A stretch of DNA of 64,000 nt from Tuwongella immobilis (GTDB lineage Bacteria > Planctomycetota > Planctomycetia > Gemmatales > Gemmataceae). The stretch is from NCBI RefSeq assembly GCF_901538355.1, contig NZ_LR593887.1, positions 2,456,920 through 2,520,919 on the forward strand, read 5' to 3'. The notes below the pieces were generated by a model. The model was given only the letters and a program-made list of their open reading frames with translations, ran no database searches and was not told the origin of the DNA. Position numbers and translations under genes: made by a program. This document shows, piece by piece, positions 1 through 64,000 of this stretch (its first letter is position 1; the number at the start of each line of letters is the position of its first letter).

Positions 1-1
1 G

Positions 2-691
2 CAATGGGATAGTGTCTCCAAGATGGACGCCTTTCCGCAACGATTGGACAAACTCCCGGAATGGGCGATTTCCGATGAAAAGCCGTCGGCCACGACCTTG
101 ACTTATCGGAAAGCATTGGAACAATTCCGACAAATCCGCTTGGAGAAGGGAATTTCCGAAGCGGTGGATGCGTTCTATACCTCGGGCGATCCGATTCGGG
201 AACGGATTGCATTGGTGTCGATGGGCGCGATGGATGATTTGCCGCGAATTGGTGCCGCATTAAGCGAATCTCGATCGGCCGGCATCTGGGATTTCGGGGT
301 CGTGGTCGCGCGACACTGGATCGGTCGGGGGCCGGGTGCGGACCAGGAGTTGTACCAATTTTTGCTCAACAATCGCGGTTTCTCGGTCGCCCATGCCCGG
401 ACATTGATGGAATTGTTGCATGGATTTAGCGAAACCACGATTCATGAGCCGGGGTGTTATGAATTGTTGATTGAACTGTTGAAGCATGAACGCCCGGCAA
501 TCCGCAACCTGGCAGGGTGGCATTTGCACCGACTCGTGCCGGACTTGCGGGAGAAAATCCCCTTTAAACCGAATGCGTCGCCGGAGGAGTCCCGACGCAC
601 TTATGAGGCATGGAAAGCCGCGATTCCTGCGGGCAGCGTCCCGCCTAACGTGCAATCTCCGCGAGAACCCGCAAAAGGAGATCGTCCATGA
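2..691 (+). CDS. Helical-repeat-like protein, 5' end outside window
   Basis: The frame is open to the left edge: residues QWDSVSK precede the first ATG at 23, so the true start is probably upstream and this is a C-terminal fragment. The protein is rich in short amphipathic helices, with conserved-looking blocks around HWIGRGPG and HLHRLVPD, suggesting a HEAT-like helical repeat as seen in planctomycete FecR-like or regulatory proteins. There is no signal peptide or membrane segment in the visible part. The stop overlaps the start of the next gene (ATGA at 688-691), so the two are translationally coupled. I do not recognise a specific function. Confidence 0.7.
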   Translation, partial: QWDSVSKMDAFPQRLDKLPEWAISDEKPSATTLTYRKALEQFRQIRLEKGISEAVDAFYTSGDPIRERIALVSMGAMDDLPRIGAALSESRSAGIWDFGVVVARHWIGRGPGADQELYQFLLNNRGFSVAHARTLMELLHGFSETTIHEPGCYELLIELLKHERPAIRNLAGWHLHRLVPDLREKIPFKPNASPEESRRTYEAWKAAIPAGSVPPNVQSPREPAKGDRP

Positions 692-1806
692 CTCGCACGA
701 CCATGATTCGCCGATTGGCCACCGTATTGGGGCTGATCGTGTTTGCCTGCCCGACTTCCGCAACCTATGCCCAGTATTCGGGTTATGGCGGTAGCGGTGT
801 GTCGATTGGCATTGGAGCCGGGTTCAACCCGATCACCCGACGATTTCAGGTGATGCCGACTGTCAATTTCGGCGTCAATAATACGAACTTTTACGGCGCG
901 ACCAGTCCCGGCATCAACTCGACGATGCGTGGCAATGTCACCCCGTTTTACTCGTCGCGGCGTGGCAGCAGCGACCCGGCGAGCATTGCAGGGACATCCA
1001 ATCTGACGAGCGATCGTGCTCGTGGATCGCGTCGCGTGCTGGATGAGCGGCTGTACGAACTCGGCGGCACCAGCACCTCTCGGGCCGATACGCCGAATAC
1101 CACCTCGCTGATTGAACGCGCCTTGACGAATGCTCCGCTGACGGAAATTCGTTCGGGCATCACGCTCAATCAGTTGGTGGAATACATTCAATCCTCGGCA
1201 ATCGATGCGCCGCCGACTGTGAATCTGCCTGCTGGTCTTGTCACGCGATTGAATTACGCCACCAAGAATGTCGATGGCCAAGCGACCCAAGTGGGCTTGC
1301 TGCGGAACGGCGGTAAGTTCCCGTGGCCGAACGCCTTCCAAGAAATTCTGACCGCGGAGCAACGTCAGGAAATCGAACAGGCGATGCAGACGGCCTCCGC
1401 TCAGATGCAGGAAGGCAAGATCGATCCTGAAGTGAAAGCAACGCTGGAAAAAGCCAGCAAGCGGATGGACGGATTGCTGACCTTCCGGGTGCAAGATCTG
1501 GTGGCCACAGACTTTATGGACGCGAAGAAGTTCCTGCGGGAATTCGATGCGACTCTGAAGGGGCTCAGCAGCACCGACGTTGCCAAGCTGCTTCGCAATC
1601 CCAACGATTGGCGATCCATTACCACGGTGATGGGAATGGTGAAGTATCTGACCAGCAATCAGATTCGCTTCGCACCATGTTCGTTGGGCAATGAAGCGGC
1701 CTACGATCAGATGTACACGCTGTTGGTCAACTATGTGAACGATGCGGGGATTTCGCCGATTCCGAAAAATGCCATCGCCACGCCGACGATTCCAACACCG
1801 CGTTAA
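688..1806 (+). CDS. Secreted protein of unknown function
   Basis: 372 residues. The N-terminus is a clear Sec signal peptide: MTRTTMIRR, a hydrophobic core, then a likely cut after ATYA. A Gly/Ser/Asn-rich low-complexity stretch follows (about 25-90), then an alpha-helical C-terminal half. No catalytic motif or known domain was recognised. The ATG overlaps the stop of the preceding gene, and AAAAGGAG sits about ten bases upstream of it. A strong hairpin at 1844-1890 ends the unit. The protein is presumably periplasmic or envelope-located. Confidence 0.75.
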   Translation: MTRTTMIRRLATVLGLIVFACPTSATYAQYSGYGGSGVSIGIGAGFNPITRRFQVMPTVNFGVNNTNFYGATSPGINSTMRGNVTPFYSSRRGSSDPASIAGTSNLTSDRARGSRRVLDERLYELGGTSTSRADTPNTTSLIERALTNAPLTEIRSGITLNQLVEYIQSSAIDAPPTVNLPAGLVTRLNYATKNVDGQATQVGLLRNGGKFPWPNAFQEILTAEQRQEIEQAMQTASAQMQEGKIDPEVKATLEKASKRMDGLLTFRVQDLVATDFMDAKKFLREFDATLKGLSSTDVAKLLRNPNDWRSITTVMGMVKYLTSNQIRFAPCSLGNEAAYDQMYTLLVNYVNDAGISPIPKNAIATPTIPTPR

Positions 1807-1843
1807 TCGAAGATCGTGCCGATCGACTCGTTCGTTGTGCTAC

Positions 1844-1897
1844 CCCGGTTGACCCGCGAATCGTGATGGCTTACGATCGCGGAAACCGGGTTCTTTG
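1844..1897 (+). terminator. Intrinsic terminator after the secreted-protein gene
   Basis: CCCGGTT (1844-1850) pairs with AACCGGG (1884-1890). Inside it, CCGCG pairs with CGCGG and ATCGT with ACGAT, leaving a GATGGCTT loop. TTCTTTG follows. The T-rich tail covers the possible TTG start of the next gene at 1895, which argues for its ATG at 1919. Confidence 0.6.
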
Positions 1898-1918
1898 TTG
1901 CAGGATGCACCGTTCGCC

Positions 1919-4900
1919 ATGCCAGTCACCGTTCATCTTCGCGCACATTCGACGTGGGCCGACCTGAGCCACGAATTTCGGGAATCCACACCCGACGCCG
2001 CTCGTACCGGGGCGGTGTTCCTGGTTGCAAACCCCTTACAGGCCAACGATTTGCGACAGGCGTGGCTGGAACGCGCAGGCCCGTCCGCCTCGGCATGGTC
2101 ACCACGCATTGAGACTTGGGATTCCCTGCTGGCGGGGTTTCTGGAGCCGATTGGCGATCGCATTCCATCGGATTGGCGCATTCGTCTGAGTATCGAAGCC
2201 GTGGCACAAGTCATGGGCAGTCGGGCCGAGTTATCCCGATTCGATGTCACGCATGAGAGTCGTGGCTTGCTCGATGGTCTGATGTCGGTTTGGGAAGAAC
2301 TGCGACTGTCCGACACCTCCACCAGCACCTTTTTGGAATTGTGTCAAGGGTGGGACGATAGCGAAAACGTGCGGGAATTTGCACGCTTGTTGCAGCGAAC
2401 CTCCCAAATGCTCCAACAGCAGCAATGGTTGGAACCGATGTTGGTCAGCGGCGTGATTCGGCAACGGATCGCCCGCGGCGAATTGCACGGGCTGGGGCGG
2501 CTCTGGGTGGCTGGTTTCGCCGACTGGAATCCGGCACTTCGAGCAATCTGCGAAGCGGTGCTTGATCCCGCTGGCGAGTTGACAATCGCTCTGCCGTGGG
2601 ATCGTTTTGGGGCTGCGGATTGGTTGGCGACGACCTTCACCGCGAACGGGTGGATGGTCCGACGCCATGAACCGAAAAAATCGCCCATGCCTCGTAAGCC
2701 CTTGGCCATGCACTGGTTGCGCGAGCGGCTGTTTGTGCGCGGGGTTCCGCAACCCATCCCTGGAAGCGGACCGATTCCGGGAATTGAGGCGATCGAAGCG
2801 GCGGGAGATGAGGCCGAGGCGCGGCTGGTGGCGCGGCGGCTGGTGGAGATGCTCGGTTCGGGCGTACCCGCTGAGCGCATCGTCATCACCGGGCGGAATT
2901 TGGAACGGCACCGGGAAATGCTCCGTGCCGAGTTCGCGGAATACCCGTTGCCGATGGTCAATCCCGAGCCGGTTGAGCTGATCCGCAGTCCGGCGGTGCG
3001 GTTTCTGCTGCGGGCGATGCAAGCATCTGAGGAGCAGTTTCCGTTTGCCGAAATCACGGCGGTGCTGCGCAGTACCTACTTCCGCCCGAATTGGCCCAGT
3101 TGCGAGGGCGACCCGGAACGTCCGCTCCAGGCGGAATCGCTGCTACGGCGCTTGGGCGAGCCACGGGATCGGGCGGTCTACCTGCGTGGGGTGCGTCGTT
3201 GGATCGACGATCCGCCCCAGATGCTCGAAGATGAGCAAGCCGAACGCTATCACTGGCGCCGGATGCAGGAAATGGCCAAAGTCTGCGAACCATTCTTGAT
3301 TGAATTCTTTCAATTGTGGGACGGTTTGCCCGATCGTCCGGAGACGCTCACCAATCTGGTACGCTGGCTCGAGCGGTTGGTGCAGCGGATTGGCATGTTC
3401 GCCACCCTCGAACGGGGTGGATTCGACGACCGGGCCGTGCGCATCTGGCTGGCGCATCTGGCGGAATGGGCCGACGAAAATCCGCAGTTGGGACGCATCG
3501 ATCGCTTGCGATTCTTCCAGAAGGCACGCTCGATTGCCATGCACGCGACCCTGGAAGATCGCACCGGATTTCAAGGGCGAATTCGCCTGGTGCCGGTGGA
3601 GCAGGCCGTCGCTTGCGAATGCGATGTGCTGGTGCTGATGGGATTGGGGGAGGGGAGTTTCCCACGAATTGCCCCGCCGAATGTGCTGATCGACGATGCG
3701 TTTCGGACGCGGCTGGGGTTGCCCGACGCGGCCGGACGGCTGGAGCAGGAAACCACGCTGTTCTACCGGCTGGTCACCCGACCGATGCGCACGCTGGTGC
3801 TGAGTTATTCGGCGGTTGATCCGAAGGGGCAGGCGCTGTTGCCCAGTTCGTTTCTGCTGCAGGTGCATGATTGTTTGGGCAAAGATCGGATTCCCACGCA
3901 ATCGCAGCGAATTCGGATTGATGGATTTTTGAGCGATCGGCCACTTTGCGCCGCCGAATTTCGCACGCAGTGGGCGTTGGCCTATCGCCAGCATCAGCAG
4001 CGTGCCAAGCAGTCCGCCCATGCTCGGCGAGCGATCTCCACGGCGGGACTCTCCCCCCAGTTGGCGGCCCATTTGCAGGAAATCGAACGCATCGAAACCG
4101 CTCGATTCGATCCGCAAACCTATTCCCGGTACGATGGCCTGATGTCACCCGCCGTGATTGGCGATCTGTTGGAAGAACGATTCGGCCCGGAGAAGGTGCT
4201 TTCGCCCACCGCGCTCGAAACGTATATCCAATGCCCATTTCGCTTTGGGATGGGGAATGCCCTGTTTCTGAAGCCGTTGGAAGATCCCGGCGAACGGGTC
4301 GAGCAGACGCAACGTGGCTCGGCATTTCATCGCGCCTTGGCCCGATTCCATACCGAATTGCGCGACGAACAGGACCAGTGGTTCCATCTGTCGGAATTGC
4401 CGGAGATGCTGACCGAGCGACTGCAAGCCAAGTTGGATCAAGCGATTGCGGATTACACGCAGCGCATGGGGAACCCGGCCGCGCGGCGGTTGTGGGAACT
4501 CGAAGGCGAGCGATTGCGGCGAGCGGTGGCTCGGTATCGCGATCGCTGGCAGAAGTATCTGGCGAGCTGTCCGGCGACGGAGGCCAAGCCGCGCCCATGG
4601 GCATTTGAATTGGACTTTGGCCAACCGACGCCCGCTGGCCAGCCACCGGGCGCACCCGCACTCGAAATCGCCCGCGATGGCAATCGGGTTCGCCTGGGTG
4701 GTCGGATTGATCGCGTCGATGTCGCGGATTGGGACGATGCCCACGGATTCACCATCATCGATTACAAGACCGGCAGCCGGGCCTATTACGATGATGATGA
4801 TGTGCACGATTTTGTGAAGCTGCAAATGCCGGTCTATGCGATGGCGATGGAATCGATTCTGCTCACGGATCGGCCCGCGATTCCGATTGGCTTTCTGTAC

Positions 4901-5203
4901 TGGATGCTGACGGATGCGAAGGAACGCAACTTGGTGGTTCCGGGCAAACGGCAATCGGTCGATCGTGCCCAGATGCAGCAACATTGGCGAGATGTTCGCG
5001 GCCGGCTGGAACTCACCGTGTTGGATCTAGTGGGCCGAATACGGGACGGCGATTTCCGGCTGCAACCACGCTCGGAAGAGTGTGCGAGCCTGTGCGAATT
5101 CTCGCAGATTTGTCGCATTAATCAGGTGCGCATGCTTACCAAAGTCCGCGATGGACTGAATCGCAAGCCGTTGGAAGAGGCGTTGAGGATGCGGCAATCA
5201 TGA
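1919..5203 (+). CDS. addB: AddB-like PD-(D/E)XK nuclease subunit of a helicase-nuclease
   Basis: About 1094 residues, near the size of AddB (RexB). AddB works with AddA at double-strand breaks, unwinding and resecting DNA for RecA. The N-terminal helicase-like part shows no Walker A motif, as in a catalytically dead UvrD fold. The RecB-type nuclease is at the C-terminus: YIQCPFRF (about residue 765), FHRALARFH, GGRIDRVD and IIDYKTG (about 946) give the His, Asp and Asp-x-Lys of the active site. Four cysteines (one in YIQCPF, three in CASLCEFSQIC near 1055) would hold the AddB 4Fe-4S cluster, although the usual C-x2-C-x5-C is C-x3-C-x5-C here. Start: an ATG at 1919 is chosen over a TTG at 1895 that lies in a terminator tail. 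The stop overlaps addA by four bases. Confidence 0.88.
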   Translation: MPVTVHLRAHSTWADLSHEFRESTPDAARTGAVFLVANPLQANDLRQAWLERAGPSASAWSPRIETWDSLLAGFLEPIGDRIPSDWRIRLSIEAVAQVMGSRAELSRFDVTHESRGLLDGLMSVWEELRLSDTSTSTFLELCQGWDDSENVREFARLLQRTSQMLQQQQWLEPMLVSGVIRQRIARGELHGLGRLWVAGFADWNPALRAICEAVLDPAGELTIALPWDRFGAADWLATTFTANGWMVRRHEPKKSPMPRKPLAMHWLRERLFVRGVPQPIPGSGPIPGIEAIEAAGDEAEARLVARRLVEMLGSGVPAERIVITGRNLERHREMLRAEFAEYPLPMVNPEPVELIRSPAVRFLLRAMQASEEQFPFAEITAVLRSTYFRPNWPSCEGDPERPLQAESLLRRLGEPRDRAVYLRGVRRWIDDPPQMLEDEQAERYHWRRMQEMAKVCEPFLIEFFQLWDGLPDRPETLTNLVRWLERLVQRIGMFATLERGGFDDRAVRIWLAHLAEWADENPQLGRIDRLRFFQKARSIAMHATLEDRTGFQGRIRLVPVEQAVACECDVLVLMGLGEGSFPRIAPPNVLIDDAFRTRLGLPDAAGRLEQETTLFYRLVTRPMRTLVLSYSAVDPKGQALLPSSFLLQVHDCLGKDRIPTQSQRIRIDGFLSDRPLCAAEFRTQWALAYRQHQQRAKQSAHARRAISTAGLSPQLAAHLQEIERIETARFDPQTYSRYDGLMSPAVIGDLLEERFGPEKVLSPTALETYIQCPFRFGMGNALFLKPLEDPGERVEQTQRGSAFHRALARFHTELRDEQDQWFHLSELPEMLTERLQAKLDQAIADYTQRMGNPAARRLWELEGERLRRAVARYRDRWQKYLASCPATEAKPRPWAFELDFGQPTPAGQPPGAPALEIARDGNRVRLGGRIDRVDVADWDDAHGFTIIDYKTGSRAYYDDDDVHDFVKLQMPVYAMAMESILLTDRPAIPIGFLYWMLTDAKERNLVVPGKRQSVDRAQMQQHWRDVRGRLELTVLDLVGRIRDGDFRLQPRSEECASLCEFSQICRINQVRMLTKVRDGLNRKPLEEALRMRQS

Positions 5204-8200
5204 GCGGCGATGCGTTGATGCCTCGGAATGATCGGTTGACCATTGAACAACGCAATGCTGTCGATCGGCGTGGTAGTTCGGTGGTGCTCTCCTCAGGGGC
5301 GGGCTGCGGGAAAACGCACGTCCTCACCGCCCGATATTTGCGCCATTTGCGTGAAGATCAGGTGGCGATTGGTCAGCTGGTGGCGATCACCTTCACGGAT
5401 CGTGCTGCCCGGCAGATGCGGGAGCGAATCCGACAAGCGATCCGCAGCGAATTGGCCTTCGCGACCAGCCCCGAGACCCGCAATCGCTGGGAGCGGCATT
5501 TGCAGGATCTCGAGCAGGCGACGATTACCACGATTCACAGCTTTTGCGGGAATATCCTGCGGCAAAACGCCTTCGCGGCGGGACTTGATCCCAGCTTTGA
5601 AGTGCTGGACGATGTCTTGGCGGAGAATCTCCGCAACGAGTCATTGTGGCAGACGTTGCGGAAAATGGTGACTGCCGAGGGAGTGACCGGCGATGCGCTG
5701 CGTGATTTGATCGTTCGCTACGGTTGGCAAGACGTGTTTGAGATTGTGCGCGGGTTGCTCCGCGATTCCGAACCACTCGCATGGCGGGAGTGGATCGAGA
5801 AGGAAAATGAGCAGATTCTCGTGGAATGGAAGTACGAACGCGAGCGATTATGGCAGCAATGGGTGCCGTATGTGCTGGCGACGGTGCGAACGATGCGGGC
5901 CGCGCTGCGGACGATTGATGTGAATCATCCGACGACACCAGAATTCAGTCGCAAGCGAATGCAGTTGCTTCAGATCGTTACCCGCGAACTGCGGGATACC
6001 CCCCCGGAACGACTCGAAGGGGTGTTGTCCGAACTGCACGAATTGGCATTGTTGGGACGCGGTGCCGAAAAGCATTTCGATACCCTCCGCAGCAACCTCG
6101 ACGAGATTCGCAAAGCCTACGATGAATTCCGGAAACAGCTTCAGGAGCGATTTCGGGAGTTCTGCATCCAGATTCAGCCTGACATAGCCCTGGAAGAATC
6201 CGTCGAAGTCGGCAAAAAGTTCCTGGAAGTCGCGCTGGAAGTCGTCGATGACTATCAGCGACGCAAACGCCGGGCGAATGTCGTCGATTTCCATGATTTG
6301 ATTCAGAAGGCGCGCGATTTATTGCTGGGCGATCCCGCCGCGCGCGAGTCGCTCCGCCAGCGGTTCCAGTACATTCTGTTGGATGAACTGCAAGATACCG
6401 ACCGGGCGCAGATGGAACTCGTGAAAGCCCTGTGTGGCGGCGGCGTGGTGGGTGACAAACTGTTCGCGGTGGGCGATCACAAGCAGTCGATCTATCGATT
6501 TCGCGGGGCGGAAGTGCAGTTGTTCCTCGAACTTCGCCGCGATTTGGGCAGCAGTGGCCAACTGGGGCTGACGACCAATTTCCGCTCGCAACCGCAGATT
6601 CTCGAATTCGTCAATTGGCTGTTTTCTCGACGAATCGGGGATTACGAGCATTTGCAGCCCTCGTCCGAACGTCGCCACCACGGGCATTGCGTCGAATTTC
6701 TCTGGGCGACACCGGAACGCGGCAGCAAGTTCGACATGAAGACCGGGCGGCAACTCGAAGCGGACGCCATCGCCCGGCGGATTCTGGATCTGCTCGATGA
6801 TCCCACGCCGCGCATCTGGGACACGCAGCGGAACGAACTGCGGCGGATCGAACGCGGCGATATCGTCTTGCTGTTTCGCTCCATGACCGATGTCAGCAAA
6901 TACGAAACCGCCCTGCGTCGTCACGGCATCGATTACTACCTGATTGGCGGCAAGGCATTCTACGCGCAGCAGGAAATTTACGATGTGCTGAATCTGCTGC
7001 GGGCACTGGAAAATCCCTGGGATGATCTCAGTTTGGCAGGCGTGTTGCGCTCCCCGTTCGCGGGAATCGCCGACGAGACCCTGTTTCGACTCTGCCGATG
7101 TCGGGATGGGCTGTGGAAAGGACTTTCCGATGAATCGGTGCTGGGCCGCATCGATCCGCAGCAACGGCAAGTCGTCGAGCGTGCCCGCGATTGGCTGATC
7201 GAATGGCGATCCTGGAAAGATCGATTGTTGATCGCCGATCTGCTCCGCAAGGTCGTCGCCGATTCCGGATACGATGCCGCCTTGCAATTTGAGTATCTCG
7301 GCGAACGGAAATTGGCCAATTTGTGGAAGTTGATCGATCTCGCGCGAAATTTCGATCGCAGTGGCTTGTTCAGCACGGTGGATTTCATTGCCCGATTGCA
7401 GGAAATGGTCGATCGCATGCCGCCGGAAGAGGAAGCGGCGACGCTCCCAGAATCGGCGGATGTCGTGAAACTGATGACGATTCACCAATCGAAAGGGCTG
7501 GAATATCCGGTCGTGTTTGTGGTGCAGGTCGGTCGTGCGCTCAACGCCAGCCATCAACGGCTGTTCCGCTGGCACCCGGTGCTGGGGGCGATGGTGCAGC
7601 CCGCTTCGGATGATCCGGGCCGTTTCCCCGAGGTGGGGTGGAAGATCGCGGAACGGGTGGAGACGATTGCCGAGTGGGAAGAATCGTTGCGACTGATGTA
7701 TGTTGCCTGCACGCGCGCTCGGGATCTGCTGATTCTGAGTGCTCCAGTGCCACATGCCTTCGGGCAAAGCGAGCGGGATATGCCGCCGATTCCGGTCTAT
7801 CAAGCGGATGGACCGTGGATGATGGCGCTTGCCGAGCGGTTTCATCTGCGCACCGGGCATGCGTTCTCCACTGATCGCAATCCCGCGCCAGAGATTTCGG
7901 TGATTGTGAGCTTTGTTCCGCCGGAAGCCTCGCCCAAATCACGTCGGCGCGAAGCGGAGAAGGCCGCCGTCGAACTCCCCAGCGAACCGCCATTGCAGGA
8001 GTGGCCCGCGGTTCCGAAGTTCTTGTCACTCCAGGCGTTGGAGCATCTCACCGGCGATCGCACTGGTTCACGCGCCGAGCGATTTCGTCGATTGGAAGGC
8101 GGCGTGATCGCATGGGAATCGCCCGATGGCCGAGCGACGCCTTGGGAACGGCTGGCCGACTTCGCCGATCCCGAGTCCGCACGTCGCCACGCATTGCTGC

Positions 8201-8688
8201 GTCGCATGCTGCCACGATGGAATCCCGACGATTCGACGAGCGTAAGCATGACCCTGGCCCGATTCTCACGGTTGTTCGCCACCGGGGATGAGGCATGCCT
8301 GGTGGGGTGGTTCCAGCATCTGATGACGAGTGAGGCGATGACTGCCTGGCGAAATGCTCGCGACCGAGGCTGGTTGCGCGAAATCCAATTGCGACAAGTT
8401 ATTGCTGGCGAAACACTTACGATTGCTGGCATCGTCGATGGTTGGTGGCGTGATCCGTCCGGTGGGCTGCATCTGCTTTGGCTAGATGCGGAGCCTCGCC
8501 GCGAACGAATCGATTGGCCAGGCCGCGCCGCGATTCTCCGCTTCGCGTGTCAGCAGTTGGGCGAAACCGTCGTCGGGGTGCATCGATTGGATCTGCTGAC
8601 GGGTCGAGGCGAATCCCGCCCCGCCGACCAACTCGAACCCGGCGATTCCGCCCTCGCCCGCTGGCTGAAATCCGCTAAAAGCGTATGA
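5200..8688 (+). CDS. addA: AddA-like UvrD/RecB-family ATP-dependent DNA helicase
   Basis: 1162 residues, superfamily 1A helicase. Motifs in order: Walker A SGAGCGKT (32-39), TFTDRAARQMRERI (Ia), LLDELQDTD (about 393, Walker B), GDHKQSIYRFRG (about 425), TTNFRS, MTIHQSKGLEYPVVF (about 760) and YVACTRARDL (about 834). It should be the ATP-driven motor of an AddAB-type complex for break repair. The C-terminal region keeps an AddA-like layout but seems to have lost the nuclease site: after AGIVDGWW the expected DYKT stretch reads LLWLDAEP, with no Asp-x-Lys. The only active nuclease would then be in AddB. The ATG overlaps the addB stop (ATGA), so the two are coupled. It could also be annotated simply as a UvrD helicase. 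Confidence 0.9.
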   Translation: MSGDALMPRNDRLTIEQRNAVDRRGSSVVLSSGAGCGKTHVLTARYLRHLREDQVAIGQLVAITFTDRAARQMRERIRQAIRSELAFATSPETRNRWERHLQDLEQATITTIHSFCGNILRQNAFAAGLDPSFEVLDDVLAENLRNESLWQTLRKMVTAEGVTGDALRDLIVRYGWQDVFEIVRGLLRDSEPLAWREWIEKENEQILVEWKYERERLWQQWVPYVLATVRTMRAALRTIDVNHPTTPEFSRKRMQLLQIVTRELRDTPPERLEGVLSELHELALLGRGAEKHFDTLRSNLDEIRKAYDEFRKQLQERFREFCIQIQPDIALEESVEVGKKFLEVALEVVDDYQRRKRRANVVDFHDLIQKARDLLLGDPAARESLRQRFQYILLDELQDTDRAQMELVKALCGGGVVGDKLFAVGDHKQSIYRFRGAEVQLFLELRRDLGSSGQLGLTTNFRSQPQILEFVNWLFSRRIGDYEHLQPSSERRHHGHCVEFLWATPERGSKFDMKTGRQLEADAIARRILDLLDDPTPRIWDTQRNELRRIERGDIVLLFRSMTDVSKYETALRRHGIDYYLIGGKAFYAQQEIYDVLNLLRALENPWDDLSLAGVLRSPFAGIADETLFRLCRCRDGLWKGLSDESVLGRIDPQQRQVVERARDWLIEWRSWKDRLLIADLLRKVVADSGYDAALQFEYLGERKLANLWKLIDLARNFDRSGLFSTVDFIARLQEMVDRMPPEEEAATLPESADVVKLMTIHQSKGLEYPVVFVVQVGRALNASHQRLFRWHPVLGAMVQPASDDPGRFPEVGWKIAERVETIAEWEESLRLMYVACTRARDLLILSAPVPHAFGQSERDMPPIPVYQADGPWMMALAERFHLRTGHAFSTDRNPAPEISVIVSFVPPEASPKSRRREAEKAAVELPSEPPLQEWPAVPKFLSLQALEHLTGDRTGSRAERFRRLEGGVIAWESPDGRATPWERLADFADPESARRHALLRRMLPRWNPDDSTSVSMTLARFSRLFATGDEACLVGWFQHLMTSEAMTAWRNARDRGWLREIQLRQVIAGETLTIAGIVDGWWRDPSGGLHLLWLDAEPRRERIDWPGRAAILRFACQQLGETVVGVHRLDLLTGRGESRPADQLEPGDSALARWLKSAKSV

Positions 8689-8886
8689 CCCCAAGCGGCG
8701 AAGGATTGGGGATGGGCTGGATGGTGGGGGGAATCGGCAAAGTTGGCGGGATTTGGCGACAAACGAACGAATCTTGAGAAAATTCTCCGCGCACTTGCAT
8801 TCGATTGTTGACCGGCCTAGTCGGCTGGGGTACGCTCCAAATCATACCTTCCCACTTCGGTTCACATTTTGCGGGGGAAACCAATC

Positions 8887-10395
8887 ATGGGACCAATGAG
8901 TCGTCGTGAATTCGTGCGTCACTCGGCAGCATTGTCTGCGGCGGTGGCGGCATCGACGGGTGGCGTTGCGCTGGGCAAAGAAGCCTTGCCGGAAGCACGC
9001 AAGCCCGATGCCACCAAGACGTTGCGCGTCGCGGTCATTGGCGTGAACAGCCGAGGGATGGCCCATGTCGACGGCTTCGCCGGTCGCCACAATTGCGAAA
9101 TCGTGACGATTTGCGATTGCGATGAAGCCGTGGTGGGCAAGGCAATCAGCACCGTCGAAAAGCGACAGAACGGGAAAGCCCCCAAGTTCGAAAAAGATTT
9201 GCGTCGGGTGATGGATGACAAGTCGATTGACATTGTCTCGATTGCAACGCCGAATCACTGGCACGCGCTGGCGGCGATTTGGGCCATGCAAGCGGGGAAG
9301 GATGTCTACGTCGAAAAGCCGGTGAGCCACAATGTTTGGGAAGGCCGTCGGATTGTCGACATTGCTCGCGCAACCGGCATGATCTGCCAAACCGGGACAC
9401 AAATCCGCAGCACGGGCGCACTCAACGACGCGGTCAAGTTTTTGCAGTCCGGCGGGCTGGGCAAGGTCCGATTGGCACGCGGGTTGTGCTATAAGCCGCG
9501 TCGCAGCATTGGCGACATCGGTCGCAAGAAGGGTGCCCAACCAACGCCCAAGAGCCTCGATTACGATTTGTGGTGTGGTCCCGCTCCGAAATCGCCGCTG
9601 ATGCGGGCCAAGCTGCACTACGATTGGCACTGGGTGTACGAAACCGGTAACGGCGACTTGGGCAACCAAGGCATCCACCAAATGGACGTGGCCCGCTGGG
9701 GGCTTGGCAAGAATCAACTCGCTAATAGCGTGTGGAGCATCGGCGGTCGCTTTGGCTATGTCGATGATGGCGAAACCGCCAACACGCAGATTGCGCATTT
9801 CGATTACGGCGATTCGAGCCTGATTTTTGAAGTCCGCGGTTTGAATACCGCCGATTGGCTGGCCGATACCCGCAAGCAGCCGACCGCCGATGGCAAGATG
9901 CGAGCCACGGTTGGCAACGTCTTCTATGGCGAAAAGGGGTATTTGATTGTGGGTGGGTACGAAAGTGCCGTCGCAGTCACCCCGGATTGGGAAGTCATCA
10001 AGGTGTTCAGCAAGGGTGGCGATCACTTTGGCAACTTCGTGAATGCCGTCCGCAAGCGCGATCACAAGCTGCTCAACGCGGATATTCTCGAAGGGCACTT
10101 GTCTAGCGCCCTTTGCCATCTGGCGAATATCAGCCTGCTCAATGGCACTCCCGCGCCGCTGGCCAGCGAAGTGAAAGATCTCACGGACAACGCCGATGTC
10201 CGAGAAACGCTGACCCGCTTCAAGACGCACCTGACCGAGAACAAGGTCGATCTCGCATCGACGACCGCGCTCGTCGGGCCGAAGCTGGTGCTGAATCCCG
10301 AAACGGAAACCTTCCTCAACGCCCCGGCCAAGGCAACGCAAATGCTTCGCCGCGAATATCGCAAGGGCTTTGAAGTGCCGACGCAAAACTCCTGA
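8887..10395 (+). CDS. Tat-exported Gfo/Idh/MocA family oxidoreductase
   Basis: About 502 residues. SRREFVRHSAALSAAVAAS is a twin-arginine signal, so the folded, cofactor-loaded enzyme is exported. A Rossmann domain follows (RVAVIGVNSRGMAHVDGF), with the family lysine in VEKPVSHNVWEGR. The C-terminal alpha/beta part contains YDWHWVYETGNGDLGNQGIHQMD, as in planctomycete members. Family members reduce or oxidise sugars or cyclitols with NAD(P); the substrate cannot be read here. Start: an ATG at 8887 preceded by a GGGGG stretch; a TTG at 8869 is in frame but unlikely. A terminator-like hairpin follows at 10437. Confidence 0.9.
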   Translation: MGPMSRREFVRHSAALSAAVAASTGGVALGKEALPEARKPDATKTLRVAVIGVNSRGMAHVDGFAGRHNCEIVTICDCDEAVVGKAISTVEKRQNGKAPKFEKDLRRVMDDKSIDIVSIATPNHWHALAAIWAMQAGKDVYVEKPVSHNVWEGRRIVDIARATGMICQTGTQIRSTGALNDAVKFLQSGGLGKVRLARGLCYKPRRSIGDIGRKKGAQPTPKSLDYDLWCGPAPKSPLMRAKLHYDWHWVYETGNGDLGNQGIHQMDVARWGLGKNQLANSVWSIGGRFGYVDDGETANTQIAHFDYGDSSLIFEVRGLNTADWLADTRKQPTADGKMRATVGNVFYGEKGYLIVGGYESAVAVTPDWEVIKVFSKGGDHFGNFVNAVRKRDHKLLNADILEGHLSSALCHLANISLLNGTPAPLASEVKDLTDNADVRETLTRFKTHLTENKVDLASTTALVGPKLVLNPETETFLNAPAKATQMLRREYRKGFEVPTQNS

Positions 10396-10436
10396 TCGCG
10401 CTCCCGCCGATCATGGCATGAACCTCCCTGAAATCT

Positions 10437-10488
10437 GCCCCACAACCGGCTCCATTCGAGCGCGGCTTGTGGGGCGGTGTCGAATTTT
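10437..10488 (+). terminator. Intrinsic terminator after the Gfo/Idh gene
   Basis: GCCCCACAA (10437-10445) pairs perfectly with TTGTGGGGC (10467-10475) across a 21-base loop. The run AATTTT lies at about 10483-10488, slightly farther from the stem than usual. Confidence 0.45.
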
Positions 10489-10504
10489 CCCACCGAGTTG
10501 CATC

Positions 10505-11533
10505 ATGAAGCCATTTCTGCTAGCCCTGTCTGGCCTGCTTCTCGGGGCATCGATTGCGGCTGCCGACACTCCTCAATCGGTCCCGCCGAGCGCTCCCAAT
10601 CAACCGACCGAACCGCTGGCCAAATCGTTCTCCTGGTCTGCGGCGCGATCCTTTTTGGATACCGTGAATCGGAATTGGACCGACAATCGCCAATGCTTGG
10701 CTTGTCATACGAACTTGTACTACATGCATGCCCGACCATTGTTGGAGCAGGCGGATTCCGAAGCGCATCGGTCGATTCGGGAGTTTCTCGAAGATCGTGC
10801 CCAGCATTGGGATACGGCGAAACCGCGTTGGGATGCAGAAGTGCTGACAACGGCGTTTGCGTTGGCCGGGAATGATGCCGCCAGCACGGGAAAACTCCAC
10901 GCAGCCACCAAATCCGCGCTGGATCGCATGTGGAAGCTGCAAACGGCCGATGGCGGATTCAACTGGCTGAAATGTGCTTGGCCGCCGATGGAGCATGATG
11001 ACTACTACGGGGCGACGATCGCGGCGGTGGCGACAGCGATTGCTCCCGAGGATTACGCGAAATCGCCTGCCGCACAGGCCGGACTCGCCAAATTGCGGAC
11101 GTACTTCGCCAAGAATCCCGCTCCCGATTTGCATCATCGCACGATGTTGCTTTGGGCATCGGCCAAACTCGAGGGCTTGCTCACCGAGCGCGAGAAGCAG
11201 GCGACCATCGCCGAGTTGCGAAAAGTCCAACGTGCGGATGGCGGCTGGAGCTTGCCTGCGCTGGGAACCTACAAGCGTCGGGACGGTTCTGCGAATGATC
11301 CGACTGCGCCCAGCGATGGCTATGCGACGGGATTGGCGGTGATGGTGCTGCGGCAGGCCGGAGTTGCAGCCAATGATCCAGGTATCCAACGTGGTGCCGC
11401 TTGGCTGAAAGCGAATCAGCGGGAATCCGGGCGCTGGTTCACCCGATCGCTGAATAACGATAAGGCGCATCTGATTGCCAATGCCGGAAGTTCGCTGGCG
11501 GTGATGGCGTTGAAAGCGGTCGAAGGGAAATAA
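10505..11533 (+). CDS. Secreted alpha/alpha-toroid (squalene-cyclase-like fold) protein with CxxCH
   Basis: 342 residues from the ATG at 10505. A Sec signal peptide (MKPFLLALSGLLLGASIAAA) follows; the longer reading frame upstream has no such feature. The mature part has repeats of the prenyltransferase/squalene-cyclase toroid type: WKLQTADGGFNWLKCAWPP, VQRADGGWSLPALG and ANQRESGRWFTRS. The acidic DxDD motif of true hopene cyclases was not seen, so cyclase activity is doubtful. Near the mature N-terminus is CLACHTN, a CxxCH motif that could bind c-type haem. Similar toroid proteins are common and uncharacterised in planctomycetes. A periplasmic location is inferred. Confidence 0.8.
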   Translation: MKPFLLALSGLLLGASIAAADTPQSVPPSAPNQPTEPLAKSFSWSAARSFLDTVNRNWTDNRQCLACHTNLYYMHARPLLEQADSEAHRSIREFLEDRAQHWDTAKPRWDAEVLTTAFALAGNDAASTGKLHAATKSALDRMWKLQTADGGFNWLKCAWPPMEHDDYYGATIAAVATAIAPEDYAKSPAAQAGLAKLRTYFAKNPAPDLHHRTMLLWASAKLEGLLTEREKQATIAELRKVQRADGGWSLPALGTYKRRDGSANDPTAPSDGYATGLAVMVLRQAGVAANDPGIQRGAAWLKANQRESGRWFTRSLNNDKAHLIANAGSSLAVMALKAVEGK

Positions 11534-11557
11534 AATAGGCTCTCCGGATGGAGAGCC
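11528..11557 (-). terminator. Terminator for fur, in the convergent gap
   Basis: GGCTCTCC and GGAGAGCC form a perfect 8-bp stem with a four-base loop (11538-11557). Read on the minus strand it is followed by TATTTTATTT. It lies 54 bases past the fur stop and abuts the stop of the convergent toroid gene, so it may serve both directions. Confidence 0.6.
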
Positions 11558-11611
11558 GCCGAGCGTGGGCCGGGATTCATTCGAGGCTAGATCGGTCGAA
11601 CGGCTGTGCGA

Positions 11612-12100
11612 TCAAATGAGGTCGTGCCGTCGCTTGGCCGATCGGGCCTTATTGCATTCCTGGCAGATGCCACGAATGATGAGCGAGTGGCCGTTCATCT
11701 GGAACAGATTGGCCGCCGCGGTTTCTCGAAGCAGGGCTTCAATGGCAGGGTTCTGAAATTCGATCATCTTATGACAACGCTCGCAGACGAGGTGATCGTG
11801 CTGTGGGTAGCCATAATCGTGTTCGTAGAACGTCCGCGAGCCAATTTCGAGCCGACGCAACAGGCCAGCATCGACCAATTTCGTCAGGGTGCGATAGACG
11901 GTGGCCCGACTGACTCGCAATTTCGCATCGCGGAGATCGTCAATGAGTTGTTCGGTATCAAAGTGATCGTGATGCGAAAAGATATGGTTAACGAGATCCC
12001 GCTGTTGCTCTGTGTACCGCTGGGGCTTGGAGCGGCTTGAGAGAAACTCGCGGAATTTTTCTTCCGGCGTCTGGGACACTTCCACCGCGGGTAGACTCAC
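11612..12100 (-). CDS. fur: Fur-family metal-dependent transcriptional regulator
   Basis: 162 residues, usual Fur length. The N-terminal winged helix (RYTEQQRDLVNHIFSH and RVSRATVYRTLTKLVDAGLL) binds DNA. The C-terminal dimerisation domain has YEHDYGYPQHDHLVCERCHKMIEF followed later by GICQECN, so the two CxxC pairs of the structural zinc site and the His-rich sensory site are present. Fur, Zur and PerR cannot be separated from motifs alone; Fur itself is the default. Start: a GTG at 12100 with AGGAG well placed upstream. A large hairpin (12134-12174) lies 34 bases upstream and may be a regulatory element. A terminator follows the stop. Confidence 0.9.
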   Translation of the reverse strand: MSLPAVEVSQTPEEKFREFLSSRSKPQRYTEQQRDLVNHIFSHHDHFDTEQLIDDLRDAKLRVSRATVYRTLTKLVDAGLLRRLEIGSRTFYEHDYGYPQHDHLVCERCHKMIEFQNPAIEALLRETAAANLFQMNGHSLIIRGICQECNKARSAKRRHDLI

Positions 12101-12133
12101 GGTGATTTCTCCTGATCCAGCAATGAGCTAGCA

Positions 12134-12174
12134 CGTGAATCGGTCCCGAGCAATCTCGGAGATGCCGATTCACG
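12134..12174. promoter_or_regulatory. Long inverted repeat upstream of fur
   Basis: CGTGAATCGG (12134-12143) pairs perfectly with CCGATTCACG (12165-12174). Within it CCGAG-CAAT-CTCGG forms a second perfect stem. No T-run follows on either strand, so an operator or leader-RNA hairpin for fur is as likely as a terminator for the FlgM-like gene. Confidence 0.4.
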
Positions 12175-12252
12175 GCGTTGCGAGTTACTGATCATTATAG
12201 CTTGGATTGGGCAGAAACCAACCCAGGCTGGATTATCGAGAGACGATCTCAA

Positions 12253-12471
12253 TTACTCGGCCGACAGTCGGCGGGAGAGTTGATCGAGAGCGGCTTCCCA
12301 CTTTTCTTCGGTCTCATACGTTCTGGCTGCGATTTCCGCTTTGATTCGGGCGACCAAATCCCAGCGAATATCCGAACCGGACTCGGGCAGGGCCGTGCGA
12401 TTCACCGGCAATTCCGTGCCGATCGAAACCGTCGAACCCACGCCATTCTTCACACGGTGCAACGTCTTCAT
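12253..12471 (-). CDS. FlgM-like anti-sigma factor domain protein
   Basis: 72 residues. The C-terminal half (RIKAEIAARTYETEEKWEAALDQLSRRL) matches the FlgM pattern of an Ile-x-x-Gly/Ala-x-Tyr segment followed by a helix, which in FlgM binds sigma-28 (FliA). The N-terminal half is Ser/Thr/Gly-rich and probably disordered, again like FlgM. A GGGAGAAG ribosome site precedes the ATG. No flagellar gene lies nearby, so it may be an orphan regulator or target another sigma factor. Confidence 0.65.
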   Translation of the reverse strand: MKTLHRVKNGVGSTVSIGTELPVNRTALPESGSDIRWDLVARIKAEIAARTYETEEKWEAALDQLSRRLSAE

Positions 12472-12548
12472 GAGAACTTCTCCCCTGACGAATGGGGCCA
12501 GGTTCGTAGAACCGGGGATTCCCGTTCACAGGTTAAGTGTACGCTGAA

Positions 12549-12562
12549 CAGCCGATCGGCTG
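12549..12562. promoter_or_regulatory. 14-bp perfect palindrome upstream of the FlgM-like gene
   Basis: CAGCCGATCGGCTG is self-complementary over 14 bases. It lies about 80 bases upstream of the FlgM-like start, in the 290-base gap (12472-12761) after endonuclease V. It is a candidate operator. The rest of the gap shows no other clear element. Confidence 0.3.
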
Positions 12563-12761
12563 CAATCTCCGTCGCCGTCGGGATGGGAACAGACGGCAAA
12601 CAACTTGACAGGTCTCGCCGATTGTGCCGATTGGAGAATCCGGTGAAGCGGGGCAAGCTGCCTTGGAGTGGCAATCTTGGTCTCGCGGGGAATTCACTTC
12701 GGTCACATTCGGGTCATTTCGGCCTTGGCCATCCTCGCTCCGTGCCGTCTTGACAGAAGAA

Positions 12762-13520
12762 TTAATCGGCTTCTGGTGTATCGGAGTTCAGTAAATTCTC
12801 GGAAGAATCCGCGTCGGGGTAAGCCGGCGATTCTGCGGCGGCGGCGTTGGCTTGCTGACGCAGGAGATTCACGCGATGATCCGCCAACCGCGTCGTTTCC
12901 GGCAAGCGATATTTCGGCGATGCCATCAGCACCACCTCGACCGCTTGTTCGTGGCTGACCGCGTGTCCTGGCGAGACAAACAGCGGGTTGATCCCCGTGC
13001 GGGTGCGGACGACCGTGCCAATGCGCTGGTCGTGATCCATCAGCGGGCTGGTGCTGCCTCGCGGCAAATCGGGCGGGGTGAACGTGCCGCACAGACGCGA
13101 TTTGCCACAGCCTATGGTGGGGATGCCCAACCACATCCCCAGATGGGCGGCGACGCCAAATCGACGCGGGTGGGCGATGCCTTGCCCGTCGCAAATGACA
13201 ACATCCGGCACGGTTTGCAATCGCCGAAACGCGGTCAGAAACGGCGGCAACTCCCGAAACGATAACAGCCCGGGAATGTACGGGAAGGTCTGCTCGGCCA
13301 CCACATCCTGAGTTTCCAGCACATCGCCACTTGGCCAGGCGATGACGACGATGGTGGCATACAGGGTGGTCGAAAATTTGTTGTAGGAAATATCTGCCCC
13401 GGCCAGAATGCGACAGTCACCTAGTCGCGGGGTGAGATCGACCCGCTGGGCCAACTCCCGCTGCAGTGCAACGGCTTCGGTCGCGGAGAGATCCCAGCCA
13501 TGCAGTTCGGGAAAATTCAT
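12762..13520 (-). CDS. nfi: Endonuclease V (deoxyinosine repair)
   Basis: 252 residues. Endonuclease V nicks DNA one base 3' of deoxyinosine and starts repair of deaminated adenine. The acidic metal-binding residues are in place: D43 in GADISY, E90 in SFRELPP and D111 in CDGQGIAHPRR, the family signature. The chain continues past the usual end with an Ala-rich tail (about 225-252), slightly longer than typical. Start: an ATG at 13520 with GAGGGAA upstream; an in-frame TTG at 13541 is less likely. It stands alone, not in an obvious operon. Confidence 0.93.
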   Translation of the reverse strand: MNFPELHGWDLSATEAVALQRELAQRVDLTPRLGDCRILAGADISYNKFSTTLYATIVVIAWPSGDVLETQDVVAEQTFPYIPGLLSFRELPPFLTAFRRLQTVPDVVICDGQGIAHPRRFGVAAHLGMWLGIPTIGCGKSRLCGTFTPPDLPRGSTSPLMDHDQRIGTVVRTRTGINPLFVSPGHAVSHEQAVEVVLMASPKYRLPETTRLADHRVNLLRQQANAAAAESPAYPDADSSENLLNSDTPEAD

Positions 13521-13688
13521 CGGTGTCCGTTCCCTCGTCAATCGTGGTTTCGATGACCCATGGAGGGGAGAGCGACCTCCTGGGTTCTGCCGGTATTCTG
13601 GGCCATGGCAGGATTACGCCCGACCAGATTCCATCGATCGAGATGCGATCCGCGATTCGTCCTCGATCGGCTGGCCGAGAGCCTGCCA

Positions 13689-13850
13689 TCAGGAGGCCGC
13701 AGGAGGTTCCGGGGGATCGGAGATGGGTTTGCCTTCGCGGAGTTCGCTGCGCAGTTTCGCCAATTCCTTGCGGAGTGCGGCGGCGTCCCGCTCCGCTTTC
13801 CCTGCAACCGCGATTCCAAACAAGGCAAAGATAAACGCGACCACGTCCAT
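13689..13850 (-). CDS. Small single-span membrane protein with coiled coil
   Basis: 53 residues. One N-terminal membrane helix (DVVAFIFALFGIAVAG) is followed by a charged helix with heptad character (AERDAAALRKELAKLRSEL) and a short Pro-rich tail. Start: an ATG at 13850 with GGGAGAGA upstream; the longer open frame to 14069 lacks a ribosome site and is probably not used. The topology resembles small planctomycete and phage-like membrane/coiled-coil proteins. Function unknown. Confidence 0.5.
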   Translation of the reverse strand: MDVVAFIFALFGIAVAGKAERDAAALRKELAKLRSELREGKPISDPPEPPAAS

Positions 13851-14065
13851 GACAATGTCTCTCCCAAATCGATGTGTGAGCTGCGCCCGAAGAGGCCACC
13901 CAATGCCCCAAGCCATTCGGGCGAAGCATGTTGCGAATGATCTCATTGTGGACAGAAATGGGACAATCGGCAACATGAAACCCATTCCGCCGATGGGTTC
14001 GAGCAAGGCGATGCCTCCGCGGCGATGCCTGCTGAGTGTGTCATGACAGGCCGCGCGTGCTGCGA

Positions 14066-15841
14066 TCACTCGGTCTGCTTCTTCGTGCCGTGGGCCGAGG
14101 CGCGGGATGGCTCTCCCGTGTCGGCGGGGGCGGCTGCGGGGGAGTCGATCGGTAGATCGGCTGCGTTCGATTCAGCAGCATTGACCAAGCCGGAATCGTC
14201 GTTCGGATCGGCGGCGACGGTTGCTTCGGATGCCAATTCCCGAAGCGGTGATTGCGAGCAGTAGAGACGGAAGTCAAGATCTGGAAACAGGTTGTTGCGG
14301 CGTTCGAGCGCGGTGAGAATCTCCGCATCGACCTGATTGGATTGGAGTTGCTCGTAGAGTGCGTTGAAGTTTTGAATGTGGTCGTGAGTCCGTTGGGCGG
14401 CGTATTCGACCGTGGTGCCGGTCTTCATGATGAATGCCCAATCCGACGATTGAGCCAAGAGCAATTCGCGGGCGGCCTGGGTGAGCGCACGTTGCTGCAA
14501 TTCCGTGGGGCGGGTGAAGTGGTCGGCCAGTTCCACCATGCGATCGGCGGCCATGTGCAAGTGCGGGTAGATCCAGTGGTTCGAGGGTTCCAACCAGACT
14601 TCGTGATAGCCTTTGTATCCCCAACTGCTCATGGCAGGCTGAGCGGTGGGGCATTGGGGATGCCGAGCAAGATATTCGGGAATCGTCAGCAGCGCGACCG
14701 ACTTGGAATCGGATGCGACTTTTCGCAGCACGAAATCCAACCAATCCGGGCCTTCATACCACCAGTGCCCGAATAGTTCCGCATCATAGGGGGCGACAAC
14801 CAGTGACGGACGACCATCCAAGGAACCAGCGAGCCACTCCACTTGCTTTTCGCGGTTGAACAGGAAATTCTCCGCATGCTCGGCAGCCCGATTGCGAGCC
14901 GCTTCCGGCTGGTAGGGTTGTTTGTTTTCCGTGCGACCGGAGATGCGATAGTATTTCAGCCCGGTCAGGTGGCGTTGCCCGGTCTGATGCAGGTGCGGCT
15001 TGAGATATTCGTAGTCGAGATCGAAGCCGATATCTCGGTAGAAATCGCGGTACAGATAATCGCCGGGATAGCCTTCCACCGCGCTCCAGACTTGCTTGGA
15101 CGATTCGGTATCTCGCCCCAGTGCGTAGACGCCGCTTTTCGGACAGCGAACCGGGGTATACACGCCAAACTGTGGCCGCGGGTGCGCGTACAGCAATCCG
15201 TGCGAATCCATGAAGAAATACGATAACCCCGCATCGGCAAGCAGTTCATCGATTCCAGGCATGTAGCCGCATTCCGGCAGCCAGATTCCCTGCGGGCGTT
15301 TGCCGAAGTGCCGTTCAAATTCGCGGCAGCCCACTTCGATTTGCGAGCGCATCGCCGGGATATTTTGATTCATTAGCGGCAGATAGCCGTGGGTTGCGCC
15401 GCAGGTGATGAGTTCGAGTCGGCCCGTCTCGAAGAGTCGGCGAAAGCCGGTGAGCAAATTGCCTTCGTACTTTTCGACAAACATTTCCCGGGCGCGGGTG
15501 AGTCGGCCCATGTACATGTTGGCCAGGCGATGAAATTCGGGCTGCCATCGCGTGCGTTCGAGTTCCTTGGCGGTCAATGCCAGGAGATTGTCCAAATGTC
15601 GAACGTAGCGTGTCTGCAACAGCGGATCGCTGAGCATCCCCGCGAGCGTGGGCGAAATCGACATGGTCAATCGCCAATCGACACCGTCACGCTCCAACCC
15701 TTCGAACGATTCCAGCAACGGAATGTACGTTTCCGTGATGGCCTCGTAGAGCCAATCTTCTTCCAGAAAATCATCGTATTCCGGATGACGCACATACGGC
15801 AGGTGAGCGTGCAACACCAGTGTGAGATATCCTAATGGCAT
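14066..15841 (-). CDS. Glycoside hydrolase family 57, 1,4-alpha-glucan branching enzyme
   Basis: 591 residues. It starts MPLGYLTLVLHAHLPYVRHPE, the usual opening of GH57 branching enzymes. The predicted nucleophile is E190 in GIWLPECGY and the acid/base D353 in PYDAELFGHWW. A DUF1957-type C-terminal helical domain follows with SSDWAFIMKTGTTVEYA. The enzyme transfers alpha-1,4 chains to alpha-1,6 branches in glycogen and is cytoplasmic. The last 60 or so residues are an Ala/Pro/Ser-rich acidic tail outside the known fold. Start: an ATG at 15841 fits family alignments better than the in-frame ATG at 15856. No other glycogen genes are adjacent. Confidence 0.9.
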   Translation of the reverse strand: MPLGYLTLVLHAHLPYVRHPEYDDFLEEDWLYEAITETYIPLLESFEGLERDGVDWRLTMSISPTLAGMLSDPLLQTRYVRHLDNLLALTAKELERTRWQPEFHRLANMYMGRLTRAREMFVEKYEGNLLTGFRRLFETGRLELITCGATHGYLPLMNQNIPAMRSQIEVGCREFERHFGKRPQGIWLPECGYMPGIDELLADAGLSYFFMDSHGLLYAHPRPQFGVYTPVRCPKSGVYALGRDTESSKQVWSAVEGYPGDYLYRDFYRDIGFDLDYEYLKPHLHQTGQRHLTGLKYYRISGRTENKQPYQPEAARNRAAEHAENFLFNREKQVEWLAGSLDGRPSLVVAPYDAELFGHWWYEGPDWLDFVLRKVASDSKSVALLTIPEYLARHPQCPTAQPAMSSWGYKGYHEVWLEPSNHWIYPHLHMAADRMVELADHFTRPTELQQRALTQAARELLLAQSSDWAFIMKTGTTVEYAAQRTHDHIQNFNALYEQLQSNQVDAEILTALERRNNLFPDLDFRLYCSQSPLRELASEATVAADPNDDSGLVNAAESNAADLPIDSPAAAPADTGEPSRASAHGTKKQTE

Positions 15842-16071
15842 GGTCGCGTCCCGCATGGAGAGGAGAGCGTTGCTGTCCGAGCCGTTGGCGTCTGGATCGG
15901 GAAGGCAATCTCGAACCGACTCAACCTCCTCATTGTAGAAACTGTTCGCCAGTGGGAATATCTCCCGAAGTATTCCGTGTTTGGAACTGCGAAATTTTGA
16001 TGAAAATCTCGAAAATGTCGCCGCGTGAGCCGCGAAATGCTCTCTCTCTCTCGGCGTGGAATGCGACGGGA

Positions 16072-17511
16072 TTACCGATACGCCGCATCAAAATAAACGC
16101 TACACCCACCAATCGCCGTCCCAAGCCGGACTTGTTCTGCGGTGAGGACGGTTCTTTGCGATCGTGTGGAAGTTCCGGGCGGGACTCGCACGACGTACAT
16201 GCTGCCGAATCGCTTGGCTAAGCCGGAGAGAATGGCATTGCGCACCGTGGGAATAAAGTTGCCGCCACCTGTGAGAATCACCTCATCAATGCGGGAAATT
16301 TGTTGCGAATCGCAGAATTGATCGAGCGATTCGGTCAATTTCTGGCTGAACCGAGCCAACCCCAATTCCACCAGTGGCCGATCGGCATCATCGCCCACAT
16401 CGCCGACTTCGGTGATTTCGCTCGACGCATACGCTTCGCCTGCGACAAAGATTCTGGATCGGACGGCTTCGCGGCGAGTGTTCTCGATGGATTGGAACCA
16501 GGCGGCTTTCTCCGGTGACAACGGCAGAATGCATTCCTGATCCAATTGCGAGACCCCCAACGGCGTGGATTGCACGCGAATTTCGGGTCGGCGATCGACC
16601 GATTCCATCGTGAGGAATCGCACAAAGGCAAAATCGGTGGTGTACGATCCGGCATCGCAGACCAGGAAGCAGTAATCGGATCGATTCTTCTTGTAGGATC
16701 GCACAAGACTTTCATGCTCGAACATCCGTCCCAGGTGGACGGAATTGGTGTGGGCGTAGGGCTTCCAAATGATGTTGCGTCCTTCGGTGATGACGCCGAT
16801 GACGTTGGCCAGCGGTTCGGGCAAAATCGGCTCGTCCGGATCCAGCGGCCAGCCTGCTCGAGTCAGAATCTCCGAGATGAGTCGGGTGATACTCGGCGAG
16901 AGTGTCGATTGATCGACATCGAAAAATGCCGGCACGCAGATTCGCGTCGGAAATTGGCTGGGGTCCAGATTTGCTGGCACACGGATCGCTTGCAGATTCC
17001 GGAGGGTGCGTTGACGGAGATCCCGAAAAAAGGCCACGGCCAATTCGATCACATCATCCGGGCCGGATTCGGGTTGCGTTGCTGCGGCGGATTCGGGGAG
17101 CAACGCCAACATGCCGCTCAGCAGATGTTGCCAAGCGGAATGTTCGGCGGGATTCAACCGATATTGCCGGGACAATTGTTGCAATTCCGCGGATTGGATC
17201 ATTGCTCGCAATCCGCGGGGTAACTCGGTGGGAGTGCCCTGCGGAGTGCGAAACAGATGCGGCTTCCAATTGTTGCGAATCTGGTAGGTGGCACTCTCTG
17301 CCGTCCGATTGGCTTCCTCGCCGAAGCGATACCCGCCATCGACCGCCAGACGATTCACCAGTGCCGTGGTCGGATGGAAAAATCGGTCAATCGAATCCCG
17401 CGCACTCGTGTCGATATTCGCCACCGGGAAGCTCATCGATTCAGCAGATAATCGACAGGCAACCTTGGTGTAAGCGTTCCCAAAATCGATACTGAATCGA
17501 GCGGCAGACAT
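16072..17511 (-). CDS. Hsp70/actin-superfamily ATPase without substrate-binding domain
   Basis: 479 residues. ASKHA motifs in order: phosphate-1 FSIDFGNAYTKVACR (6-20), phosphate-2 LVCDAGSYTTDFAFV (about 285), adenosine motif ILTGGGNFIPTVRNAI (about 415), and near the end EQVRLGTAIGG, matching the last Hsp70 nucleotide-domain helix. The chain ends right there, so no beta-sandwich substrate domain or lid is present. GGGAGAATCTC precedes the ATG. The upstream gene, 12 bases away, encodes a protein ending in a GrpE-like domain; together they look like an ATPase and its exchange factor. ParM-like filament formation is the main alternative. Cytoplasmic; client unknown. Confidence 0.8.
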   Translation of the reverse strand: MSAARFSIDFGNAYTKVACRLSAESMSFPVANIDTSARDSIDRFFHPTTALVNRLAVDGGYRFGEEANRTAESATYQIRNNWKPHLFRTPQGTPTELPRGLRAMIQSAELQQLSRQYRLNPAEHSAWQHLLSGMLALLPESAAATQPESGPDDVIELAVAFFRDLRQRTLRNLQAIRVPANLDPSQFPTRICVPAFFDVDQSTLSPSITRLISEILTRAGWPLDPDEPILPEPLANVIGVITEGRNIIWKPYAHTNSVHLGRMFEHESLVRSYKKNRSDYCFLVCDAGSYTTDFAFVRFLTMESVDRRPEIRVQSTPLGVSQLDQECILPLSPEKAAWFQSIENTRREAVRSRIFVAGEAYASSEITEVGDVGDDADRPLVELGLARFSQKLTESLDQFCDSQQISRIDEVILTGGGNFIPTVRNAILSGLAKRFGSMYVVRVPPGTSTRSQRTVLTAEQVRLGTAIGGCSVYFDAAYR

Positions 17512-17523
17512 GAGATTCTCCCA

Positions 17524-18543
17524 TCAGTCGGGTTGTTTCACAATCGCTTTCCTGACGATGTATACGCCAAACTCCCGAGACAGTGACCACCCCGGTTGCA
17601 CAATTTGACACGGGGAATTGGTTTCGATAAATGTCTTGCTGTCGTGAATTTTCGGATCGAACGGGGCAGTCTGCTTGGGGGCTCCAATTCGCTTGACGCC
17701 GGGGAGATTGCGCAGCGACGCCGCAAACATACTCGCCGCAACCGCTTCGTTCTTCTCCACGGCAGCGACCCAGACATTGACCAATTCTTCCACGACGGCA
17801 CGCTGAAAATCGCCATCTTCCGGCATCGGCTCCGGAATGGCCCGCGCATTGGGAAGCGCGGCATCGTGCGAAGTGGCGGTCGTATCCGCAACGGGGGCAT
17901 GCGCTTGCGTTGCGGGCGTGGCCGGTGGCGGTGACGTGGCCGGAGTCGTCGTCGCAGCTTGGCGCAATTGGGCCAGCGATTGCTGATTCTGGTCGAGTTG
18001 TTGCTGAATCGTCACGCGATTGCGTTCGACTTGTTGCAAGATTCCGTGGACCAGAATCGCTTCTTGTTCCAGCGATTGTCGCAATCGAAGTTCTTGCTTC
18101 AGGAACCACAATTCTGCGAATCGCACGGCCAAATCGCCGAGTACCGGAAACAATTGCTGCTGAAATTGCGATTGCTCGGCGGGAGCGAGCGTCGCCATGC
18201 GGTCAATGGCGGCATCGAGAATCGGATCGGCGGGCAGATACGTGTGCCAGCCGCGAATCGCCTCCGCGCATTCTTCGAGTGGCAGTTGGGAAAATGCCGC
18301 CGCCCATCCCGCAGGCGTGAGCGCATACTGTACGGTCTTGCCGACTCGGATTTCTCGAAACAGCGGGGCGTCCCCCGTCAGGCAGATTGCTTTGGTCGGC
18401 GCATCCAAGGCTTTGGCGCTGGCGAACAGCCCGGCATTTTTCCCGGATTTGATGGCGCGTTGTGCCTCGCCCGGATGCCGAATGGCCATCAGAAGCGCAT
18501 TCGTGAGTGCATTGGCGGTCGATTTTGCGTCCTGCTTTGCCAT
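17524..18543 (-). CDS. GrpE-like exchange factor with winged-helix-like N-terminus
   Basis: 339 residues from the ATG at 18543. Three parts are visible. Residues 15-90 look like a winged helix (LFREIRVGKTVQYALTPAGW is a wing-like strand pair). Residues 125-195 form a long Gln-rich coiled coil, followed by a Pro/Ala/Thr linker (196-240). Residues 279-337 resemble the GrpE beta-domain: LPGVKRIG, then APFDPKIHDS (GrpE has FDP-x2-HEA), then IVQPGW and IVRKAIVKQ (GrpE has GY...RVIRPAMVKV). GrpE releases ADP from Hsp70, and the next gene is an Hsp70-like ATPase, which supports the reading. It is not the housekeeping GrpE, which lacks the N-terminal part. Homology is inferred from motifs. Confidence 0.65.
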   Translation of the reverse strand: MAKQDAKSTANALTNALLMAIRHPGEAQRAIKSGKNAGLFASAKALDAPTKAICLTGDAPLFREIRVGKTVQYALTPAGWAAAFSQLPLEECAEAIRGWHTYLPADPILDAAIDRMATLAPAEQSQFQQQLFPVLGDLAVRFAELWFLKQELRLRQSLEQEAILVHGILQQVERNRVTIQQQLDQNQQSLAQLRQAATTTPATSPPPATPATQAHAPVADTTATSHDAALPNARAIPEPMPEDGDFQRAVVEELVNVWVAAVEKNEAVAASMFAASLRNLPGVKRIGAPKQTAPFDPKIHDSKTFIETNSPCQIVQPGWSLSREFGVYIVRKAIVKQPD

Positions 18544-18635
18544 GATTGATGTCTCCGAAGGAGGTCCATTCCTGAGAGTATCGGTCACGCTGAGACTAGG
18601 GCCGTTCCGTCGCATCGCGGAACGAATCATGCCGA

Positions 18636-19874
18636 TTATCGGGGGGCGATTTCACGACGCCATTGGCCGCGCCAGAGGATTCCACGTTCTTCACACGGGC
18701 GAGCGCCGGCTGCGAAGAGCAGTGCATGCGGATCGTCGGCATCGGAATCGGGGAGCGGTAGCAACACGCAGTCGGCGGATTTCCCCGGCGAAAGACTGCC
18801 GGTGCGATCGGCAAATCCCAATGTCTCGGCTCCGTGCAGTGTGAGCATTCGCAGAATCGTCGCCCCGGAAATCGTGGGATAGCGGTGATGAATGAAACAG
18901 GCTTCCGCGAAAATATCCAGATCCGGATTCGAGGCGAGGCTATCGGTACCCAGGGCAAATCGCATGCCCGGCCGATTGGCTTCGGCGAGTGGATATTGAC
19001 TGAAGCCGAACGCGGCATGGGTGCGGGGGCAATAGATCCGCGTGCTGTTGGGCCGCTGGGCGAGATGGGCCGTCAATCCCAGGTAGTTCGCATGCACCGC
19101 GCCGAACGATTCGACGCCGTCGAAACAATCGAAGAGTGCGATATGATCGCGCAGCAGGCCGTCGGGATCCCAAACGCCCAATTCTTCGAGAAACTCGACG
19201 AACGGTCCGCGCTGATGGGCCAACAGAATCAGTTCTTCCATCGATTCCGCGACGTGACATTGCACGGGAAACTGCCACTTGCGGGCCAGATCCGCGATTG
19301 CTTCGAACAGCCCCACCCGCACACTATACGGGGCATGCGGACTGATTCCCGATCGGCACGTTTCGGTGTTCGGATGATCGTGCAGCCAGCGATGCAGTAG
19401 CACCAGCGACTGTTCCATCCGCTCTTCCGTCAGGCCGAGGACTTCGCGGTATGCCACTGCCCAACAGGGGGCGTTGCTCAGCACGTTCCAGCTGGTCGCG
19501 CTGCCGCAAATGTCGCCGATCAGCGTGGTGCCAGCGTCGAGCGCCTCGGTCAGTCCCGCTCGAATGATCGCTTCGATCGCTTCGGGGTCCATCTGTCGGC
19601 GGGACGCAATCACTTGCCGCAGCCACTGGGTAAATTCATCGCTGGGGGTAATTTGGCCGCGCAGATGGGACAAATCCAGGTGCGTGTGCGCGTTGACAAA
19701 CCCCGGCACCACCGCGACATTGCCCAAATTCACATCGACGGGCATCGTCCCTTCTGGTGCGACGGAGTCGATGCGGTCGCCGACGATGCGAAGCAGTCCG
19801 TTGGGGATCGGTGGGCCACTCACCGGAAAAATCCAACGTGCTTGATAGGTGATGCTGACGTCGCGTGTGGCCAT
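18636..19874 (-). CDS. Amidohydrolase-family deaminase (TrzA/AtzA/MqnX type)
   Basis: About 412 residues. The metal-dependent hydrolase set is complete: NAHTHLDLSHL, SPHAPYSV, CHVAESMEE and GTDSLASNPDLD give the His, His, Glu and Asp ligands of a mononuclear deaminase or hydrolase. The C-terminal strand GSLSPGKSADCVLLPL closes the composite barrel. Candidates are aminodeoxyfutalosine deaminase (futalosine menaquinone route) or a cytosine/adenosine-analogue deaminase; motifs do not decide. No other menaquinone gene is in the window. Start: an ATG at 19874 (an in-frame TTG at 19880 precedes it). It lies 92 bases upstream of the GrpE-like gene on the same strand. Confidence 0.85.
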   Translation of the reverse strand: MATRDVSITYQARWIFPVSGPPIPNGLLRIVGDRIDSVAPEGTMPVDVNLGNVAVVPGFVNAHTHLDLSHLRGQITPSDEFTQWLRQVIASRRQMDPEAIEAIIRAGLTEALDAGTTLIGDICGSATSWNVLSNAPCWAVAYREVLGLTEERMEQSLVLLHRWLHDHPNTETCRSGISPHAPYSVRVGLFEAIADLARKWQFPVQCHVAESMEELILLAHQRGPFVEFLEELGVWDPDGLLRDHIALFDCFDGVESFGAVHANYLGLTAHLAQRPNSTRIYCPRTHAAFGFSQYPLAEANRPGMRFALGTDSLASNPDLDIFAEACFIHHRYPTISGATILRMLTLHGAETLGFADRTGSLSPGKSADCVLLPLPDSDADDPHALLFAAGARPCEERGILWRGQWRREIAPR

Positions 19875-20117
19875 CCGCAATCCTCGATGGGCTCCGAAGC
19901 ATCGGAGTCGAATTCCATGACATCGGAGATTGTACAGGCTTCATCGCAGGCTGGAAATCACCGGATTGCCGGTTGGTGGCAATTTGCTGGGCGTCGCCAC
20001 CCACTCAAGGCGAATCGCCCGGCGGAATCGCTTGAAGAATCATCGAGTGCAATCCAGCGCGCGTTTGGCGCATCGTGGAGATGGCGTCAATCGGGCGGAT
20101 TGCACCGGGGCAGACGA

Positions 20118-20873
20118 TTAATGGACGACAATTTCGGGCTGTTGCAGTGCTTCAATCGCGGGACGCAGTCGCGGCTCGCAATCGGCGGGCAGACTCGCGG
20201 CAAACCACGGATGCTCTGGTTCGAGGTGGTAGACCCGCGTGAGCAGTGTGCTGGCGATCGATCGGAGTTTGTCTGCCGTAAAGCCTTGTCGGGGCAATTG
20301 TTGCGGCAGGACGAATAACTCCAACAGCACCGGTCCGCGTGCTTCTTCAAAACTGGGGGTGTGGCAGACAATGCCATCGATCCAGAATGCGCCCGCGCGT
20401 TGGAACGATCGGCATCGCGCTTCCCAGCGATCGAGTTCCTCCCGGCTGGCATCCGGACGCGGTCGATGGCTTTCCCAGACGATCAATTCCAATGGCGCAT
20501 TTTCGGCCCCGGCGGTGGCCTGCAACACGCGGCTCATTTGTTCAAACAGATACGCACTCACCCCCAAGCGACGAGCTTCGGGGGCAACACCCAGATAGCA
20601 GATGTAGCCCCCCAAGCCCGGCACATGCGCTCCGTGAATGAAGCCAATCGGGTCGCCGATATTCCCCGCCGCATCTCGAGATGCCGCAATCAACAGGTGC
20701 GGACTCCATTGGCCGGGCCGCCATTTCGCACGGCGATCCCCGACGCGCTGAATCCACGCCCAGGGGATGCGCTCATCCGGAACTTGTGTGGATTCGTACA
20801 ATGCTTTGACTTGATTCAGAATCGGATCTTTGGAATCGAGCGATTCCCAACTCACGAACGATGACCGCGTCAT
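20118..20873 (-). CDS. GNAT-family N-acetyltransferase
   Basis: 251 residues. The acetyl-CoA-binding motif A is visible as GYICYLGVAPEARRLGVSAYLFEQM, preceded by a strand containing DPIGFIHGAHV. GNAT enzymes move an acetyl group from acetyl-CoA to an amine; the acceptor is unknown. The C-terminal 90 residues (from about 160) are longer than a minimal GNAT and carry no recognised domain. The 243-base gap downstream (19875-20117) holds no convincing gene. Cytoplasmic. Confidence 0.75.
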   Translation of the reverse strand: MTRSSFVSWESLDSKDPILNQVKALYESTQVPDERIPWAWIQRVGDRRAKWRPGQWSPHLLIAASRDAAGNIGDPIGFIHGAHVPGLGGYICYLGVAPEARRLGVSAYLFEQMSRVLQATAGAENAPLELIVWESHRPRPDASREELDRWEARCRSFQRAGAFWIDGIVCHTPSFEEARGPVLLELFVLPQQLPRQGFTADKLRSIASTLLTRVYHLEPEHPWFAASLPADCEPRLRPAIEALQQPEIVVH

Positions 20874-21264
20874 GACGCGTACTCAGCAAGAATTCCCGCC
20901 CGCTCGGAACATTTCCGCCAGCAGGGATACTCCATTGTAGCCAATCCACCGGTGATTCCGGTAGTCGTATCAGACAATCAGACGTTTTTTTCGCTTTTCT
21001 GTCCGCAATCTGTCGGAAATCGAATAAGCTCGTTGGACCTGCGACGTCATTCCGTCCCACTGAATTCGGGATGCACGCTCCCCCTCGAGAGCTTCCCGGT
21101 ACCGCCATCGGAGAAGAAAATTTCTTCAGATGGAACGAATTCGTGGCACGCAGCGTCATAGTTTTGGTCATTTGGGCAATTTGGAGCGAGGGATTGGGCG
21201 AGATTCTCCCAAAACGGTTCCCTTGAGTTGCCCACCCACCGATGGTTTTCAGCTTGAGGTCGGA
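20874..21264. other. Divergent intergenic region, 391 bases
   Basis: This lies between the GNAT gene (-) and the FG-GAP gene (+) and must hold both promoters. A perfect inverted repeat, GAAGAAA-A-TTTCTTC (21113-21127), lies about 140 bases before the FG-GAP start. Short open frames here have no ribosome site and read as noise. Confidence 0.4.
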
Positions 21265-23553
21265 ATGCAATCAAACCATTCTCATCGTGATTCCCAACGA
21301 CGGACCGATGCCAGGCGGGTGCGTCTGGGCATGGAAATGTTGTTGGAATCTCGCACGGCTCCGGCAGTGTTCAGTTTCGGCAGCTTTTCCTTCGAGCAGG
21401 ATCAAACGCCCAATCTTCAGACCTTCTTAGCCGTCGGCAATTATGGCGGGGCGAATGTGACCGCGCTGCCGACGGCTGCGACTGGCTCCATCACGGAGTT
21501 CCCGGAACCACCGACGACCGGATTTGATCCATCCCTGGCACTGGGGGCACCGATCAACTCCGGCGGTGGGCCGCGTGCGCTGAATCTTCCCGCGGGCAAT
21601 AATGGCACCACGGCTCGCAGTGGCGTGCAAGTTGCGTTTGCTGGCAATCAGGCGATCAACAACATTGCCGGCAACGACATCGTCATCTACGAATCCGGTT
21701 CGGTGAATACCCCCGAAGCCTACATGATTCGGGTGCGCGATGCGATCACGCAGCAATATTCGGCGTGGCACTTTTTCTCGGCCGATGAATTCACCACCAC
21801 GTCGGGAAGTGAAGGGCTGTTCGCCACGCTGTACGATTTTTCCAATATGGGAATCGCAGCGGATGGCGTGGTCGATCAAATCCAGTTGGTCAACATGACC
21901 AGCTTGGATCGGATGGTCGATGCCTCGGGGGAAGGGGTCGTTCTGCCCGAAGATAATGGGGCGACAAGCACCTTCTTGCCCGCGCCGGGTGGCCTGGCGA
22001 GCTTCCCGAACTTTGGCAGCAGCACGCTCGATCCCGATCCGTTGTATGTTGGGGTGATTCCCGGCAACACGGTCGCGCTGCCCGTCGATCTTGGGGTGAC
22101 GATCACCGCCAGCCCCGATCCGGTCATTGCCGGTAACGAAATTACCTACACGGCAACCGTGACGAATTTGGGTGGGCAGCCGTCCGCAGGGGCATCCGTG
22201 ACCATCACGCTCCCGGCGAATCTGACCGGCGTGACCTGGACGGCGAATTATGTTGGTGGATCGACCGGGAATGCCAATGGCTCGGGTGATGTCGCCGAGT
22301 TGGTCAATCTGCCGATTGGCAGCAGTGTGACTTATACCATCACTGGCACCGTTCCCGACGATTTCGATGGCCCGCTTCCGGCAACGGCGGCGATTGCGGC
22401 CGGTAGCGGTGAGCAAGATAGCGACCCGGACAATAATTCGGCCACGGCAACCCCGGATTCGGATTTGCCGCCGCCGCCCCCGCCACCACCACCACCACCG
22501 CCACCACCGCCGCCACCGCCACCGCCACCGCCACCACCACCGCCACCGCCACCCCCGCCACCCCCGCTGCCGCTCCCATCGTTGACAGATTTGCTGCCAA
22601 CGGAAGTGGCTGTCGGTTTCGGCAATGAGGCGAGCGTTGTCGACACCAATGGGGTTGAACTTTCGCGGGTGGAAACCACCGACGATCCGAATAACTCTGC
22701 CACCCGCGCGGTTCTCGGCGATGTCAACGGCGATGGTGTTCCCGAGTTGATCGTTGGCACCGGGCCGGGCGTGCCCAGTTTGGTGCGAGTGTTGGATGGC
22801 GTTACCAGCGCGGAACTCTTTGCCATTGCGCCATTTGAGGCGAGCTTCCTGGGCGGGGTGTTTGTCGCGGTTGGTGATGTCAACGGGGACGGATTCGCTG
22901 AGTTCGCCATCAGTCCCGATGAAGGCGGCGGACCGCGCGTGCGTCTGTTCGATGGCAAGACCTTCGCGCAGATCAATGACTTTTTCGGCATCGACGATCC
23001 GGATTTCCGAGGCGGGGCACGCGTTGCGCTGGGCGATCTGAATGGCGATCGATTGGCCGACTTGGTGGTTGCCGCCGGGTTCGGTGGTGGGCCACGCATC
23101 GCTGCGTTCGACGGCGCCACGCTTGGCAATGCCACGCCGACTAAACTGTTTGAAGATTTCTTCATCTTTGAAGAGACACTGCGAAACGGTGCGTATGTTG
23201 CGGTGGGCGATCTCGACGCCGATGGCTTTGCCGATCTGATCGCCGGTGGCGGTCCCACGGGCGGGCCGCGCGTGTTTGCCCTGTCCGGAAAATCGCTGAT
23301 CGAATCGAAGGGGGCCACCCAAGCGGTGCTGGCCAACTTCTTCGCCGGCACGGAAACCGATCGCACTGGCGTGCGAGTTTCGGTGGTCAATGCCGATGGC
23401 GATGATTCGGCGGATCTCGTGACTGCGGCAGGGGTTGCGGATTCCTTCGTGCGGATCTACAGCGGCGCGACTCTGTCGCCTGATGCCACCCCGGAACCGC
23501 TCGCCGAATTCGAAGCCGTCCCTGGCTTCAGCGAGCCGATCTTCGTGGGATGA
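21265..23553 (+). CDS. Secreted FG-GAP repeat protein with DUF11-like domain and polyproline linker
   Basis: 762 residues from the ATG at 21265, which has GAGGTCGG upstream. The N-terminus (RRVRLGMEMLLESRTAPA) fits the planctomycete leader related to the LExLEDRxxPA type, so export is likely. Residues about 285-385 form a DUF11-like beta-sandwich (VTITASPDPVIAGNEITYTATVTN). A run of 33 prolines (22468-22566) separates it from five or so FG-GAP/VCBS repeats (GDVNGDGVPELIVGTGPG, GDVNGDGFAEFAIS, GDLNGDRLADLVVAAG, GDLDADGFADLIAGG), which form a calcium-binding propeller. It is probably a cell-surface or extracellular adhesion/structural protein. Confidence 0.82.
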   Translation: MQSNHSHRDSQRRTDARRVRLGMEMLLESRTAPAVFSFGSFSFEQDQTPNLQTFLAVGNYGGANVTALPTAATGSITEFPEPPTTGFDPSLALGAPINSGGGPRALNLPAGNNGTTARSGVQVAFAGNQAINNIAGNDIVIYESGSVNTPEAYMIRVRDAITQQYSAWHFFSADEFTTTSGSEGLFATLYDFSNMGIAADGVVDQIQLVNMTSLDRMVDASGEGVVLPEDNGATSTFLPAPGGLASFPNFGSSTLDPDPLYVGVIPGNTVALPVDLGVTITASPDPVIAGNEITYTATVTNLGGQPSAGASVTITLPANLTGVTWTANYVGGSTGNANGSGDVAELVNLPIGSSVTYTITGTVPDDFDGPLPATAAIAAGSGEQDSDPDNNSATATPDSDLPPPPPPPPPPPPPPPPPPPPPPPPPPPPPPPPPLPLPSLTDLLPTEVAVGFGNEASVVDTNGVELSRVETTDDPNNSATRAVLGDVNGDGVPELIVGTGPGVPSLVRVLDGVTSAELFAIAPFEASFLGGVFVAVGDVNGDGFAEFAISPDEGGGPRVRLFDGKTFAQINDFFGIDDPDFRGGARVALGDLNGDRLADLVVAAGFGGGPRIAAFDGATLGNATPTKLFEDFFIFEETLRNGAYVAVGDLDADGFADLIAGGGPTGGPRVFALSGKSLIESKGATQAVLANFFAGTETDRTGVRVSVVNADGDDSADLVTAAGVADSFVRIYSGATLSPDATPEPLAEFEAVPGFSEPIFVG
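22468..22566 (+). repeat. 33 consecutive proline codons (CCN tract)
   Basis: A 99-base tract of mixed CCG, CCA and CCC codons encodes 33 prolines in a row inside the FG-GAP gene. It is a rigid linker between the DUF11-like and FG-GAP parts, and translation would depend heavily on EF-P. The opposite strand reads as a polyglycine artefact. Confidence 0.95.
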
Positions 23554-23650
23554 TCCGACGACTCGCAATGCGTTGAAGATTGACTCCCGGACTCGGAGTC
23601 GGAGCGGTCATCCGCATCCGCTGAGTCCGGGGGCAGAACGCTCGAATCTT

Positions 23651-23690
23651 TCCGCCAGATGGAATGAATTTTCCATTTGGCGGATTTTTT
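23651..23690 (+). terminator. Strong intrinsic terminator after the FG-GAP gene
   Basis: Arms 23651-23664 and 23671-23684 form a 14-bp stem with a single G-T mismatch around a TGAATT loop. Six T residues follow directly (23685-23690). It is the clearest terminator in the window. Confidence 0.88.
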
Positions 23691-23802
23691 CGATTGACTT
23701 CAATTCGCGGGTATGGCACGGTTATTCATCATCCACAGCAAATGCGACTTTCCCACCCAGCCACCCACACCCACGGGCCACCGATCAAACAAGGGGTTCC
23801 GC

Positions 23803-25137
23803 ATGTTGGATTTCCAAACCGGTTCGCAAATCGATTGTACCGGCGTTTCGCGTCGCTCGTTTCTGCGCATTGGTGCCTTGGCATCCCTGGGCGTGACGTT
23901 GCCGGACTACCTCCGCGTGCGGGCTGAAACTGCGACCCCCGCAGGCGGCACTCGTCGGCCCAAAAACTGCATCTTGCTTTGGATGCAAGGTGGTCCCAGC
24001 CATATTGATACGCTCGATCCCAAGCCGGATGCCCCGGTGGAAGTTCGCGGCGAATTCTCGACGATCGCTACCACGCTGCCCGGCGTGCGAATTAGCGAAC
24101 ATCTGCCCGGAATCGCACGCATTGCCCACGATGTGAATATCATTCGCGGACATGATCCGAAGAATGGTTCCCATGGCGTTGCCGATCACCTGATGCTGTC
24201 TGGGCATAAATTTAATGCCTCGCTCGCATTTCCGACCTTCGGCTCGGTCGTCGCCAAGGAGCGCGGCTTCGTCAATGGCATGCTGCCGTTCGTGCAACTC
24301 GGCAAGTCGATCGATCGCCGCTTCAACGGCGGAATCGCCGGCTTCCTGGGCGACACCTACAATCCCTTTGAAATCGGCGGCGATCCCAGTTCGCCCGCGT
24401 TCAAAGTGCAAGACCTCAGCTTGGTCAGCGAAGCGGAAGCGGTCCGATTGCAACGCCGAGTCGCCATGCTCCAGGATTTAGACCGCTATCAGAAGGCGGT
24501 GGAAGTGAGCGTCGATTCGGTGCAAGCCCGCGATACCTTCTACGAGAAGGCCCACGGGTTGGTCACCTCGCCAATCGCCAAGAAGGCATTCGACCTATCG
24601 CAAGAATCGCTGAAAACCCGCGAGCGATACGGCCGTAACTCCTTGGGCCAAAGCTGTTTACTCGCTCGCCGATTGATCGAATCCGGTGTGCAGTTTGTCA
24701 CGATCGCCGATGGTGGTTGGGACACGCACACGAACAACTTCAAGAGTTTGAAGGATCGTCTGCTTCCTCGGTTGGATACCGGATATTCTGCACTCATTGA
24801 AGATCTCAAAATCCGTGGAATGCTGGACGATACGCTGGTGGTCTGGTTCGGCGATTTTGGCCGCACGCCGAAGGTGAATCCATCGGCGGGCCGCGATCAC
24901 TGGGCGTCGGCGGGGGTGGCCCTGATGGCGGGCGGTGGCTTGGCATCCGGGCAAGTCGTGGGCAAAACCAACGCCTTGGCCGAGTTCGTCACCGACGATC
25001 CGGTCTCGCCACAAGATCTCGCAGCGACGATCTATCATTCGTTGGGGATTCCGCTGCACACCTGGTACAAGACCCAAGATGGCCGACCGATTGAGCTGGT
25101 CCCCGAAGGCAAACCAATTCGCCAACTGGTAGGTTAA
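23803..25137 (+). CDS. Tat-exported DUF1501 protein
   Basis: 444 residues from the ATG at 23803 (AAGGGG upstream). VSRRSFLRIGALASLG is a Tat signal. The DUF1501 fold follows, related to sulfatase/alkaline phosphatase: KNCILLWMQGGPSHIDTLDPKPDAP, GSHGVADHLMLSG, GGWDTHTNNF, VVWFGDFGRTPKVN and GRDHWA. The His and Asp clusters suggest a metal-dependent hydrolase, but no substrate is known for the family, which is greatly expanded in planctomycetes and usually sits beside a DUF1549/DUF1553 cytochrome. Here the partner is a DUF362 gene two bases downstream. Confidence 0.92.
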   Translation: MLDFQTGSQIDCTGVSRRSFLRIGALASLGVTLPDYLRVRAETATPAGGTRRPKNCILLWMQGGPSHIDTLDPKPDAPVEVRGEFSTIATTLPGVRISEHLPGIARIAHDVNIIRGHDPKNGSHGVADHLMLSGHKFNASLAFPTFGSVVAKERGFVNGMLPFVQLGKSIDRRFNGGIAGFLGDTYNPFEIGGDPSSPAFKVQDLSLVSEAEAVRLQRRVAMLQDLDRYQKAVEVSVDSVQARDTFYEKAHGLVTSPIAKKAFDLSQESLKTRERYGRNSLGQSCLLARRLIESGVQFVTIADGGWDTHTNNFKSLKDRLLPRLDTGYSALIEDLKIRGMLDDTLVVWFGDFGRTPKVNPSAGRDHWASAGVALMAGGGLASGQVVGKTNALAEFVTDDPVSPQDLAATIYHSLGIPLHTWYKTQDGRPIELVPEGKPIRQLVG

Positions 25138-25139
25138 TT

Positions 25140-26597
25140 ATGAGCAAACCGGCACCCAAGCGATGTCCCAAGTCGTTGTCCCGTCGAGGGTTCCTACTCG
25201 GCGGGATGGCCGGACTGGCGGCAGGCATTCCGTTGGGAATCGCGGCATGGGAAAGCTGGGTGCAATCCGACGGGAAACGTCTCGCCATCGGGAATGTCGG
25301 TCCCAAGCCGGGCGGTCCCGTGACTGCGGCCAAATCGTTTGGCGGCATGCCAGGCCGCTATCCGGGGCGTGTGGTTGAGGTGCATCGTCCGGGGGTGGTT
25401 TCCCCGAAGCATGCGATTGATCGTGCGGGAGTGCGAGCGATGCTCGATCGGGGCATTGCCGGGCTTGCTGGTGCGCGGCCAGGTGATGCTCCCGATGTCT
25501 GGCGGGAATGGTTCCAACCCGATGATGTGATTGGAATTAAGGTCAATCCCGTGGGCGTCGCCAAGCGCCAAGGGACGGTCGGGGCGGTCTCCAATCCCGA
25601 GGTGATTCTGGAAGTGGTTCGCAATCTGCGCGAGGCCGGAGTGCCTGCGTCGCAGATTATTTTGTTTGATCGCTATGCGAATGAATTCGTCGGTGTCTAT
25701 GGCGATCTGATGACCTGCCGGGAGTTAGACGGCGTCCGCTGGCTGGCCTCGGCGGGCGGATACAGCGACACGCAACTGGCGATCAACGGCGATGATGTGC
25801 CGGGGAGTTTCTCGCCGGAATTGATGCGGCACGTCGTTGGCTACGATCCCAACTCGTTTGTGCACATGGGGTTTGCGGCACCGGAGCATTCGCAGCACGA
25901 TGAACGCCGCTATCGGTCGCATGTCTCGGTGATTGTGTCGCGGCTCATCAATAAACTAATCACCATTCCGGTGTTGAAGGACCATCGATCGGCCGGGGTC
26001 ACGCTTTCGCTCAAGAATATGAGCCATGGTTTGAACAATAACGTCGCTCGCAGTCACATCGCCAATATCGCCCATGGCTATCCCGATTCTCCGGGTCGGG
26101 CGGTGCAGGGGCCAAATCAGTGTAACACGTTTATTCCCATGGCGTTAACGCAACCCGCGATTCGAGAGAAGGCGGCACTCCACATTTTGGATGGGCTGAT
26201 TGGCGTCTACGAAGGTGGGCCTGGGGATTGGAATCAGTCGTGGGGAACGTGGCGGGCGGATCGGCTGCTGTTCGCCACCGACCCAGTCGCGCTCGATCAT
26301 GTGGGGTGGGATCTGCTCGATCGCAAGCGAGTGAGTTTGGGACTGCCCCGAGTTGGGGAAATGGGCAAGTATCGCTTTCCGCCGCAAGTGCTGGCCCAAT
26401 CAGTACTTACGGGATATGCTGGAACCAACGCGCTGGGGGCGATTCCGCTGTTGGCGGCAGACCCGGTGTTTCGAGCCGCCGCCGCGACCGAGGCATTCGA
26501 TCGACGCCAGCCCGAGCATGTCTATCTGGCGGGGAGTATCGGATTGGGCGAGTACGATCTCGCCCGAATCCAACATCACCGCATTCAACTCGGGTAA
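25140..26597 (+). CDS. Tat-exported DUF362 protein
   Basis: 485 residues. SLSRRGFLLGGMAGLAAGIPLG is a Tat signal, so a prosthetic group loaded in the cytoplasm is possible. The DUF362 core shows VGIKVNPVG-like IGIKVNPVGVAKRQG, PVLKDHRSAGVTLSLKNMSHGLNN and DGLIGVYEGGPG near the end. DUF362 proteins often contain 4Fe-4S ferredoxin segments, but no CxxCxxC cluster motif is present here. Only two bases separate it from the DUF1501 stop, so the genes form one operon. Function unknown. Its stop directly abuts the stop of the convergent BBP7 gene. Confidence 0.88.
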   Translation: MSKPAPKRCPKSLSRRGFLLGGMAGLAAGIPLGIAAWESWVQSDGKRLAIGNVGPKPGGPVTAAKSFGGMPGRYPGRVVEVHRPGVVSPKHAIDRAGVRAMLDRGIAGLAGARPGDAPDVWREWFQPDDVIGIKVNPVGVAKRQGTVGAVSNPEVILEVVRNLREAGVPASQIILFDRYANEFVGVYGDLMTCRELDGVRWLASAGGYSDTQLAINGDDVPGSFSPELMRHVVGYDPNSFVHMGFAAPEHSQHDERRYRSHVSVIVSRLINKLITIPVLKDHRSAGVTLSLKNMSHGLNNNVARSHIANIAHGYPDSPGRAVQGPNQCNTFIPMALTQPAIREKAALHILDGLIGVYEGGPGDWNQSWGTWRADRLLFATDPVALDHVGWDLLDRKRVSLGLPRVGEMGKYRFPPQVLAQSVLTGYAGTNALGAIPLLAADPVFRAAAATEAFDRRQPEHVYLAGSIGLGEYDLARIQHHRIQLG

Positions 26598-28466
26598 TCA
26601 CCAGCGATATTCGAAGCCGAAGTTCAACCCCGTCGCCCAGAAGTCCGTTTGGTCGAATTTCACCTGCGGGCGGTTGGTGCCCGAGCTGGGCGTACCATCC
26701 GGCGCGAAGATCGGCACGAGCGTCACATCGACGACGCGGTCAATCTCCGTTCCCGGTCGAACGACGTTCGTCCAATACAGGAAGTTGAAGCCGGCGAAGG
26801 TACGGAACCGATCGGTCCATTGGTAGCCGATGTTCGTGGTGATTTCCGGCACGACGCTGAAGGCCGCTTCCGTGTGGCTGCCGATATTCGACGGCGTGGT
26901 AAGCAACCCACCAGCGAATCGTCGGCTGGGCTGACCGGGCGTGGTCGAGACAATGCCGCCGTTGATGTTGACGTTCTGCTCCGTCACCCCGAGTGCCAAC
27001 GAACCGCGAAAATCGACAAAGAAGCGGCCAAATCGTTGCTCGTATCGCCCGCCAATCTGACCACCGTAGAAGCGATTCAGCGTCTTGAATTCATCGGTAA
27101 CCACCAGCAACGAACCGGGTACCGTCGGCGGGTCTTGTTGCGCGGCCAGCGGACCGGCAAGGATTGTCTCCGTGATTCGCAAGGTCTCCCGTAGATCCAA
27201 ATACCGGAAGCCCATGTACAATTCGCGCCGCGTGTCGCATGTCGAGCAGAGCATCTTTTGATAGCCAATGCTGGCACCCCAGAATTCGCTATCGTTGTAG
27301 ATTTCCAGGACACCCGTCGCGAGGCCGGGAGCGCTGACCAATTCGGTGAATTCGCCCAGCGGTAACCCCGTATTGGGATTGATGTTCGGGGCGAAGATCG
27401 GTCGCGCCAACACGGGGAATTGGCTGGAATCGAATCGCTTGGTATCGCTGTACGGGCTGGTGAAAAAGTATTGGGCTTGGAACCCGTCGCCCATGCAATC
27501 GTTTCGCCACCAATCGAAGGTGAAGCGGCCACCGTTGCGGACGTTGTTATCCAGATCCTCGCCGCCGTAAATCACGGTCGTGGTCGGCTGCCCGAGTCGG
27601 CCATTCGGCGCGTTCGGGTCGTTGAACGGAATCGATGGATCACTGGTGGAGGCAAGCACCGGCGCACGATCCGCCTTGGTCCACCAGAGCAGATATTCGG
27701 CACGGAATGCCGCTTGGTAGCGATAATCGTTCCCCATCAGCGGCTGAATCAGCCCCAAGTCGTAATCTCGGGCGATGGTAATTTCGGGCGAGCCGAACCG
27801 AGGCGCACGATGGTGGCCGAAAATGCTGTGACCGGCCGGTTGCACGCCATGCCCCGGAGCGAACATCATGCCGGGGGGCAATTCATGTTCCGTCGGCATC
27901 GATTGCGGCGCGTTCATCTGCGGCAAGTTGCCCGGAGTCGGGCCCGACATCAGGCCGTTGGGATCGGCCGGATTTTTACCGTTATTCGGCTTGTTCTCGT
28001 CCGGCAGATACGGAATGCGGAACGGGGGCGGCTGCGTGCTGCCCGGGTTCACCGGCGTCGGGGCCGGCAGCGGTGTGGATGGTCCCTGGAAATCGTCCGG
28101 ACTTTGGCCACGCGCGGTCACGCTTCGCCATTCGGTGCCAGTCTGCGAAATCGACTGCGACAGCATGGGCGAATTGGGGCGTGACGCGGGGACGGACACG
28201 CGACTGGGCATCGCCAGTGGAGCGGGAGTTGGCATCGTCATCGGGGTGATCGTTGGGGCGATCATGGGAGCGATCGGCGACATCGGCGAAGTCGTGGGGC
28301 GGCTGGGCAACGCCGAGATTGGCTTGACCAGCGGCGCGGACCCGTTCTTCGGAGAGGCGGACCGCCATTCCAAATCATCGGCCCAAACCGCGGTTGGCAG
28401 CAAGCCCAGCGTGACACCGAGCAGTTTAGCCAGTGACCGGCTTCGTTTGGTTGGCGTCTGATTCAT
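26598..28466 (-). CDS. BBP7-family outer-membrane beta-barrel protein
   Basis: 622 residues. The signal peptide ends near TAVWA. Residues 30-215 are a Pro/Met/Ser-rich, low-complexity periplasmic region. From about 255 the BBP7 barrel begins: FRAEYLLWWTKADRAPVL is the family signature, then VIYGGED, RFTFDWW, LYMGFRYLDLRE and NRFYGGQIGGRYEQRFG, with alternating strands to the final FGFEYRW, whose terminal aromatic is typical of outer-membrane barrels. BBP7 barrels are planctomycete-specific and poorly characterised; pore or structural roles are inferred. It is in line with the moxR operon but 185 bases away. Confidence 0.88.
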   Translation of the reverse strand: MNQTPTKRSRSLAKLLGVTLGLLPTAVWADDLEWRSASPKNGSAPLVKPISALPSRPTTSPMSPIAPMIAPTITPMTMPTPAPLAMPSRVSVPASRPNSPMLSQSISQTGTEWRSVTARGQSPDDFQGPSTPLPAPTPVNPGSTQPPPFRIPYLPDENKPNNGKNPADPNGLMSGPTPGNLPQMNAPQSMPTEHELPPGMMFAPGHGVQPAGHSIFGHHRAPRFGSPEITIARDYDLGLIQPLMGNDYRYQAAFRAEYLLWWTKADRAPVLASTSDPSIPFNDPNAPNGRLGQPTTTVIYGGEDLDNNVRNGGRFTFDWWRNDCMGDGFQAQYFFTSPYSDTKRFDSSQFPVLARPIFAPNINPNTGLPLGEFTELVSAPGLATGVLEIYNDSEFWGASIGYQKMLCSTCDTRRELYMGFRYLDLRETLRITETILAGPLAAQQDPPTVPGSLLVVTDEFKTLNRFYGGQIGGRYEQRFGRFFVDFRGSLALGVTEQNVNINGGIVSTTPGQPSRRFAGGLLTTPSNIGSHTEAAFSVVPEITTNIGYQWTDRFRTFAGFNFLYWTNVVRPGTEIDRVVDVTLVPIFAPDGTPSSGTNRPQVKFDQTDFWATGLNFGFEYRW

Positions 28467-28651
28467 GGCGGATTCCCTGCTGGCCCCTTACCCATCTCCA
28501 ATCGGAAATGATCGAACCCGATCAACCGATCCTCTCTGGGACTATCGGCACCCATCCGGCAGAACCGTTAATGAAATTCCAATCGGATTCCTTCGCAGGA
28601 TCGAATTAATCGATCGATCCTTACCAAGTTTCTCCAAATCTCCCAGTTGAA

Positions 28652-29665
28652 TCAACGGGCCGCGAGTTCGGCCTTCTCGGGGACCAGCGCCAGAATCTGT
28701 TGCAGGAGTTGATCGGGCGGTAGATTCTCCGCTTGGGCTTCGAAATTGAGCAGCACCCGATGGCGCATCGCTGGGAAGTAGACCGAACGCAAGTCATCAA
28801 AGCTGACGTTATAGCGACCGGCCAGCAGTGCCCGCACCTTGGCGGCAAGGATCATGGTTTGCGCTCCGCGCGGCGAAGCACCACAGCGCAGAAATCGCTT
28901 GGTTGGCTCGGTGGCGAATTCGCTTTCGGGGTGTGTGGCCAACACGAGGCGAATGGCGTAATCCTGCACTGCTGGGGCAATCAGCACTTCGCGCACCAGC
29001 GATTGCCACTGTTGGATTTCCCGGCCATCCATGATCTTTTGCGGCTGGACCCAATCGTTGCGAGTGGTGCGATCGAGGATCGTTGCCAGTTCCTCGCGGG
29101 TCACGAATGGGACAATCAATTTGAACAAAAAGCGATCCAATTGCGCTTCGGGCAGTGGATAGGTGCCTTCCTGTTCAATGGGATTCTGCGTGGCCAACAC
29201 GAAGAACGGTTCTTCCAGTTGATGCATTTTGCCGCCGATGGTGACGCGATGCTCTTGCATGGCTTCGAGCAATGCGGATTGCGTTTTCGGCGTAGCGCGG
29301 TTGATTTCGTCGGCCAGCACAATCTGTGCAAAGATCGGCCCCCGTTGAAATTGGAACGCGCGCCCGCCAGATTCGGTCTCGGTGATGATGTTGGTACCGA
29401 GAATATCCGACGGCATGAGATCCGGCGTGAATTGGATGCGGTTGAATTCGAGATCCAACACTTGCGCCAGCGTTCGCACGAGCAGGGTTTTCCCCAGGCC
29501 AGGCACCCCTTCCAGCAGGCAGTGCCCACCGACGAACAAGCAGGTCAGCACCCCCGAGACAATGTCGGGCTGGCCCACCACCACTTTGCCGATTTCTTCT
29601 TGAACCGCGTGGAAACGGCGACGAAATTCGGCGGCTCGTTCCGGCAACGGGGCAACTTCGCTCAT
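28652..29665 (-). CDS. moxR: MoxR-family AAA+ ATPase
   Basis: 337 residues from the ATG at 29665, with GGAG upstream. Walker A is GVPGLGKT, Walker B ILADEINRATPKTQSALLEAMQE, and sensor 1 with the arginine-finger region LATQNPIEQEGTYPLPEAQLDRF, the MoxR signature. MoxR ATPases act with VWA-domain partners as chaperones that mature protein or metal complexes. The gene directly upstream encodes a large VWA membrane protein, 31 bases away. The DUF58 gene that normally sits between them is absent. This is the last gene of a five-gene run beginning with a multihaem cytochrome. Confidence 0.93.
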   Translation of the reverse strand: MSEVAPLPERAAEFRRRFHAVQEEIGKVVVGQPDIVSGVLTCLFVGGHCLLEGVPGLGKTLLVRTLAQVLDLEFNRIQFTPDLMPSDILGTNIITETESGGRAFQFQRGPIFAQIVLADEINRATPKTQSALLEAMQEHRVTIGGKMHQLEEPFFVLATQNPIEQEGTYPLPEAQLDRFLFKLIVPFVTREELATILDRTTRNDWVQPQKIMDGREIQQWQSLVREVLIAPAVQDYAIRLVLATHPESEFATEPTKRFLRCGASPRGAQTMILAAKVRALLAGRYNVSFDDLRSVYFPAMRHRVLLNFEAQAENLPPDQLLQQILALVPEKAELAAR

Positions 29666-29696
29666 GCGGGGCACTCCAGGAAGCGTGGGGCGGTGG

Positions 29697-32600
29697 TTAT
29701 TCACCGCTCGGTGGTGATGTCGGGGGATCATCGGTCCGATTGCGATCAATCGGCGCACGACGTTTGGCGCGTTTCAGGCGTTCAAATGGATCTTCGTTCG
29801 TGTCTGCATTCGTGGGCGGCGCAACCGGCGGGGGCAGCGGAGCAGGCCGACTCGGACTCGGCGCTTGCGTCGGCAACTCATCCGCGCCGGGGGGCGGGCC
29901 AAGCGTCGTTGCCGGAGCCTCGCTCGGTTCAAAGCGACGACTCGCCCGCTTGCGTTCCAGCACTTCGCCGACTTGGGCTTTGACTTCCGCCAGACGGTCC
30001 AGGCTGGCCGGTTCCGTGTCTTGGCGTTTCGTCCGCAAGCGGGTCCAAATTCGTTGGCTCCACGCGGCGACTTCGGCCGGTTCAATGGCGATTCGGCGGA
30101 TGCCCACATCCATGAGCAGCCCCAGTCCGGCGGCGAACACCAGCCAAAACCAGATCGGCTGCGTGGAACGGGTCGCTTCGGGCGGCTTGCGATACAGTTC
30201 GCCTGATGACGCCAGTTGCCGGAGCGTCGTTTCGCGTTCCTCGAAATGGCGACCGCCGGTGATGTCGCTCAATCGACGCAGGAGTACCGGGTTACTCTCC
30301 AGATCGGCGAATTCCGGCGAATAGGGAATGGTCGTTCCCGATCGCACACTATCAAGTGGCTTGCCCGTTTCGTCCAGAGCTTGCGCATTCAGGAAGTAAC
30401 TCCCGGCTTCCTCGGCGGGGAACTCCGCCTCATACACGCCGCCAGCTTTCTGCTGAAAATCCAGCGTGATCGGTTTGCCATCCGGTGGGGAGTTCGGCAG
30501 GGTCACGCCACCACGCAATTTCAATCCGGTCATTGCCCGATTCTGTTCATCCCGTGCCGTCACCGTCACCCGCACCCGACCATCGCGATATTCGGAAATC
30601 ATGCTGAGTTTGCCGGTCTCGACACCCCGCATCGCCCAGTTGACCGATTGTTCCCAATGCTTCAAATACAAATCCGATGCGGCCCAATCCCGGTCCCACC
30701 CGGCAATCTTGGGCGGCAGACTTCGCGCATCGCTGGTAAACGCCACCGATCGCCCCAGGCCATATTGCCACGTCGCCAAGATCGGGAATCGCTGATCGAT
30801 GACGCGCGGCCCTTCAATCAGCATTTCGGCCAACGGCGAGGCTTTCATGCTGGTGCGAATGAATCCGTAGAGCGCGGGCAGTTCCCCCGGCAGATTTTCG
30901 CTGGGGCCGCTGCGGAGCACCAACTTGGGGGCGAAGCGTTGCTCGTAGAGGAACGATTGGCTCACACGCCGGGCTTCTCGAATGTAAATGGCCGGGAGTT
31001 TGGCTGGATCGGTGACATTGTAGAAGCGGCCCTTGGTCGTTTTGGCGATGGTTTCGAGCGAGGCACTGGATGCCGGCCCGTGGGTGGCCACGCCGACCGT
31101 CGTGCAGGTGATTTTGAAGTCGGGCATGGCGTTGAGCACCTTCGTGCCGTTGACACCCAGCGTCGGGTCGCCATCGGAAATGATCATCACATGCCGCGTG
31201 GCAAGATCATATTGCGGGTCGGAAAGTGTCTCGAACGCCATTTGCAGGCCGGGATCGAAGTCCGGCATATCGCCAGGCGTCATGCGATCGACCATCGCCA
31301 GCAGCCGATCCCGATCTTCGCCCACGGTCTGAAACGGAATGTGCCACTGCGTATTGAACCCGTAATAGAGCATGCCGACCATATCGACGGGACTGAGTTT
31401 TTTGATGGCGAGTTTGGCGATTTCCTTCTGCCAACGGTTGCCATCCGCCATTTCACTGGCGTGCATAATCAGCACCAGCCCGCCTTTGCCCGCCGCCTTG
31501 ATCGCCTTGATTTGACAATCGACGGGGAGGGCTTTTTCGATGGGCGTATCCTGGTAGCCGCCCGCGCCGTAACTTTCCGGCCCGCCCACCACCACCAAGC
31601 CACAACCTTGATCGCCGGTGTTGGCGCGAATGACATCCTGCTGGTCTTTGCTCAGCAATTCGGAAGGGACGTTGGCGATCACCACACAATCGAAATCCGC
31701 CAAAAAGACGGTCAGTTCCGCACGATTCGACGGGAGACGATCGACGGACAACGGAACCACCGTGAGTTTGGCTCGACGCAGGGTATCAATCAGATGCTGA
31801 TGCGTGAATCCACCCGGTCCGGCGGGAGTGGCTTCCAGAAACAGCACCCGCCGCTTGCCACGCAGCACCACATGCGTGCCGGCACGATTATTCTGATAGC
31901 GATCTCCGGGCAGACCAACGGTGATTTTGCCGCCCGCTTCCGGAGCCGATTCCAGCGGTTGAAAGATCGCACGATAGCTGAACGATGTGCCTTCTCCGGA
32001 TTTGTCATCCGGCGGAATCGGATCCCGAAATCGGAAGGAATTCAGCCCCGGTCGCAGTCGAACCCGTGGCGGTGTCGCTTTGGAATCGATCACCCCGGCG
32101 CTATCGATGATCGGAATCGGCCGCTCGATGCCATCCCGCAGTTGCAGCAGTTCCAAGTTGCCATCGACCGTGCGGTTGGGGCTGGTGTTGCGAATCAGCA
32201 CCCGAATCGGCGGCAATCGCACTCCGGTGGCGCTCAGCGGTGGGGCTTCGACAGCTTCGACCAATACTTCGCTCTCGTTGCGAATGCCGGAAGCCAGCGT
32301 GATCGTATCGATTTCGATGCCGTTTTGTTTCGCCAGTTGTGCCTGTTCCTCGGCGTTGCCGAGATTCTCGTTGCCGTCGCTCAGCAGCACAATCCGCTTG
32401 CCGGTGCCTTCCGGGAATGACGCAAGTGCCAACTTGAGTGCGCTGGCAATGTCGGTGTAATTCAGGTCAATCGTGCCCGCCATGGCATCATTGACCAGCA
32501 GCCGATCCACGGGCGACGGCGGCAACACCAATCGCGGCCGACGGGCAAACAGAATCGCACCCGACGCATCATTGCGATGCGCCAACCCGCGTTGCTGCAC

Positions 32601-33305
32601 CGATTCGTTCAGGAATTCTTGGATGCGTTGCCAGCGCAAGTCGATCGGTTCACCGGCAACGGTGGCTTGCTGCGGCGAGATTTCTTGCGGCACGCTGTAC
32701 GAGCGATCGACCAAATATAAGACCGTGGTGTTTTCGCTGGTTCGTGATAGCCGCAATTCGGCGAGTGCGAGAATCAGCAGGGTAGTTACGGCGATGCGAG
32801 TTGCCAGCGCGAGTTTGCTGCGAATCGGCCCCAGACCGGCGAGGCTTTTGCGGCTAATCCAGATCATCCACGGCAGAACCGCCAGCGCCACGAGCCACAG
32901 CGGATGCACCACTTGCAAGCTGCGAAGCATGCGGCCCGATTCGTTGATGCCCGCTTGAATGCTCGGCGTCGCCCATCCGGTGCTGCCCAGCAACAGGCCG
33001 ATCGACAGCCCAAGCATCAAACCTTTCGACCAGCGTCGCGTTAGCAGCAAGGCGACGAGGAGCAGGCCGATTCCACCCAGGGAAATCAGCGTGATCCGCC
33101 GACCCCAAAACGGCGAAATCGTGAGACTACCCACCAGCATGACGGCGGCGGTGGCGATTCCCACGAACAGAATCGGGGCGATACCAGGGCGGAGCAGGGC
33201 AGCGCGACTGGTGCGGACCACGCGGACGATCAGCAGCCCCAGCAACGACAGCGTCGCCAGGAGCGGCACGGCGAATTCGGACACGAGGCGAGTCATCCAG
33301 TCCAT
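29697..33305 (-). CDS. Large VWA/GATase-like membrane protein (BatA-like partner of MoxR)
   Basis: 1202 residues. Six or so N-terminal membrane helices (to about 185) are followed by a first VWA domain with intact MIDAS DRSYS and IVLLSDGNEN. Next comes a beta-rich part, then a class-I glutamine-amidotransferase-like domain (RRVLFLEATP to VVGGPESYGAGG). A second VWA has MIISDGDPTLG, but its first MIDAS loop reads MHASEM, lacking the Asp. A single helix (PIWFWLVFAAGLGLLMDVG) then leads to a charged, Pro-rich cytoplasmic tail of about 130 residues. It probably couples the MoxR ATPase to envelope targets. Twelve bases separate it from the NHL gene upstream. Confidence 0.87.
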   Translation of the reverse strand: MDWMTRLVSEFAVPLLATLSLLGLLIVRVVRTSRAALLRPGIAPILFVGIATAAVMLVGSLTISPFWGRRITLISLGGIGLLLVALLLTRRWSKGLMLGLSIGLLLGSTGWATPSIQAGINESGRMLRSLQVVHPLWLVALAVLPWMIWISRKSLAGLGPIRSKLALATRIAVTTLLILALAELRLSRTSENTTVLYLVDRSYSVPQEISPQQATVAGEPIDLRWQRIQEFLNESVQQRGLAHRNDASGAILFARRPRLVLPPSPVDRLLVNDAMAGTIDLNYTDIASALKLALASFPEGTGKRIVLLSDGNENLGNAEEQAQLAKQNGIEIDTITLASGIRNESEVLVEAVEAPPLSATGVRLPPIRVLIRNTSPNRTVDGNLELLQLRDGIERPIPIIDSAGVIDSKATPPRVRLRPGLNSFRFRDPIPPDDKSGEGTSFSYRAIFQPLESAPEAGGKITVGLPGDRYQNNRAGTHVVLRGKRRVLFLEATPAGPGGFTHQHLIDTLRRAKLTVVPLSVDRLPSNRAELTVFLADFDCVVIANVPSELLSKDQQDVIRANTGDQGCGLVVVGGPESYGAGGYQDTPIEKALPVDCQIKAIKAAGKGGLVLIMHASEMADGNRWQKEIAKLAIKKLSPVDMVGMLYYGFNTQWHIPFQTVGEDRDRLLAMVDRMTPGDMPDFDPGLQMAFETLSDPQYDLATRHVMIISDGDPTLGVNGTKVLNAMPDFKITCTTVGVATHGPASSASLETIAKTTKGRFYNVTDPAKLPAIYIREARRVSQSFLYEQRFAPKLVLRSGPSENLPGELPALYGFIRTSMKASPLAEMLIEGPRVIDQRFPILATWQYGLGRSVAFTSDARSLPPKIAGWDRDWAASDLYLKHWEQSVNWAMRGVETGKLSMISEYRDGRVRVTVTARDEQNRAMTGLKLRGGVTLPNSPPDGKPITLDFQQKAGGVYEAEFPAEEAGSYFLNAQALDETGKPLDSVRSGTTIPYSPEFADLESNPVLLRRLSDITGGRHFEERETTLRQLASSGELYRKPPEATRSTQPIWFWLVFAAGLGLLMDVGIRRIAIEPAEVAAWSQRIWTRLRTKRQDTEPASLDRLAEVKAQVGEVLERKRASRRFEPSEAPATTLGPPPGADELPTQAPSPSRPAPLPPPVAPPTNADTNEDPFERLKRAKRRAPIDRNRTDDPPTSPPSGE

Positions 33306-33317
33306 GCGATCCTCGGC

Positions 33318-34214
33318 TCAGAAGCGAATCCGTTGCACCCGATGATTCTCGGTATCCACAATATGCACGCGACCGAAGCGATCCACCGCCAATGCCCAGG
33401 GGTTGGCCAACTGCCCGGGCTGTCGGCCCCGACTGCCCCAGATTCCCAAACTCTCGCCGGTCGGGGAGAAACGCTGCACCCGGTGATTGCCGTATTCTGC
33501 GACGATGAGCATTCCCTCGGCGTCGAACGCCAAATCGTAGGGGTATTGCAGTTGGCCGGGCTCGCTACCGGAACCGCCAAAGATTCGCACCAGTTGGCCA
33601 TCTTTGGTGAAGACCTGGATGCGGTGATTGCAGGCATCGGCGGCGTACAGCAGCCCGTCCGGACCAAGCGCCAAAGCCCGCAATCGGCTAAATTCGCCGG
33701 GTTCGATTCCGGGGCGGCCCCAAGTCGCGACGAATTTTCCGCTGGCGTCTAACTTGCTAATGCGATGATTGGGATCAAATTCCGACAAATAGATGAACCC
33801 ATCGGCATCTTGCACGGCATCGGAAATGTACCCGAATTCTCCGGGACGCGATCCCGCTTGCCCGCCGAAGGTATCGAGCAGTTCCCCAGAGGGCGAATAG
33901 ATGCGGAGGCAGTGATAATGCGAATCGCAGACAATCAGATTGCCGTCTCGCGTGGTGCCCAATCCGCTGGGGCGACCGTTGCGAAAGTCCGGAGTCGTCC
34001 AGGTAGGGCCGCGATAATTGCCGTCGAGGTCGAAGACTTGAATGCGGGCCGTGAAATCGACCACATAGAGACGATCCTGCGCATCGATGGTGATGGCGCG
34101 GGGCCGGGCGAGCATACCATCCAACACGCCGCGCTCGCCCCAAATTGCGTCGGGAGCGGCGCGCGGTCCGGTGCCGCAACCGAGGATGCCCGCGAGCAGC
34201 CCCAGCAACACCAT
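33318..34214 (-). CDS. NHL-repeat beta-propeller lipoprotein
   Basis: 298 residues from the ATG at 34214. VMVLLGLLAGILGCG looks like a lipoprotein signal with Cys+1, although Leu at -2 is not ideal. At least five NHL repeats follow (RPRAITIDAQDRLYVVDF, GRPSGLGTTRDGNLIVCDSH, FGYISDAVQDADGFIYLSEF, RLRALALGPDGLLYAADACNHRIQVF, QYPYDLAFDAEGMLIVAEYGNHRVQRF), forming a propeller. The start is uncertain because no good ribosome site is seen; coupling to the CRTAC1 stop 23 bases upstream may help. NHL propellers bind partner proteins or ligands. An envelope-anchored role beside the cytochrome is inferred. Confidence 0.82.
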   Translation of the reverse strand: MVLLGLLAGILGCGTGPRAAPDAIWGERGVLDGMLARPRAITIDAQDRLYVVDFTARIQVFDLDGNYRGPTWTTPDFRNGRPSGLGTTRDGNLIVCDSHYHCLRIYSPSGELLDTFGGQAGSRPGEFGYISDAVQDADGFIYLSEFDPNHRISKLDASGKFVATWGRPGIEPGEFSRLRALALGPDGLLYAADACNHRIQVFTKDGQLVRIFGGSGSEPGQLQYPYDLAFDAEGMLIVAEYGNHRVQRFSPTGESLGIWGSRGRQPGQLANPWALAVDRFGRVHIVDTENHRVQRIRF

Positions 34215-34237
34215 CACGCGGATCGGCACGCGCTGCG

Positions 34238-36145
34238 TCACGGTTTGGCTTGCCCTTGTTCCAAGCGGTGGAGTTGATCGACGGGCAAATTGGACCAAAC
34301 TTCCGGCTTCAAGTCCGGCGAGCCAGGCCAACTGACGGTAATTCGATCGATTTTGTCAATTTTCCCCAGCCCGAAGGTCAATTCCAACTCGGATTGCGAC
34401 AGGTAGCCGCGACCGGCGACCACCGTGCGCTTCTGGGTGGTTCCGCCGGCTTCGAGCGTGACCATCGCACCGATTGCCGAGCGATTGCTGGTCTTGCCAT
34501 CGCCGATGAGCCGCAAACGCACCGAATGCTGCCCCTTGGGCAAATCGTTGCGAAGCACCAGCGGCGGGCCATTATTCGCGGTCAGAATCACGTCCAGATC
34601 GCCGTCCGAATCAAGATCTGCGAACGCGGCCCCTCGACCGACGATCGGTTTGAACAGATCCGCGCCGGCATCGTTGGCGGTCACCGGTTCATACAGCCGG
34701 GGATTGCCCCCCGTATTCCAGAAGAGTTGCGCCGATTGCGGGTAGGTTTGGCTTTGCTGCACCTGCGAGATTTCCGGCTCCAGGTGGCCATTCGCGGTAA
34801 TCAGATCCAGCCGACCGTCCAAATCGAAGTCAAAAAAGCAGGTGCCGAACTTCAGAGGTCCACGACTCGGCCCGGCCAGCCCCACCGCCAGCGCCGCATC
34901 GGAAAAGATCATCCGCTTCGGATTATCCACACAGAGAAACGTGTTGGGTTCGTTGGCAAAATTGGCGATGATGACGGCACAGCGACCGGGCCGAAACTCG
35001 CCATAATCGATGCCCATGCCGCCTCGCGCACGCCCTTCCGCATAGGCCACCCCGGAGAGCAGGCCGATTTCGTTGAACTTTCGTGGAGTCGTCGCATCGC
35101 CGGGAGAATTCTGGAACAGAAAATTCCGCACCGTGTCGTTGGCAACCACCACATCAGGCCAACCATCGTCGTTGGGATCGCAGACAATCACGCCCAGCGA
35201 TTTGCCGACGTTCCGTGTGCGGGCATTGCGATCCGCCCCTTCGCGTTCCGTGACGCGGATTCCCGATGCGTCAGAGACATCCTCAAATCGTTTGCCATCG
35301 CGATTGCGATACAGCAGACATTGGGACCCCTCAAACTGCGTCGGCGGGACATAGGCCCGACCCACGCCCGTGAGTTTGGCGTCAATCGAACGATCAATCG
35401 CAGGTGCCCAGGTGATGTATTGGGCAATCAGCAAGTCGAGTTTGCCATCGCGGTCGTAATCGAAGAACGTCGCCGAACTCGGGAACGTCATCGCCGCCGT
35501 GCGATCAAGAAACGCCGGGTACGGTTCATTGGGCCACATCGGGGCAGGAAGTCCGGCTTCGATGGTGACATCGACAAATTTGCGTTTCCCGGCGGCGCCC
35601 GGTTCATTGCGAAACAGTCGCGATCCGCCCATCGCGGTAATCAGCAGATCGGTCCAGCCATCGTTATCATAGTCGCCAGCCGTCGCACCCATTCCGTAAA
35701 TCGGAATCGCGAGCCCGGAATCGTGGGTGACATCTTCGAATTTGCCGTCACCGAGATTGCGGTAGAGTTCGCAGGTGGGGGCGGCACCTTTGTCGGCGAT
35801 GCCGGGCCAGTTGCGGGAATTGACAAACAGCAGATCGGGCTTGCCATCGTTGTCGAAGTCGAGCACCGCCACTCCGGAACCCATGGTTTCCGGCAGCAGC
35901 TTCTGCCCTTGCGCTCCGTTGGTGTGACGGAAGCGAATTCCGCTGGATTCGGTGATGTCGGTCCAGCGGATTTTCGGAACGGCAATCGCCTCGCGCACGT
36001 TGGGAGACTCAATCACCGGCACCGGGTTGGTGACAGGTGGACCGCTGAAGAAGTTGCGGTATGCCACCCAGCCACCGACGCCGACAAGTACCAGTGCCGC
36101 CCCGATCAGGGGAAGCGCCCAACGTGGACGATTCGATTCAGTCAT
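34238..36145 (-). CDS. CRTAC1-family FG-GAP/ASPIC-UnbV protein, membrane anchored
   Basis: 635 residues from the ATG at 36145. One N-terminal helix (WALPLIGAALVLVGVGGWVAY) anchors an extracytoplasmic domain. FG-GAP/VCBS repeats carry calcium-type loops: VLDFDNDGKPDLLFVN, AGDYDNDGWTDLLI, FFDYDRDGKLDLLIAQ, VCDPNDDGWPDVVVAN, FFDFDLDGRLDLITANG and FADLDSDGDLDVILT. The C-terminus is the ASPIC/UnbV domain (SVRLRLIGDGKTSNRSAIGAMV, ITVSWPGSPD). The family's biochemical role is unknown. It lies between the multihaem cytochrome gene (40 bases upstream) and the NHL gene and is probably co-transcribed. A paralogue is at 40551. Confidence 0.9.
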   Translation of the reverse strand: MTESNRPRWALPLIGAALVLVGVGGWVAYRNFFSGPPVTNPVPVIESPNVREAIAVPKIRWTDITESSGIRFRHTNGAQGQKLLPETMGSGVAVLDFDNDGKPDLLFVNSRNWPGIADKGAAPTCELYRNLGDGKFEDVTHDSGLAIPIYGMGATAGDYDNDGWTDLLITAMGGSRLFRNEPGAAGKRKFVDVTIEAGLPAPMWPNEPYPAFLDRTAAMTFPSSATFFDYDRDGKLDLLIAQYITWAPAIDRSIDAKLTGVGRAYVPPTQFEGSQCLLYRNRDGKRFEDVSDASGIRVTEREGADRNARTRNVGKSLGVIVCDPNDDGWPDVVVANDTVRNFLFQNSPGDATTPRKFNEIGLLSGVAYAEGRARGGMGIDYGEFRPGRCAVIIANFANEPNTFLCVDNPKRMIFSDAALAVGLAGPSRGPLKFGTCFFDFDLDGRLDLITANGHLEPEISQVQQSQTYPQSAQLFWNTGGNPRLYEPVTANDAGADLFKPIVGRGAAFADLDSDGDLDVILTANNGPPLVLRNDLPKGQHSVRLRLIGDGKTSNRSAIGAMVTLEAGGTTQKRTVVAGRGYLSQSELELTFGLGKIDKIDRITVSWPGSPDLKPEVWSNLPVDQLHRLEQGQAKP

Positions 36146-36185
36146 TGCACCGTGCCTCGAAGTCGGAGAGAGACTGCGGATGATT

Positions 36186-39100
36186 TTACCGCGCCGCTCG
36201 AGGCTGGCGAGCAACAATCGCCTGTTTTTGTTCCACGGTCGTCGGATAAATGACGATCGCTTCGGCGGCGTGGTTGGCCGCCGGGTTCTTCAGCCGATAC
36301 GCCGCCGTCGTTCGGGCACGGGCATGCTCATCGGGCCGATAGATTGCGTGCGTCTCCCGATGCAGCGTCGCCAGCAAGTGGGCCAGCGCTGCCCGGGTGG
36401 TCGGTGTCGTTGCCGTCTGGAAGCGACCATTCGCCGCCAGAATCAGCTTCCCGAGTACTGGCAAGCGTGGACGATCCGCCTGATTCGGCAGCCGACCAAA
36501 CTGCGTTACTCGTTCGACTAAGCGACCAATGTGGGCGAGCAGCACATCCTCGGCCAAGTCCGGCTTCGCCAGCGTCTCGGCCCCGGCGGTGAGTTCCGCG
36601 ATGTCCGGTGAACCGGCGATCTCCGTCGGTGTCGGCAGATCCAATGCCGCAAGTCCAAGCCGGGCATAGCATTGGCTCAACCCGTAGTGCGCATCCAGAT
36701 CTTCCGAATCCAATGTCAGTACCCGATTGAATGCCGCGATGGCTCGATTCAGATACCCCGCTTCTTCGGCCGACCCCTGTGGGGACAACTGGCTGCGTTT
36801 GAACAGCGTGGTGCCCAGTCGATTCCAAACGACGTAGTCCTTTTGGAAATCGAACTTCCGTGTCGTCGGCTGATTATTCGGATCGAGAATCGATTCGAAG
36901 GTTGCAATCGCTTTCTCAAAGTCGGCGGCTTCGGTGGCGTTTTCGGTGTCGATCAATCCCGCAAACCAGGCGATGGTCCACCACGGCGGGGCGGGATCGG
37001 ACTGTTTGGCGGCGGTCAACGCTTGGGCGGCTTCTTGCAGTCGGCCTTCCTCCAGATAGACCCGCGCCATGTTGAGATGGCCTTGGCCGACGGCGGACTT
37101 CTCCCCGATGTTCAGGAGTTGTCGGAAGGCTTCTTCCGCTTGCCGGAATTCACCTTTCTTGCTGCCCATGCCTCCTTCCAGCAGACAGCCGATGCCGTAA
37201 TCGTTCCAGCGTTGCCATGCTGGGATCGGGGAGGCGGCCACGGTCGGCTTCGGTGCATCGCCAATCGGCAACGCTAGTTTGTCCGAACACATATCGACAA
37301 TCGGCAGTTTCGGCACCGGCTGATTGCCGTGCACATATTTCATGTAGCTGTAATCGAACTTCCGATAGCGCACGCGGGCCGTAATCTGCACTTCCCCTTG
37401 AACATCCTTCGGAATGTCGAGTTGGTAGTGGACCACGGCAGCGCCACCCGGCGGAATTTGATGATCGTACAGAGGCGTGAAGATATCCTGCGGATTGCGT
37501 CGATCGATTCGATTTCCGTTGCGATCGAGCATATGCACATTGATGAAGTGCGCCCACGGATCCACCGGACCGGTATCGTCGGGATTCCCCGTCGCCCCGT
37601 TGCGGGCGATTACCCGATCCCCGACTTTCGCCTCGAAATCGACCCAAATCTCGTTGGAATCGACGGTTCCTTGCGAGAAGTGGTGACCGACGCCCAAGGT
37701 GCGAACCACCGCCTCCACCAGGTAGGTTTGTCCCGGTTTCAGGGCGGGAATCGTCGGCCGAAGCGGGGCGATCAACTTGCCGTCAATGCTGCCGCCTTCT
37801 TTCAGGCCGAACAGATCAATCCGCAGCTTCTTATCTTTGCCTTCGGGATCGACGCCGGTGAGGTAATCGGTGTTTTTGCGGATCGATTCATCGAACTTGG
37901 CAGCCCGATCTTTGTAGCGATCGGTGAATTTGAGCAGTTCAAACAATCCGGTATTCGCACCGGGGAATAAGTGATCGTGGCGTTTGCGAATGCCCGTGCC
38001 ATCGAAATCGCGGCTGCCGAAGTCCATCGACGGCTTCAACGGCATGTGGCACTCGGCACAATTGACCTTCGCTTCCGGCGGATAGTAGAACGACCGCACC
38101 CCATGCCCGGATACACCCGAAAGCAGGAACGAATCGTAGTGATTCTGACCGCGGAGGAAGTCTTTGTAGTGATTCAACTCCACTGGCAGACTCACCTTAT
38201 GGCAGGTCGAGCAGAATTCCGCCGTCTTGTGGAACGGCTTCAGGAACGTCTTCTTGTGAAAATCCGGCTTCGCTTTGATGACTTGATTGTTCACCCATTG
38301 CAGCCAGGGATTATCGCTGAACGCCAACGGGTAATGTTCTGGTTCTTCGATGGTGTAATCTGCGTTCCCCTTCGTGCTGTTGACGTGGGTCATCGCGTGG
38401 CAAGCGGTGCATGTAATGCCGGCATGCGCAGTCTTATCGTTGACATCATCGTAATTCGGATTGTCAAATGCGCCGCTAAAGAACGGTACCGGATCGTGAC
38501 AACCCGCACACCAGCGCGCCGCCTTCACATTGCCATCGCGTTCGAGCGAAACTTTGCGGGTTTCGCGCACGCTGAACAGATAGGGCGGATTGTTGAACGA
38601 GCTGAATTTGTGCGCGGAGTGGATATGGTCGTTGTAGACATCTTGATGGCACTTCATGCAGTATTCGTCCATCATTAGGACGTCTGCCGGAATGAAGTTG
38701 CCATCGCTGGTTCGGGCCGCGCTGGGGTGGAAATACTGCTCCCCCTCGGCAGAACCAACCGCGTACCATTTGCGCGGATCTTGACTGTGTAGCGCAATCA
38801 TCGCCACCACAAACACGCCCACGCCGCTGGCCCAGGCGATGCCCCACTTCCACTGAATATCGGGGCCGGCTTGTCGGTGCAGGACATAGCCGACAATCGC
38901 GGCAATCGGCAGCAGAATGTGCAGCCAATAGGCAATCGATCGGGTGACTGTCCCGGTCGGCAGTTGCGGCAACCCTTCGAGCTGAATCAGCGAAAGCCCG
39001 GTGATGCCGACAATCAGCCCCAGTGCAAAGACAATCATGCCCAACTTGACGGCACGCTTGTTCGGGCGTTTTCGTGAGGTGACGAGGTGTACCCCGCCAA

Positions 39101-39371
39101 ACAACACGAACGGCACCATCGCCGCCACCCCGACGACGCTATGGCCAATGAACATCCATAAGGTGAACGGATTGGTGAACGTCTGCGGTGCCTGCGCCCA
39201 GTTCAGCAGCGAGATTGCCGCCAGATAAACGCCGGTCGCCCCGAGAATCGCCACAGATCCGAAGACAATTGCGAGAATGATTTTTAACTTCGGCCCCAAT
39301 GCCGGGACGTATCCTTTCGGAATCCGTCGCGGCGCCTGACCGCTTGGCACCGAGTTGGTGGTGGTTGACAC
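36186..39371 (-). CDS. Membrane multihaem cytochrome c with TPR domain
   Basis: 1061 residues. Five membrane helices lie in the first 195 residues. Helix 2 carries H77 and H95 and helix 4 carries H151 and H165, a layout that could hold b-type haems. A pentahaem c region follows, with CxxCH at 238, 288, 321, 387 and 438 (CMKCH, CAGCH, CTACH, CSTCH, CAECH) and many extra His for axial ligation, resembling cytochrome c554-type proteins. A beta-rich part (about 500-700) and TPR-like repeats (about 710-920) complete it. It probably moves electrons from the membrane quinone pool to a periplasmic acceptor (inferred). Start: GTG at 39371. It is the first gene of the run ending with moxR. Confidence 0.88.
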   Translation of the reverse strand: MSTTTNSVPSGQAPRRIPKGYVPALGPKLKIILAIVFGSVAILGATGVYLAAISLLNWAQAPQTFTNPFTLWMFIGHSVVGVAAMVPFVLFGGVHLVTSRKRPNKRAVKLGMIVFALGLIVGITGLSLIQLEGLPQLPTGTVTRSIAYWLHILLPIAAIVGYVLHRQAGPDIQWKWGIAWASGVGVFVVAMIALHSQDPRKWYAVGSAEGEQYFHPSAARTSDGNFIPADVLMMDEYCMKCHQDVYNDHIHSAHKFSSFNNPPYLFSVRETRKVSLERDGNVKAARWCAGCHDPVPFFSGAFDNPNYDDVNDKTAHAGITCTACHAMTHVNSTKGNADYTIEEPEHYPLAFSDNPWLQWVNNQVIKAKPDFHKKTFLKPFHKTAEFCSTCHKVSLPVELNHYKDFLRGQNHYDSFLLSGVSGHGVRSFYYPPEAKVNCAECHMPLKPSMDFGSRDFDGTGIRKRHDHLFPGANTGLFELLKFTDRYKDRAAKFDESIRKNTDYLTGVDPEGKDKKLRIDLFGLKEGGSIDGKLIAPLRPTIPALKPGQTYLVEAVVRTLGVGHHFSQGTVDSNEIWVDFEAKVGDRVIARNGATGNPDDTGPVDPWAHFINVHMLDRNGNRIDRRNPQDIFTPLYDHQIPPGGAAVVHYQLDIPKDVQGEVQITARVRYRKFDYSYMKYVHGNQPVPKLPIVDMCSDKLALPIGDAPKPTVAASPIPAWQRWNDYGIGCLLEGGMGSKKGEFRQAEEAFRQLLNIGEKSAVGQGHLNMARVYLEEGRLQEAAQALTAAKQSDPAPPWWTIAWFAGLIDTENATEAADFEKAIATFESILDPNNQPTTRKFDFQKDYVVWNRLGTTLFKRSQLSPQGSAEEAGYLNRAIAAFNRVLTLDSEDLDAHYGLSQCYARLGLAALDLPTPTEIAGSPDIAELTAGAETLAKPDLAEDVLLAHIGRLVERVTQFGRLPNQADRPRLPVLGKLILAANGRFQTATTPTTRAALAHLLATLHRETHAIYRPDEHARARTTAAYRLKNPAANHAAEAIVIYPTTVEQKQAIVARQPRAAR

Positions 39372-39496
39372 GATAACACCCCGGAGATGAAGGGAAAATC
39401 GATCGGTACCTTGGAACCGGTCCCGCTCCTGCTAATTTAACCTACGGCCCGTGTGAATACCAGAACGATCCGGCTCTCTCCCCGGAGGCTGCTGAC

Positions 39497-40522
39497 GTGA
39501 CGCGATTTTATACCGCCGCCTGTCAAATCGATCGCCCGAATCCGCGACATTGGCGGGATATTTCGCCCAAAGTCGATCATCAAGTGGCAATGATCGAACA
39601 AACGCTGGCGGGCTATCGACCGTTCGGCGATGTTCGGCTGTTCGCGTTCCCCGAATTTTCGCATGCGGCTCCGGTCTATTTCACCGCTGCGGAATTGTTG
39701 GAGCATCTGGCGCTGCCGATTCCGAACCCGTATACGGATCGCTACTTGCGGATTGCGCAGCGCGAAGGCATTTACATCCAAACCGGTACATTTCTGGAAT
39801 CCGACGATCGCTTTCCCGGCCATGTCTTCAACACCACCTGTCTGATTGGCCCGGAAGGAATTCTCTATCGATATCGCAAGACGCATCCGTGGATTCCTTG
39901 GGAAGTGCATACCAGCCCGCACGATTTGCCGAATTATCCCGATGAGCCGTTTCCGGTTGCAGAGACGCCGATTGGTCGGATTGGTGCGGCAATCTGCTAC
40001 GATTGGCTGTTTCCCGAAGCGATTCGCATGCTGGCGATGAACGGTGCAGAAATTCTCATTCGCATCTCGGCATACATGGATCCGTGGGGAGCCACCCCGC
40101 CAATGGACTGGTGGACGATGGTCAATCGGTGCCGGGCGATGGAAAATATGGCTTATGTCGTGGCGTCGAATCAGGCGGCGAGTTTCAGCAATTACCCGCC
40201 GTTTTCGTGGCCCGGTGGCAGCATGGTGGTCGATTTCGATGGGCGGATTCTGGCCCAGGCCAATCCCGGTCCCGGGGATCAGGTGGTGATTGCCCCGATC
40301 GATCTGGCCGCACTCCGACAGGAACGCGAACGTCGCCAGGGGCACCATCTCTTGGGGCATTTGCGGACTGAACTGTATCGGCACTATCAACGTCCGGCAT
40401 ATGATGCGATGCTCCCGCGAACGCCGTCCGGAAGCGATTCCGGGGTGCTGCCGCCATCGATCGAAAGCAATGAAGCCGCGATTCGAGCGGCCAAGATTCG
40501 CCGCGCTCGGCCCGATGCGTAA
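39497..40522 (+). CDS. Nitrilase-superfamily carbon-nitrogen hydrolase
   Basis: 341 residues. The Glu-Lys-Cys catalytic triad is E53 (FPEFSH), K128 (YRKTHPW) and C167 (AICYDWLFPE). The enzyme hydrolyses an amide or nitrile through a cysteine thioester; aliphatic amidase or N-carbamoyl amidase branches are possible, and the substrate is unknown. Start: a GTG at 39497 with GGAGG eleven bases upstream. It diverges from the multihaem cytochrome gene across a 125-base gap and is followed after 28 bases by a CRTAC1 gene, so the two are probably co-transcribed. Cytoplasmic; no signal peptide. Confidence 0.9.
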   Translation: MTRFYTAACQIDRPNPRHWRDISPKVDHQVAMIEQTLAGYRPFGDVRLFAFPEFSHAAPVYFTAAELLEHLALPIPNPYTDRYLRIAQREGIYIQTGTFLESDDRFPGHVFNTTCLIGPEGILYRYRKTHPWIPWEVHTSPHDLPNYPDEPFPVAETPIGRIGAAICYDWLFPEAIRMLAMNGAEILIRISAYMDPWGATPPMDWWTMVNRCRAMENMAYVVASNQAASFSNYPPFSWPGGSMVVDFDGRILAQANPGPGDQVVIAPIDLAALRQERERRQGHHLLGHLRTELYRHYQRPAYDAMLPRTPSGSDSGVLPPSIESNEAAIRAAKIRRARPDA

Positions 40523-40550
40523 CGTGATTCTGGCATAAGGATTTGCTGCC

Positions 40551-43500
40551 ATGACCTCTCCAACGTCTCCCCCCAATCGCTATCGCAACGTATTGCTGGT
40601 GCTGGGGTTTGTGCTGGTGGTGGGCATTTCATCGTGGTTGGTTTGGCACAATCGAACGTCGCCGGTGCCACCCACACCTGATCTCACGGAAGTGCTGGTG
40701 CTGAATAATCGCGGCATTGGGCTGATGGAGCAGTTTGAATACGCCGCCGCTGCCAAAGCCTTTCGCGATGTGGTGGCCCGGGATCCGAATTGGCTGCCCG
40801 GTCGAATCAATCTCGGAATCGCGCTGTTGAATCAGGCCGAAGAACCGACCCTGAACGAAGCCGCCGAGATTTTCGAGTCGGTGCTCAAACAGGATTCCAC
40901 GAATCGGCACGCGCATTATTGCCTGGGAATGATCTTTCTGCATCGCGGAAATGTCGCCAAAGCCGGGCCGCACTTCGAAGAGATGACCCGTCTGGAGCCG
41001 AAAGACGCCCATAGCTGGTATCATCTGGGGCGAACGCATCCCAACGGTGAAGATTCACCCGAAGCCAAGGCGTGCTTTGAACTTGCGCTAAAGTTGAATC
41101 CGTATCTCAATGCCGCACGATACGCACTGGCGATGCACCCGCATGAGAAGGATGATGCCCGTAGCCAGAAATTGATCGCAGAGCAACAAGCGCTGGTCGC
41201 TGCCAACTGGGAATCGGAGTATCGCATCACCTACACGGAAATGGGGCCGTTTGCGGAGGTGCTGGGTCGTGATCCCAAGTCGGTTGAGCGTTCGACCATG
41301 GGACCGCTGCCGATGTATGCCGATCAACCGGATTTCGAGGCGGTGCTCGCGCCCACTTCCCGCTGGGCCAGTCAGGCCAATCTCGAGGCGGTGCCCGCTG
41401 GCGGAAAGTTACTCGCGGCTGCTCGCAAACGGTTTGGCGGAACCATGGTCGTGTTCGATGCCAATGGCGATCAGCATTTGGACGTCTTGATGCTTTCCGC
41501 GGCGATTGAACGAGGGCAACCGCGGGATGTGCTGCTGATTTCCAATGGAAAAGGAAAATTCTACGATCGGACGCTTGAGTTTGGGTTGGTGAATCAGGCG
41601 TCGATTTCGGCCTGTGTCGCAAGTTTGGACAACGATGGTCTGCCGGATCTGATTCGATCCACGCCGGATGGTGTCACCCTGCACCGGCTCAAACGCGACG
41701 GGAAATCGTTCCGTTTTGAGGATCAATCCGCGGTTCTCGGCGATTGGGCCAAAGGCGGAGTGACGCTGGGGCTGCAAGTCGCGGATTTGGATCAAGACGG
41801 CGATTTGGATCTCCTCGCGGCCAACTATGCCAGTTCGATCGAACAAGCGATCCGTCAATTCAACGGCGATTATTCCAAATCGGATGGCGGCTTGCGGGTG
41901 CTGCTCAACACCAGTGTGCCACCCGCGGTTCCGCCGGGGCAGCCCGCTCCCGCCATGCAATTGCAGTTTACCCCACTGGCCGCACCCTCGGAACTGCTCG
42001 TATCCGGGCCAGTCATCGGCACGATTCTTTCCGATTTCGACGGCGACCGCGATCTCGATGTGCTGGTCATGATCGACGGCAAACTGCCGCTGATGGTGTT
42101 AAACGACCGATTATTGCGATTCCGCCGAAATGGTTTGGTCTCCAATGATCCGCAGGCATGGGATGGCGGGCTGGCGGTCGATCCCAATCTCAACGGCAAG
42201 TCGGAAGTGGTGCTGTTGGGCCGCGATCGCTTGGTGCATCTGGCGAATCGGCTGACCGATGCGACCCAACTCGCCGGGCAGTGGTTCAACCCGATGACTG
42301 CCCAAATTCCACCGATTGCCCAGGCGATGGTCCAAGATATGGATCTGGACGGCGCGCCCGACTTGGTGGCGCTCTCGCAGGGGAAGATCCCGATGCTGCT
42401 CCGCAATCGTGGCGGATTGTTCGTCAATGCGCCGAATGTCTTTGGCATCCCCATGACCGGGCCGGGAATGTGGATCGCCGCGATGGGGGCGGATGTCGTG
42501 GGCACTTCGTATCCGGATCTGCTGTTGTGGCACGATATCAACGGCTTGCAGCTCAAAACCAGCATGGGCCGCGAAAATCGCGCAATCAAACTGGAACTGA
42601 CGGGCACTCGGGATAAAGGCTCGAATCGGCGGACGAATGCCGATGGCATTGGCGCAACGGTGCAGGTCTTGGCCGGAATGCTGCGAACCACCACCGAGTT
42701 GGGCACGCAATCGGCGGGCATGGGGCAATCGCGGCTGCCGATTTCGCTGGGCATTGGTCGTGCGGAGCGAGCCGACGCCGTCCGGATTCGCTGGCCGGAT
42801 CAGGTCACGCAAGCCGAGCTGGACTTGGCCGCCGATGGCACCATTCACCGCATCGTCGAAACCAATCGCAAGGGGACTTCCTGCCCCGTGTTGTATGTCT
42901 GGAATGGGCAAGAGTTTGCGTATGTGACCGATTTTCTCGGCGGCGGGGCATTGGGCGAAATGGGCCCGGATGGCAGTGTCCGCCCAGCTCGCCCGGAAGA
43001 GACGCTGAATCTGCCTACCTCAGACATGCGGCCAATTGATGGAGCGTTTCGCATCCGCATCGGTGAGCCAATGGATGAGATGATGTACCTCGATCGCGTG
43101 CAATTGCGTGCGATTGACCATCCCGTCGATGTCACCGTCCTCGCCGATGAGCGATTCGCCACCAGTGCGCCAATGCCCACCGGGAAACCGATTGCTATTC
43201 GCAACCTGCGGCATCCGATTCGTGCGGTCGATCATCGCGGGGCCGATCAACTGAGCCGCATTACGGCGGCGGATCATCGCATGGTCGATTCGTTCCGAAA
43301 ACGATCCTGGTTGGGATATGCCGAGGAGCATTGGTTGGAATTTCACTTTGACGATCTGCCCGACCCGGAGCGCGAAGCCGTGTTGGTGCTGCATGGCGGC
43401 ATCGATTATCCCTACCCGGAATCGATCTTCGCGGCATCGCAAGCGGGCGTGGCAATGATTCCGCCGCAACTCGAACGCCAACGAGCGGATGGATCGTGGG

Positions 43501-44099
43501 AGTTGGTCGCCGATCTGGGATTCCCAGCGGGCCTGACACGAACGATGATCCGCAGCTTCCCGGCGGGGAGCTTCCGCGACGGCGATCGTTTGCGGATTCG
43601 CACGAATTTGCAGGTCTATTGGGACGAAATTCGCCTGGGCACGCGCTTGAGCGAAGCCGAGTTCGCCGCCGTCATTCGCATCCTTGATCGTGCCCCCCGT
43701 CGCGCGGAACTGCTGTTCCACGGCTTCACCCGCGAAGTGCAGATTGGCGACTCTCCGCTCTTGGGCTACGACCATCGCTTCACCGAACCGGTCAGTTGCG
43801 CAGAGTGGAAAGGGCCGCGAACTCTGCACGGCGATGTGCTGCAACTCCTGGCGGCGGAGGATGATCGGTTCGTGCTGTGTCGGCCTGGCGAAGAGGTCGA
43901 AATTGATTTCGCCGCCGATTTCCCGGAACTTCCGAGCAATCGACGGCGAACGCTGCAGTTGCAAACGTGGGGATATTGCAAAGACAATTCCCCATTTACG
44001 CTGACGGCGGGCCGAGTCGATCCGCTGCCATTTCGGGGCATGCCCAGCTATCCGCCGAAAAGCAGCCCGGATGAATCGGCTCGCAAACGTCTGCCGTAG
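40551..44099 (+). CDS. TPR-FG-GAP-ASPIC/UnbV (CRTAC1) membrane-anchored protein
   Basis: 1182 residues. A single N-terminal helix (NVLLVLGFVLVVGISSWLVW) anchors it. TPR-like repeats span about 45-230 (LNNRGIGLMEQFEYAAAAKAF, HYCLGMIFLHRGNVAKA). Scattered FG-GAP repeats follow (VVFDANGDQHLDVLML, VADLDQDGDLDLLAANYA, LSDFDGDRDLDVLVM, VQDMDLDGAPDLVALS). ASPIC/UnbV lies at about 680-770 (NRRTNADGIGATVQVLAG, ADAVRIRWPDQV). The last 400 or so residues (from LYVWNGQEFAYVTDFLGGG) form a beta-rich region I do not recognise. It shares its architecture with the CRTAC1 gene at 34238 and its anchor suggests the periplasmic face. Its stop nearly meets the convergent His-rich gene. Confidence 0.87.
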   Translation: MTSPTSPPNRYRNVLLVLGFVLVVGISSWLVWHNRTSPVPPTPDLTEVLVLNNRGIGLMEQFEYAAAAKAFRDVVARDPNWLPGRINLGIALLNQAEEPTLNEAAEIFESVLKQDSTNRHAHYCLGMIFLHRGNVAKAGPHFEEMTRLEPKDAHSWYHLGRTHPNGEDSPEAKACFELALKLNPYLNAARYALAMHPHEKDDARSQKLIAEQQALVAANWESEYRITYTEMGPFAEVLGRDPKSVERSTMGPLPMYADQPDFEAVLAPTSRWASQANLEAVPAGGKLLAAARKRFGGTMVVFDANGDQHLDVLMLSAAIERGQPRDVLLISNGKGKFYDRTLEFGLVNQASISACVASLDNDGLPDLIRSTPDGVTLHRLKRDGKSFRFEDQSAVLGDWAKGGVTLGLQVADLDQDGDLDLLAANYASSIEQAIRQFNGDYSKSDGGLRVLLNTSVPPAVPPGQPAPAMQLQFTPLAAPSELLVSGPVIGTILSDFDGDRDLDVLVMIDGKLPLMVLNDRLLRFRRNGLVSNDPQAWDGGLAVDPNLNGKSEVVLLGRDRLVHLANRLTDATQLAGQWFNPMTAQIPPIAQAMVQDMDLDGAPDLVALSQGKIPMLLRNRGGLFVNAPNVFGIPMTGPGMWIAAMGADVVGTSYPDLLLWHDINGLQLKTSMGRENRAIKLELTGTRDKGSNRRTNADGIGATVQVLAGMLRTTTELGTQSAGMGQSRLPISLGIGRAERADAVRIRWPDQVTQAELDLAADGTIHRIVETNRKGTSCPVLYVWNGQEFAYVTDFLGGGALGEMGPDGSVRPARPEETLNLPTSDMRPIDGAFRIRIGEPMDEMMYLDRVQLRAIDHPVDVTVLADERFATSAPMPTGKPIAIRNLRHPIRAVDHRGADQLSRITAADHRMVDSFRKRSWLGYAEEHWLEFHFDDLPDPEREAVLVLHGGIDYPYPESIFAASQAGVAMIPPQLERQRADGSWELVADLGFPAGLTRTMIRSFPAGSFRDGDRLRIRTNLQVYWDEIRLGTRLSEAEFAAVIRILDRAPRRAELLFHGFTREVQIGDSPLLGYDHRFTEPVSCAEWKGPRTLHGDVLQLLAAEDDRFVLCRPGEEVEIDFAADFPELPSNRRRTLQLQTWGYCKDNSPFTLTAGRVDPLPFRGMPSYPPKSSPDESARKRLP

Positions 44100-44105
44100 G
44101 GCAAC

Positions 44106-44450
44106 TTAGGCCATCGTGACCGGGCCATGGTCGTCGCAATGGTCGCCGTGCGGGTGGTGCAGGTGACCATCGACGAGGTAATCGACATGGTCGCCATGCG
44201 GCACCGCCGGGTGACCGCAATCGGGGCCGTGAACGTGATCTTTAGTATGGCCGGAGCAGGCATGCGCGGGCGTGCAACCTGCGGGATTGGCTGCCGTCAC
44301 CGGCAGGGTGTGCTCTTCCACGCCGCCGGCGGTCATGTGGTGCAAGTGGCCATCGTGGAGATAATCCACATGGCCTTCGTGCTGGATGCCAACGTGACCG
44401 CAGTTCGGGCCATGGACATGGTCATGCGGGCCGTGATGATGTTCGCTCAT
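44106..44450 (-). CDS. Histidine-rich metal-binding protein
   Basis: 114 residues, 27 of them His and five Cys. It consists of two imperfect copies of a unit HVHGPxCGH...GHVDYL..GHLHH joined by a neutral linker, so it arose by internal duplication. There is no signal peptide, so it is probably a cytoplasmic zinc buffer or metallochaperone (inferred). It is 36 bases downstream of an ArsR/SmtB gene whose protein has a zinc-type sensing site, which suggests zinc-induced expression of both. Such proteins occur beside zinc exporters, but no exporter is present here. Confidence 0.8.
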   Translation of the reverse strand: MSEHHHGPHDHVHGPNCGHVGIQHEGHVDYLHDGHLHHMTAGGVEEHTLPVTAANPAGCTPAHACSGHTKDHVHGPDCGHPAVPHGDHVDYLVDGHLHHPHGDHCDDHGPVTMA

Positions 44451-44486
44451 ATCTGAACTCCTGATTTGGTTGAAGGTTCGGTCGAC

Positions 44487-44885
44487 TCAATCGGCGTCGG
44501 TGTTGGGGTCGATCGGGACATCGACCGATTCCAATTCCATCGCATGTGCCACTGCCGTGCGAATCAAATCCGCCACGTGCTGATCTTGCAGCGAATAGAA
44601 AATGTGGTTGCCATCCCGCCGACGATTCACCAGTCCCTCACTGCGAAGGATTCGTAATCGTTGAGACATGGTGGAGAATTTCTCCCCCGTGGTGGCCACC
44701 AACTCGCTCACACACCATTCGCCTTCCAGGAGCAAGTGCAGCAAACGCAACCTGGGCGTATCTCCCAACGCACGAAAGAGTTGGGCGGTTCGTTCCATCG
44801 CGCTGGCGGGTGGCTGACCACTCGCAGATCGCGGCGGATGACGATGCGGCGTCGATTCCGTCTCGTCGCCAGGCTGCATCGACAT
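44487..44885 (-). CDS. ArsR/SmtB-family repressor with alpha5 zinc site
   Basis: 132 residues from the ATG at 44885, preceded by GGAGGAAG; an in-frame ATG at 44909 lacks such a site. The winged helix is FRALGDTPRLRLLHLL to SRRRDGNHIFYSL, with recognition helix EKFSTMSQRLRILRSEGL. The C-terminal helix carries D101, H103, H114 and E117, exactly the D-x-H-x10-H-x2-E spacing of the SmtB alpha5 Zn(II) site. C58 (EWCVSEL) sits where alpha3N-site cysteines occur. On zinc binding the protein should leave its operator; an inverted repeat at 44908-44927 is a good candidate. It is autoregulated with the His-rich gene (inferred). Confidence 0.9.
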   Translation of the reverse strand: MSMQPGDETESTPHRHPPRSASGQPPASAMERTAQLFRALGDTPRLRLLHLLLEGEWCVSELVATTGEKFSTMSQRLRILRSEGLVNRRRDGNHIFYSLQDQHVADLIRTAVAHAMELESVDVPIDPNTDAD

Positions 44886-44907
44886 GGGCTTCCTCCAGTA
44901 CTTCATC

Positions 44908-44927
44908 ATTTCACTACTTCATGAAAT
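44908..44927. promoter_or_regulatory. Candidate SmtB-type operator
   Basis: ATTTCA and TGAAAT form a perfect inverted repeat with an 8-base spacer, 23 bases before the ArsR/SmtB start. The motif TACTTCAT also occurs twice, 16 bases apart (44899 and 44915). AT-rich TGAA/TTCA inverted repeats are typical ArsR/SmtB sites. The rest of the 299-base divergent gap (44886-45184) shows no gene. Confidence 0.5.
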
Positions 44928-45184
44928 AGCATGCTTCGTCGAGCGATGCAACCCCGGATTCGGATTTTCGCCCGAATTTCGGGTGTCTCGACCAACCCAT
45001 GACCCAATTCGTTTCGTCGAGCGGAATGAAGTGCGGCGAATGAGGGAGACCCATTCCAGAAGGAGAAATATTGGTGAAAGATTGATGAATTCGTCGACAA
45101 TTTTGTTTGGCAGCAAATCAACGAGTATTGTACAGTCGAGCCATCTCCTTTCTGATGTTGGTTGGAAAAGAACGGGAGCCTCTC

Positions 45185-46084
45185 ATGCGAATGTCGACAC
45201 GTCGAGGATTCACGCTCATTGAACTCTTGGTGGTCATTGCCATCATTGCAATCCTGATCGGGCTATTGCTTCCGGCAGTGCAGAAAGTGCGCGAAGCGGC
45301 GGCCCGCATGAAGTGCCAAAACAATCTGAAGCAAATCGGCTTGGCACTGCACACCTTCCACGATCGCAGCAATTCGCTGCCAACCACGGAGTTTCACACG
45401 GGTGGCCCTCGGCCAGCACGGTGGGGATGGATTCCGAAGATCCTCGCCGATGTGGAACAATCGAATGTGCATCAGCAATTGAACTTCAATATCCAAGGCT
45501 GGGAAGGGAACAACTACAACCTTCTGAGAGGGAAGTTTAATCTGTTCGTTTGCCCATCAGATCCATTTGCGGATCAGACGCGAGAGGAAGAGGGGTTTGC
45601 CGCGCCGACTTGGGTGCTGTCGCAATCGGATTATGCCGGGGTCGCGGGGGATTATCGCAATAGCGGCGGGGTTGGTGTCGATCCGACATTCGGAAACACT
45701 GGGTATGGCGTGCAAAGTCGCGGGATGATGTCGCGCTGGGGCTGGTCGGCCCGCTTCGGCGATGTGACGGATGGCTTGTCCAACACGATGATGGTGGGCG
45801 AATGTGTTGGCGCGTTCTGCATCACCCAAAATTTGTTGTCGCAAAGTTGGGGCACGACGGCATATCCGATCAACTACATGAACCAATCGCTGGCGGCGAA
45901 TCTACCAACGCAGGCCAACCCGCGATGGGATGAATCGATCGGTTTTCGCAGTTTCCACACGGGTGGCGCGAACTTTGCGATGGGCGATGGGTCGGTGCGC
46001 TTTATTCGAGATTCGATTGATGGGGTGACGTACCGAGCATTGGCGACGCACGCGGGTGGCGAAGTGATTGCCAGCCTGGATTAA
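45185..46084 (+). CDS. DUF1559 protein with type IV prepilin-like N-terminus
   Basis: 299 residues from the ATG at 45185 with GGGAG upstream. [27 protein letters not shown] is a prepilin (class III) signal cut after Gly by a prepilin peptidase, giving an N-terminal helix for pseudopilin assembly. The DUF1559 body has [26 protein letters not shown] and, at the end, [17 protein letters not shown], the family's closing motif. The family has hundreds of copies in some planctomycetes; roles are unknown. A small lipoprotein gene follows after 49 bases, a common pairing. Confidence 0.95.
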
Positions 46085-46133
46085 GTCGGGGATGGCAGAA
46101 AATCCGATCGCGATTCAATTCGGGAGAATGGGC

Positions 46134-46571
46134 ATGCACCGACTGGCAATCATTGGTCTGAGCTTGGTTTGTGTGGTGGGGATCGGCTGTTCGGATCGTC
46201 CACGAATGGGCAAGGTCAGCGGCACGGTCACGCTGGATGGCAAAGCCATTGAAACCGGAACTGTGACATTCGAGATGACCGGACAACGCCCCGGCACGGC
46301 ACGCATTGAAAATGGGAAGATTGTGGAAGCGATGACCTACGATCCCGGTGACGGGATTCCGGTCGGAGAGCATCGGCTGGCCGTTTCCGCAACGAAGACC
46401 GCCGCCGCGGCGACGAGTGCGAACCCCGGCGATTACAAAGCGACAGGGGCCAACTATATGGGTGGGGCATCGCTGGTGCCGAAGAAATATCTCGATCCAA
46501 CGACGTCGGGATTGACCGCGACGATTCAATCGGGCGAGAATGTGCTGAAGTTGGAATTGTTGTCGAAGTGA
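46134..46571 (+). CDS. Small lipoprotein with carboxypeptidase-regulatory-like fold
   Basis: 145 residues from the ATG at 46134 with GGGAG seven bases upstream. LSLVCVVGIGCSD is a lipoprotein signal with Cys+1. The body is a small beta-sandwich (GKVSGTVTLDGKAIETGTVTFE) as in planctomycete transthyretin-like lipoproteins that follow DUF1559 genes. It ends VLKLELLSK. Probably membrane-anchored and part of the same operon as the DUF1559 protein. Function unknown. Confidence 0.85.
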   Translation: MHRLAIIGLSLVCVVGIGCSDRPRMGKVSGTVTLDGKAIETGTVTFEMTGQRPGTARIENGKIVEAMTYDPGDGIPVGEHRLAVSATKTAAAATSANPGDYKATGANYMGGASLVPKKYLDPTTSGLTATIQSGENVLKLELLSK

Positions 46572-46586
46572 ATCGGCGCCCCCGCC

Positions 46587-46628
46587 AAAAAAATCGGCCC
46601 GGAGGCGCGTGAAGCACCATCCGGGCCG
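46587..46628 (-). terminator. Minus-strand intrinsic terminator
   Basis: CGGCCCGGA (46595-46603) and TCCGGGCCG (46620-46628) form a perfect 9-bp GC stem. On the minus strand it is followed by seven T (A-run 46587-46593). No recognised minus-strand gene precedes it, so it marks an unannotated transcript. It might also serve weakly for the lipoprotein gene. Confidence 0.6.
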
Positions 46629-46634
46629 TCCCCT

Positions 46635-46913
46635 TCACAACCCCCCATCGGCAGTGAATTGGTTCGGGAGCCGGACCGCAACTTCCGGCCCCCGATTCGT
46701 GGTTGCATCTCGATTGGGCAAGGGCAATCGCCACGGCTGGCCCCAGGGCGATTGTCGGTTGATTGAACGCCGAACTGGTTCAGGAGGGTGAACCAGCGTC
46801 GAATCCCGCAACGTTTCGACACCCCATCGAGTTGGAACCAAACGCGATTCTTCTCCGTGTCCCGCACAACCACCATCGAGGCGAAGGTCGTTATGCCATC
46901 GGGACTTGGGCAC
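46635..46913 (-). CDS. Possible short gene on the minus strand
   Basis: About 92 residues from a GTG at 46913, in a frame open from a TTG at 46967. The stop falls seven bases before the minus-strand terminator stem, and a promoter-like TTGACA-17-TATTTC lies at 46967-46939, so the geometry suits a small transcribed gene. There is no clear ribosome site, no recognised domain, and the composition (Arg/Pro-rich) is like a shadow frame. The transcript may instead be noncoding. Confidence 0.28.
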   Translation of the reverse strand: MPKSRWHNDLRLDGGCAGHGEESRLVPTRWGVETLRDSTLVHPPEPVRRSINRQSPWGQPWRLPLPNRDATTNRGPEVAVRLPNQFTADGGL

Positions 46914-46938
46914 CGGCGTTTGCTGCAACTGGGTCGGG

Positions 46939-46967
46939 GAAATAGGCCAAACCGAATTTCCTGTCAA
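46939..46967 (-). promoter_or_regulatory. Possible sigma-70 promoter, minus strand
   Basis: Reading the minus strand, TTGACA at 46967-46962 is an exact -35 consensus. Seventeen bases later TATTTC (46944-46939) matches only half of the -10 consensus. It would drive a transcript of roughly 345 bases ending at the terminator at 46587. Confidence 0.3.
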
Positions 46968-46979
46968 TTCCGGTTTTTT
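46949..46979 (+). terminator. Plus-strand intrinsic terminator, probably of the DUF1559-lipoprotein unit
   Basis: AAACCGAATT (46949-46958) pairs with AATTCCGGTTT (46966-46976) with one bulged C. A T-run extends to 46979. It is about 380 bases past the lipoprotein stop, the nearest plus-strand gene upstream. Confidence 0.45.
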
Positions 46980-47142
46980 GGACTGCGAAGCCGATTTTGC
47001 GAAAGCGTTGTTCCGTGGGGTGGATCGCGGTTTTTTCGCTTGAATGTGGTCGTGGCATCCGCGATCGTAAAGAGATCACGGATTGACGGATTCGCTCTCA
47101 CCCGCATCGGTCAATCAGGGTTTCGTTCTGAGGAGATGGATT

Positions 47143-50100
47143 GTGAATCGGAAATGGATCGCCAGCACGTTCGCAGTGCTGTTATTGGGAGTGGTACTGG
47201 GAGAGTCGGCTGGCTTGTTCAGCCAACCAGCCGCTCCAAAGCAGGCCGTGGCACCGAAATCAACTCCTCAGCCGAGTTGGATCTGGCTGGGCACCCCGAA
47301 AGATAATGACATTATTTATTTCGTCAAGACGTTCCAAGCCAACGGCGTGACGAAGGCCCAATTGCAAATCACCGCCGACAACGCGGTGAAAGCGTATCTG
47401 GATGGCACGGAAGTGGCCAGCGGCGATGATTGGTCGAGCCTGGTGACCAAAGATGTGACCGCCGTGTTCCAAAAGAGTCCCGGCGCGACCCACGTTCTGG
47501 CGGTGGAAGCCCGCAACGAAGGCGGCGCGGCGGCGATGATTGCCAAGTTGACCCTGCAAATGGGCACCAACACAACGGCGATCGTCTCGGATGCCTCGTG
47601 GGTGGCGAGTCGAGAATCGGCCAATGGTTGGAACAAGCCGGGCTTTGATGCCACTTCGTGGGCCAAGACATCCATCGTGGGCAAGCTCGGCGCCGGCCCG
47701 TGGACGTCGATCAACGCGCGGGCGTTCAATCGGCCTGGCAGCACCAGCACGGCGATGAATGCGGTCGATCCCAAGAAGTTGAAGGTCGCCAAGGATTTCC
47801 AAGTCGAGCTGCTCTATTCCGTCCCGAAAGATGTGGAGGGATCGTGGGTGAGCATGTGCACCGATCCCAAGGGGCGGCTAATCGTTTGCGATCAATACGG
47901 CGGCTTGTTCCGCGTCACGGTGCCGGCGATTGGCGGCAACGCCAGCGAAACCAAAGTCGAGAAGATCCCGGTCAATCTGGGCGAAGCGCAGGGGCTGCTC
48001 TGGGCGTTCGATCGACTGTATGTCGTCGTCAACGGCGCGGGCAAGTTCCAAAGCGGTCTCTATCAAGTGACCGACACGAACAATGACGATGTGCTGGACG
48101 ACGTGAAAATGCTCCGCAAGCTCATCGGCGGTGGCGAACACGGGCCGCACGCGGTGATGCTGACGCCGGATGGCAAGAATCTGGTGGTAGTCTGCGGCAA
48201 CGCGACGAAGATGACCGAAATCGTCGATTCGCGCGTGCCGTTGATCTGGGGCGAAGACCATCTGCTGCCGCGGATGCCGGACGGTCGTGGGTTCATGGTC
48301 GGAGTGCCGCCGCCGGGTGGCTGCATCTACCAACTCGATCGCGATGGTAAGGAATGGACGCTGCTGAGCATGGGCTACCGCAATCAATACGATGCGGCGT
48401 TCAACAAGTATGGCGATCTGTTTACGTATGATGCCGACATGGAATGGGATATGAACACGCCGTGGTATCGTCCCACGCGGGTTTGTATGTCGGCCAGCGG
48501 CGCGGAATTCGGCTGGCGAAACGGGGCTGGCAAGTGGCCCGCTCACTATCCGGATAGCCTGCCGGCGATCGTGAACATTGGCCCGGGTTCGCCCACCGGC
48601 GTGACCTTCGGTTATGGCGCGAAGTTCCCGGCCAAGTATCAAGATGCCTTCTTCATCTGCGATTGGAGCTACGGGAAGCTGTATGCGGTGCATATGTCCC
48701 CGGATGGCAGCGCCTATTCCGGAGCGTTGGAAGAATTCGTGACCGGCACGCCGCTGCCGCTGACCGATTTGGTGGTGAATCCGAAGGATGGCGCGCTGTA
48801 CTTCGCGGTGGGTGGTCGTCGGACTTCGTCGGCGTTGTATCGCGTCACCTATGTGGGCAACGAGTCGACGGAACCGGTGAAGGTGGATGAAGCCGGTGCC
48901 GAACAACGGGCGATTCGTCGCTCGTTGGAAGCCAATCACAAGAAGTTGGCCGATCCCAAGGCTGCCATCGACCAAGCGTGGAAGTATCTCGGCTCATCGG
49001 ATCGCTATCTGCGTTGGGCCGCTCGGGTGGTGCTGGAGCATCAAGACGTTGCCGCGTGGCAAGATCGTGCGTTGTCCGAAACCGATCCGATTGCGGCCAC
49101 GACGGCGCTGCTGGCGCTCTGTCGCAAGGGGACTCCGGATCTGCAAGCGAAGACGCTCGCCGCACTGGATGCGATTTCCTGGTCGAAGTTGGACGAATCG
49201 CAACAAACCGATCTGGCTCGCGTCTATCAGATTGCGTTGATTCGTCTGGGCAAGCTGGATGATTCCGCTCGCACGAAGCTGATCGCCAAGTTGGACGGCA
49301 TTTATCCGACCAAGAAGCGGTTGGTGGATGTCGAACTGGCGAATTTGATGGTCTTCCTGCAAGCGCCGACGGCGGCGGCCAAGACGGTGGCCCTGCTCAA
49401 CGACGCTCCTACGCAAGAGGAACAGATTGATCTGGCGCGGGCACTGCGGGTGTTGAAGGCCGGGTGGACCCCCGCCTTGCGAACGCAGTATTTCAGTTGG
49501 TTCCTGAAGGCCAGCACCTTCAAGGGCGGCAACAGCTTCGGCGGCTTCATGGCCAACATCAAACGCGATGCCATCGAAACGCTTTCCGCGGAAGAAAAGG
49601 TCGCGCTCAAGCCGTTGATCGATGCCCAAGTCGGTGGCGTCGCTACCATCACCAAGGTGCCGCCGCGAGCCAAGGTGAAGGAATGGACCATGAACGACTT
49701 GGCCGACAAAGTCGCCGGTGGCTTGAAAGGCCGCGATTTCGACAAGGGCCGCAAACTGTTCGGCGAAGCGAATTGCTTTGCCTGCCATCGCTACTCCGAT
49801 GAAGGCGGCGCGCAAGGGCCGGACCTCACCGGGGTGGCTGGTCGCTTCGGGCCGAAAGACCTGTTGGAATCGATCCTCGACCCCAACAAGGAAATTTCGG
49901 ATCAGTATGCCGCCGTCGAAATCACGACCGACGATGACCGTCTGATCATTGGCCGGATCATCAACCTTTCGGGCGATGGAATCATCCTGAACACGAACAT
50001 GCTCGACCCCAACTCGCAAACGACCGTCGATCGCAAGCGAGTGGAAAGCATGGCGTTGTCCAAGGTGTCGATGATGCCCAAGGGATTGCTCGACACGCTC

Positions 50101-50178
50101 AACGAGGACGAAATCATGGACCTGCTGGCGTATCTGCTGTCGCGTGGCGATCGCAAGTCGCCGATGTTCCAAAAGTAA
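47143..50178 (+). CDS. PVC-type propeller protein with C-terminal haem-binding cytochrome c domain
   Basis: 1011 residues from a GTG at 47143 with AGGAG seven bases upstream. A signal peptide (WIASTFAVLLLGVVLG) exports it. Residues about 45-200 form a jelly-roll part with PA14/LamG-like character. A beta-propeller follows (VSMCTDPKGRLIVCDQYGGLFRV, GGEHGPHAVMLTPDGKNLVVVCGN, PTGVTFGYGAKFPAKYQDAFFICDW), then a HEAT-like helical segment. The C-terminal cytochrome c domain has CFACHRYSDEGGAQGPDLTGV as haem site and a distal Met near MMPKGLLDTL. This layout is widespread in planctomycetes, often called a membrane-bound dehydrogenase domain. The substrate is unknown; a role in sugar or polymer oxidation is inferred. 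Confidence 0.9.
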   Translation: MNRKWIASTFAVLLLGVVLGESAGLFSQPAAPKQAVAPKSTPQPSWIWLGTPKDNDIIYFVKTFQANGVTKAQLQITADNAVKAYLDGTEVASGDDWSSLVTKDVTAVFQKSPGATHVLAVEARNEGGAAAMIAKLTLQMGTNTTAIVSDASWVASRESANGWNKPGFDATSWAKTSIVGKLGAGPWTSINARAFNRPGSTSTAMNAVDPKKLKVAKDFQVELLYSVPKDVEGSWVSMCTDPKGRLIVCDQYGGLFRVTVPAIGGNASETKVEKIPVNLGEAQGLLWAFDRLYVVVNGAGKFQSGLYQVTDTNNDDVLDDVKMLRKLIGGGEHGPHAVMLTPDGKNLVVVCGNATKMTEIVDSRVPLIWGEDHLLPRMPDGRGFMVGVPPPGGCIYQLDRDGKEWTLLSMGYRNQYDAAFNKYGDLFTYDADMEWDMNTPWYRPTRVCMSASGAEFGWRNGAGKWPAHYPDSLPAIVNIGPGSPTGVTFGYGAKFPAKYQDAFFICDWSYGKLYAVHMSPDGSAYSGALEEFVTGTPLPLTDLVVNPKDGALYFAVGGRRTSSALYRVTYVGNESTEPVKVDEAGAEQRAIRRSLEANHKKLADPKAAIDQAWKYLGSSDRYLRWAARVVLEHQDVAAWQDRALSETDPIAATTALLALCRKGTPDLQAKTLAALDAISWSKLDESQQTDLARVYQIALIRLGKLDDSARTKLIAKLDGIYPTKKRLVDVELANLMVFLQAPTAAAKTVALLNDAPTQEEQIDLARALRVLKAGWTPALRTQYFSWFLKASTFKGGNSFGGFMANIKRDAIETLSAEEKVALKPLIDAQVGGVATITKVPPRAKVKEWTMNDLADKVAGGLKGRDFDKGRKLFGEANCFACHRYSDEGGAQGPDLTGVAGRFGPKDLLESILDPNKEISDQYAAVEITTDDDRLIIGRIINLSGDGIILNTNMLDPNSQTTVDRKRVESMALSKVSMMPKGLLDTLNEDEIMDLLAYLLSRGDRKSPMFQK

Positions 50179-50209
50179 GGTTCGTTTGACGGAGTTGGAT
50201 CGATTCGCA

Positions 50210-50250
50210 GATCCTCGGTTTCGGTCGTTTCGACGACTGGGCCGAGGATC
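50210..50250 (+). terminator. Hairpin with TTCG tetraloop after the cytochrome gene
   Basis: GATCCTCGG (50210-50218) pairs with CCGAGGATC (50242-50250). Inside it GTCGT-TTCG-ACGAC forms a stem closed by the very stable UUCG loop. There is no T-run, so a Rho-assisted or RNA-stabilising role is possible. Confidence 0.4.
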
Positions 50251-50349
50251 TCGCGGTTTCTGAGGCTTTCCGGTTGCCTTCGCCGAATTCCTGAAGACAA
50301 TACCCCTACGTTGATCGAATTGAGGCTCTCGTTTTCGGTAGGACGGATC

Positions 50350-51102
50350 ATGAACCAGGTCGATTTGAAGGGTCGCGTGGCGATTGTCACGGGTGGGGCA
50401 CGCGGGATTGGCTACGCCATTTTGCAACGGCTGATGGCTTCGGGTGCCAAAGGGGTCATCTGGGACCGCGACGCCACGGCAATTGCCTCGGCCACAGCAT
50501 CGCTCTCCAGCCTGGGCGAAGTCCATGGCGTGGAAGTGGACATCACCAGCGCCGACAGCGTGGGCGAAGCCGTGAAATCGACCTTGGGCCGATTCGGCAC
50601 CATCGACATTCTCGTCAACAATGCGGGCATCGCCGGTGCGAACAAGAAGGCCTGGGAATACACCCCCGAAGAATGGCGCTTGGTGATTGATATCGATCTG
50701 ACGGGCGTGTTTCTGTGCTGCCGCGCGGTGGTGCCGGTGATGCTCGAAAAGCAATACGGCCGCATCGTCAACATCGCCTCGGTTGCGGGCAAAGAAGGCA
50801 ATCCCAATGCCTCGCACTATTCGGCAGCCAAGGCGGGGGTGATCGGCTTCACCAAGTCGCTGGGCAAAGAACTGGCCACCTCGGGCGTGATCGTCAATGC
50901 CGTGACCCCGGCGGTGATCGAAACCGACATTCTCAAGCAACTCACGCAAGCCCACATCGACTACATGCTGTCGAAGATTCCGATGGGCCGCTTCGGCAAG
51001 ACCAACGAAGCTGCCGCGATGGTGGCGTGGCTTTCGAGCGAAGATTGCAGCTTCACCACGGCGAGCGTGTTTGACCTGTCCGGTGGCCGCGCAACCTATT
51101 GA
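50350..51102 (+). CDS. Short-chain dehydrogenase/reductase (FabG-like)
   Basis: 250 residues from the ATG at 50350. Classical SDR: cofactor motif TGGARGIG (about 14-21), NNAG, catalytic Ser in NIASVAG and YSAAK for Tyr and Lys, and a C-terminus FDLSGGRATY. The acidic residue in IWDRD after strand 2 favours NAD over NADP. The ending resembles sugar-acid dehydrogenases such as those for 3-deoxy-sugar acids, but 3-oxoacyl-ACP reductase cannot be excluded. It stands alone downstream of the cytochrome gene. Cytoplasmic. Confidence 0.92.
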   Translation: MNQVDLKGRVAIVTGGARGIGYAILQRLMASGAKGVIWDRDATAIASATASLSSLGEVHGVEVDITSADSVGEAVKSTLGRFGTIDILVNNAGIAGANKKAWEYTPEEWRLVIDIDLTGVFLCCRAVVPVMLEKQYGRIVNIASVAGKEGNPNASHYSAAKAGVIGFTKSLGKELATSGVIVNAVTPAVIETDILKQLTQAHIDYMLSKIPMGRFGKTNEAAAMVAWLSSEDCSFTTASVFDLSGGRATY

Positions 51103-51125
51103 TCGGCGTGAATGGATTAACAACG

Positions 51126-51166
51126 ATCCCCACATCGAACATTCTTGCGAATGGTGATGTGGGGAT
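51126..51166. terminator. Bidirectional hairpin in the convergent SDR/VWA gap
   Basis: ATCCCCACATC (51126-51136) and GATGTGGGGAT (51156-51166) form a perfect 11-bp stem. CATTC and GAATG pair again inside the loop. Neither side has a strong T-run. Its position between two convergent stops fits shared termination. Confidence 0.45.
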
Positions 51167-51195
51167 TCGCGTTGACGGTCTTCGCCTGGAGGGAA

Positions 51196-52440
51196 TTATT
51201 TCTTCGGTTCGCCGAAATCGAAGTCATTCCCGCTCTTATCGTCGGTGTCCAAGTCGAAATCCAACCCCGACATGTCGCCCAGATCTTCGCCCGATTCTTT
51301 CTTGGATCCTTTGGCCAATTGATCGGCCACATCGAGGTTGCGCTTGCCTTCCTTGATCGGCTTGGCCGCAGGAGCAGCGGGCGGCGGAGTGGCAGCGGGT
51401 GGCGCGGCTGGGTCCATCTCGAGCCGGATTCCATCATCGGGTTCTGTCGCGGGCTCCGTCGCGGGCGCGGGGGCCGTTGTCGTGCTCACCGTTTGAATGG
51501 CGGCTTTGCCGAACGTCGTTTCCGGGACCGTCGCGGTTTCGCTAAGCCCTTGATGGATCTGGCCTTGGGGCAGTTCCAGCGTGAAATACGGCGTGCCAGT
51601 CGGCACATCGAATTCGAGCATGGCTGGAACGCCGGTCGGGAACTCGCGGACGACCTCGCCATTGGGCAGTCGCACGCGGCCAGTCGGGGCGATTCGCGCA
51701 TTGCGATCGACGACTTCGGCAAAGATTTGTTCCAGCACCCGCAGTTCTCGGGCCAATTTGTGATCCCACAAATCGATATTCGTGCCCGTGTCGAGGTCGT
51801 CGAGTTCGGACATTTGCCGTTCGTTGACGGAATCGCCTAATCCCACCAGCACCAATTTCAAGGGCTTGCGGCGACCTGCGGCGATGTCGCGGGCCAACTG
51901 CCGGGTGTAGGCTTTGACTTCGTCCAGATCGTGAAGTTCGCCATCGGTCAGAAAGACGTAGAACCCCCACGGGGCATCGGCGAATCGTTCGACGAAGTAG
52001 CGAACCGCCGGGAGCAACTGCGTGCCTGTGCCGAAATTTTTCGGCGGTCCAAACAGGTGCGATTCCGCTTGGGCGGCGGTCAAATCGCCGATTTCTTCGA
52101 TCTGGCTTCCCGCCGGACCAGTCGCCCAGTAGATGCAGGTGGTGCCTTGATCGGCGTCAATCTTGCGGGCCAAATACGCGCAAATCCTTTGTGCAACGGG
52201 AGATAGCTCGTTCGGCGTGCTTGGCCGATTGGCGCGAAAAATCGCCGACACGGAGATGCCGCCCCCGCCGCCCCCGTACAGGGCACTCATCGACCCGGAG
52301 CCATCGAGCGCAATGCCGGTCTGTGCCCCTTCTCGGTGGGGTTCCATCAGCACGGTCGCTCGGACTGCCGTTTGACCGGGTCGGCCAGGATTGACGTTCA
52401 CTTCGCCAAAGGGATCAACGACTCGTTTTAGCTGTGCCAT
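51196..52440 (-). CDS. Soluble VWA-domain protein with acidic tail
   Basis: 414 residues. The VWA domain occupies most of the first 240 residues. Its MIDAS is intact (ALDGSGSM, then GTGTQLLPAV and FLTDGELHD), in the style of TerY/TerF-like VWA proteins. There is no signal peptide or membrane helix, so it should be cytoplasmic. A beta-rich segment follows (about 250-310), then a Pro/Ala-rich linker and a strongly acidic C-terminus (DLDFDLDTDD, DFDFGEPKK). VWA proteins of this kind bind partners in a metal-dependent way, often with a MoxR or kinase partner. None is adjacent here. The function is unknown. Confidence 0.8.
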   Translation of the reverse strand: MAQLKRVVDPFGEVNVNPGRPGQTAVRATVLMEPHREGAQTGIALDGSGSMSALYGGGGGGISVSAIFRANRPSTPNELSPVAQRICAYLARKIDADQGTTCIYWATGPAGSQIEEIGDLTAAQAESHLFGPPKNFGTGTQLLPAVRYFVERFADAPWGFYVFLTDGELHDLDEVKAYTRQLARDIAAGRRKPLKLVLVGLGDSVNERQMSELDDLDTGTNIDLWDHKLARELRVLEQIFAEVVDRNARIAPTGRVRLPNGEVVREFPTGVPAMLEFDVPTGTPYFTLELPQGQIHQGLSETATVPETTFGKAAIQTVSTTTAPAPATEPATEPDDGIRLEMDPAAPPAATPPPAAPAAKPIKEGKRNLDVADQLAKGSKKESGEDLGDMSGLDFDLDTDDKSGNDFDFGEPKK

Positions 52441-52563
52441 CGTGCTACCCCATCAATGGAATGGAACCGTTGCATCATTCTATTGTTCGGGGAAGGTCAC
52501 GAGAAATTGCCGCGAAAAATTAGGATTCCGCGGCATCGCACAATCGCCGACAATGGGCGAGTC

Positions 52564-53700
52564 TCACAATCGAGACTTCCAAAATTCCTCCGCAAACCCA
52601 AACGACAGTGTCATGCCCGCTCCACCGAGCGCATTCACAACATCCACGCGGGGATGGGGTTGCGCCTGCACAATGATCTGATTCGGATGCTTGGCGTAAA
52701 TCCCGTGCCAACGTCCGGAAATGGTCCAATCTGGCAGTTCCACCATGCGACGCAGATAGCTCAGCACCATCTCATCAATCTCGGGCTTATCCCACGGTTG
52801 AATATCGTCATCATATTCGTGCGAATCGCCAATTACGACTTCATCCAAACCATTCTGCGACGCCATGACATGAATACCATAGCGCAGATAGTCGGCATAT
52901 TGTGCGTGCATGCGGTTCTTGAGCGTCGGCAGTGTGGCACAGTCGCGGAACGCTGCATAGTGCAACAGCGTTAAGCCGCCGGCGAGCATGGTGCCGATGC
53001 GAAATTGTCGCTGCGGTCGAGTGCGAAGCATTTGCAGCTTGCAGCGACGAATCCCGGATTGCGCGAAAAGCGCGGGATACAACGACTCGAAATCGGCTCC
53101 CGTGCAGACAACCGCACGCTCGACTTCCCAAACTGCGCCTGTCGCTGTGGTAATGTGCGGCATGGTGATGTCGGTTACTGCGACGCCGTATTGAATGTTC
53201 ACGCGATGTTTCTCGCGGAGCATGCGCGGTAATTCGGCGATGGCCTGGCGCGGATCAACGCAGATTTCCGTACCCGAAAACAGGCCGCCGCGAAGCTGGT
53301 GACGTTGCACTGCCGGGTATTTTTGCTGGATTTCCGTCGGACTCATCAGCCGCACATCCAGCCCATCGTCACGATACCGGCTGACAAATTCTTCCATCAC
53401 CGCCCATTCATCATCGGCGTAGGCCAAGTGCAGCGAGCCGCATGGATCGTGCCACAGGTTGCCATCGCGAATCGCTCGGAGCCACCGCGCGCGGCTCCGC
53501 ATGGCACGATGGTACGCTTCGCCAGGCATCTGACCAATGGGCCAAATCATGCCGAAATTCCGGATCGAAGCCCCTTGCGCTTGCGGACTGCGTTCCAGCA
53601 CGACAACGGATTTCCCCTGTTCGGCGGCGATCCAGGCATGCGCTAAGCCGACGATTCCAGCCCCAATGATGGCAACATCTGCCCGCTGTGTGCTACTCAC
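52564..53700 (-). CDS. FAD-dependent oxidoreductase, TIGR03364-like
   Basis: 378 residues. The N-terminus is a Rossmann FAD site (DVAIIGAGIVGLAHAWIAAEQG with GxGxxG) followed by VVVLERSPQAQGASIRNFGMIWPIGQ, the region typical of TIGR03364. It ends with a second cofactor strand and GGAGMTLSFGFAEEFW. The fold is of the DAO/glycine-oxidase type, and TIGR03364 members are known from aminoethylphosphonate-use gene clusters, where they oxidise the amine. No other phosphonate gene lies here. Start: GTG at 53700 with GGGAGAG upstream. Cytoplasmic. Confidence 0.88.
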   Translation of the reverse strand: MSSTQRADVAIIGAGIVGLAHAWIAAEQGKSVVVLERSPQAQGASIRNFGMIWPIGQMPGEAYHRAMRSRARWLRAIRDGNLWHDPCGSLHLAYADDEWAVMEEFVSRYRDDGLDVRLMSPTEIQQKYPAVQRHQLRGGLFSGTEICVDPRQAIAELPRMLREKHRVNIQYGVAVTDITMPHITTATGAVWEVERAVVCTGADFESLYPALFAQSGIRRCKLQMLRTRPQRQFRIGTMLAGGLTLLHYAAFRDCATLPTLKNRMHAQYADYLRYGIHVMASQNGLDEVVIGDSHEYDDDIQPWDKPEIDEMVLSYLRRMVELPDWTISGRWHGIYAKHPNQIIVQAQPHPRVDVVNALGGAGMTLSFGFAEEFWKSRL

Positions 53701-53893
53701 TGTTTACTCTCCCAAGAAATCTGTCTACGAAATAGTCTTGCATGTCCTGCGCGGTTCGGCAATCCTAGACAGGAAATCAGGGCGTTCTTCATCGAACTTT
53801 CTCCATGAAATGCCTGATTCGTTTGTGATCGGTTGCTAAACTGTTCGCATTGGCCAAACGCGTAACGATCTGAATATTCGGATGAGGTGCTGG

Positions 53894-55783
53894 ATGACAC
53901 ACACCTGGCCGCGGCGATTGCTCGGCATGGCAATTTGCGGATTGATCCTCGGCGGGGCAGTCATGCTCCAGCGACTTCAATCCGAGACGATCGCCAATTC
54001 CGGGGCACCGATCGCCCATTGGACGTTCAACAGTGCCCAGCTCACCAACCAGCAGTTTGCCCCGAAGGTGGGCCGACTTCCTATGGCGGCCAGCAGTCGC
54101 CCCACGCTCACTCCGGAACCGCATGCCGCGATGCTGTTTCAATCACCGAATGATCGCCTCACCGTAATCGACAAGCTGGACATCTCCGCCGATTGGCTTC
54201 CGAAGCAGAATATCACGCTTTCCGCCGTTGTGCGAGTCGATCGCCTGCAAGAATGGGGCGGGATCATCGGCTGCCTGCAAGACAATGGCGACGCCGAGAA
54301 AGGCGTGCTGCTGGGGATCAAGGATCAAGCATTCACTTTTGCGTTGGCCAGCAAAGGGGCGGATGACGGCGACGGCAAAATGACGTATCTCACGAGCAAG
54401 ACACCGGTTCCGCTCGGGAAGTGGGTGCATCTGGTCGGCACTTACGACGGCAAGCAGATGGCACTGTATGTCAACGGTGCCTTGGATGCTTCGAGTGTCG
54501 AGCAAAATGGCCCGATTCTCTGGGATGCCGCTCCGTGGGTCATTGGACGCTATCAAGATCGTGACGAAGATTATCCGTTCACAGGAGCGATTCACGAAGC
54601 CGCGGTATACGATTCGACGTTGCCCGCCACCGCGATTGCCGATCAAGCCAAGGCGTTCGCCTCATGGTTTGGGCTGCCCGCCGCGGTGCCGACGAAGACT
54701 GTTGGTGCGTTTCTGATTCCGCCGTATCTGCAATATCCGACACAAGATCGGATCACCGTCATGTGGGAAACGCCGACCCCGACGACCGGTAAGGTGAAAT
54801 TCGGATTGTCGGCCAATAATATGGATCGCGAGGTCGCCTCCGCCGAACCGAAGACGATCCACGAAGTGACGCTGACCGGGTTGAAGCCATCCACGCGGTA
54901 CATTTATCAGGTGAGTGGGAATTCCGACGGTGGCGCGTTTGAATCCGAGATTCTGACTTTCTCCACCGCCGTGAAGCCCGATGAAGCGTTCTCGTTCGGT
55001 GTGATCGGGGATACGCAACGCAATCCGGTGATTACCGAAAAGATCACCAAACTCATGTTTCGCCGTCGGCCCAACTTTGTCATTCACTGCGGCGACGTGG
55101 TCGATGATGGGCCGAGCAAGAAACAGTGGGTGTATGATCTGTTCCAACCGGGAAATACGCTGTTTTCCCGCGTCGCGGTCTTCCCGACGATTGGGAACCA
55201 CGAAAAGAATCACCCATTCTATTACCAGTATTTTAGCCTGCCGAATCCCGAATATTTCTACACGTTCCAATATGGGAATGCGGAATTTTTCGTGATCGAC
55301 AGCAATAAATCGCTGGCTCCGACTGCGGAACAGTACCGATTGCTGGAGCAAGCGCTTGCGAAATCGCGGGCAACTTGGAAGTTTGCCTACCATCACCACC
55401 CGCTCTATTCGTCGGATTCCGATGATTATGGGAATTCGTTCCGTGGGCCGAATGAGTGGGGCGCCAAGAACCCGCGATTCTTGGAGCCACTGTACGAGAA
55501 ATACAACATGGATATCGTGTTCAATGGTCACATTCACGTTTATGAGCGATCGTATCCGATTCGGGGCGGTCGAGTGGATCGTCAGAAGGGGATCATTCAC
55601 GTGACCAGCGGCGGTGGCGGTGCCCGACTTGAAGAATTCGCGCCGACACCGGCATGGTTCAAGGCCGAATTGCGCGTGGACTACCATTATTGCAATTTGA
55701 ATATCCAGGGCAATCGCTTGTCATTCAAAGCATTCGATCAAAACGATCAGCTTTTCGATTATTTCGATTTGGCCAAGGAATAA
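53894..55783 (+). CDS. Secreted LamG-metallophosphoesterase (purple-acid-phosphatase-like)
   Basis: 629 residues from the ATG at 53894 (GAGG upstream); an ATG at 53882 is in frame. The signal peptide is LLGMAICGLILGGAVML. A LamG/concanavalin-like domain spans about 40-215 (IAHWTFNSAQL, WVHLVGTYDGKQMALYVNGAL). A FN3-like phosphatase N-domain follows (RITVMWETPTPTTGKVKFG). The calcineurin-type phosphoesterase core has GVIGDTQ, HCGDVVDDG, IGNHEK, YHHHPLY and NGHIHVYERSYP, giving all dimetal ligands. It probably releases phosphate from extracellular phosphoesters; the LamG part may bind glycans (inferred). Confidence 0.9.
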   Translation: MTHTWPRRLLGMAICGLILGGAVMLQRLQSETIANSGAPIAHWTFNSAQLTNQQFAPKVGRLPMAASSRPTLTPEPHAAMLFQSPNDRLTVIDKLDISADWLPKQNITLSAVVRVDRLQEWGGIIGCLQDNGDAEKGVLLGIKDQAFTFALASKGADDGDGKMTYLTSKTPVPLGKWVHLVGTYDGKQMALYVNGALDASSVEQNGPILWDAAPWVIGRYQDRDEDYPFTGAIHEAAVYDSTLPATAIADQAKAFASWFGLPAAVPTKTVGAFLIPPYLQYPTQDRITVMWETPTPTTGKVKFGLSANNMDREVASAEPKTIHEVTLTGLKPSTRYIYQVSGNSDGGAFESEILTFSTAVKPDEAFSFGVIGDTQRNPVITEKITKLMFRRRPNFVIHCGDVVDDGPSKKQWVYDLFQPGNTLFSRVAVFPTIGNHEKNHPFYYQYFSLPNPEYFYTFQYGNAEFFVIDSNKSLAPTAEQYRLLEQALAKSRATWKFAYHHHPLYSSDSDDYGNSFRGPNEWGAKNPRFLEPLYEKYNMDIVFNGHIHVYERSYPIRGGRVDRQKGIIHVTSGGGGARLEEFAPTPAWFKAELRVDYHYCNLNIQGNRLSFKAFDQNDQLFDYFDLAKE

Positions 55784-55846
55784 TCACCGTCCGGAGAGAC
55801 GAGTCGGAATCCGAATCGGGATTTCGGCTCGTCGCATGCCGGTCAC

Positions 55847-55895
55847 AAAACACCGACACCCCGCGATTGCCAAGCGTTGGCCGATCGCGGGGTGT
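55847..55895 (-). terminator. Terminator for rpmE2, in the convergent gap
   Basis: ACACCCCGCGAT (55856-55867) and ATCGCGGGGTGT (55884-55895) form a perfect 12-bp stem, with GCCAA/TTGGC pairing inside the loop. On the minus strand a TTTT follows (55850-55847). It lies 30 bases beyond the L31 stop. Confidence 0.5.
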
Positions 55896-55925
55896 TGGGA
55901 TATGCGCTGACGCGAGAAGGGGCGG

Positions 55926-56207
55926 TTAGCTCTTCTTTTCGCTCTTGGCGGCTTGGGCATCGCGGAAATTCTTGAACTTCCGGTTGAACTTTTCGATTTG
56001 GCCGGTCTTGTCGACAAACTTCATCTTGCCGGTAAAGAACGGGTGCGATGCGCTGGAAATTTCCAAGCGATACAGCGGGTAGGTCTGGCCGTCGGTCCAG
56101 ACGATCGTTTCGTTGGTCTTGACCGTCGAGCGGGTCAAGAACGAGAAATTCGCCGCCGCGTCGGTAAAGACAACCGGGCGATAGTTGGGATGGATATTCT
56201 TCTTCAC
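55926..56207 (-). CDS. rpmE2: Ribosomal protein L31, type B
   Basis: 93 residues. The sequence starts KKNIHPNYRPVVF and contains HPFFTGKMKFVDKTGQIEKFNRKF, the L31 signature. It has no cysteine at all, so it is the zinc-free C- form; the long type-B loop (TRSTVKTNETIVWTDGQTYPLYRLEISSASHPF) is present. A Lys-rich tail follows. L31 sits on the 50S subunit and bridges to the 30S head. Start: a GTG at 56207; the frame continues upstream to 56402 but that part is not L31-like. It diverges from the rhodanese gene. Confidence 0.93.
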   Translation of the reverse strand: MKKNIHPNYRPVVFTDAAANFSFLTRSTVKTNETIVWTDGQTYPLYRLEISSASHPFFTGKMKFVDKTGQIEKFNRKFKNFRDAQAAKSEKKS

Positions 56208-56355
56208 CGCAGCAATTCTCCAAAACGATACACGCCCAGCGGCATCAGAAAACGTGCTGGACTGTGCGTCGGTTACAATTCCAGCTATCATAGCCGACCT
56301 CGCCCCGCGGACAAGATCGCCTCGCACAAACGATGCGAAAATCAGGAGGATTTTG

Positions 56356-57216
56356 ATGCTTGCACTCGTGATGTCCACCTTATTGCTGAGCGAACCGGCC
56401 AATTACGCCAAACCGCGGCTGTTGATTGAAGCGAAGGAAATCGCCGAAGTATCGCCGATTCTGTTGGATGTTCGACCGGAAGCGGAGTACGCCAAAGGGC
56501 ACATTCCGGGCGCGATTCCAGTGAACGCAAAGGCATGGGGCGACCGGTTTTACGAGAAAGCCGACGTGGCGGAATGGACGGATTTACTCGGCGGCGTGGG
56601 CATTTCCGGCGAGCGGCCCATTGTCGTTTACGGCGAAAATCTCACCGATGTCGCGCGGATTTGGTGGATCATTCGCTACTGGGGAATTTCCGATGTGCGA
56701 ATTCTCAACGGTGGTTGGTCGGCCTGGAAGATTTCGGGCGGCGAAATTTCGACGACACCCGCCACCAAGCCCGCGCGAGTCGTACCGAAGCTCACCGCGC
56801 AAGCCGATCGCTTTGCCCAGAAAGACGACCTGATGAAGTCGCTGATGGGCGATCCTGCGAAGGGGCTGCAAATTGTCGATGCCCGATCGATGAAGGAACA
56901 TTGCGGCGAAACCAATACCGCTAAGCGGAACGGGGCAATGCCCGGTGCGAAGTCGCTGGAGTGGGTGGAGGTGCTCGATCCGAAAACCAAGCGATTTAAG
57001 CCTGCGGATGAGCTGCAACTGCTGCTGAAGGAACGCGGCATTGATCTGAATCGTCCCTCGGTTACGCACTGTCAAGGGGGCGGTCGGGCGGCGGTGGTCG
57101 CCTTCACGCTCGAACTGATGGGCGGGAAACAGGTCTCGAATTATTACCGCAGTTGGTCCGAATGGGGAAATGAGCCGGATACGCTGATTGTGAAGCCGAT
57201 GCCGCCCAAAAAATAA
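56356..57216 (+). CDS. Two-domain rhodanese (sulfurtransferase)
   Basis: 286 residues from the ATG at 56356, which has AGGAGG seven bases upstream. The N-terminal rhodanese domain (LLDVRPEAEYAKGHIPGAIPV) has no active-site cysteine. The C-terminal one (IVDARSMKEHCGE) ends with the loop VTHCQGGGRAAV, where Cys is the persulfide carrier. It transfers sulfane sulfur from thiosulfate or 3-mercaptopyruvate to an acceptor; which one cannot be read. A short hydrophobic N-terminus (MLALVMSTLLL) could be a weak signal peptide. Confidence 0.9.
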   Translation: MLALVMSTLLLSEPANYAKPRLLIEAKEIAEVSPILLDVRPEAEYAKGHIPGAIPVNAKAWGDRFYEKADVAEWTDLLGGVGISGERPIVVYGENLTDVARIWWIIRYWGISDVRILNGGWSAWKISGGEISTTPATKPARVVPKLTAQADRFAQKDDLMKSLMGDPAKGLQIVDARSMKEHCGETNTAKRNGAMPGAKSLEWVEVLDPKTKRFKPADELQLLLKERGIDLNRPSVTHCQGGGRAAVVAFTLELMGGKQVSNYYRSWSEWGNEPDTLIVKPMPPKK

Positions 57217-57241
57217 GCACAATCGACTCTTCCGGATCGGC

Positions 57242-57283
57242 AGTTCTCGGTCCATTCGATCGCGTTCGGATTGGCCGAGAACT
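57242..57283 (+). terminator. Weak terminator-like hairpin after the rhodanese gene
   Basis: AGTTCTCGG (57242-57250) pairs perfectly with CCGAGAACT (57275-57283). No proper T-run follows. It lies in the 167-base gap before the BatA gene. Confidence 0.3.
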
Positions 57284-57383
57284 CGGATTCTCGAAAAATC
57301 GGGCATTCATCCGTTGACATCGGCGGTGTGGCATGCGACTCTGACACAACGCTGACCGACCGATGAGATGATGTTGCCGCATC

Positions 57384-59744
57384 ATGAGTTTCTTACCGAC
57401 GTTGCTGAATCCGTCGCTGATCTGGTTGTTGCCATTGGCGACGATCCCGGTCTTGCTGCATCTGCTCACCTTGCAACGACTTCGCACGGTGGAACTGAGC
57501 ACCTACCGGTTTCTCTTCGATAGTTATGTGCAACAACGCCGGCGCATGCAGTTTCTGCAAGCGCTGCTGGCGATGCTTCGCACCCTATTCCTGCTGGGGC
57601 TGGTGCTGGCGGTCAGTCGACCCGTGCTGCAAAGTTGGGGCGGACTGTTTCAATCGGGCAGCGGCCGCGAGGTGATTCTGCTCGTGGATTGTTCCGCGAG
57701 TATGAATGCCCAAGCATTGGGGCAATCGGCGTTGGACCGGGCGAAGGAAGCGGCCAAGCTCGTGGTGGGGCGGCTGCACGCGGATGATCGCGTGACGCTC
57801 ATTCGCGTGGCCGGTAAGCCCGAAGAAATTTTTAGCCGGTATCAGACCGATCTCAATTCGATCGAAGAAAGCATTCAGAATCTCACCGCAAGTCCTGCAC
57901 GGGCCAATCTTTATGCCGCGCTCATGAGTCTGTTTGGGCCGGATTCGAAGCCGCCGCAATCGCCGTTGATTTACTTCTTCACGGATAGCCAAGCCAGCAG
58001 TTGGAAGGAATTGCGGAAGCAACAAGATTTGCCGCAGTTGATTCCCACTGGCACGCCGTTCATTGTCGTGCAAGTCGGCAGCAGCGCCACGGGGGTGAAC
58101 ATCGCCGTCACGGGGCAGCCGCCACCGCGTCAACGGGCGATCATCGGTTTGCCGATTGCACTCCAAGCGCGGGTGGTCAACTACTCCAGCACCGAGACCG
58201 AAGCGACGCTGCGATTGTTCATCAACGACAAAGAAATTCCCTCGCAACGTGCCACATTCAAATTGCAAGCTGGCGAAGAAAAACTGCATCGGTTTGCCCC
58301 GTATGAGCCGAGCGAACCGGGAATTCTGCGCGGCCGGTTTGAGATTTCGCTGACCGGAAAAGGCACAGACGCCTTTCCCGAAGATGATCGGTTTCTGTTC
58401 ACGCTCGCGGTGCAGCCGAAAGTGCGTGTGTTGATCGTCAACGGCAATCCCGGGGCGGATCGATTCGATAGCGAAACGCTGTATCTGCGGGCCGCACTCA
58501 CAGCGGAACGCACGCCGCAACCGGATGATGCCGCCGATGGCGCGAGCAAGCCGAACAATACCCGCGAACTCGCCAAGTCGCTGGAACTCATCGAAGTTCC
58601 GGAAGGGGGCTTGCTGCCGGATCTCCTTCGCGAGGCAGGGGTTGTGATTCTGGCGAACTGCGGGAATTTGAATCCGGAGCAGATGGGGCGATTGCGAGAT
58701 TTCGTCGCCGATGGCGGCGGGCTGCTGCTGTTTCCCGGCGACCGGGTGAATCCGGAAGTGATGAATCGTAACTTTTTTGTAGTGCCAAACGCCTCCGAAA
58801 TGCTCAGCGAGGCGAAGCTGGGCCAACCCATTGGCGATCCGGCAAATTCGGCCACCTTCGTGAAGTTGGCTCGCATCGCTACCGATCATCCGATCTTCTC
58901 CGTGTTCGAGCCAGATCAAGATGCCGATGTCACCTACTTCGATCGTGTCTATTTCAAACGACGATTTCCGTTGACGCTGGAAGACCCGAAGAAAACCTCC
59001 GTCTTGCTGGAAACCACGGATCGCCTGCCCGCGATGGTGCAATCGCGTTACGGCGAGGGGTTGGTGATTCTGTCGGCGTTCCCGCTGAATGCGAAGTGGA
59101 GCAATCTGCCGCTCAACGGAGCAGAATTCGTGCCAATGATGCTGCGGATGATGACGTATGCTCAGGCGCGGCCGGAAGCCGAAGGGCCGCTGGTGGTTGG
59201 GCCGGATGGGTTGGCGGAATTCTCGATTTCCGGCAAGTGGGCACCGCTTTCGGGACGGGTGATCGATGCCGCCGATCGACCGGTGCCGTTGCTGTTTGAG
59301 CGAGCAGGGACTCGGCAAACGGCGGTCTTCGATCAGACGACCGAACGGGGGTACTACACCGCAGAGATTCGCAGCGAACGCGATGCGTCCAAATCGGCGG
59401 ATCTGGTGTTTGCCGTCAACCTGACGCCGGATGAATCCGATCTGCGGCCGATACTGGAGCCGGAAGCGCAAGACCTGCTTCCCGGTATTGCCCTGCGTTA
59501 TGTGGATGCCACCGCGGAGGCCCAGCAGGAAAAGGGCGCGCTGGGCAACGAACAGGAAATCTGGCGACCGCTGATTTGGCTGATGTTCGTGGTCATTGGC
59601 GTGGAATTTGTGCTCTCGACGCTGCGGGGATCGAAAGCGCCGGGAGATGATTCCGCGAGTGTGACCGATCGCATCCGCGACTACAACCCCACCCGCTGGG
59701 TCGGACGAATGACCGGCGGCGGTGGCCCTGCCACGGCTACCTAA
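57384..59744 (+). CDS. BatA-type VWA membrane protein
   Basis: 786 residues. The N-terminus (NPSLIWLLPLATIPVLLHLL...STYRFL) is the BatA domain, a double membrane segment. The VWA domain follows with intact MIDAS DCSASM (about 102) and FFTDSQASSW. The C-terminal part has a GATase-like segment (VRVLIVNGNPG, VVILANCGNLNPEQMGRLRDFVADGGGLLLFPG) and a closing membrane helix (IWLMFVVIGVEFVLSTL). The family acts with MoxR ATPases and DUF58 proteins in envelope protein maturation and aerotolerance. It heads an operon with the DUF4175 gene 153 bases on; no MoxR is adjacent within the window. Confidence 0.9.
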   Translation: MSFLPTLLNPSLIWLLPLATIPVLLHLLTLQRLRTVELSTYRFLFDSYVQQRRRMQFLQALLAMLRTLFLLGLVLAVSRPVLQSWGGLFQSGSGREVILLVDCSASMNAQALGQSALDRAKEAAKLVVGRLHADDRVTLIRVAGKPEEIFSRYQTDLNSIEESIQNLTASPARANLYAALMSLFGPDSKPPQSPLIYFFTDSQASSWKELRKQQDLPQLIPTGTPFIVVQVGSSATGVNIAVTGQPPPRQRAIIGLPIALQARVVNYSSTETEATLRLFINDKEIPSQRATFKLQAGEEKLHRFAPYEPSEPGILRGRFEISLTGKGTDAFPEDDRFLFTLAVQPKVRVLIVNGNPGADRFDSETLYLRAALTAERTPQPDDAADGASKPNNTRELAKSLELIEVPEGGLLPDLLREAGVVILANCGNLNPEQMGRLRDFVADGGGLLLFPGDRVNPEVMNRNFFVVPNASEMLSEAKLGQPIGDPANSATFVKLARIATDHPIFSVFEPDQDADVTYFDRVYFKRRFPLTLEDPKKTSVLLETTDRLPAMVQSRYGEGLVILSAFPLNAKWSNLPLNGAEFVPMMLRMMTYAQARPEAEGPLVVGPDGLAEFSISGKWAPLSGRVIDAADRPVPLLFERAGTRQTAVFDQTTERGYYTAEIRSERDASKSADLVFAVNLTPDESDLRPILEPEAQDLLPGIALRYVDATAEAQQEKGALGNEQEIWRPLIWLMFVVIGVEFVLSTLRGSKAPGDDSASVTDRIRDYNPTRWVGRMTGGGGPATAT

Positions 59745-59897
59745 CCCGAGTGCCGATTCGGGAACCAATCGGCGGCTGCCAAAATCCAATTGAAAACTCT
59801 CGCCGCATTCCGACGGTCGGAATTTGGCGTGGCGTGCCCAGGCTGCCGGGCGTCGCCAACGGGATTGCGTTCCAGGATGTCTGGGGATTGCACGACC

Positions 59898-62800
59898 ATG
59901 AGCGACTCGATCACCACCGCCTCTCGCCCCGATTTGCGACCCATCCACCGGCTGATTGGTCGCGTGCGACTCCTCCTGCGAACCAGTTGGGGCGTCACCG
60001 GCATCGGCCTTTCCATCGGCATGGCCATTACCATGATCGTGGTGATGACCGCGTTGGATATGCTCAGCCCGTTGACGGAAACCCTGCGAGCCATTGCTTT
60101 TGGGGTGATTCTCATCCCCACGAGTTGGGTGTTTTTGGTCGGAGTGGTGATTCCGTTGGCGCGACGGCTGGGACCAGTCGAGACGGCCCGACGAATCGAG
60201 CAGCAGATTCCCGGCATGCATAGCCGGTTGGTCAGTTGTGTTGATCTGGCGACTCAGGAGCAGGCCCAGCGCTCGCCGGCGTTCTTCCGCCGCTTGGTGG
60301 AAGAATCGTTGGATCGCGTGCGGAATTTTCGGCCCGTTTCGGTAATCGATCGTCGCAGTGTGTTGCGGGCGATTGGCTTTGCGCTCGTGGCGACGGTCGT
60401 CTTTTCGCTGTTGTGGGTGGGAATACCCGAGCGAATTTCGGTCGCCCTGCAACGGGTGATGTTCCCGTTCGCGGACATTCCGCCGTATTCGTCGGTAGCG
60501 TACACCGTGTTCCCTGGCACGACCAAAATCCTCAAGGGCGAGCCGATCCAATTCGCCGCCGGAATCGATCGCGGGCAGCCCGAATCGCTGGCGGTCGAAC
60601 TGTTGAGCCTGGATCGGAAGTCGTCTCTGAGATTCGACTTAGCCGCGCAAGAAGGCGATCGCGCCTGGTTGCTGGAACGCAATAGCGGCACCCTAGGGCA
60701 GGGATTTGAGAACGGTTTTACCTACCGAATTATCGGTGGTGGCACTTGGAGCCGCGAGCATCAGATTGATCTGCTGGAACGGCCGGTGATTCTCTCGACT
60801 CAGGCAGCGGTGCATTTTCCGGAATACATGGGGATTCCCGAGGCCCGCACCTACAAACCGCAGGAATTGGACGTGAGCGGGCCGGAAGGTGGCGCGGTGG
60901 AAATCACTGTGGATGCCGAAGGGGCGGTCGCCGTCGCCGAAGTGCAAATGGTCGAACAGCGCATCAAGCAGGTGCCGATTCCCGGACGGTTGCCGCGGGT
61001 GTGGTTCGATGGCAAATTGCCGGATCAGGTCAATCAATCCGATGGCTGGAATTGGCAATCCAACGCGCTGGGCAAGGCGATGATTCACACGCAAGCCCCG
61101 TCGCAAGGTGTTGCCAGCCATGCGTTTTCGGATGCCCGCACGTTATTTCCGGTGAAGTTGGGCGAACGGCTGTTTGTGGAAGTCTATCTCGACCCGCAGA
61201 ATCCGCCGGAAACGGTAATGCTCCAATGGCAAGATGAATTTGGTTCGTGGGAGCATCGGGCGTATTGGGGGGCGGACAAAATTCCCTTTGGTCAACCAGG
61301 AACTGCGGGCCGAGCGCGCTTGGGGGCCATTCCGCGTGAGTGGCTCGGCCGATGGGTCATGCTCGAAATTCCGGCCAGCAATGTCGGGTTGGATGGCAAA
61401 TCGGTAAAGGGGATGGGCTTCACGCTGTTTGGCGGCAAAGCAAGCTGGGCGGCAAGCTGCTCGGTGGGGCTGCCAATGCTGCAAGATGTCCCCGAATTGG
61501 TTGTGGTCGGCACGCATCCCATGCAGCGCGTCGAGACCAGCAATCGATTCACCGGCTGGTTCCCGTTACGTGGCAGTGGCTTCTACCGCGTGGAACTTCG
61601 CAACGAACTGGGGTTTGCCAATCAGGCGATGAAGGAAGGACGCACAGAAGCGACGGCGGATCTGCCCCCGGAAATCGCCTTGGAGAAGCCCGGTGTGGAT
61701 GTCACACTTTCCGCACCGGAGAAGATTCCGCTTCAGGCGTTGGTGCGGGATGATTACGGGCTGAACGAAGTCTGGCTGGCCGTGCAACGCGAGGGGGAAT
61801 TGCGATACACGCGCACGCAACGGCTGAAGTTCTATCCCACCCCGAATCCGGCGAAAGTCGATACGCTGATTGCCACTCTGGATGTGCCCGCCATGAAGCT
61901 GAAAGTGGGCGAATCGTTCCGGTATCGGCTCGAAGTGTCGGATCGACGACCGGGGCGGGATTATGTCGTCTCGAAAGATTACTCCGTTCGCATCACCACG
62001 GATTCCTCGGCGGCGGATCGGCAATTCCAGGCATTGTTGAACGCGCAAGACCCCTTCCGAGAGAAATTGGCGAATTTGATTGCTCAGCAATCGAAGGTCG
62101 GGCAACGTCTCGACGCGGTCGCCCAAAAATACGAGCCCTTGCAGTCGAAAATCCAGCAAATGCAGATGGCGGATGCCCTGAAAAATGACAAAGCGCCGCC
62201 GCAGGCCAAAGCGGAACCCACGAAGCAGCCTTTGACCCCGGAACAGATGCAAAAATTGTCCCCGGATGAACAAAAACAATTGGGGCAATTGCGTCAGGAA
62301 CTCGCCGAGATTGCCGCGGAAGAGGCCAAGAATGAGGCCACTTCCAAAGAGTTGGCGAATGATTTGGCCAATCTTGCGAATCAGGCCCAAAAAACGCCGT
62401 TGCTGGCGAAGGACCTGGCGGATGCGTTCGCCGATGCGCAGCAGCAATTTCAACAGCAGGCGGTGAGTCCCATTGGCGATCTCGTGCAGCAGCTCCGCAA
62501 GGGAGCCAATCCGCAAGATGCGCCGGCGGATTCTCGCAAGTTGGATCAGCAATCGGATCGCATTCAGGCCAATTTGGAGTCGATGAAGCGTCAAATGGAT
62601 GCGCTGGCAAACGCCCAGAAAAATTCGAAGAATGATCTCAACTCCGCGCTCCAGGCGTTCAAAAATGCCAAAGACCGCGAGCAAGCCAAGATGACCGCCA
62701 ACGAATTGCAGGAACTCAAGGATTTCCTGAAGGGATTGCGGGAACAGTTGAAGCAATCGGAAAATTTGCAGGGGCAATTGGCGGATCAAACGAACGAAGC

Positions 62801-63794
62801 CCCGAAGGAATCGCTGCCGAAGCTCGAAGGGGAGCAAGATCGATTGGAAGCGCAGACCGATCCGCAGTTGAATCAGGCCAAACAACTGCTCGACAAGAAT
62901 CGGCTGGAACGCATCAAGCGGAATCTGAATCTGCCGGATGAGCCGTACGCGCGGGAGGGGCAAGAACGCATGGTTCCGCCCACCGAGGACGATACGCCTG
63001 AGGAGAAATCCAAGGACGCCAACGGCAAGAAACCCGCGAACGATCCCAATGCTCAGAAGCCGGCAAATGACCCCAATGCGGAAAAACCAGAAGATGAGGA
63101 TGCGACGCTGCAACCGGCGTTGAGTGGCGAGCGGCTGAAGCAGGATCCGCGATTTGCGAAGAAGCAGCGCCCCACGCCGAAGAAGCCGAACGATCCCAAC
63201 GCCAAAGCCGATCCCGAGGCCCAGCGTGCGGATCTGCAAGATCGCCAGGCGGAAAATCAGCAGGCGTTGCAGAATGCGCAACAGGCATTGCAGTCGGATG
63301 AAAATGCGGTGGACAATCTGCTGAATCAGTTGGAAGCGGCCACGCAAAAGGCGCAAGCCAATGCCCAAAAATCGCAACAGGCCAATGGGCAACCGATGCC
63401 GGGCGAACCGATGTCGGGCGAATCTGGTGATTCGGAATTGTCCCAGGCGATGGAAGAATTGAAGGATCTGCTCAATTCGCGAAAGTTGGCGGATGCCAAG
63501 CAGATGGCTCAACGGGCGAAACAACCCGGACAAGGCCAGCAAGCGAATCAGTCGCCGACACCGCCGCCCCCGGGACAGGCTCCGGTGGGCAATCTTCAGG
63601 GGAATCGGCCAGGCGAAATCACGGAAGCCGATCTCAGCAAGATCGACCTGCAAACGCGGGCGATTCTGCTGCAACTGCCACCGGTGGTCCGCGAAGAATT
63701 ATTGCAAGGCATGAAAGAACAGGGGCCGGAGGGATACCGTCGCTTCGTGGCGGATTATTTCAAACGGCTCAGCGATGCCCAACCGAAGCCGTGA
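59898..63794 (+). CDS. DUF4175-like large membrane protein with coiled coils
   Basis: 1298 residues from the ATG at 59898. Two N-terminal membrane helices (GIGLSIGMAITMIVVMTALDM and AIAFGVILIPTSWVFLVGVVI) and a third near 160 are followed by a beta-rich extracytoplasmic region (about 190-700). After that come about 550 residues of Gln/Lys/Asn-rich coiled coil (for example ELAEIAAEEAKNEATSKEL) with short DPNAxKPAN repeats near 1045-1065. It ends with a helical domain (LQTRAILLQLPPVVREELLQGMKEQGPEGYRRFVADYFKRLSD), typical of planctomycete DUF4175 proteins. It sits in the BatA operon. Its job is unknown; a periplasmic scaffold is inferred. Confidence 0.85.
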   Translation: MSDSITTASRPDLRPIHRLIGRVRLLLRTSWGVTGIGLSIGMAITMIVVMTALDMLSPLTETLRAIAFGVILIPTSWVFLVGVVIPLARRLGPVETARRIEQQIPGMHSRLVSCVDLATQEQAQRSPAFFRRLVEESLDRVRNFRPVSVIDRRSVLRAIGFALVATVVFSLLWVGIPERISVALQRVMFPFADIPPYSSVAYTVFPGTTKILKGEPIQFAAGIDRGQPESLAVELLSLDRKSSLRFDLAAQEGDRAWLLERNSGTLGQGFENGFTYRIIGGGTWSREHQIDLLERPVILSTQAAVHFPEYMGIPEARTYKPQELDVSGPEGGAVEITVDAEGAVAVAEVQMVEQRIKQVPIPGRLPRVWFDGKLPDQVNQSDGWNWQSNALGKAMIHTQAPSQGVASHAFSDARTLFPVKLGERLFVEVYLDPQNPPETVMLQWQDEFGSWEHRAYWGADKIPFGQPGTAGRARLGAIPREWLGRWVMLEIPASNVGLDGKSVKGMGFTLFGGKASWAASCSVGLPMLQDVPELVVVGTHPMQRVETSNRFTGWFPLRGSGFYRVELRNELGFANQAMKEGRTEATADLPPEIALEKPGVDVTLSAPEKIPLQALVRDDYGLNEVWLAVQREGELRYTRTQRLKFYPTPNPAKVDTLIATLDVPAMKLKVGESFRYRLEVSDRRPGRDYVVSKDYSVRITTDSSAADRQFQALLNAQDPFREKLANLIAQQSKVGQRLDAVAQKYEPLQSKIQQMQMADALKNDKAPPQAKAEPTKQPLTPEQMQKLSPDEQKQLGQLRQELAEIAAEEAKNEATSKELANDLANLANQAQKTPLLAKDLADAFADAQQQFQQQAVSPIGDLVQQLRKGANPQDAPADSRKLDQQSDRIQANLESMKRQMDALANAQKNSKNDLNSALQAFKNAKDREQAKMTANELQELKDFLKGLREQLKQSENLQGQLADQTNEAPKESLPKLEGEQDRLEAQTDPQLNQAKQLLDKNRLERIKRNLNLPDEPYAREGQERMVPPTEDDTPEEKSKDANGKKPANDPNAQKPANDPNAEKPEDEDATLQPALSGERLKQDPRFAKKQRPTPKKPNDPNAKADPEAQRADLQDRQAENQQALQNAQQALQSDENAVDNLLNQLEAATQKAQANAQKSQQANGQPMPGEPMSGESGDSELSQAMEELKDLLNSRKLADAKQMAQRAKQPGQGQQANQSPTPPPPGQAPVGNLQGNRPGEITEADLSKIDLQTRAILLQLPPVVREELLQGMKEQGPEGYRRFVADYFKRLSDAQPKP

Positions 63795-63890
63795 TCGGCG
63801 GGTGATTCCGCGGGCCAGGCGTGGAAGCGTGGCCCGCATCGTGGCGGCATGGGACAGCGATTGCAATTGGATCGGAAACGGTAGGCGAGC

Positions 63891-64000
63891 ATGCTCGATC
63901 AACTTCTGCGAATCATCGGCCTCGATGATGGCTTCATCGAGAATCTCAGCGATGTCACCTTTGCGGTGCAATCGCCGGTGATTCTCGCCGTGGGGTTGAT
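63891..64000 (+). CDS. Start of the next gene of the BatA cluster, cut by the window edge
   Basis: An ATG at 63891 with GGCGAG just upstream opens a frame to the right edge: MLDQLLRIIGLDDGFIENL, then a hydrophobic stretch starting VQSPVILAVGLI. The likely product is another VWA or glutamine-amidotransferase-like membrane protein, as usual after DUF4175 genes, but only 36 residues are visible. It is 96 bases past the DUF4175 stop. Confidence 0.5.
   Translation, partial: MLDQLLRIIGLDDGFIENLSDVTFAVQSPVILAVGL

What the first reader, a model, noticed from the sequence alone, without database searches (positions are those of the whole stretch)
16072..18543. Minimal Hsp70-like ATPase paired with a GrpE-like protein carrying a winged-helix-like N-terminus
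Seen: an ASKHA ATPase that ends at the nucleotide domain, and 12 bases upstream a gene whose C-terminus aligns by eye with the GrpE beta-domain (FDPKIHD, then QPGW and RKAIVKQ) after a long coiled coil. Known: GrpE exchanges nucleotide on Hsp70. Inferred: a dedicated ATPase-exchange factor pair in which the second protein also binds DNA or another partner, without client-binding beta-domain or lid. This looks undescribed.
Basis: partly seen in the sequence, partly recalled or inferred. Interest (0 to 1): 0.75.

Follow-up and report, generated by a model that had tools for sequence, protein, structure and literature searches.

The report
Chaperone-like ATPase with dedicated GrpE-like partner
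Two neighbouring genes of a planctomycete bacterium encode a cut-down Hsp70-type ATPase with no client-holding part and a GrpE-like partner with an added winged-helix-like end; the pair stays together in relatives from several bacterial groups and looks like a chaperone motor turned into a molecular switch.

Summary
Window 16072-17511(-) encodes a 479-aa ATPase (P0001), and 12 bases upstream 17524-18543(-) encodes a 339-aa protein (P0002). P0001's predicted structure aligns with Hsp70 nucleotide-binding domains end to end (Z about 30) and stops there; six catalytic positions are invariant in 28 sequences. P0002's C-terminal domain has GrpE as best match in a profile search of PDB sequences, Foldseek (rows 1-2) and structural alignment (rows 1-6), and matches GrpE profiles far above shuffled controls; each score alone is modest. 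Its N-terminus resembles winged helices (Z 7); a myxobacterial relative passes Pfam's MarR_2 cut-off. The genes are adjacent in 24 of 26 family genomes that have the ATPase and in 28 of 29 public-contig loci, partly the same genomes, including records titled Verrucomicrobia, Myxococcales and Deltaproteobacteria. Neither protein has a Pfam or NCBIfam match over cut-off, and eight paper searches showed no such architecture. Closest print: Hsp70, GrpE and an Hsp70 'sans its peptide-binding domain' in GAP1-N2 systems (PMC7159879). Most likely an Hsp70-type nucleotide switch with its own exchange factor, no longer a chaperone. Nucleotide exchange, complex formation and target binding are inferred. 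New variant of a known kind.

The parts
16072..17511 (-). P0001: 479-aa Hsp70-type nucleotide-binding domain (ATPase) without substrate-binding domain or lid
   Evidence: AlphaFold2 pLDDT 85.6, pTM 0.83; the 50 Foldseek rows shown are Hsp70 family; VIA-align Z 30.5, 341 residues aligned; hhalign to four Hsp70s of the own genome P 5.1e-9
17485..17487 (-). D9, phosphate-1 aspartate, invariant
   Evidence: invariant in alignment A4; aligned with IDLGT of DnaK
17263..17265 (-). K83 (NWK), counterpart of the catalytic lysine of Hsp70 (SIKR)
   Evidence: invariant in A4; aligned with K of the DnaK SIKR motif
16816..16818 (-). E232 (PEPLAN), counterpart of the NEPTAAA glutamate of Hsp70
   Evidence: invariant in A4; aligned
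16633..16656 (-). phosphate-2 motif DAGSYTTD (D286, G288, T291, D293 invariant)
   Evidence: aligned with DLGGGTFD
16261..16269 (-). adenosine motif GGG (415-417), invariant
17524..18543 (-). P0002: 339-aa winged-helix-like / coiled-coil / GrpE-like protein
   Evidence: frame; model pLDDT 82.9, pTM 0.44
18271..18534 (-). N-terminal winged-helix-like domain, residues 4-91
   Evidence: VIA-align: VanR Z 7.0, BpsR 6.6, PadR 6.3, MukF 5.8 at residues 1-91; relative in L127 matches MarR_2 at 27.5 bits against a cut-off of 27
17950..18132 (-). long coiled-coil helix, residues 138-198 (stalk-like)
   Evidence: DSSP of the model
17833..17934 (-). Pro/Ala/Thr-rich disordered linker, residues 204-237
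   Evidence: pLDDT under 50 for 204-206 and 208-237
17536..17823 (-). GrpE-like domain, residues 241-336: two helices then a beta domain
   Evidence: pLDDT 80 for 241-250, then 92-98; GrpE is best match and beats controls
17512..17523 (-). 12-base spacer between the two genes, with GGGAGA before the P0001 start
   Evidence: gap of -1 to 12 bases in 23 of 24 loci, 153 in the other, where the start choice may be at fault

Best explanation
The two genes form a self-contained ATP-driven switch made from the ATPase half of an Hsp70 and a dedicated GrpE-type exchange factor. Shown by prediction and comparison: P0001 has the Hsp70 nucleotide-binding-domain fold with invariant catalytic residues and no client-binding half; P0002 has a GrpE-type C-terminal domain, a stalk-like coiled coil and a winged-helix-like N-terminus; the genes are co-inherited as a tight pair. 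Inferred: P0002 dimerises, its C-terminal domain grips the ATPase and opens the nucleotide cleft to release ADP, and its winged-helix-like end binds DNA or a protein target. ATP binding and hydrolysis then decide whether the ATPase sits on P0002, and so whether P0002 can hold its target. It would work like an Hsp70-exchange factor pair but would not be a protein-folding chaperone.
For: P0001 fold; profile search of PDB sequences lists Hsp70 ATPase domains on top, E 0.004; hhalign to own-genome Hsp70s P 5.1e-9, co-linear, catalytic residues matched. P0002 C-terminus: GrpE is first of 14 in PDB sequences (E 0.086), Foldseek rows 1 and 2, VIA rows 1-6 with Z 8.0-9.2, shuffle control 0 of 300. Winged helix. 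Pairing: 24 of the 26 ATPase-bearing genomes among 95, 28 of 29 contig loci, partly the same genomes, 39 of 40 loci in a joint count that repeats some of these. Matched trees, r 0.84 over 31 loci, 0 of 2000 permutations; three paralogous pairs in verrucomicrobial genomes each keep their own partner type. No gene recurs beside the pair across the 15 of 29 loci looked at by eye.
Against: No activity or complex was tested. PDB sequence matches of P0002 to GrpE are not significant alone (E 0.086; E 1.8, sixth of 8); no Foldseek match reaches E 0.001 and the best is 0.097; two of the six VIA rows have large rmsd (15.6 and 29.6 A), the tightest being 2.9-3.0 A over 87-91 residues. The PDB search with the ATPase profile also lists an actin-like ATPase (5ljw, E 0.024). 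PMC10825016 (passages read) says DnaK-type Hsp70s served by GrpE keep a long beta-hairpin in subdomain IIB; the counterpart in P0001 (357-377) is short and barely stranded. The P0002 model has pTM 0.44, so domain arrangement is unknown, and stalk and GrpE-like domain are separated by a disordered linker. One full-length ATPase locus (genome G090, L045 = L125) has no recognisable partner gene, and G013 has only an ATPase fragment without partner. Much of the tree agreement follows from sharing an operon.
Confidence: 0.6

Rival explanations
1. A DNA-partition or anchoring system like ParM-ParR: an actin-like ATPase that forms filaments or clusters and a DNA-binding winged-helix adaptor that regulates it; the GrpE likeness is a by-product of binding an actin-fold ATPase.
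For: The ATPase has a DxGxxxTK phosphate-1 motif; weak Pfam matches of family members are mainly to actin-like proteins (MreB-like_C 15 of 28 members, best 3.6e-4; ParM_N 5 of 28, best 2.4e-5; PilM_2 8 of 28, best 0.0028). An actin-like ATPase is among the PDB sequence matches (5ljw, E 0.024). VIA also lists the centromere-binding protein AspA for the N-terminus (Z 6.4).
Against: The 50 rows shown by both structure comparisons are Hsp70 family (lower rows not shown); the Hsp70 catalytic lysine has an invariant counterpart; for P0001 itself the Pfam scores are below cut-off (for the other members the cut-offs were not shown). GrpE likeness of the partner is not expected.
Confidence: 0.13
2. A divergent proteostasis pair: the ATPase works with a separate client-binding or J-domain protein encoded elsewhere, P0002 being an ordinary exchange factor with an extra dimerisation domain.
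For: Hsp70 and GrpE folds; GAP1-N2 systems contain an Hsp70 sans peptide-binding domain beside Hsp70, GrpE and DnaJ-fused proteins (PMC7159879, passages). The same genome has a second dedicated GrpE-Hsp70 pair with a longer Hsp70.
Against: No gene recurs beside the pair in the 15 loci looked at (first 60 residues of each frame by eye, no family search); some verrucomicrobial partners are only 183-187 aa. Partners elsewhere in the genome were not looked for.
Confidence: 0.17
3. The beta-domain match is convergence: P0002 is a regulator whose C-terminus binds something else, and co-transcription has no exchange-factor meaning.
For: Sequence E-values to GrpE alone are weak; no Pfam GrpE match.
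Against: GrpE comes first in three searches and beats controls in a fourth comparison, and the neighbour is an Hsp70-type ATPase, the partner GrpE is known for.
Confidence: 0.1

Closest known systems
GrpE (PF01025) with DnaK
   Same: C-terminal domain: two helices plus beta domain with FDP..H, PGW/KGY-like and KAxV/RPAxV-like elements; a long helix before it; partner is an Hsp70-type ATPase
   Different: Added winged-helix-like domain; disordered linker between stalk and C-terminal domain; no Pfam match; partner lacks the client-binding half and the long IIB hairpin
Hsp70 / DnaK (PF00012)
   Same: Complete nucleotide-binding domain with catalytic residues
   Different: No linker, substrate-binding domain or lid; about 95 residues longer than a usual nucleotide domain, with extra helices around 99-175; not found by PF00012 in its own genome
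GAP1-N2 GTPase systems with Hsp70, GrpE and an Hsp70 sans peptide-binding domain (PMC7159879, passages read)
   Same: An Hsp70 ATPase domain without client-binding half is encoded with a GrpE
   Different: Multi-gene systems with GTPases, FNIII or DnaJ proteins and a complete Hsp70, this theme predominantly in actinobacteria and firmicutes; no winged-helix GrpE is mentioned in the passages read
ParM-ParR plasmid partition (recalled)
   Same: Actin-fold ATPase paired with a small DNA-binding adaptor
   Different: Here the fold comparison gives Hsp70 and GrpE

Membership tests
Hsp70 (PF00012) | Hsp70 nucleotide-binding-domain fold | tested here: met
   VIA Z 30.5 with 3.1 A over 341 residues; the 50 rows shown are Hsp70 family; Foldseek 6.5e-13
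Hsp70 (PF00012) | Catalytic residues (phosphate-1 Asp, Lys, Glu, phosphate-2 Asp/Thr/Asp) | tested here: met
   D9, K83, E232, D286, T291, D293 invariant in 28 sequences and aligned to DnaK; their catalytic role is recalled
Hsp70 (PF00012) | Substrate-binding domain and lid | tested here: not met
   Protein ends with the last helix of the nucleotide domain
Hsp70 (PF00012) | Pfam PF00012 above cut-off | tested here: not met
   Absent from the own-genome PF00012 search; 1 of 28 members matches at E 0.04
GrpE (PF01025) | Beta domain and two short helices | tested here: met
   VIA rows 1-6 are GrpE, Z 8.0-9.2; Foldseek rows 1-2, E 0.097 and 0.58; hhalign P 2.2e-5, 0 of 300 shuffles
GrpE (PF01025) | Pfam PF01025 above cut-off | tested here: not met
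   No match; own-genome PF01025 search finds two other places
GrpE (PF01025) | Dimer through a long paired stalk helix directly before the short helices | tested here: inconclusive
   Helix 138-198 is there, but a disordered linker 204-237 follows; dimer not modelled
GrpE (PF01025) | Nucleotide exchange on an Hsp70 | not testable with these tools
   needs biochemistry
Winged-helix regulator (MarR-type) | Winged-helix fold in the window protein | tested here: inconclusive
   VanR Z 7.0, 3.6 A over 76 residues, and further proteins recalled as winged-helix at residues 1-91; a Z of 7 is middling by the tool's own note; no Pfam match in P0002 for this part
Winged-helix regulator (MarR-type) | Winged-helix domain in a relative | tested here: met
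   L127 partner: MarR_2 27.5 bits, cut-off 27; the other five partners scanned have no match over a cut-off (L129: O-methyltransferase dimerisation domain, 24.1 against 25.6)
Winged-helix regulator (MarR-type) | DNA binding | tested here: inconclusive
   Net charge of the N-terminal slice is -2 to +6 in 29 proteins; the next slice is +4 to +9 in L126, L127, L129 and L132-L134 but -1 to +2 in L130, L131 and L135; binding itself not tested
ParM-ParR-like partition system | Polymerising actin-like ATPase | tested here: inconclusive
   Only weak Pfam matches; Hsp70 rows fill the lists; polymerisation not testable

The most novel reading that the evidence does not exclude
An Hsp70-type ATPase that has lost its chaperone half acts as an ATP-timed loader or remover of a winged-helix protein on DNA: the exchange factor is itself the client and the DNA-bound component, an Hsp70-style counterpart of ParM-ParR or of AAA-plus remodelling of regulators, spread over at least three bacterial phyla (by record titles) and diversified into three paralogous pairs per genome in some Verrucomicrobia.
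Probability: 0.3. Interest if true: 0.8.

Novelty: new variant of a known kind. Interest (0 to 1): 0.6.

Why it matters
GrpE is known as a helper of client-holding Hsp70s. A conserved pair in which the client-binding half is missing and the exchange factor carries its own extra domain would show that the Hsp70 nucleotide cycle can run without clients, as a switch. It gives a minimal natural system for the question of what GrpE does to the ATPase domain alone, and it adds two protein families that the annotation libraries searched here leave nameless.

Tried and rejected
A single-sequence scan of genome contigs with P0002 gave nothing. Pfam and NCBIfam gave no family over a cut-off for P0001 or P0002 and PADLOC none at E 5 (the L127 ATPase has a weak PADLOC match, PDC-M61B, E 9e-4, and the L127 partner two at E 0.008 and 0.013). 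PDB sequence searches with the single proteins gave nothing of use. The weak BrxB and FlgN matches were rejected as below cut-off. The one search match in G051 (L024, E 5.7e-4, one stop inside) was rejected as doubtful; no ATPase lies beside it. The class hit G275 (E 1e-4, 39 residues) and the phylum hit G363 (E 6e-4) are fragments of doubtful value. A constant third gene was looked for by eye in 15 of the 29 contig loci: frames that I take, from recall, for hisD, hisC and hisB lie upstream in four of them (L111, L115, L118, L119), so this is local synteny. A co-fold of the two proteins could not be run with the tools at hand. Literature: eight searches; passages read in PMC7159879, PMC11090510, PMC8215388, PMC10825016 and PMC12987570, none in full; the others were seen in search listings only.

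Full report
What is there. On the minus strand, 17524-18543 encodes a 339-aa protein (P0002) and 16072-17511 a 479-aa protein (P0001), with 12 bases between stop and start. The window lies in a 6.69-Mb single-contig genome (G000) of a family whose public relatives are mostly titled Gemmataceae, Gemmata or Planctomycet-. Each protein matches once in it at E 0.001.

The ATPase. AlphaFold2 with 28 sequences gives pLDDT 85.6 and pTM 0.83. The 50 Foldseek rows shown are Hsp70 family (best 6.5e-13), and VIA-align gives Z 30.5 to a chain of the ribosome-associated complex, 30.1 to Ssz1 and up to 29.8 to DnaK domains, with model residues 1-479 on chain residues 1-389 in the first row. Profile comparison with four Hsp70s of the same genome gives P 5.1e-9 with a co-linear alignment from the phosphate-1 to the phosphate-2 motif, and in global mode on to the adenosine motif. 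D9, K83, E232, D286, T291 and D293, the counterparts of the Hsp70 catalytic residues, are invariant in 28 sequences; the roles of the residues are recalled, the alignment is. The protein ends where the nucleotide domain ends, so client-binding domain and lid are absent. Yet PF00012 does not find it in its own genome, and the commonest weak Pfam matches of its relatives are to actin-like proteins; in PDB sequences Hsp70s lead (E 0.004), with an actin-like ATPase at 0.024.

The partner. The model (pLDDT 82.9, pTM 0.44) has a winged-helix-like part (4-91), helices, a 61-residue helix (138-198), a disordered linker (204-237), two helices (241-278) and a beta domain (283-336) at pLDDT 92-98. GrpE is the first match in three searches: profile of the C-terminal domain against PDB sequences (3a6m, E 0.086, first of 14), Foldseek (8gb3_E and 3a6m, rows 1 and 2, E 0.097 and 0.58) and VIA-align (rows 1-6, Z 8.0-9.2; rmsd 2.9-3.0 A in the two tightest and over 15 A in two). 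In hhalign with 21 planctomycete GrpEs the C-terminal family gives P 2.2e-5, probability 76%, and 0 of 300 shuffles reach the score; whole-protein profiles give 46-49%, and the whole-protein profile lists GrpE only sixth of 8 in PDB sequences. None of these numbers is large alone, but they agree on the same region. Rows 7-14 are, from recall, winged-helix proteins on residues 1-122; Z 7 is middling. In the relative of a Myxococcales record (L127) the N-terminus passes Pfam's MarR_2 cut-off (27.5 against 27 bits); the other five partners scanned there have no match over a cut-off. By inspection the partners in L127, L129 and some verrucomicrobial loci carry two such units, and a short verrucomicrobial form (183-187 aa) only one. 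That these N-termini are homologous to that of the window is not shown.

Do they stay together? In 95 family genomes the ATPase matches in 26 and the partner in 24. Both genes lie side by side in 24 genomes (in G046 the partner was recognised only in the second look). The exceptions are G090 (ATPase, no partner seen), G013 (an ATPase fragment) and G051 (a doubtful partner match without ATPase). In genome contigs the ATPase alignment found 29 loci, 28 with the partner upstream on the same strand; many are the same genomes as above, and the miss, L125, is G090 again. The record titles include Verrucomicrobia, Myxococcales and Deltaproteobacteria; some titles are doubtful, such as a Bacteroidales title for L121, which groups with the Gemmataceae. 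The genomes behind L127, L129, L130, L131 and L132 have one to three ATPases each, a fourth being possible in G320 where two pieces end at contig edges; all ten loci fetched there and the third ATPase of G319 carry the partner (several repeat loci). The spacing is -1 to 12 bases in 23 of 24 loci. Distances in the two trees correlate (r 0.84, 31 loci, 0 of 2000 permutations; 0.71 among 11 loci outside the main family, not permuted), and the paralogous groups of Verrucomicrobia keep their partners; elsewhere the trees differ in places, as for L120, L121 and L128. Shared operon history alone would give much of this. The pair is patchy: 24 of 297 genomes of the class (two of them fragments) and 2 of 240 of the phylum of G319, one the centre itself and one a weak fragment.

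How it would work. Known from DnaK-GrpE: the C-terminal part of GrpE touches subdomains IA/IB and IIB and opens the cleft (PMC10825016, passages). By analogy P0002 would release ADP from P0001, and its winged-helix-like end would bring the ATPase to DNA or a protein. Without a client-binding half the output must be the complex itself: bound or released, according to the nucleotide. The steps after structure are inference. Against the simple analogy, that paper ties GrpE use to a long IIB hairpin, which P0001 lacks (residues 357-377). DNA binding is open: the N-terminal slice has net charge +5 here and -2 to +6 across 29 proteins, while the following slice is +4 to +9 in six of the distant relatives and -1 to +2 in three.

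What is known. PMC7159879 (passages) reports Hsp70 with GrpE, and in a subset an Hsp70 sans peptide-binding domain, in GAP1-N2 systems. PMC11090510 (passages) reports Hsp70-like units, but with substrate-binding domain, fused to McrB or McrC proteins. A 2025 review of GrpE-like factors uses 'winged' only for the C-terminal beta domain and has no hit for DNA-binding, fusion or Planctomycet- (PMC12987570, term search). Eight searches of the open library showed no title or abstract on a winged-helix GrpE; subscription papers are mostly not covered.

Verdict. A real, conserved and, in the libraries searched, unnamed two-gene unit, by prediction an Hsp70 ATPase domain plus a GrpE-like protein with a winged-helix-like end. 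The mechanism as a nucleotide switch is likely, not shown.

Noticed in passing
G000:C1:3069517-3072602 (L136: 7518-8666 and 8597-10603): The same genome has a second dedicated pair: a protein with a C-terminal GrpE domain (PF01025 above cut-off) directly followed by an Hsp70 with more than the ATPase domain. Similar long frames with C-terminal GrpE occur in several relatives (L073, L074, L076-L080); their neighbours were not checked.
   Followed up: partly
L130-L135, L150, L152-L156, L158, L160: Verrucomicrobial genomes G318, G319 and G320 carry three kinds of the ATPase-partner pair, with different N-termini on the partner (two winged-helix-like units, one short unit, or a form like that of the window).
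   Followed up: partly
L125 and L045 (genome G090): The only full-length ATPase found without a recognisable partner gene upstream; the partner may be lost, moved or too diverged.
   Followed up: partly
window 21130-23553 (+): 807-aa reading frame with a run of several dozen prolines before what look like FG-GAP-type repeats; the label FG-GAP is recalled.
   Followed up: no
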